Of a stretch of 38,167 bases of DNA, positions 1 through 38,167 are shown in pieces. Source of the stretch: Flavobacteriaceae bacterium (GTDB lineage Bacteria > Bacteroidota > Bacteroidia > Flavobacteriales > Flavobacteriaceae); the NCBI GenBank assembly GCA_002707745.1, contig PANU01000087.1:1-38167 (forward strand), given 5' to 3'. The position numbers and the translations under genes were made by a program. The notes beneath the pieces were generated by a model. The model did not search any database. It had not been told where the DNA came from and worked only from the letters and a program-made list of their open reading frames with translations. Within the stretch, counting starts at the first letter, position 1. Every line of letters begins with the position of its first letter.

Positions 1-40
1 ATCCCAAGTACGAAATCTTGAACAAACATATAAACCCCAT

Positions 41-76
41 CAAGCCCAAAAAAAGGGCTTGAGGTTTTTTCTTTTT
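41..76 (+). terminator. Intrinsic terminator for an upstream + strand gene outside the window
   Basis: CAAGCCC-N7-GGGCTTG stem (41-47/55-61) followed by AGGTTTTTTCTTTTT. Confidence 0.7.
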
Positions 77-124
77 AAAATAGTACTTCGAGCGAGCTCG
101 GTACTATTTTAAAAAGAAAAAACC
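63..124. repeat. Perfect 24-bp inverted repeat lying between two convergent terminators
   Basis: GGTTTTTTCTTTTTAAAATAGTAC (63-86) and its exact reverse complement (101-124), 14-nt spacer. Confidence 0.9.
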
Positions 125-144
125 AGCAACTCACGTTGCTGGTT
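111..144 (-). terminator. Intrinsic terminator of tRNA-Ser (minus strand)
   Basis: AACCAGCAAC-TCAC-GTTGCTGGTT perfect stem (121-130/135-144); on the minus strand it is followed by a T-rich tract. Confidence 0.75.
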
Positions 145-152
145 TACTTTTG

Positions 153-240
153 CAGAGAGGAAGGGATTCGAACCCTCGATACGCTTTTGGCGTATACACA
201 CTTTCCAGGCGTGCGCCTTCGACCACTCGGCCACCTCTCT
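153..240 (-). tRNA. tRNA-Ser (anticodon GGA)
   Basis: Reverse complement AGAGAGGTGGCCGAGTGGTCGAAGGC...CTGGAAA...GGTTCGAATCCCTTCCTCTCT; 7-bp acceptor stem, long variable arm, G discriminator, no encoded CCA. Confidence 0.95.
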
Positions 241-355
241 TTTTAAAACAATGCCAGTAAGCTCATATAAAGTTACCACCACTGACTAATACATTCTTTT
301 CAGGCTGCAAATAACGGCATTTTAAAACTTTCAGAAATGATTTTCACCTTAAAAA

Positions 356-1384
356 TTATGACATTTCTCCACGCAAGGAAGTTTCAAACAGTGTTTTAAA
401 ACTTCCTGGAGAAATCTTTCTTCCCAGTAAATACATTAATTTAGTTAAAGCAGCTTCGGTAGTGCAATCTTTTCCTGAAATTACGCCCATCTTTTTTAAA
501 GCTGTACTGGTTTCATACAATCCCATCGCGATACTTCCTCCAGAACATTGGGTAACATTAACAATTGGAACTCCTCTTTTTATCACTGCTTTTAATGCAG
601 AAGTAAACCACGGTTCTGTAGTTGCATTTCCGCTTCCATACGTTTCTATAACAAGCCCTTTTAAATTTTTATACCCTAATATATGTTCTATAGTAGCCTG
701 GTCTATGCCAGGGAACATTTTTAGCAACATAATACCGCTGGACATCGTGGTATGCGCTATAAATTTTTTTCTTCGGTTGGGAATATACAATGCGGTTGTA
801 TTTACCTGCAAATGCACACCACTTTCTGCAAGGGCAGGATAGTTTAAAGAAGCAAAGGCTTCAAAATGCTCGGCATTAATTTTAGTAGTCCGATTGGCAC
901 GATACAGTTTATACTCAAAATAAAGACACACCTCCGCAATCTTTGGGCGTCCTTTTTCTTGTAAGGCTGCAATTTGTATAGAAGTAATTAAATTTTCCTT
1001 AGCATCTGTTCGCAAATCCCCAATGGGCAATTGAGAACCTGTAAAAATTACAGGTTTACTAAGGTTTTCCAGCATAAAACTTAGTGCAGAAGCCGTATAA
1101 GACATGGTATCGCTTCCATGTAAAACTACAAAGCCGTCAAATTCGTTATAGTTATTTTCAATAAGCTTTGCTATAAGAGCCCAATAGGTTGGGTTCATGT
1201 TGGAACTGTCTATAGGGGCATCAAAACTGGTGGTGTCTATCTTACAATCTAATAATTTTAGTTCCGGAATGTGCTGCAATAATTCATCGAAATTAAAATT
1301 TCGCAAGGCTCCCGTTTCAAAATCTTTAATCATCCCAATCGTTCCGCCTGTGTAAATAAGTAAAATTTTAGGTGTTTCGGTCAT
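356..1384 (-). CDS. ansA: Type I L-asparaginase
   Basis: 342 aa; YTGGTIGM and LHGSDTMSYTASALSFML motifs of the asparaginase family. Confidence 0.93.
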   Translation of the reverse strand: MTETPKILLIYTGGTIGMIKDFETGALRNFNFDELLQHIPELKLLDCKIDTTSFDAPIDSSNMNPTYWALIAKLIENNYNEFDGFVVLHGSDTMSYTASALSFMLENLSKPVIFTGSQLPIGDLRTDAKENLITSIQIAALQEKGRPKIAEVCLYFEYKLYRANRTTKINAEHFEAFASLNYPALAESGVHLQVNTTALYIPNRRKKFIAHTTMSSGIMLLKMFPGIDQATIEHILGYKNLKGLVIETYGSGNATTEPWFTSALKAVIKRGVPIVNVTQCSGGSIAMGLYETSTALKKMGVISGKDCTTEAALTKLMYLLGRKISPGSFKTLFETSLRGEMS

Positions 1385-1399
1385 AGGCTGTTGCTTTTG

Positions 1400-2164
1400 T
1401 TATATACCAAATACTTCTTTAGAATTCCGGGTGGTACTACTAGCTACTTCTTCTTCGGAAATGTTATAAATTTCGGCCACTTTTTTACACACAAGCTCAA
1501 GATAACTACTTTCGTTGCGCTTTCCGCGGAAGGGTACAGGCGAAAGATACGGCGAATCGGTCTCTAGTACAATGTGTTTTATATCAATTTGATTTAAAAA
1601 CTGATCAATCTTTCCGTTTTTAAAAGTTACAACGCCCCCAATCCCTAATTTCATATTAAAACGTATTGCTTTACGGGCCTGTTCCAGAGTTCCTGTAAAA
1701 CAGTGAAAAATCCCGAAGAGCCTGTCATCTTTTTCTGTTTCTAACACTTCAAATATTTCGTCAAAAGCATCACGGCAATGGATTACAATAGGAAGTTTAT
1801 ACTTTTTTGCCAACTGTATTTGTGTTTTAAAAGCTGTTTTCTGAATCTCAAGAGTGCTTTTATCCCAGTATAAATCTATTCCTATTTCACCTACGGCATA
1901 AAAACGTCTTTTTTCAAATTGCTCTTTTACGTGTGTCAATTCATCTTTAAAGTTTTCCTTAACCGAAGTTGGGTGCAATCCCATCATTAAAAATATTTCT
2001 TTAGGAAATTGCTGTTCCAGCGCGTACATGGCCTGGGTAGATTCAGAATCTATAGCGGGAATAAAAAAACGGGACACTCCAGCTTCTCTGGCACGTTGTA
2101 TCATTGTTGTCCTGTCTTCGTTAAAAGCTTCACTGTATAAATGTGTATGGGTATCGGTTAACAT
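1400..2164 (-). CDS. TatD family hydrolase (metal-dependent DNase)
   Basis: 254 aa; MLTDTHTHLYSEAF, GEIGIDLYWD, IHCRDAFDE, FHCFTG, LETDSPYLSP motifs. Confidence 0.93.
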   Translation of the reverse strand: MLTDTHTHLYSEAFNEDRTTMIQRAREAGVSRFFIPAIDSESTQAMYALEQQFPKEIFLMMGLHPTSVKENFKDELTHVKEQFEKRRFYAVGEIGIDLYWDKSTLEIQKTAFKTQIQLAKKYKLPIVIHCRDAFDEIFEVLETEKDDRLFGIFHCFTGTLEQARKAIRFNMKLGIGGVVTFKNGKIDQFLNQIDIKHIVLETDSPYLSPVPFRGKRNESSYLELVCKKVAEIYNISEEEVASSTTRNSKEVFGI

Positions 2165-2177
2165 AGGTGCAAATCTA
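2165..2177 (-). promoter_or_regulatory. Bacteroidota -7 promoter element of tatD, ATG 5 nt downstream
   Basis: Minus strand TAGATTTG (2177-2170) then CACCT then ATG; matches TANNTTTG. Confidence 0.6.
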
Positions 2178-2345
2178 CATATTGAAATGCTTCAAACATT
2201 TTCTTTTCTCTTCAAATTTTATACAATAATTACCTATAAGGGTTATTTTCACTCTTATAGCCTACTTTTTACCTTTAAGGAAATTGACTACACCGCCAAT
2301 AAATTTGAATCACTTCACTTTGCTCCTTATCTTTACCAAAAAAAG

Positions 2346-2786
2346 TTGTCCACCCTACGTACTTTATTAATAGAAACCGGATTTTATAGAATCCCACTTA
2401 CCAAAATTGCCACCGGGCACTATAAGTTTACCGCAAAAATAAATTCTGTTAACGGCTCTTTTATTCTGGATACAGGTGCTTCTACCAGTTGTATTGGGAT
2501 AGACCGTATTTCACACTTTTCACTACTTAATGAAGACAGTGAAATAAAAGCTGCAGGAGCCGGAGCTATTAATATGGAAACTCAAATGGCTCGAAATAAT
2601 ACGTTTTCAGTAAAAAAACTTCAGTTGTCTACTACCAGTTTTGTGCTTTTTGACCTTTCCCATGTGAACGAAGCGCTCGCCCAAGCCGATGAAAAACCCA
2701 TAGATGGTATTATAGGAGCAGATGTCCTTAAAAAATATCGTGCTGTGATAGATTATGGCCGTAATTGCTTCTATTTAAAAAGGTAA
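2346..2786 (+). CDS. Retropepsin-like aspartic protease (clan AA), probable TTG start
   Basis: FILDTGAST and IDGIIGADVL motifs. The ORF runs from 2028, but its first part overlaps tatD antisense and lacks family character; TTG at 2346 gives MSTLRTLLIETGFYRIPL. An in-frame ATG at 2187 is the alternative. Confidence 0.75.
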   Translation: MSTLRTLLIETGFYRIPLTKIATGHYKFTAKINSVNGSFILDTGASTSCIGIDRISHFSLLNEDSEIKAAGAGAINMETQMARNNTFSVKKLQLSTTSFVLFDLSHVNEALAQADEKPIDGIIGADVLKKYRAVIDYGRNCFYLKR

Positions 2787-2832
2787 GCACTTCTCTTCAT
2801 TCTTTTTTAGTACCTTTAGATGTCTTAAACGA

Positions 2833-4842
2833 TTGTACATCTTGAAAAAATATTACGCTTTTATTTTACTATTTTTTCCATTGTGCTTGTTGGCGCAAGA
2901 TATTTTATATTACCAAGCAGTTGCAGACACTACCCAAAACAAACTACTAAAGCTTGAAGCTCTGGATTCGGTTATATCTAAATCTTTCAGAAAAGACAAT
3001 GATACCTTTATTGCCTATAGCCAGGACTACATTGCTCTAGCCAAGGAAATTGATAGTATTGAAGCTGCCGCCCGTAAGGCTATGAACCTTCAATACACAC
3101 TCACCGCTTATAAAAATAATCCCCGTAAGGCTGTTACTATTATAAACAGCGTCTTGTCCGAAAAATATAAAATAAAAGACAGTTTTCTCCTTGGAGGCTT
3201 GTATTTAAAAAGAGGGGGAGCTAATTACAGGTTAGATTTTGAAAAAGCGATAGAAGATTTTGACCTTGCCATAGACAATTTTGGACAAAAAGACTCTGTA
3301 TATGTTGCAGACGCCTACTTATTTAGAGGACAGGTTTACTCTAACCTTGGACAATTTGTTCCTGCTGGTGAAAATTACGACCAGGCCTACAGGTATTTTG
3401 AAGCTTTAAAGGATTACCAATATATGGCGCATGCCCAACAAGGGAATATTACCATGTTTAGTCGAAATGGTTTTTATGAAAAAGCAAAAGAAGAGCGAGA
3501 TAAACTTATTACAAAACTTGAGGCTTTAAACCTCCAAGACTTTATAACCACCGAACTTTACAACCAGGCACTAGATTACCGCAATCAGAATAAGCCACAA
3601 CGTACTATTGACTATTTAAATAAAGCAAGTAACAATATTACTCCTAAAAGTAAAGGTACCGCTATTCATGTTTCAATAATAGCTGCATTGGTTTCTGAAT
3701 ATAGTTACCTTAACCAATATACCCAGGCAACCAAAAATTTAAAACTTCTGGAAGGCCATGCAAGAAATCTGGAACAAGATCAATATGCTAAACTTCCTTA
3801 TTACGATGCCAAAGCAAAATACGCCAACGCATTTGGAGACAGGAATGAAGCTTTGGTGTATGCAAATAAAAAGCTGGAAGCTGCCAAGAAACTTCGGTTT
3901 AAGGAAGAGATTATGGCATCCCATTTATTGCTTTCTGAAATTCAGGAAAATCTAGGCGATTATAAATCAAGTCTCGCTAACAAGAAATTATACTTGGCAA
4001 AAAAAGATTCTTTGTTTAACACCTCTTCGGCAAACTCACTTGCCTATTACCAAACGCTTTACGAGACCGAAAAAAAGGAAAACGAACTCATTTCAAAAAA
4101 TGCCAATATACAATTGTTAGAAAAAGACAACGATGCCTTTAAAAAGTTTATCTTTTTTATAAGTGTTGCGTTGTTGCTTACATTTGGCTTAATATTATTG
4201 TATCGCAACCAGCTTCATTTAAAAAAGAAAAAAACCCTACAGGAAGAATTTAGTCAGGAATTACTGGTCTCTCAGGAACGGGAACGAAAGCGTATTTCCA
4301 AAGACCTTCATGACGGATTAGGACAACAATTATTAGTACTTAAAAACAAACTTATTTCCTTGGGAAATACAGAAGCAAAAGAAATGGTAGATGCCACTAT
4401 TGAAGAAGTTCGTACAATTTCCAGAGATCTGCATCCCTTTCAGTTACAGGAATTAGGAATTACAAAGGCTATTGAACACACCATTACCCAAATAGATGAA
4501 AATACCACACTGTTTATTTCTTCGGAAATAGAAAATATTGATAATTTGTTTACGCCAGAACAAGAAGTAAACATTTATAGAATTGTTCAGGAAAGCTTGA
4601 GCAACACTTTAAAACACGCCAATGCCGAAGCCAGTAAAGTTTCAGTAAAAAAATTGGCCGATAAAGTAGTTATTTCAATACGGGATAATGGGAAAGGATT
4701 TGAATTCACCGAAAAATTAAAGAATATTAAAACCCTTGGCTTAAAAACCCTTATGGAACGCACCAGATTTTTAAATGGCCAGATGAAGGTACAGTCTAAA
4801 AAAACAGACGGTACGTTGTTAGAGTTTAAATTCCCTTATTAA
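2833..4842 (+). CDS. TPR-containing sensor histidine kinase (HisKA_3/HATPase, NarX/LiaS type)
   Basis: Signal peptide, TPR-like repeats, TM segment near aa 436-458, SQERERKRISKDLHDGLGQQL H-box, DNGKGFEF N-box. Start uncertain (TTG 2833 or TTG 2842). Confidence 0.9.
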   Translation: MYILKKYYAFILLFFPLCLLAQDILYYQAVADTTQNKLLKLEALDSVISKSFRKDNDTFIAYSQDYIALAKEIDSIEAAARKAMNLQYTLTAYKNNPRKAVTIINSVLSEKYKIKDSFLLGGLYLKRGGANYRLDFEKAIEDFDLAIDNFGQKDSVYVADAYLFRGQVYSNLGQFVPAGENYDQAYRYFEALKDYQYMAHAQQGNITMFSRNGFYEKAKEERDKLITKLEALNLQDFITTELYNQALDYRNQNKPQRTIDYLNKASNNITPKSKGTAIHVSIIAALVSEYSYLNQYTQATKNLKLLEGHARNLEQDQYAKLPYYDAKAKYANAFGDRNEALVYANKKLEAAKKLRFKEEIMASHLLLSEIQENLGDYKSSLANKKLYLAKKDSLFNTSSANSLAYYQTLYETEKKENELISKNANIQLLEKDNDAFKKFIFFISVALLLTFGLILLYRNQLHLKKKKTLQEEFSQELLVSQERERKRISKDLHDGLGQQLLVLKNKLISLGNTEAKEMVDATIEEVRTISRDLHPFQLQELGITKAIEHTITQIDENTTLFISSEIENIDNLFTPEQEVNIYRIVQESLSNTLKHANAEASKVSVKKLADKVVISIRDNGKGFEFTEKLKNIKTLGLKTLMERTRFLNGQMKVQSKKTDGTLLEFKFPY

Positions 4843-5474
4843 TGGAAAAACCCACAATTATAACAGCAGATGACCACCCCCTTTTACTAAAAGGGCTAAA
4901 TGATTTTTTGCTGGAGCGGGGTTATAATATTATTGGAAGTGGTTGTAACGGACAAGAAGCTTATGATCTTATTATTAAAGAAAATCCTAATATTGCCATT
5001 TTAGACATTCAAATGCCATACCTCTCCGGAATTGAAATTGCTGAAAAATGTAAAACAGATTGCAGGGAAACAAAAATAATACTTATTACTCTTCACAAAG
5101 AAAGAGAACTGTTTGAGCAAGCTAAAGAGTTAAACATTTTTGGTTACATTTTAAAAGAATTTGCACTGGAAGAAATTGAAAATTGCCTGCAAACTGTTAG
5201 TAAGGGTGATTATTATTTTAGCCCTAAAATTTCAAATAAACTTGAAAACAATAGTATAGACACTACTATATTAGATAGCTTAACACCTTCCGAAAGAAAA
5301 ATATTAAAGCTTATTGGTGAAGACAAAACCAACAAGGAAATAGCTTCCCTCCTCTTTATTTCGTATCGTACAGTAGAAAAACACCGAAGCAATATTATAA
5401 CTAAGTTACAACTGGAACATAAAACCAATAGTTTGCTTATCTGGGCAAAGGAAAATCATTCAAAACTCACCTAA
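4842..5474 (+). CDS. Response regulator, NarL/LuxR family
   Basis: REC domain (ADDHPLLLKGL, AILDIQMPYLSG) plus LuxR HTH (LTPSERKILKLIGEDKTNKEIASLLFISYRTVEKHRSNI); 1-bp overlap with the kinase gene. Confidence 0.95.
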   Translation: MEKPTIITADDHPLLLKGLNDFLLERGYNIIGSGCNGQEAYDLIIKENPNIAILDIQMPYLSGIEIAEKCKTDCRETKIILITLHKERELFEQAKELNIFGYILKEFALEEIENCLQTVSKGDYYFSPKISNKLENNSIDTTILDSLTPSERKILKLIGEDKTNKEIASLLFISYRTVEKHRSNIITKLQLEHKTNSLLIWAKENHSKLT

Positions 5475-5633
5475 GCAAGTATACCAGAACAAACCCTGAA
5501 AGGCTTTACTTTTAAAAAAATAACAGATACTTAAAAGCTTTACGCATCTAAAACACATATTAATCAACATGTTACAAAAAATTACGTGTAAATACGTATT
5601 GTTTTGGTTTCAGATTTTTCCCACTTTTACAGT

Positions 5634-5768
5634 ATGGAAAATATAATAAAAACACCCGTGGCTAAAAAGAAACTAACATTACGACAAAAAATCACAATGA
5701 TCTTCTTAACCTCATGTGTTGTTTTTGTTGTTCTGTTAAATATTGTAAGTCTCATTTTAGCAATATAA
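5634..5768 (+). CDS. Putative 44-aa single-pass membrane microprotein
   Basis: ATG-TAA ORF MENIIKTPVAKKKLTLRQKITMIFLTSCVVFVVLLNIVSLILAI, basic N-terminus plus one TM helix, followed by a strong terminator; below the ORF track's length cutoff. Confidence 0.45.
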   Translation: MENIIKTPVAKKKLTLRQKITMIFLTSCVVFVVLLNIVSLILAI

Positions 5769-5797
5769 TACTACCTTTTTCAACTAGCTATCAATTT

Positions 5798-5826
5798 AAA
5801 AACCCAGCCAATTGGCTGGGTTTTTT
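5798..5826. terminator. Bidirectional intrinsic terminator
   Basis: AAAACCCAGCCAATTGGCTGGGTTTTTT. Confidence 0.85.
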
Positions 5827-5852
5827 AGTACCTGTCTTTTTTTGTAAGCAAT

Positions 5853-7163
5853 TTATAACTCTAATGCTTTTTTAATATCATTATCCATTAACAAATCTTC
5901 CGGACTTTCCAGTGCTTCTTTTACAGCTACCAAGAAACCAACCGATTCTTTTCCATCTATAATCCTGTGGTCGTAAGAAAGAGCTACGTACATAATTGGC
6001 GCAATAGTTACACCTCCATCTTTAGCGATAGGGCGTTCTACAATATTATGCATTCCCAAAATACCAGATTGCGGTGGATTAATAATTGGTGTGCTCAGCA
6101 TACTTCCAAAAACACCCCCATTAGAAATAGTAAAGGTTCCTCCGGTCATTTCGTCCACGGTAATTTTTCCATCACGAGCACGCAATGCCAAACGTTTTAC
6201 TTCACTTTCTACACCTCTAAAACTTAAATTTTCAGCATTACGTATTACGGGTACCATTAATCCTTTTGGCCCGGAAACAGCTATAGATATGTCTTTATAA
6301 TCGAACGTTAACATTTCCTTGCCGTCTATCATACTGTTTACGGCTGGGTACATTTCTAAAGCTCTTACAACTGCCAGTGTAAAAAACGACATAAAGCCAA
6401 GGCTTACCCCATGCTTTTCTTTAAAAGTTTCTTTGTATTCTTTTCTTAAGTCGAAAATTGCCGTCATATCTACCTCATTAAAGGTAGTTAACATGGCTGT
6501 TGTATTTTTAGCTTCTACCAGTCGTTCTGCTACTTTACGACGTAACATAGAAAGCTTAGTGCGGGAAGTACCTCTATCGCCGGTACCTGGTGTACCCATA
6601 GAAGGGGTTGCGTTTTCTGCATCGCTTTTGGTAATTCTACCGTCACGACCTGAACCCTTGACGTCTTTGGCATCTACTCCCTTTTCTGACAATATTTTTT
6701 TTGCTGAAGGAGAAGGTGTTCCTGTTGCATAGGTTTTGCCAGCATCTTGTTCTTGTCTTTGGGTAGAACCCTTTGATGGTTTTTGATCTAATTCTTCAGC
6801 TTTTTTGCCTGTATCCTTGTTTTTAGCATCCTGTTTATCCAAATCTGGGGCTGCATTTTCACCTCCAGATTCGTCACCTGGGTCATCGTAGGTTCTTGTC
6901 GACTCGTCTCCCCCGCCTGGTTTTTCAGCTTCGGTATCGATTAAACAAACTACTTCTCCTACCCCAACTGCATCACCTTCTTCGGCTTTAAGGGTAATAA
7001 TTCCACTGGCTTCTGCGGGAAGTTCCAGGGTAGCTTTATCGCTATCTACTTCGGCGATTGCCTGGTCCTTTTCAACCCAATCGCCATCTTCTACGAGCCA
7101 TTGCGCTATTTCAACTTCGGTGATGGACTCTCCCGGTGAAGGGACTTTCATTTCTAATGCCAT
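5853..7163 (-). CDS. odhB: 2-oxoglutarate dehydrogenase E2, dihydrolipoyllysine succinyltransferase
   Basis: N-terminal lipoyl domain ([14 protein letters not shown]), E3-binding domain ([15 protein letters not shown]), catalytic [12 protein letters not shown]. Confidence 0.96.
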
Positions 7164-7247
7164 ACTAAATTATTTATTTCATTCCCTCGAAGGAGGGAAT
7201 CTATTATCTATTTCTATTCTTGTCTTAAATCAAAAATTATGAAAAAA

Positions 7248-10001
7248 CTATTTCATTTCCTTATCAAAAACGCTTTCAATCACTTTTAAATGTCTTGCTT
7301 TACTACGAACACTGCTTCCAGCTGCTGGCGCGGCGTACATTTTTCGGCTACATACGCGCCATGTTCTGGTGTCTTCATAATGAAGCAATAAATGTGAGTA
7401 GGCGCCCATATTACGGGGCTCTTCCTGTGCCCACACAATATCGTCTGCATTTTTATATTTTTTGATAATGGCTTTCATTTCTTCAATAGGTAGTGGGAAC
7501 AACTGCTCCACACGTACCAAAGCTACATCGTCCCGTTTGTCTTCTTCTTTCTTCTCCAGCAAATCATAATAAAACTTCCCGGTTAAAAATACGAGACTTT
7601 TTACTTTTGCTGCTTTTGCATCGGGGTCGTCTAGCACCATATTAAAACTACCCTGAGCCATTTCTTCTTTAGTAGATAGTACTTTTGGGTGACGCAACAA
7701 ACTTTTAGGGGTAAATACAATTAAGGGTTTACGATAGTTTACCTTTAGTTGTCTTCGCAACAGATGAAATAGCTGTGCTGGCGTAGTAACGTCGGCCACA
7801 AACATATTGTCCTTGGCACATAATTGCAGGTAACGCTCCATTCTTGCTGAAGAATGTTCTGCTCCTTGCCCTTCGTACCCGTGTGGCAATAACATAACCA
7901 ATCCATTTTGCAGCTTCCATTTGTCTTCGGCAGCCGAGATATATTGATCTATCATAATCTGGGCTCCATTACTAAAATCTCCAAATTGCGCCTCCCAGAT
8001 GGTAAGTGTAATAGGACTTGCCATAGCATATCCATAATCAAAACCAACTACTCCGTATTCTGAAAGTAATGAATTATAGATAAAGAAATTTGCCTGTTCT
8101 CCTTTTAACTGGTTCAGCAACACTATTTCCTCTTCGCTTTCTTCTACTTTTACTACGGCATGGCGGTGGCTAAAGGTACCACGCTCTACGTCCTGCCCAC
8201 TTATTCGTACGTCATGACCCTCTTTTAGCAACGAACCATACGCAAGTAATTCGCCCATGGCCCAATCCAGCTTATTGTCCTCAAAATACATGGTTTTTCT
8301 TGCCTCAATTAATTTTGAAATTTTACGTAAAAACTTCTTGTCTTTTGGTAATTGTGTAATTACTTCGGCTATTTCGGTAAGCTTCTCCAGGTCGAAGGAC
8401 GTATCGGCCGTTTCCATCATTTTGTCTTCTTCGGCTTGCTCGTACCCTTCCCATTCATCCTGCATAAAAGCAGTAATTCTTGTTTTTTCTTCTTTACGGG
8501 AATCTTCCAGATTTTCTTCCAGCTTGTCTTTATATTCCTGCTCTAAATTTTTAGTATATTCTTTTTCAATAACCCCTTCTTTAAAAAGCTTTTCCGCATA
8601 AATATCACGGGGGTTGCTGTGTTTACTAATAGCTTTGTATAGTTTGGGCTGCGTAAAGCGAGGTTCGTCTCCTTCGTTGTGTCCGTATTTTCTGTATCCT
8701 AATAAATCTATAAAGACATCACGACCAAATTTCATACGGAAATGCAATGCAAATTCCATAGCGTGCACCACGGCTTCCACATCGTCTGCATTTACATGCA
8801 AAACCGGCGACAAGGTTACTTTTGCCACATCGGTACAATAGGTTGAAGAACGACCGTCTAAATAATTGGTAGTAAAACCAACCTGGTTATTTACTACAAT
8901 ATGGATAGTTCCTCCTGTTTTATACCCCTCTAATTGTGCCATTTGTACAATTTCGTACACCAAGCCTTGTCCTGCAATAGCAGCATCTCCGTGTACTACA
9001 ATAGGCAAAACAGCTTTTGGATTTTCTTTGTGGTGGTCGTCTTGTTTGGCACGGGCAATTCCTTGTACCACCGCACCAACTGTTTCCAAGTGAGACGGGT
9101 TAGGGGCTATATTCAGATTTATTTCATGACCAGAATCTGTATTTCGCATAGAAGTCCATCCCAGGTGATATTTTACGTCGCCATCAAAAATATCCTCTGC
9201 GTAATCTTTTCCGTCAAATTCGCTAAAAATATCCTTAGCACTTTTTCCGAAGATATTGGTCAACGTACTTAAACGACCCCGGTGTGCCATTCCCATTACA
9301 AATTCTTTTACACCGTGAGATGCGGCATCTTCAATTAAAGAATCGAGCGCAGGAATTAAACTTTCTCCACCTTCCAGCGAGAATCGTTTTTGACCTACGT
9401 ATTTTGTATGTAAGAAATTTTCGAACGAAACGGCTTCGTTCAACTTCTTTAAGATTTGTTTCTTTTTTTCTGCTGAAAATTTAGGCTGATTGTCATTTAC
9501 ATTCAGCTTTTTTTGTATCCATTCAATCTCTTCAGGCTTGCGAATGTACATGTACTCAATCCCAATACTATCGCAATAAATATTGTTTAAGTGTTTAAGG
9601 ATATCTTCCAGATTACTTGGACCCATTCCCAAAACTTCACCTGCTTTAAAGGTTGTTTGCAGGTCATCTTTGGAAAGACCAAAGTTTTCAATATCCAGGG
9701 TTGGCTCATATTTTCTACGTTCCCGAACCGGGTTGGTTTTAGTAAATAAATGCCCGCGGGTACGGTAGCCGTCAATAAGTTTAATTACCTGAAACTCTTT
9801 TAAAACCGCTTCGGTAACTACAGCACCATCGGGAGCTTCTATACCAAGCCCTTCCAGCGAACCGCTTTCTATCCCAAAGTCGAAACCTTGGAAAAAAGCG
9901 CGCCAGCTAGCCTCAATGCTATCTGGAAATTGTAAATATTTATCGTAGAGATCTGCGATTTGCGCAGGGTGAACTGCATTTAAGAAAGAATATTTATCCA
10001 T
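7248..10001 (-). CDS. sucA: 2-oxoglutarate dehydrogenase E1 component
   Basis: Start trimmed to MDKYSFLNAVHPAQIADLYDKY (ATG at 10001); E1 thiamine-PP motifs GMAHRGRLSTLTNIFGK and HGDAAIAGQG. Confidence 0.95.
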   Translation of the reverse strand: MDKYSFLNAVHPAQIADLYDKYLQFPDSIEASWRAFFQGFDFGIESGSLEGLGIEAPDGAVVTEAVLKEFQVIKLIDGYRTRGHLFTKTNPVRERRKYEPTLDIENFGLSKDDLQTTFKAGEVLGMGPSNLEDILKHLNNIYCDSIGIEYMYIRKPEEIEWIQKKLNVNDNQPKFSAEKKKQILKKLNEAVSFENFLHTKYVGQKRFSLEGGESLIPALDSLIEDAASHGVKEFVMGMAHRGRLSTLTNIFGKSAKDIFSEFDGKDYAEDIFDGDVKYHLGWTSMRNTDSGHEINLNIAPNPSHLETVGAVVQGIARAKQDDHHKENPKAVLPIVVHGDAAIAGQGLVYEIVQMAQLEGYKTGGTIHIVVNNQVGFTTNYLDGRSSTYCTDVAKVTLSPVLHVNADDVEAVVHAMEFALHFRMKFGRDVFIDLLGYRKYGHNEGDEPRFTQPKLYKAISKHSNPRDIYAEKLFKEGVIEKEYTKNLEQEYKDKLEENLEDSRKEEKTRITAFMQDEWEGYEQAEEDKMMETADTSFDLEKLTEIAEVITQLPKDKKFLRKISKLIEARKTMYFEDNKLDWAMGELLAYGSLLKEGHDVRISGQDVERGTFSHRHAVVKVEESEEEIVLLNQLKGEQANFFIYNSLLSEYGVVGFDYGYAMASPITLTIWEAQFGDFSNGAQIMIDQYISAAEDKWKLQNGLVMLLPHGYEGQGAEHSSARMERYLQLCAKDNMFVADVTTPAQLFHLLRRQLKVNYRKPLIVFTPKSLLRHPKVLSTKEEMAQGSFNMVLDDPDAKAAKVKSLVFLTGKFYYDLLEKKEEDKRDDVALVRVEQLFPLPIEEMKAIIKKYKNADDIVWAQEEPRNMGAYSHLLLHYEDTRTWRVCSRKMYAAPAAGSSVRSKARHLKVIESVFDKEMK

Positions 10002-10115
10002 AGTTGGATGCTTCAGCGTGTTGTTTAGATAAAACGGTACAAAAATACAATAATTCAACAAACCAACACATTGGCTTTTTGTATATTTATAAAACCAAAT
10101 CCTAAAATTTTCCTA

Positions 10116-10646
10116 ATGAAAATGCACTACCTCTGTTCTTTAAGAGTCCTAAGTATTTTAGTAGCCCTGGTATTACTTCCTAAATTAGGTTCTGCTCAGG
10201 AAGACACCAATCCATTTTGGCAGCAGGTTCAGTTTGGCGGAGGCTTAGGGGTTAGTTTCGGGAATGGCAACTTTAGCGGCACCATTTCACCCAGTGCTAT
10301 TTATAATTTTAACAGCTATGTTGCCATGGGGCCGTCCCTTATTTTTAGCTACCAAAGCAACAATGTTTTTAATGCTACATTATACGGAGGAAGCTGGATA
10401 ACCCTTTTTAACCCAATCAGGGAAATTCAGCTCTCTGCCGAAATTGAACAACTACGGGTACATACAGAAGTTAAAAATAATTTTGACATCCTTATTAAAG
10501 ACAATTTTTGGAATACCGCACTTTTTTTAGGAGCTGGCTATCGCGCAGGCTTCGTGACTATTGGATTACGCTATAATGTGTTGTATAAAGATAATGACAG
10601 CGTGTATGCTACGGCATGGAATCCTTTTGTGAGAGTATATTTCTAG
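10116..10646 (+). CDS. Small outer-membrane beta-barrel-like protein with signal peptide
   Basis: MKMHYLCSLRVLSILVALVLLPKLGSAQ signal peptide, then glycine/aromatic alternating strands ending FVRVYF. Confidence 0.75.
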   Translation: MKMHYLCSLRVLSILVALVLLPKLGSAQEDTNPFWQQVQFGGGLGVSFGNGNFSGTISPSAIYNFNSYVAMGPSLIFSYQSNNVFNATLYGGSWITLFNPIREIQLSAEIEQLRVHTEVKNNFDILIKDNFWNTALFLGAGYRAGFVTIGLRYNVLYKDNDSVYATAWNPFVRVYF

Positions 10647-10724
10647 TCCCCTCCCTAACCCTCCCCAGAGGGGAGGGAATTTCTTAAAAAGCTCCTCCCC
10701 TTCGGGGAGGTTAGGTGGGGACTA
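10644..10724. repeat. Imperfect pyrimidine/purine-rich inverted repeat filling the convergent intergenic region and containing both stop codons
   Basis: TAGTCCCCTCCCTAACCCTCCCCAGAGGGGAGGG ... CTCCTCCCCTTCGGGGAGGTTAGGTGGGGACTA. Confidence 0.8.
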
Positions 10725-11696
10725 CACAGTCCTTTCCATCAACCACTTTCCAAATGCTCTTAGTTTTTCCTTTTTTTCTTCGGAAAGTTTCAGGGTTTCC
10801 AGAATGGTATTTGCTTTTTGGGTATATGCTTCAATTTCTGCAATAGTGGCTTTTGCAGCTCCAGATGTTAGGAAAATCTCCTTGACCGTTTCAATTTTGT
10901 CTGCAGGATCTTTCGGATTAATATTGAACAAATGCACTAACGTTTCAGCATCTCCTTTTGTACTATTATTAAGTGCTGTTAAATACAAAAAGGTTTTTTT
11001 GTTGGCAATAATATCACCACCTACTTGCTTTCCAAATGTTTTTGGATTTCCAAAAGCATCTAAGTAATCGTCTTGTAATTGAAAAGCTATCCCCAGGTTT
11101 CTGCCAAAATCGTACACTCCCTGACAACAGCTGCTGGAAGCCTCGGCAACAATAGCTCCCATTTTCATGGCAGCACCAATAAGCACCGCGGTTTTGTAAT
11201 CTATCATTTTAATATACTCCGGAATGGTTACATCGTCACGGGTTTCAAAATCTACATCGTATTGCTGGCCTTCACATACTTCCAGTGCTGTTTTGCTAAA
11301 AAGTTTCGCCAGTTCCTGAAATTTTGCAGGTTCATAGGCTTCAAATAACTGGTAGGCTAAAATAAGCATGGCGTCTCCACTTAAAATCCCTGTGTTTACA
11401 TCCCATTTTTCATGAACGGTCTCTTTACCCCTGCGTAATGGCGCATTGTCCATAATATCGTCATGAATCAATGAAAAATTATGAAACAACTCTACTGCCA
11501 GCGCAGCATGCATAGCTTTCTCGTAATCATTTCCGAAAAAATCTGCAGTAAGCAGGGTTAATACAGGGCGCAACCTTTTTCCACCTAATGAAAGAATATA
11601 CTTCACAGGTTTATACAATTGTGTAGGTTCTTTTTCAATAACTGCATTTTCTAAGTGCGCTACGAGCGCTTGGCTATAAGTTGCGAGTAATTCCAT
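10722..11696 (-). CDS. Polyprenyl diphosphate synthase family
   Basis: LGGKRLRPVLTLL, FSLIHDDIMDNAPLRRG, FQLQDDYLDAFG motifs; likely start MELLATY (11696). Confidence 0.93.
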   Translation of the reverse strand: MELLATYSQALVAHLENAVIEKEPTQLYKPVKYILSLGGKRLRPVLTLLTADFFGNDYEKAMHAALAVELFHNFSLIHDDIMDNAPLRRGKETVHEKWDVNTGILSGDAMLILAYQLFEAYEPAKFQELAKLFSKTALEVCEGQQYDVDFETRDDVTIPEYIKMIDYKTAVLIGAAMKMGAIVAEASSSCCQGVYDFGRNLGIAFQLQDDYLDAFGNPKTFGKQVGGDIIANKKTFLYLTALNNSTKGDAETLVHLFNINPKDPADKIETVKEIFLTSGAAKATIAEIEAYTQKANTILETLKLSEEKKEKLRAFGKWLMERTV

Positions 11697-11848
11697 AAAC
11701 AAAATTTGATGCAAAAATAAACTTTCCGAACAACTGTTCCTTATAAAATAAAGGGTTTACTATGTTTTTAATGGTTTAAAGACTGGCTAGAATGTTAAAT
11801 AATTACAAAAACTTTGGAAACTTTTATTGTTTTTAAAGTTTCCTTATG

Positions 11849-11856
11849 TATTTTTG
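11849..11856 (+). promoter_or_regulatory. -7 element of the TetR/RND efflux operon
   Basis: TATTTTTG with an upstream TTG 19 bp before it, followed by CACCC. Confidence 0.55.
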
Positions 11857-11897
11857 CACCCGCTAATGAGAAAAACAGCTCTTACTGAGCTTATGCC

Positions 11898-12503
11898 ATG
11901 AAAGAAAAAATAATAGAAAAAGCTTCCGAAATGTTTATATCTCTTGGGTTTAAGAGCGTAACTATGGACGATATTGCTGCTGAAATGGGCATATCGAAGA
12001 AAACTATTTATACCCATTTCAACAATAAAGAAACCATAATTGCCGTGGTTACAGACGCTATTTTTGAGGAGATATCCCGAGATATTAACTGTATTTGCGA
12101 TCTCGAAAAAAATCCTATTGAAGAAACCTATGAAATAAAAAAGCGGGTAATGGAGCACATGTGTAATGAAAAGGAATCTCCTTCCCACCAGCTCCAAAAA
12201 TATTATCCCAACATTTATCAAAATATTAAAAATAGGCAATTCAGCCTTATGCAGGAATGCGTCGTAAAGAACCTTCATAGAGGTATAGAGCAACAATTGT
12301 TTAGAGAAAATATTGATGTACAATTTGTGGCTCGCATCTATTTTAATGGCGTTACCGGAATTAAAGACAGCAACCTGTTCCCCTCTTCTATGTTCGAAGG
12401 CAAGGAATTATATGAAACGTATCTGGAATACCACTTAAGAGGCATTGTGACACCAAAAGGCAGACAAATACTAAACCAACTTATACACTCAAACCAAGAT
12501 TAA
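11898..12503 (+). CDS. TetR/AcrR family transcriptional regulator
   Basis: N-terminal HTH: IIEKASEMFISLGFKSVTMDDIAAEMGISKKTIYTHFNNKETI. Confidence 0.93.
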   Translation: MKEKIIEKASEMFISLGFKSVTMDDIAAEMGISKKTIYTHFNNKETIIAVVTDAIFEEISRDINCICDLEKNPIEETYEIKKRVMEHMCNEKESPSHQLQKYYPNIYQNIKNRQFSLMQECVVKNLHRGIEQQLFRENIDVQFVARIYFNGVTGIKDSNLFPSSMFEGKELYETYLEYHLRGIVTPKGRQILNQLIHSNQD

Positions 12504-13876
12504 TGAAACAGTTTTTAATCGTATTATTATTAATTACGTCACTTACGGCTAGCAGCCAAGGCAAGGACTACTCCTTTAGTCTGGAGGAAGCCGTAACATT
12601 TGCAATAGATAGTAATTATACTGCACTTAATGCACGTCGGGACATTGCCAAAGCCATTAAACAAAAGTGGGAAACCACGGCAACGGGACTCCCTCAAATT
12701 AGCGGCGCCGTAACGTATCAGAATAATTTAAAACAACCCGTAACCCTAATCCCTGCAGAATTGAGCGGAGGTGCTCCTGGCACATTTGTACCTGTAACAT
12801 TTGGAACCAAACAAAATGCCAATGCAGTTGCAACGTTAAATCAGCTGATTTTTGATGGAAGTTATTTAGTGGGACTACAAGCCGCCAAGGCTTTTTTAGA
12901 TTTTTCTGAAAATGCCGCCGAAAAGACCAATCTGGAAGTAAGAAAAGGAGTTATTAATGCCTACGGAAGCGTTTTACTTAGCGAAGAGCTTATCGCTATT
13001 TTTGAAAAAAATAAGGAAGCCCTGGAAAAAAACCTCTTCGAAACCCGAAAGATTTTTGAAAACGGCCTCACCGAAGAAGAAAGTGTAGAGCAGCTGGAAG
13101 TCACCTTATTAGATATAGATACCCAGTTAAACAATGCACGTCGTAGCGCAACCATTGCACGACAAATGTTTAACGTAGCCCTTGGAATTCCTGTAGAAAG
13201 CACTGTCTTGTTTAAAGACACTTTAGATACCTTGGTAGAAGAAGGAACCAATCTTCAGTTACTGGACGAAAATTTAAACATTCAAGAAAACGCAGATTAT
13301 AAAATAGCCTACAACCTTACCGAACAGCGAAGTCTGGAAATGAAACTGGAAAAAAGCAAGGCACTCCCAACGCTTTCGGCTTTTGTAAATTACGGTACTT
13401 CGGCCAACAGCGATAGCTTTACTTTTTTCGACAGTGACCAGCTTTGGTTTCAATCGTCATTATTGGGCGTGAGTTTAAACGTTCCCATTTTTAGTAGTGG
13501 GATGCGAAGCGCCAGGACGCAACGTGCAAAAATTGCTTTAGATCAGGCAGAAACAGAACTGGAAGAAACAATTCAAAATGTAACCCTGCAGCTCAACACA
13601 GCAAAAAGCAACTACCAGTTTGCTATTGAAAAGTTTGAAAATGCAAAAAAGAATAAAGCCTTAGCCGAACGCATTGAAACTAAAAATCAAGTGAAATTTA
13701 CCGAAGGCCTAAGCACTAGCTTCGATTTACGCCAGGCACAAACACAACTATATACAGCCCAACAACAATACTTTCAGAGTATGCTGGACGTAGTAAATTC
13801 AAAAGCCGAAATAGAAACAGTTTTAAACACCCCGGATTTACGAATAGAATCTGAAGAGATAAAGGGAAAGTACTAA
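12503..13876 (+). CDS. TolC family outer membrane efflux protein
   Basis: Signal peptide, SFSLEEAVTFAIDSNYTALNARRDI, coiled-coil repeats, AQTQLYTAQQQYFQSMLDVVNSKAEIETVL. Confidence 0.92.
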   Translation: MKQFLIVLLLITSLTASSQGKDYSFSLEEAVTFAIDSNYTALNARRDIAKAIKQKWETTATGLPQISGAVTYQNNLKQPVTLIPAELSGGAPGTFVPVTFGTKQNANAVATLNQLIFDGSYLVGLQAAKAFLDFSENAAEKTNLEVRKGVINAYGSVLLSEELIAIFEKNKEALEKNLFETRKIFENGLTEEESVEQLEVTLLDIDTQLNNARRSATIARQMFNVALGIPVESTVLFKDTLDTLVEEGTNLQLLDENLNIQENADYKIAYNLTEQRSLEMKLEKSKALPTLSAFVNYGTSANSDSFTFFDSDQLWFQSSLLGVSLNVPIFSSGMRSARTQRAKIALDQAETELEETIQNVTLQLNTAKSNYQFAIEKFENAKKNKALAERIETKNQVKFTEGLSTSFDLRQAQTQLYTAQQQYFQSMLDVVNSKAEIETVLNTPDLRIESEEIKGKY

Positions 13877-13919
13877 CAATCAATCAAAAAGCATGAACCT
13901 ATTTAAATATAATCAAGTG

Positions 13920-15086
13920 ATGAAATACTTCATATTACTTTTAAGCGTATCTATCTTCCTTACTTCTTGTGGTGGCGGTGGAGAAAAAACCGTAGAAGGC
14001 GTCATAGAAAGTGGCGACTTAGTAGCTCTTCAGAAAAAGAAGGATGAGCTTACTACGCAGCAACAGGAAATTCAGGAACAGTTAAAACAGTTGGATGAAA
14101 AAATAGAGGAGTTAAATCCTGAAAAAAACATTCCGTTAATTACTGCTTTTACAGCAAACGACACTGTGTTTAATCATTATGTAGAACTGCAAGGAAGCGT
14201 GGAAACCAAACAAAATTTGGTTATAACACCAGAAATGGGCGGTATTCTGCAACGTGTTTATGTAAAAGAAGGCGATAAAGTAAGTAAAGGACAATTGCTA
14301 GCAAAAGTAGACGATGGCGGACTTAGCCAGCAATTGGCGCAAATGCAGGTGCAGGCAGATTTAGCAAAAACCACCTTTGAACGTCAAAAACGTTTGTGGG
14401 ACCAAAAAATTGGGAGCGAAATACAGTATTTACAGGCAAAATCCAATTATGAAGCACAGCAGGAAGCCATTAACTCCATGAAGCAACAATTGGCAAAGTC
14501 TAGTATACGAGCGCCGTTTGCGGGGACGATAGACGATGTAATTACAGAACAGGGAAGCGTAGTTTCTCCTGGACAAACCCCAGTAGTTCGCCTGGTTAAT
14601 CTAAGCGATATGTACATACAAACCGATGTGCCTGAAACTTATATTACCAACATAAAAACAGGAAAAGATGTAGAAGTGATGTTTCCGGTGCTCAACAAAA
14701 CAATGGACGCTAAAATTAGACAAACCGGAGATTTCATAAACCCGGAAAACCGAACCTTTAAAGTTGAAATTGCTGTTCCTAACACCGATAAAACTATTAA
14801 ACCAAATCTTACCGCGCGTTTAAAAATTAACGATTACACCAATGAAAATGCAATATTGATCCCGCAAAGTATTATTTCAGAAAATGCCGATGGAGAACAA
14901 TACATCTACATCCTTGACAGCAAAGAGGGACAAAAAGCAGTTGCAAAAAGGGTTATAATTGAAACCGGGATTAGCCAGGGAGACGTAATTGAAGTCCTGA
15001 GCGGTGTAAAAGATGGTGACCAAATTATTGAAGAAGGTGCAAGAAGCGTAAAAGACGGACAAACTGTAAAAATAATTTCATATTAA
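13920..15086 (+). CDS. RND efflux periplasmic adaptor (membrane fusion lipoprotein)
   Basis: Lipobox MKYFILLLSVSIFLTSC; barrel-sandwich GGILQRVYVKEGDKVSKGQLLAKVDDGG; RAPFAGTIDDV. Confidence 0.92.
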   Translation: MKYFILLLSVSIFLTSCGGGGEKTVEGVIESGDLVALQKKKDELTTQQQEIQEQLKQLDEKIEELNPEKNIPLITAFTANDTVFNHYVELQGSVETKQNLVITPEMGGILQRVYVKEGDKVSKGQLLAKVDDGGLSQQLAQMQVQADLAKTTFERQKRLWDQKIGSEIQYLQAKSNYEAQQEAINSMKQQLAKSSIRAPFAGTIDDVITEQGSVVSPGQTPVVRLVNLSDMYIQTDVPETYITNIKTGKDVEVMFPVLNKTMDAKIRQTGDFINPENRTFKVEIAVPNTDKTIKPNLTARLKINDYTNENAILIPQSIISENADGEQYIYILDSKEGQKAVAKRVIIETGISQGDVIEVLSGVKDGDQIIEEGARSVKDGQTVKIISY

Positions 15087-15204
15087 AATTGGGACGTCAA
15101 TTCAAGTAATTTCAAAAAAGCTCTTTAGGTTTATTTGAAATTGTATCGAGAATATTACACAATTAGCTATTAATTAAAAGTTAACCGCCTGCGCGGGCAT
15201 TACT

Positions 15205-18200
15205 ATGGCAAAGAAAAAGAAGAATACCGAAAAAGAGTTTAAACTCTCTTCGTGGGCCATTAATAACAAGACCACCATCTATGTGATGATGGCAATGATA
15301 CTATATTTAGGTATTTCGGCATATTTTAGTATGCCCAGAGAAAGTTTTCCGGAAATAAAGGAAACCAAAATATACATTAGTTCTCTTTTTCCAGGAAACA
15401 CGGCCGAAGATATTGAAAAGCTTATTACAGATCCGCTGGAGGACAAACTAAAAACAGTAAGTAATGTAGTTGAAATCACCTCTACATCGCAAGAAGATTA
15501 CTCCATGATAATTGTGGAGTTTGACGAAGGGATCCCGGTAGAACTCGCCAAGCAAAAAGTAAAAGACGAAGTAGACTCTGAAACTTCAGGGGAAGACTGG
15601 CCTACCTTTAATGGTGCCAAAGTGGAACCTAATATTTTTGAACTCACCCTTTCCGAAGAGATGCCCATTCTCAATATTAATATTTCAGGAAATTACCCTG
15701 TTTTAAAGTTGAAAGAATACGCAGAATACCTTCAGGATGAAATTGAAGACTTGCCACAGATTAAAAAAGCAGACATTCGGGGCGCACAGGAAAAAGAAGT
15801 GGAAGTAGCTGTAGACATCTATAAAATGATGGCAAGCAATGTGAGCTTTCAGGATATAAGCAGCGCTATTTCAAATGGAAATATGACCATGTCTGCCGGA
15901 AATTTTATCACCAGCGGGCAACGGCGAACCATTAGGATTTTAGGTGAAATTGACGACCCCCAAGAATTGAACAATTTTGTGGTTAAGTCTGAAAATGGAA
16001 ACACGGTCTACCTTCAGGATGTAGCCGACGTTAATTTTACTGAAAAAGACAGAACAACCTATGCCCGAGAATTTGGGGACCGCGTGGTAATGCTGGATGT
16101 TAAAAAACGTTCCGGGAAAAACATGGTGGCAGCCGCCGAAGAAATTCAGGTAATTGTAGACAACGCTATAGAGAACATATTTCCATCCAACCTTAACGTC
16201 TCCATTACCAACGACCAGTCCTCAAAAACCATTGGCCAGGTAGATGACCTGGTAAACAATATAATCTTCGGGATTATCCTTGTGGTAACGGTATTAATGT
16301 TCTTCCTCGGGTTTAAGAACGCTTTGTTTGTAGGGTTTGCCATCCCTATGTCCATGTTTATGTCCTTAATGATTTTAAGTCAGTTGGGATACACCATGAA
16401 TACAATGATTCTTTTTGGACTCATCATGGGGCTGGGAATGCTGGTGGATAACGGTATTGTGGTGGTAGAAAATGTGTACCGCCTCATGGATGAAGAAGGC
16501 ATGGGCCGTGTAGAAGCGGCCAAAAGAGGAATTGGCGAAATTGCCTTTCCTATTATCATTTCCACCTTAACCACGGTGGCGGCGTTTGTTCCGTTGGGAT
16601 TATGGCCAGGACTCATGGGACAGTTTATGATTTACTTCCCAATTACACTTTCGGTCGTGCTGGGGTCTTCTTTATTTGTAGCAATTTTCTTCAACTCGGT
16701 ACTGGTTTCTCAGTTTATGAAAACGGAAGACAGAAATATGCCGAAGAAACAATTGGTAAAAATTTCAGGGATTGTAGCAGGTTTTGGGCTTATCATCTTA
16801 CTTCTTGGCGGGGAATATAGAGGAATTGGAACCCTCTTGTTGTTTACAGCAGGGATGCTATGGGTGTATCGATTAGTCCTGCGAAAAATGGCCAACCGCT
16901 TTCAGAAAAAATCGCTGGTAAAATTAGAAAACTGGTACGAAAAACGCTTAACAGGTTCTTTCAAAAGTAAAAGACCCTACTGGATTGTTGGGGGAACGTT
17001 TTTATTACTTATTGTGGCATTTGTTGCATTTGGAGCTTCGGTAGCTTCACAACGTACCAAAATCGAATTTTTCCCGGACAACAAACCCAACCAGATTATT
17101 GTCTATATAGAATATCCGCAAGGAACAGATATTGAAAAAACCAACGCCATTTCCAAGGAAATTGAAGAGAAAGTTTACAACGTATTAAATAGTGATGCGT
17201 ATACAGACGGCGACTACAATTATTTAGTGGAAAGTGCTGTAAGCCAGGTAGGAGAAGGAGCTGGAAACCCGCAAACCGATGGTGGTTCTGCTGCCGAAAT
17301 GCCTCACAAAGGTAAAATTACCGCATCCATGCGGGAGTATAAATTCCGTCGTGGAGCCGACAGTGAAGAATTGCGACAAAAAGTTCAGGAAGCTTTGGTG
17401 GGTATCTACCCGGGGGTACTTATTTCGGTTGAAAAAGATGCCAACGGACCGCCGGCAGGTGCTCCTATTAATATTGAATTGGAAGGTGACGATTATGACG
17501 AGTTGATTGCAGCAGCCGAAAATATGCGCGAGTACATTAATTCCAAAAATATCGCTGCTATAGACGAGTTGAAAATTGACGTAAACAAAGACAAACCGGC
17601 GATGCAGGTAGTGGTAGATCGTGAAAAAGCAGGAGAATTGGGCATAAGCACAGGACAAGTGGGCCAACAGCTTCGAAACGCGATTTTTGGAACCAAGGCA
17701 GGGGTGTACAAAGAAGATGGTGAAGATTACGATATCTACGTACGGTTTGATGAAGAAAGCCGTTACAACGAAAGTGCTTTGTTTAATCAAACCATGACCT
17801 TTAGAACCAATACAGGGCAAATGCGGAGTGTTCCTGTTTCGGCAGTGGCAACAAAACGTAATAATTCTGGCTTTAGCGCTATTAAGCACCGGGACACAAA
17901 ACGTGTAGTAACCGTATATTCTGCACTGTCTCCAGGCTATACCGATGCTGGAGCGGTTGTTTCACAAATACAAAACGAAATGCGCTCTTATGAAGAGATC
18001 CCGGACGACATTAAAATTGACTACACCGGACAGATTGAAGAACAAAACAAGCAAATGCAGTTCTTAATGGGTGCTTTCTTTAGCGGACTTGGGCTCATCT
18101 TCTTGATTTTAATTTTTCAGTTTAATTCTATCTCTAAACCTACAATTATTATGATCGCTATTTTCCTCAGTTTTATAGGGGTATTTGGCGGTATTGTAAT

Positions 18201-18726
18201 TTCTGGTTCTCCATTTGTGATTATGATGACCATGATGGGGATAATTTCGTTAGCAGGAATTGTGGTAAATAATGGGGTGGTACTCTTGGATTACGCCCAA
18301 CTTCTTATAGACCGAAAGAAAAACGAACTGGATATAGACGAAGATGAATATCTTGAAAAAGAAGATCTTTTAGGTGCTATAATCAAAGCTGGAAAGGCAC
18401 GTTTACGCCCTGTTCTATTAACAGCTATCACGACTATTCTGGGGTTAATCCCGCTGGCAATAGGACTAAATATTGACTTTTTCTCCTTATTCAGTGAGTT
18501 TGATCCTAAAATATACATGGGGGGGGACAACGTTATTTTCTGGGGTCCTTTAGCCTGGACAGTGATTTACGGATTGTTAATTGCAACCTTCCTAACGTTA
18601 ATTGTAGTACCTGTGTTATTTTACATTGCAACGCGAATGAAAATGTGGTTACACAACAAGCGTAACCCCAAGCAGGAAGAGGTAATCCAGCCAAATGAAG
18701 ACATCAATTTAGAAGCAGCGGAATAA
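15205..18726 (+). CDS. RND family efflux transporter permease
   Basis: 1173 aa; [59 protein letters not shown] motifs of the HAE1/AcrB family. Confidence 0.95.
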
Positions 18727-18750
18727 AAATACATTCAAATTACCTGAAAA

Positions 18751-18789
18751 AAGAAGCTCTGTTCATACGATAGAGCTTCTTTTGTTTTT
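18751..18789 (+). terminator. Intrinsic terminator of the RND operon
   Basis: AAGAAGCTCT-N11-AGAGCTTCTT then TTGTTTTT. Confidence 0.8.
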
Positions 18790-18852
18790 ACAATTCATTA
18801 AAGTTCGGACAAGTATAACCCAAAATAGTTCTCCTAAACTATTTTATCTTCT

Positions 18853-18860
18853 TAAATTTG
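18853..18860 (+). promoter_or_regulatory. -7 element of aspS
   Basis: TAAATTTG followed by CACCCC, 72 nt upstream of ATG. Confidence 0.55.
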
Positions 18861-18931
18861 CACCCCTATTTCACTTTCGAAATAAAAAAAATTATTCATT
18901 AAAGCGATTCCAGCTTACGCCGGAAATAACT

Positions 18932-20680
18932 ATGTACAGAACGCACACCAATGGCCAACTGCGCGCCACAGATATCAACAAAAAAGTAACACTTGCCGGA
19001 TGGGTTCAAAAAACCCGGGATAAAGGTTTTATGGTTTGGGTAGATCTGCGGGATCGTTATGGCATTACCCAGCTTATTTTTGACGAGGAGCGAACACCAA
19101 AAGAAATGATGGAAACCGCCGCTCAATTAGGGCGTGAATTTGTGATACAAGTTACTGGAACCGTGATTGAACGTGAAAGTAAAAATCCAAATATGCCAAC
19201 TGGCGATATTGAAATATTGGTTTCTGAAATTTCTATTTTAAACAAATCCCTTACGCCTCCATTCACCATTGAAGATGAAACCGATGGTGGCGAAGACCTT
19301 CGGATGAAATACCGCTACCTGGACATTCGTCGGAAACCCGTACGAAATAATCTTGTGTTTCGTCATAAAGTGACCATGGCCGTTAGGAACTATCTTTCTA
19401 AAAAAGATTTTGTTGAAGTTGAAACACCCTACCTTATTAAATCAACCCCGGAAGGCGCCCGCGATTTTGTAGTGCCCAGCCGTATGAACGAAGGTCAGTT
19501 TTATGCCCTTCCGCAGTCCCCACAAACCTTTAAACAATTATTAATGGTGGGAGGAATGGATAAATACTTTCAGATTGTAAAGTGTTTTAGGGACGAAGAT
19601 CTTAGAGCCGACAGGCAGCCAGAATTTACCCAAATAGACTGCGAGATGGCCTTTATTGAGCAGGAAGACATCCTGAATACTTTTGAAGGGTTAACCCGCC
19701 ACTTGCTAAAAGAAATAAACGGTGTAGAAATAGGTGAGTTCCCAAGAATGCAATACGACGATGCCATGCGCTTGTACGGGAACGACAAACCCGACATTCG
19801 TTTTGGGATGCAGTTTGGCGAATTGAACCCAGTTGCCCAGCACAAAGATTTTAACGTGTTTAATACTGCTGAATTAGTAGTAGGCATTGCCGTTCCTGGC
19901 GGAAATAGCTACACACGAAAAGAAATTGACAAGCTCATAGATTGGGTAAAACGCCCCCAGGTAGGAGCTTTAGGAATGGTATATTGCCGCGTGAACGAAG
20001 ACGGAAGCTTTAAATCTTCGGTAGACAAATTTTACGATCAGGAAGATTTGGCCAAATGGGCCGAAGTAACCCAGGCCTCCCCGGGAGACCTTATTTGTGT
20101 ACTTTCTGGAGACACGCATAAAGTACGCGCACAACTTTCAACATTACGCATGGAACTGGCCGAAAGACTAGGTTTAAGAAAAGCAAACGAGTTTGCACCC
20201 CTTTGGGTCGTAGATTTCCCATTATTGGAACTTGACGAAGAAACAGGGCATTATCACGCGATGCACCACCCCTTCACCTCCCCTAAACCAGGTCAACTGG
20301 AATTATTAGATACAAACCCGGGCGAGGTAAAAGCAAACGCTTACGATCTGGTTTTAAACGGAAACGAGATAGGCGGTGGCTCTATCCGTATCCACGATAA
20401 AAAAACTCAGGCTATTATGTTGAAGCATTTAGGGTTTTCTGAAGAAGAAGCGAAGGCACAATTTGGCTTCTTAATGGATGCTTTTGAATACGGGGCACCA
20501 CCCCACGGCGGAATTGCATTTGGTCTGGACAGGTTGGTAGCTATTTTGGGCGGCCAGGAGACCATCCGCGATTTTATTGCCTTCCCTAAAAACAACGCAG
20601 GTCGAGATGTGATGATAGATGCACCTGCGCCGTTGGACAAAGAGCAGCTGGAGGAATTGCATTTGAAATTGGATTTGTAA
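18932..20680 (+). CDS. aspS: Aspartate-tRNA ligase
   Basis: [44 protein letters not shown] and [28 protein letters not shown] start trimmed. Confidence 0.97.
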
Positions 20681-20736
20681 AAACAGTTTATTCCAGATTT
20701 ATACCTAAAATTTCTAATAAAGGGGACACTTAAATA

Positions 20737-20982
20737 ATGAGAACAGTACTTATAATTCTATTCCTGCTCATCGCCGCTTCGGTAGGTTACGGTTTCTACA
20801 TAAAACCAGAAGACCTTAAAACGGGAGAGTTTTGCATAGGAATTGGAATTTCCGGATTGTTTTTTGTCTGGATGCCAATTTTTATCTACCATCGTTGGCG
20901 TAAACGCAATTTTAAAGATTATATGCTCACTAAAGAAAACCTCGACAAAATGCGACAGGAGAGCAAGGATAAAAAAATGTAA
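20737..20982 (+). CDS. Small membrane protein of unknown function (81 aa, two TM segments)
   Basis: MRTVLIILFLLIAASVGYGFYI... ISGLFFVWMPIFIYHRW. Confidence 0.65.
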   Translation: MRTVLIILFLLIAASVGYGFYIKPEDLKTGEFCIGIGISGLFFVWMPIFIYHRWRKRNFKDYMLTKENLDKMRQESKDKKM

Positions 20983-20995
20983 CCAGCTAATAGTT

Positions 20996-21042
20996 AACCT
21001 TTTTCAAGTCCAAAAATTGAGGAAATTTTGAAGGTTTTTTCA
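20996..21042 (+). terminator. Possible imperfect terminator
   Basis: AACCTTTTTCAA ... TTGAAGGTTTTTTC. Confidence 0.4.
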
Positions 21043-21084
21043 TAAATAGTTACATTTTGATAACCTACGGTTGCAGAAATCATG

Positions 21085-21092
21085 TAACTTTG
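21085..21092 (+). promoter_or_regulatory. -7 element of the cold-shock gene
   Basis: TAACTTTG matches TANNTTTG, 29 nt upstream of ATG. Confidence 0.55.
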
Positions 21093-21121
21093 CCCCTTAT
21101 TAACTATATTTTTTTATTACA

Positions 21122-21319
21122 ATGGAAGGAACAGTAAAATTTTTTAACGAATCAAAAGGTTACGGATTCATCACAAATGATGAAACTGGAAAAGACATTT
21201 TTGTACACGTAACCGGACTTAACGGCGAAGCCCTTAACGAAGGTGACAAAGTAGAATATGTTGAAGAAGAAGGAAGAAAAGGAATGACTGCGGGACAAGT
21301 TCGCGTAATTCACGACTAA
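21122..21319 (+). CDS. Cold-shock domain protein
   Basis: 65 aa; GTVKFFNESKGYGFITNDETGKDIFVHVTGL. Confidence 0.96.
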   Translation: MEGTVKFFNESKGYGFITNDETGKDIFVHVTGLNGEALNEGDKVEYVEEEGRKGMTAGQVRVIHD

Positions 21320-21345
21320 GATATATATTCGTAAAACCAACCATC

Positions 21346-21379
21346 AAATCCCTCAGGTTTAAACTTGAGGGATTTTTTT
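21346..21379 (+). terminator. Intrinsic terminator of the cold-shock gene
   Basis: AAATCCCTCAGGTTTAAACTTGAGGGATTTTTTT. Confidence 0.85.
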
Positions 21380-21413
21380 GTGCCCTTAGCTTCGACACCG
21401 CTCAGCCTTCGGG

Positions 21414-21863
21414 TTAATTTAAATTTCGTTTTTCAATAAAAAATCGCTTTAATAATGCAGAGGTCTCTTTGGCCAGTACCCCTCCCTCCATCGTTGTTTT
21501 TGGGTGCAGCTTTGTACCCATATTAATACATCCCCTTTGTTCATCCCTCGCACCATATACAATTCTGGAAATCTGACTCCAAAACAAAGCACCCCCGCAC
21601 ATCTGGCAGGGTTCAATAGTAACGTACAGGGTACAATCTATTAAGTACTTTCCGCCTAAATAATTAGCAGCAGCAGTAATTGCCTGCATTTCGGCATGAG
21701 CCGTAACATCGTTCAGCGTTTCTGTAAGATTATGTGCCCTTGCTATAATTTGGTTGTTTACAACTACTACCGCACCAATAGGAATTTCACCTTTTTCATA
21801 GGCAGTTTCGGCTTCCTGTAAAGCCTTTTTCATAAAATACGTGTCGTCAAAAGGTTGTATCAA
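21414..21863 (-). CDS. tadA: Nucleoside/tRNA adenosine deaminase (TadA family)
   Basis: HAEMQAI and PCQMCGGAL zinc motifs; 149 aa. Confidence 0.85.
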   Translation of the reverse strand: MIQPFDDTYFMKKALQEAETAYEKGEIPIGAVVVVNNQIIARAHNLTETLNDVTAHAEMQAITAAANYLGGKYLIDCTLYVTIEPCQMCGGALFWSQISRIVYGARDEQRGCINMGTKLHPKTTMEGGVLAKETSALLKRFFIEKRNLN

Positions 21864-22046
21864 AAGTTAGTGGTATTAGTTACTAGTTAAAATTACAAAA
21901 TAGAAGATGCTAAACGTACTTTTACATCCTGAAATTTTAGCGATACATTATAATGCAAACTCTAATTATAGCTAACTGCGTGTTTTTTCTAAACGGCTAT
22001 AATACAAATTCCATTTTAGAATTCGCAAAAATGCATCGTAGCCACG

Positions 22047-22054
22047 TATCTTTG
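22047..22054 (+). promoter_or_regulatory. -7 element of dxs
   Basis: TATCTTTG followed by CAGCATC, 7 nt before the TTG start. Confidence 0.55.
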
Positions 22055-22061
22055 CAGCATC

Positions 22062-23843
22062 TTGAAAAACCTATTGCAACATATAAATTCTCCTAGCGAC
22101 CTTCGGAAACTTTCCGAAGAACAACTCCCACAGCTCACCCGGGAACTACGTGATTTTATTATCAACGCCGTGGCTACCAAAGAGGGCCATTTAGGTGCAA
22201 GTTTAGGGGTAGCCGAACTGACGGTTGCACTACACTATGTTTTTAACACCCCTAAAGATCTATTGGTATGGGATGTAGGACACCAGGCCTACGGACATAA
22301 AATAGTAACAGGTCGCAGGGAGAATTTTTCTACCAACAGACAATTAAATGGCATTAGCGGATTTCCAAAACGTGCCGAAAGCCAATACGACACCTTTGGG
22401 GTTGGGCACAGCAGTACTGCAATTTCTGCCACCTTAGGAATGGCACTGGCAAATAAGCTAAAAGGTGCGCATGACCTTCAACATATTGCGGTGGTGGGTG
22501 ATGCTTCCATAGCCAGCGGGATGGCATTTGAAGCACTTAATCACGCAGGCGTTACCCAAACTAATATCCTGGTAATTTTGAATGATAATGCCATTGGAAT
22601 CGACCCCAGCGTAGGGGCTTTAAAAAATTACCTTACTCAAGTAAACCTGGACGGCGCCCCGGAAACCGACAATATTTTTGAAGCACTCAACTTCAAGTAC
22701 TCCGGCCCTGTTGACGGCCACGATCTCTCTGTTTTAATTACTGAAATGAGAAGATTGAAAAACATTGAAGGACCTAAATTACTCCACGTAATTACTAAAA
22801 AAGGCAAGGGATTACGCCAGGCTGAGGAGAATCAGGTAACCTATCATGCGCCAGGTAAATTTGATGCTAAAACAGGTGATTTATTCCCTAAGTCGGATGA
22901 AATACAGCCCCCGAAGTTTCAGGATGTCTTTGGAAGAACCTTGGTAGAATTGGCTTCAAAAAATGAAAAGATCGTAGGGATTACCCCTGCCATGCCTACA
23001 GGTAGCTCCCTAAAATTTATGATGGATACGTTTCCCGAACGTGCTTTTGACGTAGGCATTGCCGAACAACATGCTGTAACACTTGCCGCAGGATTGGCAA
23101 CCCAGGGAATGACGGTGTTTTGCAACATCTATTCTACCTTTTTACAACGCGCCTACGATCAGGTAATCCATGATGTATGTTTACAAAAACTCCCGGTAAT
23201 TTTTTGTTTAGACCGTGCAGGTATTGTTGGTGAAGATGGTGCTACCCATCACGGTATTTTCGACTTCGCATATTTACGGTGCATCCCAAACCTCATCCTA
23301 TTTGCACCAAGAAACGAAACTGACCTTCGGAATATCCTCTACACCGCTCAACTTGGACTAGACATGCCTATTGCCATAAGATATCCACGTGGTCGTGGGA
23401 CTATTTTAGACTGGGAGCAACCCTTTGAAACTATTAAAATAGGAACATCTCTTCAGTTAAAAAAAGGTGGTGCCCTTGCAGTTTTAACTATTGGAACTAT
23501 GGCAACTAACGCTACGGAAGCGATTGTAAAGGTTGAAAATTCTTCAGCTGAAAACATTGCGCACTATGATTTTCGTTTCCTGAAACCATTGGACGAGGTG
23601 CTATTACACGAAATTTTCAGCAAACACAAAAATATTATCACAGTTGAAGATGGCGTAAAAAAAGGCGGATTGGGAAGTGCTATTGTAGAGTTTGCTGCTG
23701 AGAATAACTACAAAAATAATATTAATATCTTAGGCATTCCAGATGAATTTCCAGAGCACGGGACTGTGGAAGAACTGCAGGAAATCGCAGGTATTTCAGC
23801 TAAAAAGATTCGGAACGCGATTGAGAATTTTCTTTTAAATTAA
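22062..23843 (+). CDS. dxs: 1-deoxy-D-xylulose-5-phosphate synthase (TTG start)
   Basis: 593 aa; STKEGHLGASLG-like, VWDVGHQAYGHKI, VVGDASIASGMAFEALNHAG, FDVGIAEQHAVTLAAG; no in-frame ATG near the N-terminus. Confidence 0.96.
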   Translation: MKNLLQHINSPSDLRKLSEEQLPQLTRELRDFIINAVATKEGHLGASLGVAELTVALHYVFNTPKDLLVWDVGHQAYGHKIVTGRRENFSTNRQLNGISGFPKRAESQYDTFGVGHSSTAISATLGMALANKLKGAHDLQHIAVVGDASIASGMAFEALNHAGVTQTNILVILNDNAIGIDPSVGALKNYLTQVNLDGAPETDNIFEALNFKYSGPVDGHDLSVLITEMRRLKNIEGPKLLHVITKKGKGLRQAEENQVTYHAPGKFDAKTGDLFPKSDEIQPPKFQDVFGRTLVELASKNEKIVGITPAMPTGSSLKFMMDTFPERAFDVGIAEQHAVTLAAGLATQGMTVFCNIYSTFLQRAYDQVIHDVCLQKLPVIFCLDRAGIVGEDGATHHGIFDFAYLRCIPNLILFAPRNETDLRNILYTAQLGLDMPIAIRYPRGRGTILDWEQPFETIKIGTSLQLKKGGALAVLTIGTMATNATEAIVKVENSSAENIAHYDFRFLKPLDEVLLHEIFSKHKNIITVEDGVKKGGLGSAIVEFAAENNYKNNINILGIPDEFPEHGTVEELQEIAGISAKKIRNAIENFLLN

Positions 23844-23888
23844 ACTCGTTTCCCCTCATCCCCAGCCCTTCTCCCGCTGAGAAGAGTG

Positions 23889-25226
23889 CTACAAGTTCCC
23901 ATTAATCTTCTGAAACAACTGCAATGCCTGTCCATCGGTGAGCATAGAAACGTGGTTGCAACACAGCATCAGGTAATCGTACGTATTGGAAGGGGTTTCT
24001 GTACCTTCAAAAGTTTTCAATAAAAGTTTATCGTAATGGCGCGCGGTTCCGTTGATTTCATTTTCAAAAGCCGTGGTATAAGCTTCCAGCAACGTGGAAA
24101 GGATCTGGTAACCAGCGAGTTCTTTTTCAACCACTTCGGGGCTTTGATACACTTTGGAAACACTTTCTTTTAGTATATCGGTTATCTGAGCCTGATAGCG
24201 GCTTTTGTCCAGCAATGCTTCGGTAAAATCACCTTTTAGAATAGCCTCTTCATTAGTAATAAAAAGCTCAACCGCTTCAGAAATCAGGGTATTAATGGCT
24301 AAGGAGCGCAAATATGCTAAGCGGTCTTTGGGCTGCGACAATGCAACATATTTTTCTTTATTAATAGTGTTTTTTACAAGTTGCAATAAATATTCCAGCG
24401 CGGTTTCTTCAGGAATCCAGCCCAGGTTAATTCCGTCTTCAAAATCTATAATAGTGTAGCAAATATCGTCGGCCGCTTCAACCAGAAAACACAAAGGGTG
24501 GCGATGATAACTCATTTTTCCATCGGCTTCGCGCTTAATGAGACCTAAATTTTCGGCTACTTTGGTAAAAAAAGGAACATCATTCTGGAAGACCCCGTAT
24601 TTTTTATCGGCTATGTGTTTTGTGGGTTTCTTTGGAAGGCTTTCCTTGGGGTATTTCATAAAGGCTCCCAACGTGGCAAAGGTTAATCGCAATCCCCCGT
24701 GCACACCATTTTTGGTTTCGGTTAAAATTTTAAAGCCATTAGCATTGCCTTCAAAATCTATCAAATCCTGATATTGTGTCGGAGTAAGTTGCGATTTAAA
24801 TCGTTTTCCTTTTCCGCTTAAAAAATACGTGCCAATAGCTTTTTCCCCACTATGTCCAAAGGGAGGATTGCCAATATCGTGTGCTAAGGAAGCCGCGGCA
24901 ACAATGGCTCCAAAATCGGTTGATTGGAATCCGTGAACTTTATGTAAATGTGGGTGTCTTTCAAGAATAGCCTTGCCAACTTGGCGCCCTAAAGAACGTC
25001 CAACTACGCTTACTTCCAGACTATGTGTTAAACGGGTGTGTACAAAAGAAGTCTTGGAGAGCGGAATGACCTGTGTTTTATCCTGTAAACTTCTAAATGC
25101 CGAAGAAAATATTACACGGTCATAATCTACTTCAAACCCTGTACGGGATTCGTTTTCTTCAATACGTAGTCTTTTTTTAGTGTCGCCCTGCTTTTGTAGC
25201 GAGAGCAAATCTTCCCAGTGCATCAT
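23889..25226 (-). CDS. dgt: Deoxyguanosinetriphosphate triphosphohydrolase
   Basis: RSLQDKTQVIPLSKTSFVHTRLTHSLEVSVVGR, LAHDIGNPPFGHSGE HD motifs; likely start MMHWEDLLS. Confidence 0.92.
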   Translation of the reverse strand: MMHWEDLLSLQKQGDTKKRLRIEENESRTGFEVDYDRVIFSSAFRSLQDKTQVIPLSKTSFVHTRLTHSLEVSVVGRSLGRQVGKAILERHPHLHKVHGFQSTDFGAIVAAASLAHDIGNPPFGHSGEKAIGTYFLSGKGKRFKSQLTPTQYQDLIDFEGNANGFKILTETKNGVHGGLRLTFATLGAFMKYPKESLPKKPTKHIADKKYGVFQNDVPFFTKVAENLGLIKREADGKMSYHRHPLCFLVEAADDICYTIIDFEDGINLGWIPEETALEYLLQLVKNTINKEKYVALSQPKDRLAYLRSLAINTLISEAVELFITNEEAILKGDFTEALLDKSRYQAQITDILKESVSKVYQSPEVVEKELAGYQILSTLLEAYTTAFENEINGTARHYDKLLLKTFEGTETPSNTYDYLMLCCNHVSMLTDGQALQLFQKINGNL

Positions 25227-25364
25227 AGTGGTAAATTGAAAGAGCAAGATACCAATTTCAGTAAAATTTAGGACAACAAAATCGTAGCATTTACATAACC
25301 TAAAAGTAACGCTTTGCCCAGCAATTAGGTATAGTTTTGATGCATAGCAATAGTATAAACCTCA

Positions 25365-25426
25365 TAACATTAAGATAACACAAACCTTACTTAATGCTAA
25401 AACAAGCATAACATTTAGGTAACCAG
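25365..25426 (+). promoter_or_regulatory. Six 11-bp-phased TAACATT-like direct repeats (putative extended Pho-box-like array)
   Basis: 25365 TAACATT, 25376 TAACACA, 25387 TTACTTA, 25398 TAAAACA, 25409 TAACATT, 25420 TAACCAG. Confidence 0.65.
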
Positions 25427-25444
25427 CAATGAAGCATTTCAAAG

Positions 25445-25452
25445 TTTCTTTG
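25445..25452 (+). promoter_or_regulatory. Degenerate -7 element of the TonB-dependent receptor gene
   Basis: TTTCTTTG then CACC; 25 bp from the last repeat. Confidence 0.5.
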
Positions 25453-25475
25453 CACCAAATGAATAAACTACTTTG

Positions 25476-28262
25476 ATGAGCAAATTATTTACAGCAGCAA
25501 TGCTATTATTTACTGCCTTAACGTTCGCACAAACTGGGACGATAGAAGGTACATTAACCGACAAAGATGCCAATGGGGAACCCTTGCCGTTTGCCAATGT
25601 TATATTAAAAGGAACCACAAAAGGAACCACTACCGATTTTGACGGCAACTATAGTATAGAAAATGTCCCCGTTGGAAGTTATGTGATAGAATTCAGTTTT
25701 GTTGGGTATGAAACTGTTGAAATTCCAAACGTAACCGTTGAAACGGACAAATTTACACGGATAGATGCAGCATTAGGAGCCAGCGCAGCAGCCCTGGACG
25801 AGGTATTTATTACCGTACAAACCAGCCGTGAACGTGAAACGGCCTTATTATTAGAACAAAAAGAAGCGGTAGCAATTAAAGAGAGTATTGGAGCGGAGCA
25901 AATGGGTAAGCTTGGTGTTTCTGATGCTTCAAGCGCCACCACAAAAATTTCGGGGGTTTCTAAAACAGACGGAAGCGGAGATGTTTTTGTACGTGGATTG
26001 GGAGACCGTTATTTATCGACAACGCTTAATGGCCTGCCCATCCCTTCGGACGATGTGGAGCGCAAGAATATTGGTTTAGAACTTTTTAACACCCGATTGA
26101 TACAGAGCATTGGCGTGAGCAAGACTATGTCACCAAATCTTACTGCAGATCAGGCTTCAGGAACTGTTGATATTACTTCTAAAGAGTTGAGTGGAAGTTC
26201 GGAGCTTTCTGCTAAAGTTGGGGCTTCCGTTAATACCAATGTGTTACAGGACGGTGTTTTTGACAATTTTAAAGTATCTCCTAATAGCGACGATGTTACT
26301 GCGGGAATTTATGTTAAGGACTTTTCAACCAGAAGAGCCATTACCGAGCAAACCTGGGCACCACAAACCGCAAGTTTGCCTGTAAACAATTCTGTTTCCT
26401 TCAGTATAGGAAAAAAATTAGGAGATCGTTTTAAAGTGTTGTTAACGGCCGGACAGAATAGTACCTATGAATATCAAAACGGGGTGTTCCGTCAGTTTCG
26501 TTCCAACTTTATCGATGACTCCATTCCAGATGCGATTACCTGGAAAAAGGAAGTAGCTACTTCGGCATTATTTACGACCAAGTTTAAGGCAGACGATAAT
26601 AATGATCTGAAGTTTACAGCCTTAGTGATCAATAAAATTACCGATCAGGTTTTTGAAGGAGGGCGTGAAGGAACGGCCACTATTTTTGAAGAAACCGATG
26701 AAGGAGAAGCATTTCAGTTTGTTCGCGATCAAAACCTAAAGAAAACCCTGGTTTCCGTAACACAGCTATCTGGAGATCACGATCTATCTGAAAACAACAC
26801 CCTTACATGGGCAGGAGGTTACAACTTTTTAAGTGCCGATGAGCCTAACCGAATTAGGAACGAAGTTAATTTCAATTTCACCGAACCAGGACAAGAAGAC
26901 CTGGTACAGTTAGGACGCACTGGTGGTTTTCAGCAACGTAAGAGTGTTCAAAAAATTACCGATGTAGAATACAATGGTCGTATTGCTGATATGCTTAAGA
27001 TCTATGATGATGAAACTAATAAGTTCAATATAAATGTGGGCGCAGATTACCGTAAAAAAACACGTGAGTTTCGTTCTATTTTCTATGGGGTTGAAGAAAC
27101 AGTTCTTAATGCTGTAAACCCTGAATCCATAGATGCTATAGCCGAAATTTTTACTCAAGAAAATTTCGATAATAATATTTTAAAGCTAAATGAGATAGAT
27201 CCGGATTTTTATGATGGAACGCTACAAAGTGTTTCTGGGTTTGCAAATTTTAGCGGTACGTTAGGCAAGTTAAGTGTAGCTGCTGGACTTCGTTTTCAAA
27301 AAGACGATATAGATGTAGACTTCGATGTGAACAACTTCCCTGGAAGAACCGGACAAGCTACTAAAAACTACCGCAGACTTTACCCATCATTTAATGTGAA
27401 ATACGAAATAAATGAAGAACATAGTGTTCGATTTGCAAACAGTACTACGCGAACTCTTCCAGAATTCAAAGAAATTGCTCCTTTTGAGTATGTTTCTCCA
27501 CAAGCGCAGGTTACACGAGGTAATCCAGATATTGAAGCCTCTACAAATTATAACTATGATTTAAAATGGGAGTTCTTTCCATCAAACGATCAGTTAGTTT
27601 CTTTGACAGGTTTTTATAAAGAAATAGAAGACCCTATCAATAAAGTACAAGATCGTGGAGCAGCTGGAATATTCTCTTACTTTAATTCTGCGGAGAAAGC
27701 TGAAGTATATGGATTAGAAGTTGAAACACGAATTAACCTTATGGCAGGAGACGAGCAACCTAAACTTAGACTTGGGCTAAATGCTGCACGCCTTTGGACA
27801 AGCCAGGATTTGAAAGATGAATTGGATGCAGATGGAAATTTAATACGAACATTTAAATACAACAACAAAACCGAAACAGAGCTCCAGGGCGCTTCAGAAT
27901 GGATCGTAAATACTTCTTTAAATTTTGAAACAAACCAAGAATATCCATTAGACGCAACCGTTGTGGCAAATTATGCAAGCGATAGAATTTTTGCTTTAGG
28001 TTCTCCAGAATTTCAATCCTCTGGAGATATCAACTACAATGAAGCTATTATAGAAAATGGTTTTGTCACCCTGGACGCTATCATAAACAAAGAGCTTAAC
28101 GATAATTGGACACTTGGTGTTCAAGCAAAAAACATATTAAATCCAGAGATAAAAAGAACGCAACTCATTCGCCCTAGTACAACAGGTGTGGAAAGCGAAG
28201 AAACGGTACTTTCTTATACCAAAGGTGTACGACTGGGACTTACTATTAACTATTCATTTTAA
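25476..28262 (+). CDS. TonB-dependent outer membrane receptor with N-terminal carboxypeptidase-regulatory-like domain
   Basis: Signal peptide, GTIEGTLTDKDANGEPLPFANVILKGTTKGTTTDFDGNYSIENVPVGSYVIEFSFVGYE, plug FVRGLGDRYLSTTLNGLPIPSDD, C-terminal TINYSF. Confidence 0.93.
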   Translation: MSKLFTAAMLLFTALTFAQTGTIEGTLTDKDANGEPLPFANVILKGTTKGTTTDFDGNYSIENVPVGSYVIEFSFVGYETVEIPNVTVETDKFTRIDAALGASAAALDEVFITVQTSRERETALLLEQKEAVAIKESIGAEQMGKLGVSDASSATTKISGVSKTDGSGDVFVRGLGDRYLSTTLNGLPIPSDDVERKNIGLELFNTRLIQSIGVSKTMSPNLTADQASGTVDITSKELSGSSELSAKVGASVNTNVLQDGVFDNFKVSPNSDDVTAGIYVKDFSTRRAITEQTWAPQTASLPVNNSVSFSIGKKLGDRFKVLLTAGQNSTYEYQNGVFRQFRSNFIDDSIPDAITWKKEVATSALFTTKFKADDNNDLKFTALVINKITDQVFEGGREGTATIFEETDEGEAFQFVRDQNLKKTLVSVTQLSGDHDLSENNTLTWAGGYNFLSADEPNRIRNEVNFNFTEPGQEDLVQLGRTGGFQQRKSVQKITDVEYNGRIADMLKIYDDETNKFNINVGADYRKKTREFRSIFYGVEETVLNAVNPESIDAIAEIFTQENFDNNILKLNEIDPDFYDGTLQSVSGFANFSGTLGKLSVAAGLRFQKDDIDVDFDVNNFPGRTGQATKNYRRLYPSFNVKYEINEEHSVRFANSTTRTLPEFKEIAPFEYVSPQAQVTRGNPDIEASTNYNYDLKWEFFPSNDQLVSLTGFYKEIEDPINKVQDRGAAGIFSYFNSAEKAEVYGLEVETRINLMAGDEQPKLRLGLNAARLWTSQDLKDELDADGNLIRTFKYNNKTETELQGASEWIVNTSLNFETNQEYPLDATVVANYASDRIFALGSPEFQSSGDINYNEAIIENGFVTLDAIINKELNDNWTLGVQAKNILNPEIKRTQLIRPSTTGVESEETVLSYTKGVRLGLTINYSF

Positions 28263-28292
28263 CATTAATTATTTATTAAACTTTAAACAACT

Positions 28293-30239
28293 ATGAAAAA
28301 TCTAAGAAATTTTACTAGAATTTTTGCGATACTAAGTATCGTACTAGCTGCTAGCTGTAGCAGTGATGACGACTTCGTTCAAAATGATGACGACACCGTG
28401 TCTGAAGAATTAGACCTTACAGGAGATATTACAGCAGACCGTATCCTTGACGCTACACAACAGTACACGTTGTCTGGACCTGTTTTAATTAAAGACGGAG
28501 CTAAATTGACCATTCCTGCTGGAACATTAATTATTGCTGAAGCGGGACAAGAAACCTACATTGCTGTAGAGAAAGGGGGTGAGATAGATATTCAAGGTAC
28601 TGCCAGCCTACCAGTAATTATGCGTTCTACCGCTGGGTCTCCGGGAGATTGGGGTGGTTTATTACTTTGTGGGAATGCACCAACTACTGAAGGTGTTAAT
28701 GTAATTGCTGAAGTAGGTGGATTAATCTACGGAGGTAATGAGCCAACAGATAGCTCAGGAAACATAGATTACCTTATCATCGAAGGTGCCGGATCACAAA
28801 TTAATCCAGACTCACAATATAATGGTCTTACGTTGTATGCGGTAGGATCAGGAACTTCTATCGACAACGTAGCTGTACTGAACGGTGCAGATGATGGTGT
28901 TGAATTTTTTGGCGGAACAGTAAGTGTTACCAACTTTTATTCTGAAAACAATGAAGACGATTCTGTAGATTGGACTGAAGGATGGAACGGAACTTTAACT
29001 AACTCTTATGTATTACATACACAAGAAGGTTTCTCTACTGCTGTTGAAGCTGACGGAGACAATGCGAACCCAAAACTTGTTAACTTTACCGCAAACTCTA
29101 CTGTAGGTGGAACTGCATTGCAGTTTAAGAAAGAATCTGGTGCGACCATTACAGGTCTTGCTTTAATTGGTTACGATATTTCATTGGATTTTAGAGATAA
29201 CGGTGCTTTTAGTAACGTGCAAATTGAAGGTGAAGATGCAAACCCCAATAATGCCTATGTAGCGGAGCCAACAGTAGACATCTCTACTTTTAGTTGGGTA
29301 AACTCTAACAACACTGGTGCCGAGGTAGTAATTTTAGAAGGCACTATAGCTGGAACTCAGACATTAGACCCTGGGACAAGTTATTTACTGGATGGTGCAC
29401 TTATTGTACCTAACGGAGCTAAATTGATAATTCCAGCCGGAACTAAAATTGCTGCTCGTCCAGGAGGACAGTCGGTTTATATAGCTGCACAGATTGGTGG
29501 GCAAATTGAAGTAAATGGTACTGCAGAGAATCCAGTTGTGATGTCGTCTGTTAGCGGACAACCTGGTGAGTGGGGTGGATTATTATTATGTGGTGATGCT
29601 CCAACAACCGAAGGGACAAATGTGATAGCTGAAGTTGGTGGCCTTGTTTACGGAGGTTCTAATGATGCTTCAGATTCTGGACAAATTAATTACTTAGTAA
29701 TTGTTGGTGCTGGAGCTCAAATTAACCCAGACTCTCAATTTAACGGCTTAACGCTTTACGCAGTAGGAACAGGTACAGAAATTAACAACGTAGCTGCCAT
29801 TAATGGAGCAGACGATGGTGTTGAATTTTTTGGTGGAACTGTAAGCATGACTAACTTCTATGCGCTTAACAACGAAGATGATTCTGTAGACTGGACTGAA
29901 GGATGGAATGGTACATTAACTAATGCATATGTACAAAACGATAACGCTGGTTTCTCTACTGCTGTCGAAGCTGATGGAGATAACTTTAATCCAAGTCTTA
30001 TAAACTTTACAGCTATATCCACTGTTGGTGGGACTGCCTTACAGTTTAAAAAAGAGTCTGGCGCTACCTTTACAAATGCTTTCTTAAGCGGTTATGATAC
30101 CAGAGTAGACTTTAGAGACAACGGAGCTCCTAGCAACGTAGTTGTAGACGGAACTCCATTAACAGGACCTGATGATGATGTGTTTAACGGGACTGCCGTA
30201 GACATTTCTATGTGGACTTGGATTAATGCAAGATTATAA
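28293..30239 (+). CDS. Secreted lipoprotein with two tandem ~300-aa predicted beta-solenoid-like repeats
   Basis: Lipobox SIVLAASCSSDDD; two copies of EWGGLLLCGxAPTTEGxNVIAEVGGL...NGADDGVEFFGGTVSxTNFY...NNEDDSVDWTEGWNGTLTN...GGTALQFKKESGAT. Confidence 0.85.
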   Translation: MKNLRNFTRIFAILSIVLAASCSSDDDFVQNDDDTVSEELDLTGDITADRILDATQQYTLSGPVLIKDGAKLTIPAGTLIIAEAGQETYIAVEKGGEIDIQGTASLPVIMRSTAGSPGDWGGLLLCGNAPTTEGVNVIAEVGGLIYGGNEPTDSSGNIDYLIIEGAGSQINPDSQYNGLTLYAVGSGTSIDNVAVLNGADDGVEFFGGTVSVTNFYSENNEDDSVDWTEGWNGTLTNSYVLHTQEGFSTAVEADGDNANPKLVNFTANSTVGGTALQFKKESGATITGLALIGYDISLDFRDNGAFSNVQIEGEDANPNNAYVAEPTVDISTFSWVNSNNTGAEVVILEGTIAGTQTLDPGTSYLLDGALIVPNGAKLIIPAGTKIAARPGGQSVYIAAQIGGQIEVNGTAENPVVMSSVSGQPGEWGGLLLCGDAPTTEGTNVIAEVGGLVYGGSNDASDSGQINYLVIVGAGAQINPDSQFNGLTLYAVGTGTEINNVAAINGADDGVEFFGGTVSMTNFYALNNEDDSVDWTEGWNGTLTNAYVQNDNAGFSTAVEADGDNFNPSLINFTAISTVGGTALQFKKESGATFTNAFLSGYDTRVDFRDNGAPSNVVVDGTPLTGPDDDVFNGTAVDISMWTWINARL

Positions 30240-30260
30240 TCCTCATTTTATAATTAGCTA

Positions 30261-30295
30261 AAAAGGGCGATCAAACTATGTTTGATCGCCCTTTT
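30261..30295. terminator. Bidirectional intrinsic terminator
   Basis: AAAAGGGCGATCAAA-CTATG-TTTGATCGCCCTTTT. Confidence 0.88.
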
Positions 30296-30316
30296 ACTAT
30301 TTTAAATAGTATTCAA

Positions 30317-30697
30317 TTATTTATAAGATACCACACGAGTATCTTTTGCCTCCCACGTATTTACTTTAGCAATTTTAGAATTTGCATAGGTTACTTCTTT
30401 CATGGTATCTCCCTGGTAAAACTTCCAGGTCCCTACTTTGTTACCGTTGTTATACTGGGCAACCGCAGTTTTTTTTCCGTTGGCATCATAACTTACCCAT
30501 TCGCCTTGTAATTTATTTTCTTGGGTATAAAAACCTGTTTGCGCTATTGCGCCATTTTCGTGATATAAGGTGGCTTCAATAAGCCCGTCTACCAGTACAT
30601 ACTTGTCTTTAACGTCTTTGCTACATATTTTGCTACATTGTGCTACCGCTACATTAGCTAATAAACACACTACTAAAAGGGATATAATATTTTTCAT
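30317..30697 (-). CDS. Secreted MORN-like repeat protein, unknown function
   Basis: 126 aa with signal peptide; YHENGAIAQTGFYTQENKLQGEWVSYDANGKKTAVAQYNNGNKVGTWKFY pattern. Confidence 0.8.
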   Translation of the reverse strand: MKNIISLLVVCLLANVAVAQCSKICSKDVKDKYVLVDGLIEATLYHENGAIAQTGFYTQENKLQGEWVSYDANGKKTAVAQYNNGNKVGTWKFYQGDTMKEVTYANSKIAKVNTWEAKDTRVVSYK

Positions 30698-30725
30698 AAC
30701 TACAGTTTTTTAACGTTCTATATAC

Positions 30726-30733
30726 CAAAAATA
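30726..30733 (-). promoter_or_regulatory. -7 element of the MORN-like protein gene
   Basis: Minus strand TATTTTTG. Confidence 0.5.
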
Positions 30734-30814
30734 CAACATAGTTAACAATTTTGAAAGTATTTCATAACGTTATGGTAACATTAGGCGCATAACTTACTGT
30801 TTTATAGGCTGTTA

Positions 30815-30847
30815 TCCAATGTTAAGTTTTCAAAACTTAACATTGGA
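30815..30847. repeat. Perfect 33-nt palindrome containing TAACATT on both strands
   Basis: TCCAATGTTAAGTTTT-C-AAAACTTAACATTGGA. Confidence 0.95.
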
Positions 30848-30860
30848 GGCTTCAATTACT

Positions 30861-30915
30861 TAATAATAGCTTAATATTTAGGTTACATTCAAGCGACATA
30901 GATGTACTTATTTTG
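30861..30915 (+). promoter_or_regulatory. Pho-box-like promoter (three 11-bp-phased repeats plus -7 element) not preceding a recognizable gene
   Basis: TAATAAT 30861, TAATATT 30872, TTACATT 30883; -7 TTATTTTG 30908-30915. Confidence 0.5.
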
Positions 30916-30920
30916 TAGGG

Positions 30921-31011
30921 TCGTAAGACATGCACATCTGTAAATCGTTTAAGTTTTTGTCAACTAGATTTTAATGTGTACTGGCTACCTTTTTTAGGGT
31001 AGCCTTTTTTA
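30921..31011 (+). ncRNA. Candidate small RNA with intrinsic terminator
   Basis: Starts just downstream of the -7 at 30908-30915 and ends at GGCTACC-N8-GGTAGCC-TTTTTT (30983-31010); no convincing ORF. Confidence 0.45.
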
Positions 31012-31012
31012 T
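30983..31012 (+). terminator. Intrinsic terminator of the candidate sRNA
   Basis: GGCTACCTTTTTTAGGGTAGCCTTTTTT. Confidence 0.85.
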
Positions 31013-31043
31013 TTATACGAACACAAAATAATAGTTATAAATT

Positions 31044-31087
31044 TAATCATTACGTAACATTCAGTTAACATTGGTTTTAGTTCTTTG
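31044..31087 (+). promoter_or_regulatory. Pho-box-like promoter of the porin gene
   Basis: TAATCAT 31044 (weak), TAACATT 31055, TAACATT 31066; -7 GTTCTTTG 31080-31087 then CAGC. Confidence 0.6.
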
Positions 31088-31115
31088 CAGCGACAAAAAC
31101 TTAAAGACGATTGTA

Positions 31116-32318
31116 ATGAGAGTATCTTTCCTTCTTGTAGGGTTAACCTGCATGATTTTAAATATTGCTAATGCACAAGAAATTAGCGATGCTAAATTTG
31201 GTAAAGGTCTACTTAACTTTGTGGCAAAAGACAGTTCCTTCAGTGTAAATTTTGCACCTCGTATTCAGGGACGCTTTATGTCTGAGTGGAACCACAATGG
31301 TGACAACTACGGTAGCCCCGAGCACAACTTCTTAATTCGCCGAGCCCGACTTAAATTTGGTGGTTTTGCGTATTCCCCGAACCTAAAATATAAAATTGAA
31401 TTGGGACTCTCCAACCGTGATATTTCGGGAGGAAACCAATTTAACCGTAATACCTCCCGCATTATCTTAGACGCAGTGGTGATGTGGAATTTCTACGAAA
31501 ATTTCGAATTATGGGCAGGACAAACCAAGCTTCCCGGCAATGTGGAGCGTGTGGTTTCTTCAGCCAATTTACAGCTTATAGACCGCTCTTTATTAAACAG
31601 TAATTTTAATATAGATCGGGATGTGGGTATACAACTACGTCACGAGACTAACCTGGGAGGTAACTTCTGGACTCGCGAAAAAGTTGCTGTTTCCCAAGGG
31701 GAAGGGCGCAACGTAACGGAAGGCAACGAAGGTGGTTTGCAGTATACGGGTCGCTTGGAGTTTTTACCTTTCGGAAAATTTGCTTCAAAAGGAGATTATA
31801 CACAAGTTGATTTAAAAAGAGAAGCATCTCCTAAATTAATGATCGGGATTACCTACGACTACAATAACGATGCTGTTAAAACAAGAAGCAACCTGGGCTC
31901 CTATATGTTTTTGGAAGATGGTAGCTTGTATGAAACAGACATTACTACATTCTTTGCCGATGCCATGTTTAAGTACAAAGGTTTTGCCTTTATGGGCGAA
32001 TATGCTGCCAGGGATGCAGAAAACCCTGTTGCGGTAGAAGCCGACGGAAGTGCTACGGGCGATATTGTTCGTGTTGGAAATGCCTTTAATGCACAGCTCA
32101 GTTATTTATTCAAAAATAATTACGAAATTACAAGCCGTTATACCACTACCGATTTTAAATCGGTAACCAGTAGAGCACCGCAAGACCAATATACCTTAGG
32201 GGTGTCAAAATATATTGTAGGACATAAATTAAAAGTTCAGGGAGACGTGAGTTATACTACCCTAGATGGTAGCGAAGACAATATCATGGTAAGAACTGGA
32301 TTTGAATTACATTTTTAA
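31116..32318 (+). CDS. Porin, phosphate-selective porin O/P-like
   Basis: Start trimmed to MRVSFLLVGLTCMILNIANAQ (signal peptide, downstream of the predicted TSS); FAPRIQGRFMSEWNHNGDNYGSPEHNFLIRRARLKFGGFAYSPNLKYKIELG; C-terminal TGFELHF. Confidence 0.82.
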   Translation: MRVSFLLVGLTCMILNIANAQEISDAKFGKGLLNFVAKDSSFSVNFAPRIQGRFMSEWNHNGDNYGSPEHNFLIRRARLKFGGFAYSPNLKYKIELGLSNRDISGGNQFNRNTSRIILDAVVMWNFYENFELWAGQTKLPGNVERVVSSANLQLIDRSLLNSNFNIDRDVGIQLRHETNLGGNFWTREKVAVSQGEGRNVTEGNEGGLQYTGRLEFLPFGKFASKGDYTQVDLKREASPKLMIGITYDYNNDAVKTRSNLGSYMFLEDGSLYETDITTFFADAMFKYKGFAFMGEYAARDAENPVAVEADGSATGDIVRVGNAFNAQLSYLFKNNYEITSRYTTTDFKSVTSRAPQDQYTLGVSKYIVGHKLKVQGDVSYTTLDGSEDNIMVRTGFELHF

Positions 32319-32327
32319 TAAAAGAGA

Positions 32328-32371
32328 TAACAATTTGGTAACAAATGGGCTCATTTAATTTGTGACATTTG
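32328..32371 (+). promoter_or_regulatory. Pho-box-like promoter of the phosphate transporter gene
   Basis: TAACAAT 32328, TAACAAA 32339 (11-bp phase); -7 GACATTTG 32364-32371, ATG 4 nt later. Confidence 0.6.
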
Positions 32372-32375
32372 CGCC

Positions 32376-34640
32376 ATGGAAGCACTATTTAATATGGAAA
32401 ATATTTATTTATTCATGCTAATTGCATTAGTTGTTTTAGCCGTGATAGATATCGTCGTTGGAGTAAGTAACGATGCTATAAACTTTTTAAACTCTGCTAT
32501 TGGTTCCAAAGCAATTTCTATGCGAACCATTATGATCGTGGCTAGTTTGGGTATTTTTATTGGCGCTGTCTTTTCCAGTGGCCTTATGGAAGTAGCCCGA
32601 AAGGGGATATTTGTCCCCGGACAATTCTATTTCGATGAGATCATGGTTATTTTTATGGCTGTAATGATCACAGATATCTTACTGCTGGATTTCTTTAATA
32701 CACTGGGTTTACCAACTTCTACAACAGTTTCTATCGTTTTCAACTTGTTAGGGGCTGCGGTTGTAATGTCCTGTATTAAAATAAGTAAGTCGGATACCGA
32801 AACACTTGCTAACCTTGCAGAATATATTAATACAGCAAAAGCTTTTGAAATTATCATGGGTATCTTATTATCTGTACTTATCGCTTTTACGATAGGAGCT
32901 TTGGTACAGTGGATTTCCAGATTAGTTTTCACCTTTCACTTTAAAGATAAAATGAAACACTTTGGAGCTGTGTTTGGCGGAATCGCATTAGCAGCTATTG
33001 GGTATTTTATTTTTATGAAAGGCCTAAAGGGAACCCCGTATTACGATGATTTTAAAGATATTATAGAAGGGAATGAGCTTGTAATATTGGGAAGTAGCTT
33101 TATATTCTTTACCTTATTTTCTTATGCTTTTCAGAAAATATTTAAGAAAAGTATCTTAATAATTGTAATTGCTGTTGGAACGTTTGGATTGGCTCTTGCT
33201 TTTTCAGGAAACGATTTGGTAAACTTTATCGGGGTGCCTATGGCAGCATACCATTCGTACGAATTTTGGGCAGCTTCGGGAGTAGATGCAAGTTTATTCT
33301 CTATGGAAATTTTAGAAAAGAAAGTACCTGCAGAACCGCTATTGTTATTTATTGCCGGTGCCATCATGGTAATTACACTTTGGTTCTCTAAAAAAGCCAA
33401 AACCGTTGCAGAAACCGAAATAAGTTTATCCCGTCAGGGAGAAACACACGAAAAGTTTGAACCCAATATGCTTTCCAGACTCATCGTAAGAGGAACCACT
33501 GGTCTGTCTTTTGGATTGGGCAAAGTTATTCCGGCAGCTGCTCAGGAAAAAATTAATAAAAGTTTTCAAAAACCCGACACGAAAGCCCTTACCAAGGATC
33601 AAAGTATAAATGCTCCTGCTTTCGATATGATTAGAGCCTCTGTAAACCTTATGGTTGCGGGTGTACTAATTTCAATTGCAACCACTATGAAACTCCCACT
33701 GTCCACTACCTACGTTACTTTTATGGTGGCCATGGGTACTTCCCTTGCAGACAGAGCCTGGGGAAGAGAAAGTGCTGTGTATAGAGTAGCCGGGGTTCTT
33801 AATGTAATTGGCGGATGGTTCTTTACAGCCATTGGTGCTTTTATTGCGTGTGGAGTTGTAGTGTTCCTTATACAATGGAACAAGGAGATTATGACCCCAA
33901 TACTCCTATTACTTACCGTTTTATTATTGGTAAGAAACTACCTTTCTCATAAAAAGAAAAGTGAAATATCCTTAGATCCAAGTAAACTAAAAAAGAGCGA
34001 AAGTAGTACGGTACAAGGTATTATTTCAGAAAGTGCCGACAACATCTCAAACGTCATTTCACGTACTAATAAAATTTATTCTATTGTGCTGAAAGGTCTG
34101 GCCAAAGAAGATTCTAAAGGACTTAAAAAAGGAAGAAAGCAAGTTGATAAGTTAGATGCAGAAATTGAAGAGCTACGGGACAATATTTTTTATCTCATTA
34201 AAAATCTGGATGAAACCAGTGTGCGTGGAAGCAATTTTTACATCATTATATTGGGGCACTTAACTGATATGGCACAGTCCTTGGATTTTATTGCCAAAAA
34301 GAGTTATAAACATATCAACAACAATCATAAAAAACTGAAATTCAGTCAAATTAAAGACCTTCAGGAAATAGACCAGACCCTTACTTCGGTTTTGGAAGAA
34401 ATAGAAGAAGTTTTTAATAGCCGAAAGTTTGAGCGTGTTAGTTTTGTACTTGCAAGAAAGAGTGAGGTGGAAGCAATGCTTTCTGATAAAATTCAGAAAC
34501 AAATTGACCGCACCCGAAGCGAAGAATCCAGTCCTAAAAATACAACCTTGTATTTTAATATTTTGTTAGAAACAAAAGACCTGGCTTCAGGGATTATGAA
34601 CCTGATGGAAGAATACTATTCAAGCTATAAACGCGAGTAA
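32376..34640 (+). CDS. Inorganic phosphate transporter (PiT/PHO4 family) with C-terminal PhoU-like helical domain
   Basis: VVGVSNDAINFLNSAIGSKAISMRT and TMKLPLSTTYVTFMVAMGTSLADRAWGRESAVYRVAG signature duplication; C-terminal ~200 aa charged helical region. Confidence 0.9.
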   Translation: MEALFNMENIYLFMLIALVVLAVIDIVVGVSNDAINFLNSAIGSKAISMRTIMIVASLGIFIGAVFSSGLMEVARKGIFVPGQFYFDEIMVIFMAVMITDILLLDFFNTLGLPTSTTVSIVFNLLGAAVVMSCIKISKSDTETLANLAEYINTAKAFEIIMGILLSVLIAFTIGALVQWISRLVFTFHFKDKMKHFGAVFGGIALAAIGYFIFMKGLKGTPYYDDFKDIIEGNELVILGSSFIFFTLFSYAFQKIFKKSILIIVIAVGTFGLALAFSGNDLVNFIGVPMAAYHSYEFWAASGVDASLFSMEILEKKVPAEPLLLFIAGAIMVITLWFSKKAKTVAETEISLSRQGETHEKFEPNMLSRLIVRGTTGLSFGLGKVIPAAAQEKINKSFQKPDTKALTKDQSINAPAFDMIRASVNLMVAGVLISIATTMKLPLSTTYVTFMVAMGTSLADRAWGRESAVYRVAGVLNVIGGWFFTAIGAFIACGVVVFLIQWNKEIMTPILLLLTVLLLVRNYLSHKKKSEISLDPSKLKKSESSTVQGIISESADNISNVISRTNKIYSIVLKGLAKEDSKGLKKGRKQVDKLDAEIEELRDNIFYLIKNLDETSVRGSNFYIIILGHLTDMAQSLDFIAKKSYKHINNNHKKLKFSQIKDLQEIDQTLTSVLEEIEEVFNSRKFERVSFVLARKSEVEAMLSDKIQKQIDRTRSEESSPKNTTLYFNILLETKDLASGIMNLMEEYYSSYKRE

Positions 34641-34660
34641 TAACCAGGATACTATCCTTA

Positions 34661-34697
34661 AACCCCATATTGGCTTTGCTGATATGGGGTTTTTATT
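34661..34697 (+). terminator. Intrinsic terminator of the phosphate transporter gene
   Basis: AACCCCATAT-N11-ATATGGGGTTTTTATTTT. Confidence 0.85.
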
Positions 34698-34771
34698 TTA
34701 TTTGCTTTTCTATAGACATGAAGCAACTTTCAGTATTGTTGTCTATCTTTAACTATCGAAACTACAAGCTT

Positions 34772-35479
34772 ATGAAATTTTATCTCCTAGCCTCCCTGCT
34801 GCTAATTTTGAACGTTACGAAACTATCTGCCCAAGAAATGAGCGCTTTAAATGTTTTAGAAAAAGCAATTGAGTACCACGATCCAAACGGAGCCTGGCAA
34901 CAATTTAACAACACGTTTCAAGTTACCATGACCACTCCCGGAAAACCCGACAGAGTAAGTGACATCCGTATAAACATTCCGCAAGATTATTTTAATCTTG
35001 TAAATAAGCGCGATGGAGATACCACTACCTACACCCTAAATAAAGGCAACTGCACTACCAGCATAACCGACTCCATAGCCCAGGCTGGCGCAAGAACCCC
35101 ATGTGAAACGGCTGCCCTTTACAAAAATTACTACACTTACCTCTACGGCCTCCCCATGAAGCTGAAAGATCCTGGGGCTAACCTGGCTCCAAAAGTTGAA
35201 AAAGTAACGTTTAAAGACAAAAAATATTTAAAGCTAAAAGTTACCTATGATGAAGCGGTAGGTAGCGATGTTTGGTTTTTCTACCTCAACCCAACCACCT
35301 ACGCTATGGAAGTATATCAGTTTTTTAAAGGCGAACCCGACGGCGCTGGAAAAGATACAGGCGAATACATACTACTCTCCGAAGAAAGCATTGTAAACGG
35401 AATTAAAATGCCAAAAGTCAGGGCGTGGTACTACAATAAGGATGATACGTACCTGGGAACAGATACCATTAGCAATTAA
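34772..35479 (+). CDS. Periplasmic/secreted protein of unknown function with signal peptide (LolA-like fold possible)
   Basis: MKFYLLASLLLILNVTKLSAQ signal peptide; YFLNPTTYAMEVYQF-type beta-strand pattern; ORF start trimmed. Confidence 0.7.
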   Translation: MKFYLLASLLLILNVTKLSAQEMSALNVLEKAIEYHDPNGAWQQFNNTFQVTMTTPGKPDRVSDIRINIPQDYFNLVNKRDGDTTTYTLNKGNCTTSITDSIAQAGARTPCETAALYKNYYTYLYGLPMKLKDPGANLAPKVEKVTFKDKKYLKLKVTYDEAVGSDVWFFYLNPTTYAMEVYQFFKGEPDGAGKDTGEYILLSEESIVNGIKMPKVRAWYYNKDDTYLGTDTISN

Positions 35480-35549
35480 ATTACACTCCATCTAAAAACT
35501 GGCGTAAAATCTTATTCGAGGCTGGCTACTAATAGTTGTAATTAGGATT

Positions 35550-35588
35550 TATAAAAAAAGGGAAACACTTTCGAGTTTCCCTTTTTAT
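35550..35588. terminator. Bidirectional intrinsic terminator
   Basis: TATAAAAAAAGGGAAAC-ACTTTCGA-GTTTCCCTTTTTATA. Confidence 0.85.
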
Positions 35589-35626
35589 AAATAACGTATT
35601 TAATATTTTCCTTTCGGAAATATGGT

Positions 35627-38056
35627 TTACGAGCCACACATTAAACAATCTTCATCATTTTCATTGGCATTTTTGGACTGTTCCATTAGGTCTCTTAGCT
35701 CTTTTGCGGTTAATGGTTTGTCGTTAACTGCTTTGGTTGCGGTTACCTCGGCGGCTTCCACCATCGCTGCTACTGGCTCCTCTTTCTTCTCTTTTTTAAG
35801 TGTAAATTTAATTGCATCTACTGCGCTCTTGGTTCTCAGGTAATACATTCCCGTTTTTAAGCCGCTTTTCCAGGCGTAAAAGTGCATAGAAGTAAGCTTC
35901 GCCATATTGGCGTTTTCCATAAACAGATTCAGCGATTGCGACTGATCAATAAAATAGCCTCTGTGACGGGACATATCTATAATGTCTTTCATACTTAATT
36001 CCCAAACCGTTTTATACAGTTCTTTTAAATCCTGTGGAATTACGTCTACATCCTGGATAGAACCATTGGCACGCATAATTTCTTCTTTAAGATCGTCGTT
36101 CCAAAGGTTTAATTCAACTAAGTCTTCCAACAGGTGCTTGTTTACTACAATAAATTCACCACTTAATACACGCCTTGTGTAAATATTGGAGGTGTACGGC
36201 TCAAAAGCTTCGTTATTTCCTAAAATTTGTGAGGTAGATGCTGTTGGCATAGGTGCTACCAATAAGGAGTTACGCACGCCATGTTTTTTTACATCCTTAC
36301 GCAGTTTTCCCCAATCCCAACGACCGCTTAATTCTTCATCTTTTATATTCCATAGGTTGTGTTGGAACAAGCCTTCAGAAATTGGGGAACCTTTGTAGCT
36401 TTGGTAGGGTCCATCTGCTTTGGCTTCTTCCATAGAGGCTGTTACTGCTGCAAAATAGAGAGTTTCAAATATATCCTGGTTCAGTGTTTTTGCTTCGTCG
36501 CTTGTAAAAGGCATACGTAATTTAATAAACGTATCTGCCAGCCCTTGAATTCCCAAGCCAATTGGACGGTGACGGAAATTACTGTTTTCGGCTTCTTTTA
36601 CCGGGTAGTAGTTACGATCTATCACCACATTTAAGTTCTTGGTCACACGCTTGGTCACTTTAAACAATTCTTTGTGATCAAACTCTCCGTTTTTCACAAA
36701 CATAGGTAAAGCAATAGAAGCAAGGTTACATACTGCAACTTCATCTGGAGAGGTGTACTCCATAATTTCGGTACACAGATTAGACGAGCGGATAGTTCCT
36801 AAGTTTTTCTGGTTACTCTTACGGTTGGCTGCATCTTTATACAACATGTAAGGCGTTCCTGTTTCAATTTGAGATTCTAAAATTTTCTCCCAAAGTTCTC
36901 GTGCTTTCATTGTTTTTCTTCCTTTATCTTCTGCTTCGTACTTAAGATAAAGTGCTTCAAATTCTTCAGAATGCACATCACATAATCCCGGGCATTCGTT
37001 AGGGCACATTAAGGTCCACTCACCATCTTCTTGCACACGTTTCATAAATAAATCTGAAATCCACATGGCATAGAATAAATCTCTTGCACGCATTTCTTCT
37101 TTTCCGTGGTTTTTCTTTAAATCCAAGAAGTCCATAATATCTGCGTGCCATGTTTCCATATAAATAGCGAACGATCCTTTTCGTTTCCCACCTCCCTGGT
37201 CTACGTATCTTGCGGTGTCATTAAATACACGTAACATAGGCACAATACCATTGGAGGTACCATTAGTACCCGCAATATAAGATCCTGTTGCACGAATGTT
37301 ATGAATAGACAACCCAATACCTCCGGCAGATTGTGAAATTTTTGCGGTTTGTTTTAGTGTGTCGTAAATCCCGTCAATACTATCGTCTTTCATGGTAAGC
37401 AAGAAACATGAAGACATTTGAGGTTTTGGGGTTCCACTATTAAATAGTGTTGGGGTAGCGTGTGTAAAGTATTTTTTGGACATTAACTCATACGTCTCTT
37501 TTGCTGCTGCAAGATCGTTTAAGTGAATTCCAATAGAAACACGCATTAACATATGTTGTGGGCGCTCTGCAATTTGCCCGTTTAGCTTTAAAAGGTAAGA
37601 ACGTTCCAACGTTTTAAATCCAAAATAATCGTACCCAAAGTCACGGTTGTAGATAATGGTAGAGTCCAACTCATCTGCATTATCCTTAATAACTTTATAT
37701 ACCTCATCACTTAACAAGGGTGCTTTTTTACCTGTACGCGGATTCACATATTCGTACAGGTCTGTCATTACTTCAGAAAAGGTTTTCTTGGTGTTTTTGT
37801 GTAGGTTAGAGACCGAGATACGCGCTGCCAGACGTGCATAATCTGGATGGGATGTAGTCATAGTAGCCGCAATTTCGGCGGCCAGATTATCCAGCTCACT
37901 TGTGGTTACGCCATCGTACAATCCTTCAATTACCCGCATGGCAACCTTTACAGGGTCCACCAATTCGTTAAGGCCGTAACATAATTTACGTACCCGTGAG
38001 GTAATCTTGTCAAACATAATGGGCTCTTTGCGGCCGTCTCTTTTTACTACATTCAT
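35627..38056 (-). CDS. nrdA: Class I ribonucleoside-diphosphate reductase, alpha subunit
   Basis: N-terminal ATP-cone ([20 protein letters not shown]), [31 protein letters not shown]-terminal DCLMCGS. Confidence 0.96.
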
Positions 38057-38078
38057 TGTTCTTGCTTTTTGAGGTTAA

Positions 38079-38167
38079 TTCTGTTGCTTCTGTTGCTTCT
38101 GTTGCTTCTGTTGCTTCTGTTGCTTCTGTTGCTTCTGTTGCTTCTGTTGCTTCTGTTGCTTCTGTTG
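38079..38167. repeat. 9-bp tandem repeat (TTCTGTTGC), about 10 copies, running off the window edge
   Basis: Uninterrupted TTCTGTTGC units from 38079 to the last base. Confidence 0.98.

Follow-up and report, generated by a model that had tools for sequence, protein, structure and literature searches.

What switches on the promoters of a 7-kb stretch that brings together a TonB-dependent receptor, a porin, a PiT-family phosphate transporter and a candidate small RNA, and what does this RNA do there? The stretch comes from a marine member of the Flavobacteriaceae and lies within a window (the whole stretch of DNA that was analysed) of 38,167 nucleotides. The original prediction had proposed that four promoters are activator-dependent and share the geometry of a Pho box, with assignment to a PhoB homologue being inferred. 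We read the stretch, with a probability of roughly 0.78, as a Pho-type regulon locus of the Flavobacteriaceae that combines PhoB-type boxes with a porin-pairing, porin-repressing sRNA (features in Table 1). For the receptor and the porin, the ATG codons at 25476 and 31116 were preferred over the listed ORF starts (TTG at 25473 and 31071, respectively). The receptor gene is of the same type as Fjoh_0545 of Flavobacterium johnsoniae, which is induced by phosphate depletion (PMC8115612), and the ~648-aa lipoprotein, for which Pfam and NCBIfam searches returned no match, corresponds by place and type to the low-phosphate lipoprotein FII (Fjoh_0546). The genes downstream of the boxes do include a phosphate transporter, as had been claimed, the PiT protein being assigned to PHO4 by Pfam. 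Neither PhoU nor PstS was found in the bacterium's own genome, the assembly of which is only 82% complete.

Table 1 Features of the locus, in window coordinates.
Feature	Position	Strand	Basis or remark
Upstream Pho-type box of receptor, TAACATT AAGA TAACACA	25365..25382	+	Genome-wide pattern match; box there recurs in relatives' receptor promoters
Promoter-proximal Pho-type box of receptor	25409..25426	+	Repeats 36 and 25 from -7
-7 element TTTCTTTG, receptor promoter	25445..25452	+	
TonB-dependent receptor (CarbopepD_reg, Plug, beta-barrel)	25476..28262	+	Pfam
Lipoprotein, ~648 aa, two similar halves	28293..30239	+	
MORN_2-like secreted protein, 126 aa	30317..30697	-	Divergent from sRNA; recurs in locus
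Strong box between MORN gene and sRNA, TAACGTT ATGG TAACATT	30765..30782	+	
Triple 11-bp repeat of sRNA promoter, TAATAAT, TAATATT, TTACATT	30861..30889	+	Repeats 47/36/25 from -7
-7 element TTATTTTG, sRNA promoter	30908..30915	+	Predicted +1 = 30920
sRNA	30920..31013	+	5' hairpin, central covarying stem around conserved core, intrinsic terminator
sRNA seed UUUAAGUUUUUGUC	30948..30961	+	Complement of porin mRNA 5' end
Porin box	31044..31072	+	Repeats 36/25/14 from -7; genome's best motif match
-7 element GTTCTTTG, porin promoter	31080..31087	+	Predicted +1 = 31092
sRNA target site GACAAAAACUUAAA	31092..31105	+	Predicted nt +1 to +14 of porin mRNA
Porin, Porin_O_P family, 400 aa from ATG	31116..32318	+	Pfam
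PiT box, TAACAAT TTGG TAACAAA	32328..32345	+	Repeats 36 and 25 from -7
-7 element GACATTTG, PiT promoter	32364..32371	+	
PiT-family phosphate transporter (PHO4), 754 aa	32376..34640	+	Pfam

All repeats, -7 elements and start-to-start distances of the original prediction were recovered in the sequence, with repeats starting at 25409 and 25420 for the receptor (-7 element at 25445), at 30861, 30872 and 30883 for the sRNA (30908), at 31044, 31055 and 31066 for the porin (31080) and at 32328 and 32339 for PiT (32364). The proposed fixed 25/36-bp spacing needs correction: in the porin promoter the main repeats occupy offsets 14 and 25 and the repeat at 36 is weaker, and the common rule is therefore a lattice of 3 modulo 11. 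The exact -7 element TANNTTTG, described previously for other genes, was seen upstream of several of these in the window and also of the MORN gene. The boxes at 25365-25382 (the second receptor box) and 30765-30782 had been missed. Searching the whole genome with the pattern TAACATTNNGKTAACATT and at most three mismatches gave 104 matches, whereas the reversed control gave 168. Six of these 104, all on the plus strand and non-coding, fall within the one 7-kb stretch (~0.3 expected), as do two of the four best matches of the genome. The boxes of the sRNA match the motif less well than that of the porin, and in most relatives the region upstream of the sRNA carries arrays of 4-8 tandem 11-bp units.

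A Pho box should contain at least two 7-bp direct repeats, keep a fixed position upstream of a core promoter and be located at phosphate transport genes. The first property is met by the TAACATT unit and its 11-bp period. As a lead only, its form TTAACA presumably resembles the half site of Bacillus subtilis PhoP. The second is met across other Flavobacteriaceae, where the 14/25/36/47 lattice recurs at 117 porin, 101 sRNA and ~20 PiT promoters: offsets peak at 25, 36 and 47 for the sRNA (101 other genomes) and at 14, 25 and 36 for the porin (117 genomes), and most PiT promoters show the 25-bp offset. The third is met at PiT, porin and pstS. Two-unit scores of at least 12/14 were reached by 86% of porin and 57% of PiT promoters, as opposed to 6% of upstream regions of unrelated loci, and six of seven separately promoted pstS genes scored at least 11/14 (control rate, 20%). 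In relatives that possess Pst instead of PiT, pstS is found directly behind the same porin, usually with a box of its own; such genomes place it either behind the sRNA-porin pair or behind a boxed porin. An exact-motif scan of 60 relatives yielded 65 matches compared with 15 for the reversed control, and the majority of the sites that were read adjoin phosphate-locus genes.

The candidate sRNA, ~94 nt in length, proved to be real in that a model search recovered it from ~120 of 301 Flavobacteriaceae genomes at scores of at least about 46 bits, with a covarying stem and a terminator. The central stem coevolves, own partners folding at -8.85 kcal/mol versus -6.03 kcal/mol for permuted ones (z -11.8, n = 73), and the minimum free energy of the RNA has a z-score of -4.4. 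Because the named sRNA loci were gathered by exact core match, their uniform core reflects how they were selected, a bias from which the model search is free. Carriers include Maribacter arcticus and strains of Lacinutrix, Algibacter and Winogradskyella. At class level, the same kind of search gave only background scores (<42 bits) outside the family. An Rfam scan of the window and the sRNA region revealed no family, the best score for the sRNA being MicA (24.4 bits, E 0.12), below the gathering threshold of 41. The conserved promoter, hairpins and T-run are, at the level of sequence, what a separate intergenic sRNA transcript calls for, with transcription itself and its start positions being inferred. 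The RNA is a previously undescribed family of the Flavobacteriaceae. A small encoded peptide was considered, as the genus has a 14-codon ATG frame; it was rejected, since the ATG is absent from relatives and it is the nucleotide sequence of the core that stays constant.

In this genome, the near-invariant core of the sRNA reads UUUAAGUUUUUGUC and is the exact complement of the adjacent porin mRNA over its predicted nucleotides +1 to +14, the porin +1 being derived by placing the -7 element at -12 to -5 (PMC9723704). This complementarity had not been noticed in the original prediction. A porin lies within 2.5 kb in 125 of 133 sRNA loci; 106 of the 125 porin leaders contain GACAAAAAC, most show complements of 12-18 nt, and complementarity is kept in nearly all sRNA-porin pairs, as expected of a porin-targeting sRNA. 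In 104 of 105 cases, the target site begins at the predicted porin +1, 4-5 nt after TTTG. Compensatory changes between sRNA and porin site (at flank position 1, T-A replaced by A-T; at position 3, A-T replaced by T-A) were observed in a few clades only. The duplex with the porin leader was predicted at -25.6 kcal/mol, compared with -11.0 kcal/mol for shuffled leaders. Among 39 porins not chosen for the sRNA, the site was present in 8 of 9 accompanied by the sRNA and in 2 of 30 without it (Fisher p = 6e-6); one genome (G313, L420) carries the site with no sRNA in the stretch read. As the species are related, fewer independent events underlie the z-scores and the Fisher p than these values suggest. 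Given that its conserved core mirrors the first letters of the porin mRNA, the sRNA very probably controls the neighboring porin, with pairing in the cell being an inference from this match.

We propose that an OmpR-family activator, most likely the PhoB homolog encoded at G000:C86:2475-3158 together with PhoR, would bind the tandem 11-bp TAACATT-type repeats, which lie on a fixed helical lattice (14/25/36/47 bp) ahead of poor -7 elements, and thereby switch on the receptor-lipoprotein pair, the sRNA, the porin and PiT, or pstS in place of PiT in other genomes. The sRNA would present its core UUUUUGUC in the central hairpin and form a duplex of 12-16 nt with the porin mRNA made from the next promoter, at the extreme 5' end of that mRNA (+1 to about +14). 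The porin leader has only ~24 nt, which leaves ~10 nt between the duplex and the AUG; the duplex should therefore keep ribosomes from loading, and repression of porin synthesis is predicted. The inferred outcome would be an incoherent feed-forward loop: moderate phosphate starvation would give the highest porin output, and severe starvation would lower it. Our proposal is thus that a PhoB-driven sRNA captures the 5' end of the porin mRNA and silences or, less likely, protects it, the sign not being determinable from sequence. Protection is possible, if unlikely: a duplex spanning exactly +1 to about +14 and leaving ~10 nt before the AUG could shield the mRNA from 5'-end-dependent decay, and the boxes of the same kind on both promoters would let sRNA and porin rise together under phosphate starvation in a coherent loop. 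Yet most described sRNAs that pair near start regions repress, GibS of Bacteroides included (PMC7366714), and in so short a leader a 14-bp duplex should, we infer, hinder ribosome entry.

That PhoB binds the boxes is inferred. The candidate scores 216 bits against the PhoB equivalog model TIGR02154, its best among all models, and is paired with a PhoR-like kinase; since it stays below the curated cut-off of 296, its name rests on context. Activator-dependent promoters with Pho-box geometry, as originally proposed, are borne out by the conserved lattice, the motif enrichment beside phosphate genes and the boxes at pstS or porin-pstS. The anticipated enrichment itself was confirmed by the exact-match scan and at pstS, but not at phoX, where the upstream regions of four of five full-length genes lack a box, nor clearly at phoB, the promoter of which shows only a doubtful box and no evident autoregulation, with no clear picture in relatives either (G319 excepted). 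The regulon thus misses some expected Pho genes. These gaps leave some room, which we consider small, for a different OmpR-family regulator, one that responds to osmotic or envelope stress, the classical setting of porin control, with the phosphate genes as only part of its regulon. Direct repeats of 11 bp are common to OmpR/PhoB-type regulators, and OprP of F. johnsoniae was reported not to be induced by phosphate depletion (PMC8115612). Against this, the boxes accompany the phosphate-type porin as well as PiT and pstS in different genera; in an order-level relative (G319), an exact box lies in the intergenic region between a PhoB-like regulator gene and its neighbor; and the receptor and lipoprotein gene types are strongly induced by phosphate depletion in F. 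johnsoniae (PMC8115612). In another genome (G006), phoB lies ~7 kb from PiT. Resting on the lattice in relatives, the 65 versus 15 matches and pstS behind a boxed porin, PhoB-type control is well supported but unproven.

Two further readings concern the partner of the sRNA, and we regard both as doubtful. The position of the sRNA next to the porin and in the same orientation, seen in almost every genome, would also suit a cis-acting porin leader, in which read-through from the sRNA promoter lets the core pair intramolecularly and control the terminator or translation, with no need for a trans-acting sRNA. However, the two are separated by a terminator hairpin with T-run and by a second promoter with its own box, the porin transcript has a predicted +1 of its own at which the target site begins, and in G098 and G121 the sRNA lies ~3 kb from the porin with the site still kept. 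Equally doubtful, the porin leader could be a mere sponge or bystander titrating an sRNA with other main targets, as the pstS leader of G080 carries CAAAAACTAATA, the PiT leader allows a modest duplex (-15.3 kcal/mol) and every genome holds other 12-mer matches. These exact 12-mer matches to the core are not above the reversed control and no gene recurs as a second target among those listed, and only the porin site is held at one position across the family. Finally, that boxes and pairing are non-functional chance resemblance in AT-rich DNA, for which the degenerate motif not exceeding its reversed control in single genomes (104 versus 168) could be cited, is already refuted by the comparative data, i.e. 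the clustering, the cross-genome lattice, the exact-match enrichment, the co-occurrence and the covariation.

On balance, we lean toward a wider interpretation, in which a family-wide, previously undescribed sRNA induced by phosphate starvation would capture the first 12-16 nt of the neighboring phosphate-porin mRNA, sRNA and porin promoter having evolved as a unit in which the pairing site sets the transcription start of its target, and porin control by sRNA having been invented independently in this phylum. If true, the Flavobacteriaceae, a major marine group, would gain a phosphate-control operator in scannable form, and the locus would bear on how bacteria change over between uptake through passive porins and active, TonB-driven uptake once phosphate runs out. 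To our knowledge, very few sRNA-target pairs are known in the phylum, to which a well-supported one would be added. Bacteroidetes are not known to use Shine-Dalgarno-based initiation in the usual way; an mRNA with a short leader that is paired at its very 5' end would be a good case for sRNA action without that logic.

The geometry of the boxes is already known: E. coli PhoB and B. subtilis PhoP boxes likewise consist of at least two 7-bp direct repeats with 4-bp spacers (11-bp units) upstream of poor core promoters of phosphate genes (PMC4415409). Here, in contrast, the unit is TAACATT rather than CTGTCAT, the -7 element is of the Bacteroidetes type, arrays reach 8 units, and the targets are a TonB receptor, a porin, PiT, a MORN protein and an sRNA. 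The phoBR cluster of F. johnsoniae (Fjoh_0541-0549) similarly holds a TonB receptor, lipoprotein FII and an OprP-type porin beside phoBR, in a text that uses no term Pho box and mentions no small RNA (PMC8115612), whereas the cluster analysed here includes PiT and the sRNA but not phoBR, which this genome carries at another place. GibS of Bacteroides thetaiotaomicron (PMC7366714) and Rfp18 of Flavobacterium psychrophilum (PMC9723704) are Bacteroidetes sRNAs that also act on mRNAs, namely of metabolic genes and metalloproteases, respectively, with no shared family shown; no obvious Hfq or ProQ has been reported for Bacteroides (PMC7366714). What would be new is an sRNA family working like MicF or MicA. 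As with MicF, MicA and MicC of enterobacteria, we see a small intergenic RNA with its own promoter and terminator and complementarity to an outer-membrane porin mRNA leader; unlike these, to which it bears no relation in sequence or structure, the flavobacterial sRNA adjoins its target, is predicted to pair with the exact 5' end and has a phosphate-type promoter.

The small RNA between the MORN_2-like gene and the porin, only a candidate in the original prediction, proved to be a real conserved element on the grounds of family-wide conservation, a coevolving central stem and a terminator, with transcription still to be demonstrated. Its start was assigned by the -7 rule, which places the element at -12 to -5 (PMC9723704). 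Of 301 family genomes, 147 matched a covariance model built from 13 sequences at E ≤ 0.01. About 120 of these scored at least ~46 bits, with almost always a single copy per genome. No covariance-model score outside Flavobacteriaceae exceeded 42 bits, and sampled genomes of g145, a large genus within the family, gave no convincing match. Among named genomes, the exact 18-base core occurred at a minimum of 120 loci in many genera, the matches listed including Algibacter, Maribacter, Tenacibaculum, Lacinutrix, Winogradskyella, Arenibacter and Polaribacter. Each sRNA locus carries a 5′ hairpin, a central stem and a terminator. Central stem arms paired far better with their own partner than with arms from other genomes (-8.85 vs -6.03 kcal/mol, z -11.8; 73 non-redundant sequences), and the fold of the window sRNA beat dinucleotide shuffles by 4.4 standard deviations. 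Rfam holds no family for this sRNA, which constitutes a new one.

Coordinates of the features within the window
Feature	Position	Strand	Remark
Box	25365		not in the original prediction
Lipoprotein gene	28293-30239		648 aa
MORN_2-like gene	30317-30697	-	small secreted protein
MORN box	30765-30782		not in the original prediction
Palindrome	~30817-30847		CCAATGTTAAGTTTTCAAAACTTAACATTGG
sRNA	30920-31013	+	start by -7 rule; end (~31013) at intrinsic terminator
sRNA core	30948-30961		UUUAAGUUUUUGUC
Porin target site	31092-31105		GACAAAAACUUAAA
Porin_O_P porin gene	31116-32318	+	
PiT promoter stretch	32364-32376		predicted start at A of ATG
PiT transporter gene	32376-34640	+	

The near-invariant sRNA core complements the leader of the neighbouring porin, over 14 nt in the window. 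A porin lies within 2.5 kb of the sRNA in 125 of 133 loci (median core-to-ATG distance, 147 nt); 106 of these 125 leaders contain GACAAAAAC, most of the remainder have one-base variants, and in most sRNA-leader pairs the complementarity spans 12 to 18 nt. In 104 of 105 cases the target site begins 4 or 5 nt past the -7 element's TTTG, which is the predicted transcription start; it lies 15-26 nt (mostly 17-23) upstream of the porin ATG. Flanking positions covary, with UAUUAG/CUAAUA in most genera, UUUAAG/CUUAAA in the window's genus and UAAAG/CUUUA in one further genome (G016), and the predicted duplex averages -25.6 kcal/mol vs -11.0 for shuffled leaders. As an independent test, 39 porins were taken from genomes without clear prior sRNA detection at that place. 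In nine, the sRNA or a weaker form of it turned up after all, eight of them with the target site, which was present in only two of the 30 without sRNA (Fisher p = 6e-6, species not being independent). One porin (L420, in G313) has the site with no sRNA in the stretch read; here the sRNA has possibly been lost or placed elsewhere.

The tandem TAACATT-type repeats (boxes), their -7 elements and the distances between them were all found exactly as predicted. Genome-wide, TAACATTNNGKTAACATT is not over-represented at ≤3 mismatches (104 matches vs 168 for the reversed pattern). Six of the 104, including two of the genome's four best, fall within one 7-kb stretch of the window, all non-coding and in the same orientation; two of the six (25365 and 30765) are absent from the original prediction. 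A perfect palindrome of two opposed box-like halves separates the MORN box from the sRNA promoter; one relative (G003) shares it, and others have a single half only. Exact box-like sites (TAACATTTTTTTAACATT or similar) also precede QTG-rich (curlin-like) repeat genes in the window's own genome (G000:C22:29712) and in G016, which may reflect chance or a different regulator.

Across relatives, mean TAACATT match peaked at offsets (repeat to -7 element, start to start) of 25, 36 and 47 in 101 sRNA promoters of other genomes (4.7, 5.1 and 4.4 of 7; background ~2.4) and of 14, 25 and 36 in 117 porin promoters (6.2, 6.0 and 5.1). In most genera the second repeat of PiT promoters starts at exactly 25 bp from the -7 element, upstream of it. 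All box offsets share one lattice (3 modulo 11), the pattern that tandem binding along a single helix face would give. A leaderless PiT mRNA is predicted for the window's genus, since the -7 rule places its start at the A of the ATG. An exact-match scan of 60 relatives returned 65 sites vs 15 for the reversed control; none of 30 sites read is intragenic, and most adjoin MORN, PiT, porin, receptor or PhoB-like genes. Two-unit scores of at least 12/14 were reached by 86% of porins and 57% of PiT promoters, vs 6% of 80 unrelated upstream regions. In Pst-system genomes, pstS stands immediately behind the porin: three have no gap, the porin then bearing the box (as in G011), and six of seven with a gap have a box scoring at least 11/14. 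On the negative side, four of five full-length phoX genes lack a box, and phoB promoters give an ambiguous picture. Given this cross-genome evidence, the assignment as a Pho-type operator is well supported by sequence comparison, and PhoB as its binder remains an inference.

The window is contig C87 of a 2.76-Mb, 82% complete Flavobacteriaceae assembly. At the locus, the genes run dxs, HD protein, TonB receptor, lipoprotein, MORN_2-like protein, sRNA, porin and PiT transporter (Pfam), an order retained, with losses and replacements, in most of 20 relatives examined. In Flavobacterium johnsoniae, the same types of receptor, lipoprotein and porin adjoin phoBR, and phosphate depletion raises receptor and lipoprotein by ~8 and ~10 log2 units (PMC8115612). 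The window's lipoprotein, without Pfam or NCBIfam match, has two similar halves and is of the type of the F. johnsoniae low-phosphate lipoproteins FI/FII. The best match to the PhoB model in this genome (C86:2475-3158, with a PhoR-like kinase encoded after it) reaches 216 bits, which falls short of the curated cut-off; in G006, phoB lies ~7 kb from PiT. No gene adjoins the exact box more constantly than the MORN_2-like one, and relatives have arrays of 4-8 tandem 11-bp units in the upstream region. The MORN_2-like product is likely an undescribed phosphate regulon member.

No other gene recurred as an exact target in a 12-mer search of 26 genomes. In G080, CAAAAACTAATA in the pstS leader is complementary to that genome's own sRNA, which makes pstS a possible additional target in genomes with Pst in place of PiT. 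In G097, a perfect core complement, AGTCGACAAAAACT, lies ~170 nt upstream of a pstS-like gene, between it and the preceding gene, possibly a second target or a rearranged copy.

We propose that an activator bound to the tandem repeats would recruit polymerase to the weak -7 elements of receptor, sRNA, porin and PiT. The central hairpin loop of the sRNA would present UUUGUC (most genera), and pairing could begin with the GACAAA at the 5′ end of the porin transcript and extend to a duplex of 12-16 bp that stops ~10 nt short of the AUG. Most likely (probability about 0.65), this duplex blocks ribosome entry; that it instead protects the 5′ end of the porin mRNA is the main alternative, which we consider less likely. 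With ribosome entry blocked, moderate starvation might raise the porin and severe starvation shut it off, giving preference to the TonB receptor; this is an appealing idea, still to be tested, suggested by the poorer consensus fit of the sRNA boxes (mean match 10.9 vs 12.7 of 14 for the porin). What we establish is confined to sequence facts and conservation; transcription, binding by PhoB, intracellular pairing and the sign of regulation are inferences.

We found no description of this box or this sRNA in the literature searched, weak evidence given that only open-access texts were covered. The Pho box itself is already known, and the operator represents a variant of it. For the sRNA, we propose a way of working like that of MicF and MicA, although it is not a member of either family.

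Follow-up and report, generated by a model that had tools for sequence, protein, structure and literature searches.

A TonB-dependent receptor, a beta-helix lipoprotein, a PorinO/P porin and a PiT phosphate transporter, encoded side by side in a flavobacterial genome, very probably constitute a Pho-regulon module for phosphorus scavenging that has one shared switch and, in addition, an sRNA predicted to pair with the porin mRNA. The sRNA element, which the first-pass annotation of this DNA had overlooked, is conserved and apparently undescribed. It probably represents a new Flavobacteriaceae family of phosphate-linked sRNAs that are located just upstream of PorinO/P, are switched by a variant Pho-box and would control porin entry by pairing with the leader and start codon of the porin mRNA. 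The locus lies in a stretch of 38,167 nucleotides (hereafter the window) of a flavobacterial MAG of 2.76 Mb, which consists of 111 contigs and is 82% complete.

The receptor-lipoprotein pair and its neighbours

The grouping of four genes that the first-pass annotation had proposed is real: receptor, lipoprotein, PorinO/P and PiT were all found where it had placed them (Table 1), and their families are supported by Pfam, except for the lipoprotein, which is recognised by its lipobox. The receptor carries a CarboxypepD-reg-like domain at its N-terminus (AlphaFold model, pLDDT 84.7). It had been described as a receptor without a SusD partner, and in the window no SusD gene follows it; moreover, its score against SusC/RagA (TIGR04056) is 68.5 bits at a cut-off of 368, and hence it is not a SusC. 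The PiT, the sole one detected in the MAG, had been taken for a PiT-PhoU fusion. Its PiT part stands while the PhoU part is weak, since the C-terminal helical domain (33981-34637) is only weakly PhoU-like and has no match to PhoU (PF01895) in the window, although 6 of 13 homologous C-termini do match (best E 1.9e-5). A comparison of the PiT C-terminus with solved structures did not find PhoU, and no PstS-like protein (PF12849) was found in this 82% complete MAG. A gene for a DUF6503 protein (34670-35479) lies after PiT, with no Pho-box seen upstream. The MORN-like gene, also overlooked before, is a conserved neighbour of the porin and PiT genes, from which it diverges.

Table 1. Features of the locus, with positions in the window
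Feature	Position	Strand	Remarks
Distal Pho-box-like repeat TAACATTAAGATAACA, upstream of receptor	25365..25380	+	conserved upstream in relatives
Proximal Pho-box-like repeat TAACATTTAGGTAACC, upstream of receptor	25409..25424	+	TTTG (-7-like) at 25449, 40 bp from repeat start
TonB-dependent receptor	25476..28262	+	PF00593, PF13715, PF07715
Lipoprotein with two right-handed beta-helix repeats, PUSIV-FII/ElpS kind	28293..30239	+	lipobox
Small secreted MORN-like protein	30317..30697	-	neighbour in 28/79 loci
Pho-box-like repeat TAACGTTATGGTAACA, between MORN gene and sRNA	30765..30780	+	counterpart in relatives
Variant triple half-site TAATAAT/TAATATT/TTACATT, putative sRNA promoter	30861..30889	+	11-bp steps; TTTG 40 bp from start of middle half-site
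Predicted sRNA	30919..31010	+	match of model R1 at 30911-31021; transcript ends predicted
Predicted sRNA seed TTTAAGTTTTTGTC	30948..30961	+	exact complement of porin leader 31092-31105
Predicted sRNA intrinsic terminator GGCTACC...GGTAGCC, T6	30983..31010	+	compensatory changes
Pho-box-like repeat TAACATTCAGTTAACA, porin promoter	31055..31070	+	TTTG at 31084, 29 bp from repeat start
Porin mRNA leader element GACAAAAACTTAAA	31092..31105	+	predicted to pair with sRNA
PorinO/P outer-membrane porin	31116..32318	+	PF07396, 48.2 bits (cut-off 20.9)
Pho-box-like repeat TAACAATTTGGTAACA, PiT	32328..32343	+	TTTG at 32368, 40 bp from repeat start
PiT phosphate transporter	32376..34640	+	PF01384, 104.2 bits (gathering cut-off 33.7)

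Among 60 relatives, 48 have the lipoprotein; across the phylum, the broad family to which it belongs is represented in 109 of 148 genomes. The receptor gene is located directly upstream of it in all 20 relatives compared (20/20) and in 76 of 79 named Bacteroidota loci, the other three being cut off at the contig start. Neighbours at these 79 loci include PhoB (36), PiT (24), PorinO/P (15) and, at several, pstSCAB-phoU, the names PhoB and PhoR being assigned from similarity and gene neighbourhood. The pair is syntenic with phoBR, PiT, PorinO/P or pstSCAB-phoU in Flavobacteriia and in some Bacteroidales. The linkage, proposed in the first-pass annotation as a check on a phosphorus role, is thus conserved, and this role is well supported by the synteny as well as by the shared operator that is conserved before these genes. 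In the relative L068, PiT, porin, lipoprotein, receptor, PhoB, PhoR and GT stand in one run, which joins the gene set of the window to the phoBR cluster of F. johnsoniae. The phoBR and glycosyltransferase genes of the window's own genome are found on a separate contig (C86), and relatives exist with either arrangement. The loci of Flavobacterium limi and F. hibernum contain GT, PhoR, PhoB, TBDT and lipoprotein in the order of Fjoh_0541-0546.

The pair is of a known kind, represented by PUSIV and by ElpS/Cc0171, and tied to low phosphate rather than low iron. Lidbury et al. described the low-phosphate-specific cluster PUSIV of F. johnsoniae (Fjoh_0541-0549: GT, OprP, PhoR, PhoB, TBDT, lipoprotein FII), in which phoBR and OprP accompany the TonB receptor Fjoh_0545 and the lipoprotein FII Fjoh_0546; only low Pi induces the cluster, and FI-FIII are claimed to be homologous to ElpS (PMC8115612). 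In Caulobacter, Le Blastier et al. described ElpS and an adjacent TonB receptor, and found ElpS to be made in phosphate starvation and not in iron limitation, while the receptor partner Cc0171 is constitutive (PMC2996285). The idea that the locus might be undescribed therefore fails for the pair, because papers of 2010 and 2020 had already described receptor-lipoprotein pairs of this kind as proteins of phosphate starvation.

The window resembles PUSIV in having a TBDT followed by a pectin-lyase-fold lipoprotein with phosphate genes around them, the low-Pi specificity being that of PUSIV. However, its lipoprotein is duplicated and its pair sits with PiT, PorinO/P and MORN; since phoBR-GT is on contig C86, the window locus works like PUSIV yet is not the same gene cluster. 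Furthermore, the Pho-box and sRNA of the window are without description in the available text of PMC8115612. ElpS (Cc0170) and Cc0171 of Caulobacter crescentus are alike by description, a surface lipoprotein being encoded beside a TonB receptor, and homologs of ElpS have been noted in Bacteroides, but ElpS adjoins a type II secretion system and Cc0171 is constitutive. SusCD and PusCD1/2 also combine TonB-dependent import through the outer membrane with a surface lipoprotein partner, whereas the window has no SusD, a receptor far under the SusC cut-off and a beta-helix as the partner.

Uptake of iron or siderophores had been named in the first-pass annotation as an example of an outcome that would speak against phosphorus. 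TonB receptors are classically iron receptors, and an acidic lipoprotein could bind metals, so that a pair devoted to iron, haem or siderophores and merely neighbouring phosphate genes has to be weighed. This reading seems highly improbable: the syntenic genes of F. johnsoniae show a response to Pi but none to Fe (PMC8115612), low iron does not induce elpS (PMC2996285), and the pair's coupling with phoBR, pst, PiT and the shared motif is conserved.

The description of the lipoprotein as duplicated and acidic is confirmed, since its halves share 64% identity across 300 aa and the pI of the mature protein is 4.05 (84 D+E, 17 K+R). By sequence, no relative was found in Pfam, NCBIfam or among solved structures (PDB). 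The AlphaFold model (mean pLDDT 89) comprises two beta-helical domains, which in a fold search align with right-handed parallel beta-helices, for instance those of pectate lyases, polygalacturonases, alginate epimerases and tailspikes. Two motifs, DDGxEFFGG and DDxxDW, are invariant in both repeats at a distance of about one helix turn, and may form an acidic, perhaps metal-binding, patch. It is possible, though we hold it only tentatively, that the lipoprotein acts mainly as a surface enzyme (a phosphodiesterase, a phosphatase helper, or a hydrolase or lyase of phosphorylated glycans) whose products are imported by the receptor. The resemblance to lyases, polygalacturonases and epimerases, the invariant acidic motifs and the association of ElpS with phosphatase activity in supernatants all point in this direction; the fold search, however, singles out no enzyme family, as dozens of unrelated beta-helix proteins reach Z values of 18-21, and the PDB holds no sequence relative.

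A direct repeat before phosphate genes

The operator-like motif that had been noticed at three transcription units proves to be a direct repeat with a period of 11 bp (TAACATT-N4-TAACA in its strict form), located at the receptor, porin and PiT promoters and conserved before the same genes. All Pho-box-like repeats of the window (Table 1) are intergenic, and matches with at most one mismatch number 6 in the window against 1.75 expected. In the 79 named loci, which cover 1.46 Mb, the strict repeat has 54 matches and its reversed control none (0); all 54 are intergenic, and they mostly precede TBDT, PiT, PorinO/P and lipoprotein genes. TTTG, here equated with the Bacteroidota -7 promoter element, peaks across 112 sites at 40 bp (24 cases) and 29 bp (11 cases) from the repeat start, and the receptor, porin and PiT promoters of the window have spacings of 40, 29 and 40 bp, respectively. 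This spacing fits a PhoB-type activator, and the repeats, whose 7-bp half-sites recur every 11 bp ahead of phosphate genes, can be regarded, as far as sequence goes, as Pho boxes.

The motif with one mismatch allowed is not enriched genome-wide (122 against 150 in the reversed control), and the case for an operator therefore rests on the strict form and its conservation. The phoB gene of the window's own genome has a one-mismatch site just upstream. For most other strict sites of this genome no tie to phosphate genes was found, and there is no such repeat near its PhoX-like gene. Another OmpR-family regulator might bind the repeats in place of PhoB, given that the MAG encodes a second Trans_reg_C protein (C61:24017) and that other proteins of the family bind similar direct repeats. 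Nevertheless, we consider such a regulator improbable, because the repeats precede phosphate genes, PhoBR is a frequent neighbour, and the motif core of Riemerella PhoP, a phosphate-responsive regulator, was determined by DAP-seq as TTTAACA (PMC9603813), in agreement with the repeat.

Two kinds of additional genes were observed at related loci. Between Pho-box and receptor, several genera encode a secreted, stand-alone CarboxypepD-reg-like protein of ~130 aa (L120:6407-6793, L122:5506-5895, L147:6367-6756 and L155:6229-6615), which resembles a detached copy of the receptor N-terminal domain. At L085:555-2345, a gene for a Lamin-tail/nuclease-like secreted protein is divergent from phoB and has a repeat-like site on its own strand (2388); it is possibly another Pho gene.

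A predicted sRNA upstream of the porin

The predicted sRNA is ~95 nt long and appears to qualify as such by having its own promoter-like sequence and an intrinsic terminator. The half-sites of its putative promoter are nonstandard, with TAATA instead of TAACA, and hence a second regulator is possible; the TTTG offset of 40 is the best in 18 of 29 genomes. All 8 stem pairs of the terminator are kept in relatives, with changes on both sides, and the fold z-scores of the element range from -2.5 to -5.5 (-3.2 for the window copy). The conserved core reads AGTTTTTGTC(G/A)ACT. With E values up to 1 considered, none of 4227 Rfam models matches the element, and the literature searched contains no mention of it. 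Rfp18 of F. psychrophilum (PMC9723704) is comparable as a small terminated flavobacterial RNA with predicted mRNA pairing, whereas the window sRNA differs from Bacteroidota sRNAs in its lack of an Rfam match and in being associated with a porin as well as with a phosphate promoter element.

A search with a model built from 22 copies detected the element in 34 of 99 relatives, all of one family and nearly always in a single copy. PorinO/P follows immediately downstream in 28 of 30 places examined, and this adjacency holds even where lipoprotein and receptor lie elsewhere. One exception is G218, where another porin-like beta-barrel (L196:200-1207) occupies the position of PorinO/P and has the same sRNA-complementary leader. 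The other is G018, whose sRNA has no adjacent porin; a further leader-like match in this genome does not precede a recognisable gene. A candidate in the genus Flavobacterium, a match at L168 with 26 bits, was rejected as unconvincing. Separately, an inverted repeat, CCAATGTTAAGTTTTCAAAACTTAACATTGG (window ~30815-30846), was observed between the MORN gene and the sRNA, and L063 contains a similar one.

The sRNA core is the reverse complement, in 14/14 bases, of the porin leader just past the promoter. The predicted seed covaries with this leader: TTTAAG/CTTAAA occurs in the genus of the window, TATTAG/CTAATA in many genera, TAAAG/CTTTA in G016 and TTTTAG/CTAAAA in G034, while in L125 both partners are one base shorter. 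Duplex energies in 21 held-out genomes are -26.4 kcal/mol for cognate, -22.5 for non-cognate and -13.7 for shuffled leaders, with 0 of 20,000 permuted assignments equally good, and 227 of 273 seed cells at 39 loci are paired (maximum 219 in 5,000 shuffles; the count includes L067 and L183 read at the wrong core, which lowers the observed score); kinship among the genomes inflates these covariation tests, although the seeds fall into several classes. Three porin loci that lack the sRNA (L078, L168 and L173) lack the leader element as well. In the window's own genome, a search with the seed found one further exact 14-mer, in apparent coding sequence. Moreover, in many species the AUGAAA start region lies opposite a UUUCAU located upstream of the sRNA core, which makes a block of translation the likeliest effect.

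The element and the leader lie on the same strand ~140 bp apart and a read-through transcript would fold on itself; the complementarity might accordingly act in cis, as a read-through hairpin, or reflect an inverted DNA operator, rather than mark a trans-acting RNA. We regard this as unlikely, since a terminator with compensatory changes separates the element from the leader and, beyond that terminator, a separate Pho-box promoter serves the porin. In addition, the pairing persists through changed seeds and through the shared one-base shortening in L125, which a protein operator would not need.

Proposed working and significance of the module

We propose that, under phosphate limitation, a PhoB-type regulator would bind the TAACATT direct repeats in their 11-bp steps, and that repeats 40 or 29 bp upstream of a -7 element would thereby switch on the receptor, porin and PiT promoters; the sites, spacing and conservation of the repeats are themselves observed directly. 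Judging from family and synteny, the beta-helix lipoprotein may capture or process a phosphorus-containing ligand on the outer surface, which the TonB receptor may then import. From what is known of their families, the porin would pass phosphate or small phosphorylated molecules, and PiT would move phosphate over the inner membrane. The sRNA, presumably expressed from the variant repeat, would base-pair with the leader and start-codon region of the porin mRNA, as the covariation suggests, and would adjust porin translation, most likely downwards.

Waters poor in phosphate harbour abundant Flavobacteriia, whose phosphorus sensing and uptake are, to our knowledge, poorly known, and we are aware of few sRNA targets in Bacteroidota. 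What is new here is a candidate regulatory RNA between genes of known kinds, the receptor-lipoprotein pair itself having been reported already. With the conserved operator, the class gains a Pho-box that can be tested, and Pho regulons could be listed from sequence. The predicted sRNA, if true, would bring a porin-directed RNA into the phosphate response of Bacteroidota; it has a single clear target, and its seed is ready for mutation.

Follow-up and report, generated by a model that had tools for sequence, protein, structure and literature searches.

In this study, we analysed a stretch of 38,167 nucleotides from a Flavobacteriaceae bacterium (contig PANU01000087.1), hereafter called the window. 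It carries a gene for an outer-membrane porin followed by a phosphate transporter gene, and the segment between a MORN_2 gene and the porin gene is predicted to encode a small RNA (sRNA) of ca. 90 nt (Table 1). A preliminary description had proposed here a Pho-box-like promoter spaced like those of the neighbouring genes, a strong terminator 68 nt after the -7 element, and a separate porin promoter beyond the terminator. All these elements were found in the window sequence: the four units of the sRNA box start at 30860, 30871, 30882, and 30893, the terminator begins 68 nt past the -7 element, and the porin gene has its own box and TTTG downstream of it. The two promoters are alike in having 8 nt between the last box unit and TTTG. 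The porin mRNA is predicted to start at the G or C of CGACAAAA. No recognizable gene had been seen behind the sRNA promoter, and we likewise found no ORF there that is conserved among congeners. With its own promoter, an intrinsic terminator, and no conserved ORF, the segment has the features of a base-pairing sRNA; it lies on the same strand as the porin gene, upstream of it and without overlap, unlike a cis-antisense RNA, which overlaps its target on the opposite strand.

A perfect palindrome of 31 nt, CCAATGTTAAGTTTTCAAAACTTAACATTGG, was observed at positions 30818-30848, in the space that separates the sRNA from the MORN_2 gene. It consists of two inverted TTAACATT units and is kept in two congeners and partly lost in a third.

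Table 1 Features of the sRNA-porin locus (positions in the window).
Feature	Positions	Strand	Evidence
sRNA promoter, regulator box of four 11-bp units (TTAATAATAGC, TTAATATTTAG, GTTACATTCAA, GCGACATAGAT)	30860-30903	+	Sequence; 129 aligned promoter pairs
sRNA -7 element TTATTTTG, Bacteroidota type, TTTG conserved at 30912-30915	30908-30915	+	Sequence, conservation
Predicted sRNA, ca. 90 nt	30921-31010	+	Covariance model R1, E 5e-14; fold z -3.8; predicted start
sRNA main hairpin presenting the antisense loop	30931-30980	+	Folds; covariation (0/500 shuffles)
Outer stem of main hairpin	30931-30937/30974-30980	+	Folds
Inner stem of main hairpin	30942-30946/30967-30971	+	Folds
Apical mini-stem of main hairpin, conserved	30952-30955/30962-30965	+	Folds
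Antisense segment AUCGUUUAAGUUUUUGUC, complement of the porin mRNA 5' end	30944-30961	+	Sequence, pairing statistics
Intrinsic terminator GGCTACC-TTTTTTA-GGGTAGCC + T6	30983-31010	+	Sequence; covariation of stem pairs
Porin promoter box: TTAATCATTAC, GTAACATTCAG, TTAACATTGGT	31043-31075	+	Sequence; aligned promoters
TTTG of porin -7 element	31084-31087	+	Sequence, conservation
Target site CGACAAAAACTTAAAGACGATT, predicted 5' end of porin mRNA, stops just short of AUG	31091-31112	+	Invariant block in relatives; pairing statistics
Target gene: outer-membrane porin, PF07396 Porin_O_P; ATG at 31116	31116-32318	+	Pfam, E 1.3e-12
Neighbouring PHO4/PiT phosphate transporter gene	32376-34640	+	Pfam PF01384

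Conservation and structure of the sRNA family

The preliminary description had made the RNA depend on conservation of the segment in relatives that keep the neighbouring genes, and such conservation was found. The segment is present, at 76-78% identity and ahead of the same porin, in three of four congeners; the fourth (G001) has neither segment nor porin. The box, the -7 element, a core of ca. 18 nt, and the terminator are kept in the congeners, and the spacers vary. When GTDB genomes were scanned for the pattern, 90 loci were obtained; among the 80 listed, 60 have the porin leader motif within 330 nt, and the loci with this motif span Aequorivita, Ulvibacter, Marixanthomonas, Christiangramia, Zhouia, Leptobacterium, Patiriisocius, and others. 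Matches to the core pattern in unrelated bacteria such as Snodgrassella, Fusibacter, Pseudorhodobacter, and others had neither terminator nor leader motif and were rejected as chance matches.

A covariance search of related genomes had also been proposed, and for it we built a model of the sRNA from 20 loci. The model matched 192 of 400 Flavobacteriaceae genomes, distributed over 135 of 238 genera. At E<=1e-4, it matched 5 of 298 genomes in an order-level sample and, in a class-level sample of 297 genomes, none except the window's own. These sequence comparisons indicate that the sRNA is real and conserved in about half of the Flavobacteriaceae. Among the sRNA matches listed, 103 of 150 precede a listed same-strand porin by 78-176 bp and only 9 further sRNAs have a listed porin elsewhere in the genome; distances were taken from listed matches only, and these totals are lower bounds. 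We also read the upstream regions of twenty porins with no listed sRNA. Six of them have neither the sRNA core nor the leader motif, one (L301) keeps the leader with no detectable sRNA, and the remaining regions have both, including L314, whose sRNA core is a variant.

Two loci were observed apart from this pattern. In Aequorivita vitellina (L115, position 3290, minus strand), the sRNA is kept with no porin match, and the gene now downstream of it has a degenerate leader motif; this sRNA is possibly an orphan after loss of its target. A contig labelled Candidatus Rokubacteria (L136) carries the flavobacterial sRNA and porin leader, and its labelling is probably a binning error.

The sRNA segment folds at -25 kcal/mol compared with -14.5 for shuffled sequences (z -3.8). 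The covariation score of the structure was 0.417 versus 0.208, none of 500 shuffles reached 0.417, and the score fell to <=0.154 when the partners were slid by 1 to 3 columns. Among 100 distinct sRNA sequences, 95% of cells are paired and 13 of 17 pairs change on both sides, including all five pairs of helix 1, and all eight terminator stem pairs covary; the alignment was fitted to the model, so these counts lean towards the structure. An Rfam 15 search of the window returned a tRNA alone and nothing on the sRNA. In 16 relatives, no match over the sRNA was obtained at a relaxed Rfam threshold, and the Flavo-1 RNA model (RF01705) did not match the sRNA. A search of openly accessible literature, supplements aside, returned no description of it. 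The earlier suggestion of a plausible undescribed regulatory RNA is thus borne out by conservation, covariation, and the lack of an Rfam match. A sub-threshold Flavo-1 RNA match (34.8 bits; gathering threshold 42) was observed at L049:2520-2604, in the same locus as the sRNA and ca. 1 kb from it.

Complementarity between the sRNA and the porin mRNA

Complementarity to the porin, absent from the preliminary description, was found in this analysis. Apart from a small bulge, the core AUCGUUUAAGUUUUUGUC is reverse-complementary to GACAAAAACUUAAAGACGAU, which lies at the predicted 5' end of the porin mRNA. In 151 distinct sRNA/leader pairs, the cognate duplexes had a mean energy of -24.7 kcal/mol versus -20.4 for re-paired ones, a difference reached in 0 of 20000 re-pairings. 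Because relatedness among the genomes inflates this test, independent contrasts on a porin tree were counted as well. At positions -1 and -2, 3.8 and 3.5 of 5 contrasts were in the pairing direction and none against, a consistent but small set with p 0.125 for each column. Compensatory switches of pair type were seen at four positions on the 5' side of the core (A:T to G:T to G:C; T:A/A:T/C:G; T:A/A:T; and A:T/T:A), which are paired in 150, 146, 134, and 129 of the 151 pairs, respectively.

The best single case of compensatory change is a locus in another family of the same order (L347). Its sRNA sequence GTTTTAGTC matches the leader GACTAAAAT, so that the otherwise invariant core is changed on both sides in a compensatory manner, and the downstream gene is again a Porin_O_P gene. 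The cognate duplex there has an energy of -21.7, compared with -8.2 and -10.2 when exchanged with the partners from the window.

The duplex covers the start codon in 134 of 155 pairs and reaches it in 152. No cognate-specific covariation was seen at the start codon, which re-paired duplexes cover nearly as often (83%). Duplex energy alone is not discriminating because coding stretches in the window reach -24.9, compared with -22.3 at the porin site. When eight genomes were searched for TTTG-N2-5-GACAAAAACTNA, seven had a match; it lay at the porin alone in six and at the porin plus one other site in G129. Since the leader motif follows TTTG essentially only at the porin, the sRNA looks dedicated to the porin mRNA.

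Promoter boxes and the candidate regulator

A weight matrix derived from the porin promoters gave a mean score of 1.1 for the sRNA upstream regions versus -9.2 for shuffles, with the best offsets at -33, -44, and -55 from TTTG, an exact 11-bp register. These 11-bp repeats in the same register at both promoters suggest that one PhoB/PhoP-like regulator probably drives both the sRNA and the porin gene. The 11-bp register ahead of the -7 element is clear. In the PhoP motif of Riemerella anatipestifer, the best-conserved letters are TTTAACA (PMC9603813), which the unit TTAACATT resembles. This resemblance points to a regulator of the OmpR/PhoB class and is not proof of phosphate control.

The preliminary description had placed the RNA in a phosphate regulon. 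The Porin_O_P and PHO4/PiT neighbours, the 11-bp PhoB-style repeats, and the resemblance to the TTTAACA motif give partial support to a link with phosphate, and on these grounds phosphate is the presumed signal. A search of six genomes (the window's own and five relatives) for a phosphate-binding protein of the PstS type (PF12849) found none. PstS is therefore unusable as a Pho marker here; phosphate may enter mainly through the porin and PiT. A genome-wide search for the box gave no matches in its strict form; a second form gave a mixed list with the porin, the vicinity of a TonB receptor gene, and unrelated genes, and the regulon could not be defined from this list. Ahead of the TonB receptor gene at 25473, similar units (ATAACATTAAGATAACA, ATAACATTTAGGTAACC) were observed before a TTTG element (positions 25370-25450), so that a single regulon may comprise the receptor, the sRNA, and the porin.

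Proposed function and comparison with known sRNAs

We consider it quite likely that the locus encodes a co-induced antisense sRNA of ca. 90 nt, with its own promoter and terminator, that limits porin translation. The sequence comparisons support the RNA family, its structure, the dedicated complementarity, its compensatory evolution, and its persistence in unlinked genomes; transcription itself, repression rather than activation, and the phosphate signal are inferred. The main hairpin would present the loop AGUU-UUUGUC-RACU, in which UUUG fits the YUNR U-turn common in antisense loops, and GACAAA at the mRNA 5' end would be the place where the loop nucleates. The stem would then open, and the loop and the 5' stem arm would extend the duplex over the first ca. 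20 nt of the porin mRNA, from about the predicted +1 up to or over the start codon. Ribosome access would be blocked, and the duplex would probably be exposed to decay. With the same regulator inducing both RNAs, the sRNA would act as a same-signal brake (an incoherent feed-forward arrangement) that sets a ceiling or threshold on porin synthesis.

Repression is most likely the effect of the pairing. It is conceivable, although we regard it as unlikely, that the sRNA pairs with the porin mRNA and activates it, perhaps by shielding its 5' end from nucleases or by opening a structure. The box and register common to both promoters could mean that co-induction is cooperation, and the pairing begins at the predicted 5' end of the mRNA, where protection would work; however, a duplex that reaches AUG in 152 of 155 pairs should block initiation.

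The tandem, same-strand arrangement with conserved spacing would also fit a cis-acting leader, with the hairpin serving as an attenuator in a readthrough RNA that pairs with the porin leader it contains. This is very improbable, since the porin gene is preceded by a conserved promoter of its own, which extends exactly to the pairing block, and the attenuator is contradicted by ten genomes in which the complementarity is kept although the sRNA and the porin are at least 0.9 kb apart or on different contigs. Altibacter lentus has a carbonic-anhydrase-like gene on the opposite strand between them. The mean duplex energy in these ten unlinked genomes was -23.3 versus -8.6 for shuffled leaders. These genomes are few and closely related, and exchanged and cognate partners pair equally well among them, so that the set shows persistence, not covariation. 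The persistence of the complementarity when unlinked suggests that the sRNA can act in trans.

A protein-bound inverted DNA repeat, in place of two RNA partners, is a most improbable reading of the matching blocks. They are reverse complements ca. 140 bp apart, but the sRNA copy is part of an RNA hairpin loop flanked by a promoter and a terminator, and the porin copy begins where transcription is predicted to start. Moreover, the compensatory changes differ between clades, which would not be expected of a fixed protein site. A small peptide encoded by the 14-codon ATG frame present at 30930 in the window, in place of a functional RNA, was rejected as next to impossible, since neither ATG nor frame is kept in congeners and conservation tracks base pairing.

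The proposed antisense brake has parallels in known systems. micF adjoins a porin gene and has a regulator in common with porins; MicF sits next to ompC and acts on ompF. MicF, MicC, and VrrA of Gammaproteobacteria are small RNAs that likewise pair with the 5' region of porin mRNAs, and VrrA stops translation of ompA mRNA by such base pairing (PMC2628432). In contrast to these, the present sRNA is arranged in tandem with what appears to be its only target, immediately upstream of it, and the pairing starts from the 5' end of the mRNA; we found no sequence relation. IstR/tisB and OrzO/zorO are type I toxin-antitoxin pairs with non-overlapping antisense antitoxins. They resemble this locus in that a neighbouring RNA is devoted to a single mRNA leader, with which it shares long complementarity, whereas the target here is a conserved porin rather than a toxin, in the same orientation and with a predicted shared regulator.

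In the same phylum, GibS and BTnc060 of Bacteroides (RF04182, RF04184) and Flavo-1 RNA (RF01705) are structured, and none of them matches this sRNA. The catalogue of Flavobacterium psychrophilum comprises 85 Rfp RNAs, among which Rfp18 is a conserved structured sRNA whose third stem-loop targets metalloprotease mRNAs (PMC9723704). By description, Rfp18 resembles the present RNA as a conserved structured flavobacterial sRNA and differs in target. What is new here is an sRNA, uncatalogued in Rfam, of the probable porin-silencing antisense type in an unusual tandem, co-regulated arrangement.

With less confidence than for the brake itself, we lean towards a family-wide Bacteroidota circuit in which a phosphate-locus porin and its dedicated antisense RNA answer to one regulator and outer-membrane permeability is capped by RNA pairing at the extreme 5' end of the mRNA. 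Such a circuit would be an incoherent feed-forward loop that is conserved and has one target. Outside Proteobacteria and Firmicutes, there are, to our knowledge, few known sRNAs whose targets are conserved and covary. The present sRNA family predicts a specific mRNA, a pairing site, and test mutations. Flavobacteriaceae are abundant in seawater; if confirmed, the circuit would give nutrient uptake in marine Bacteroidota an additional layer, made of RNA, and would provide a clean natural model of one-to-one sRNA-mRNA coevolution.
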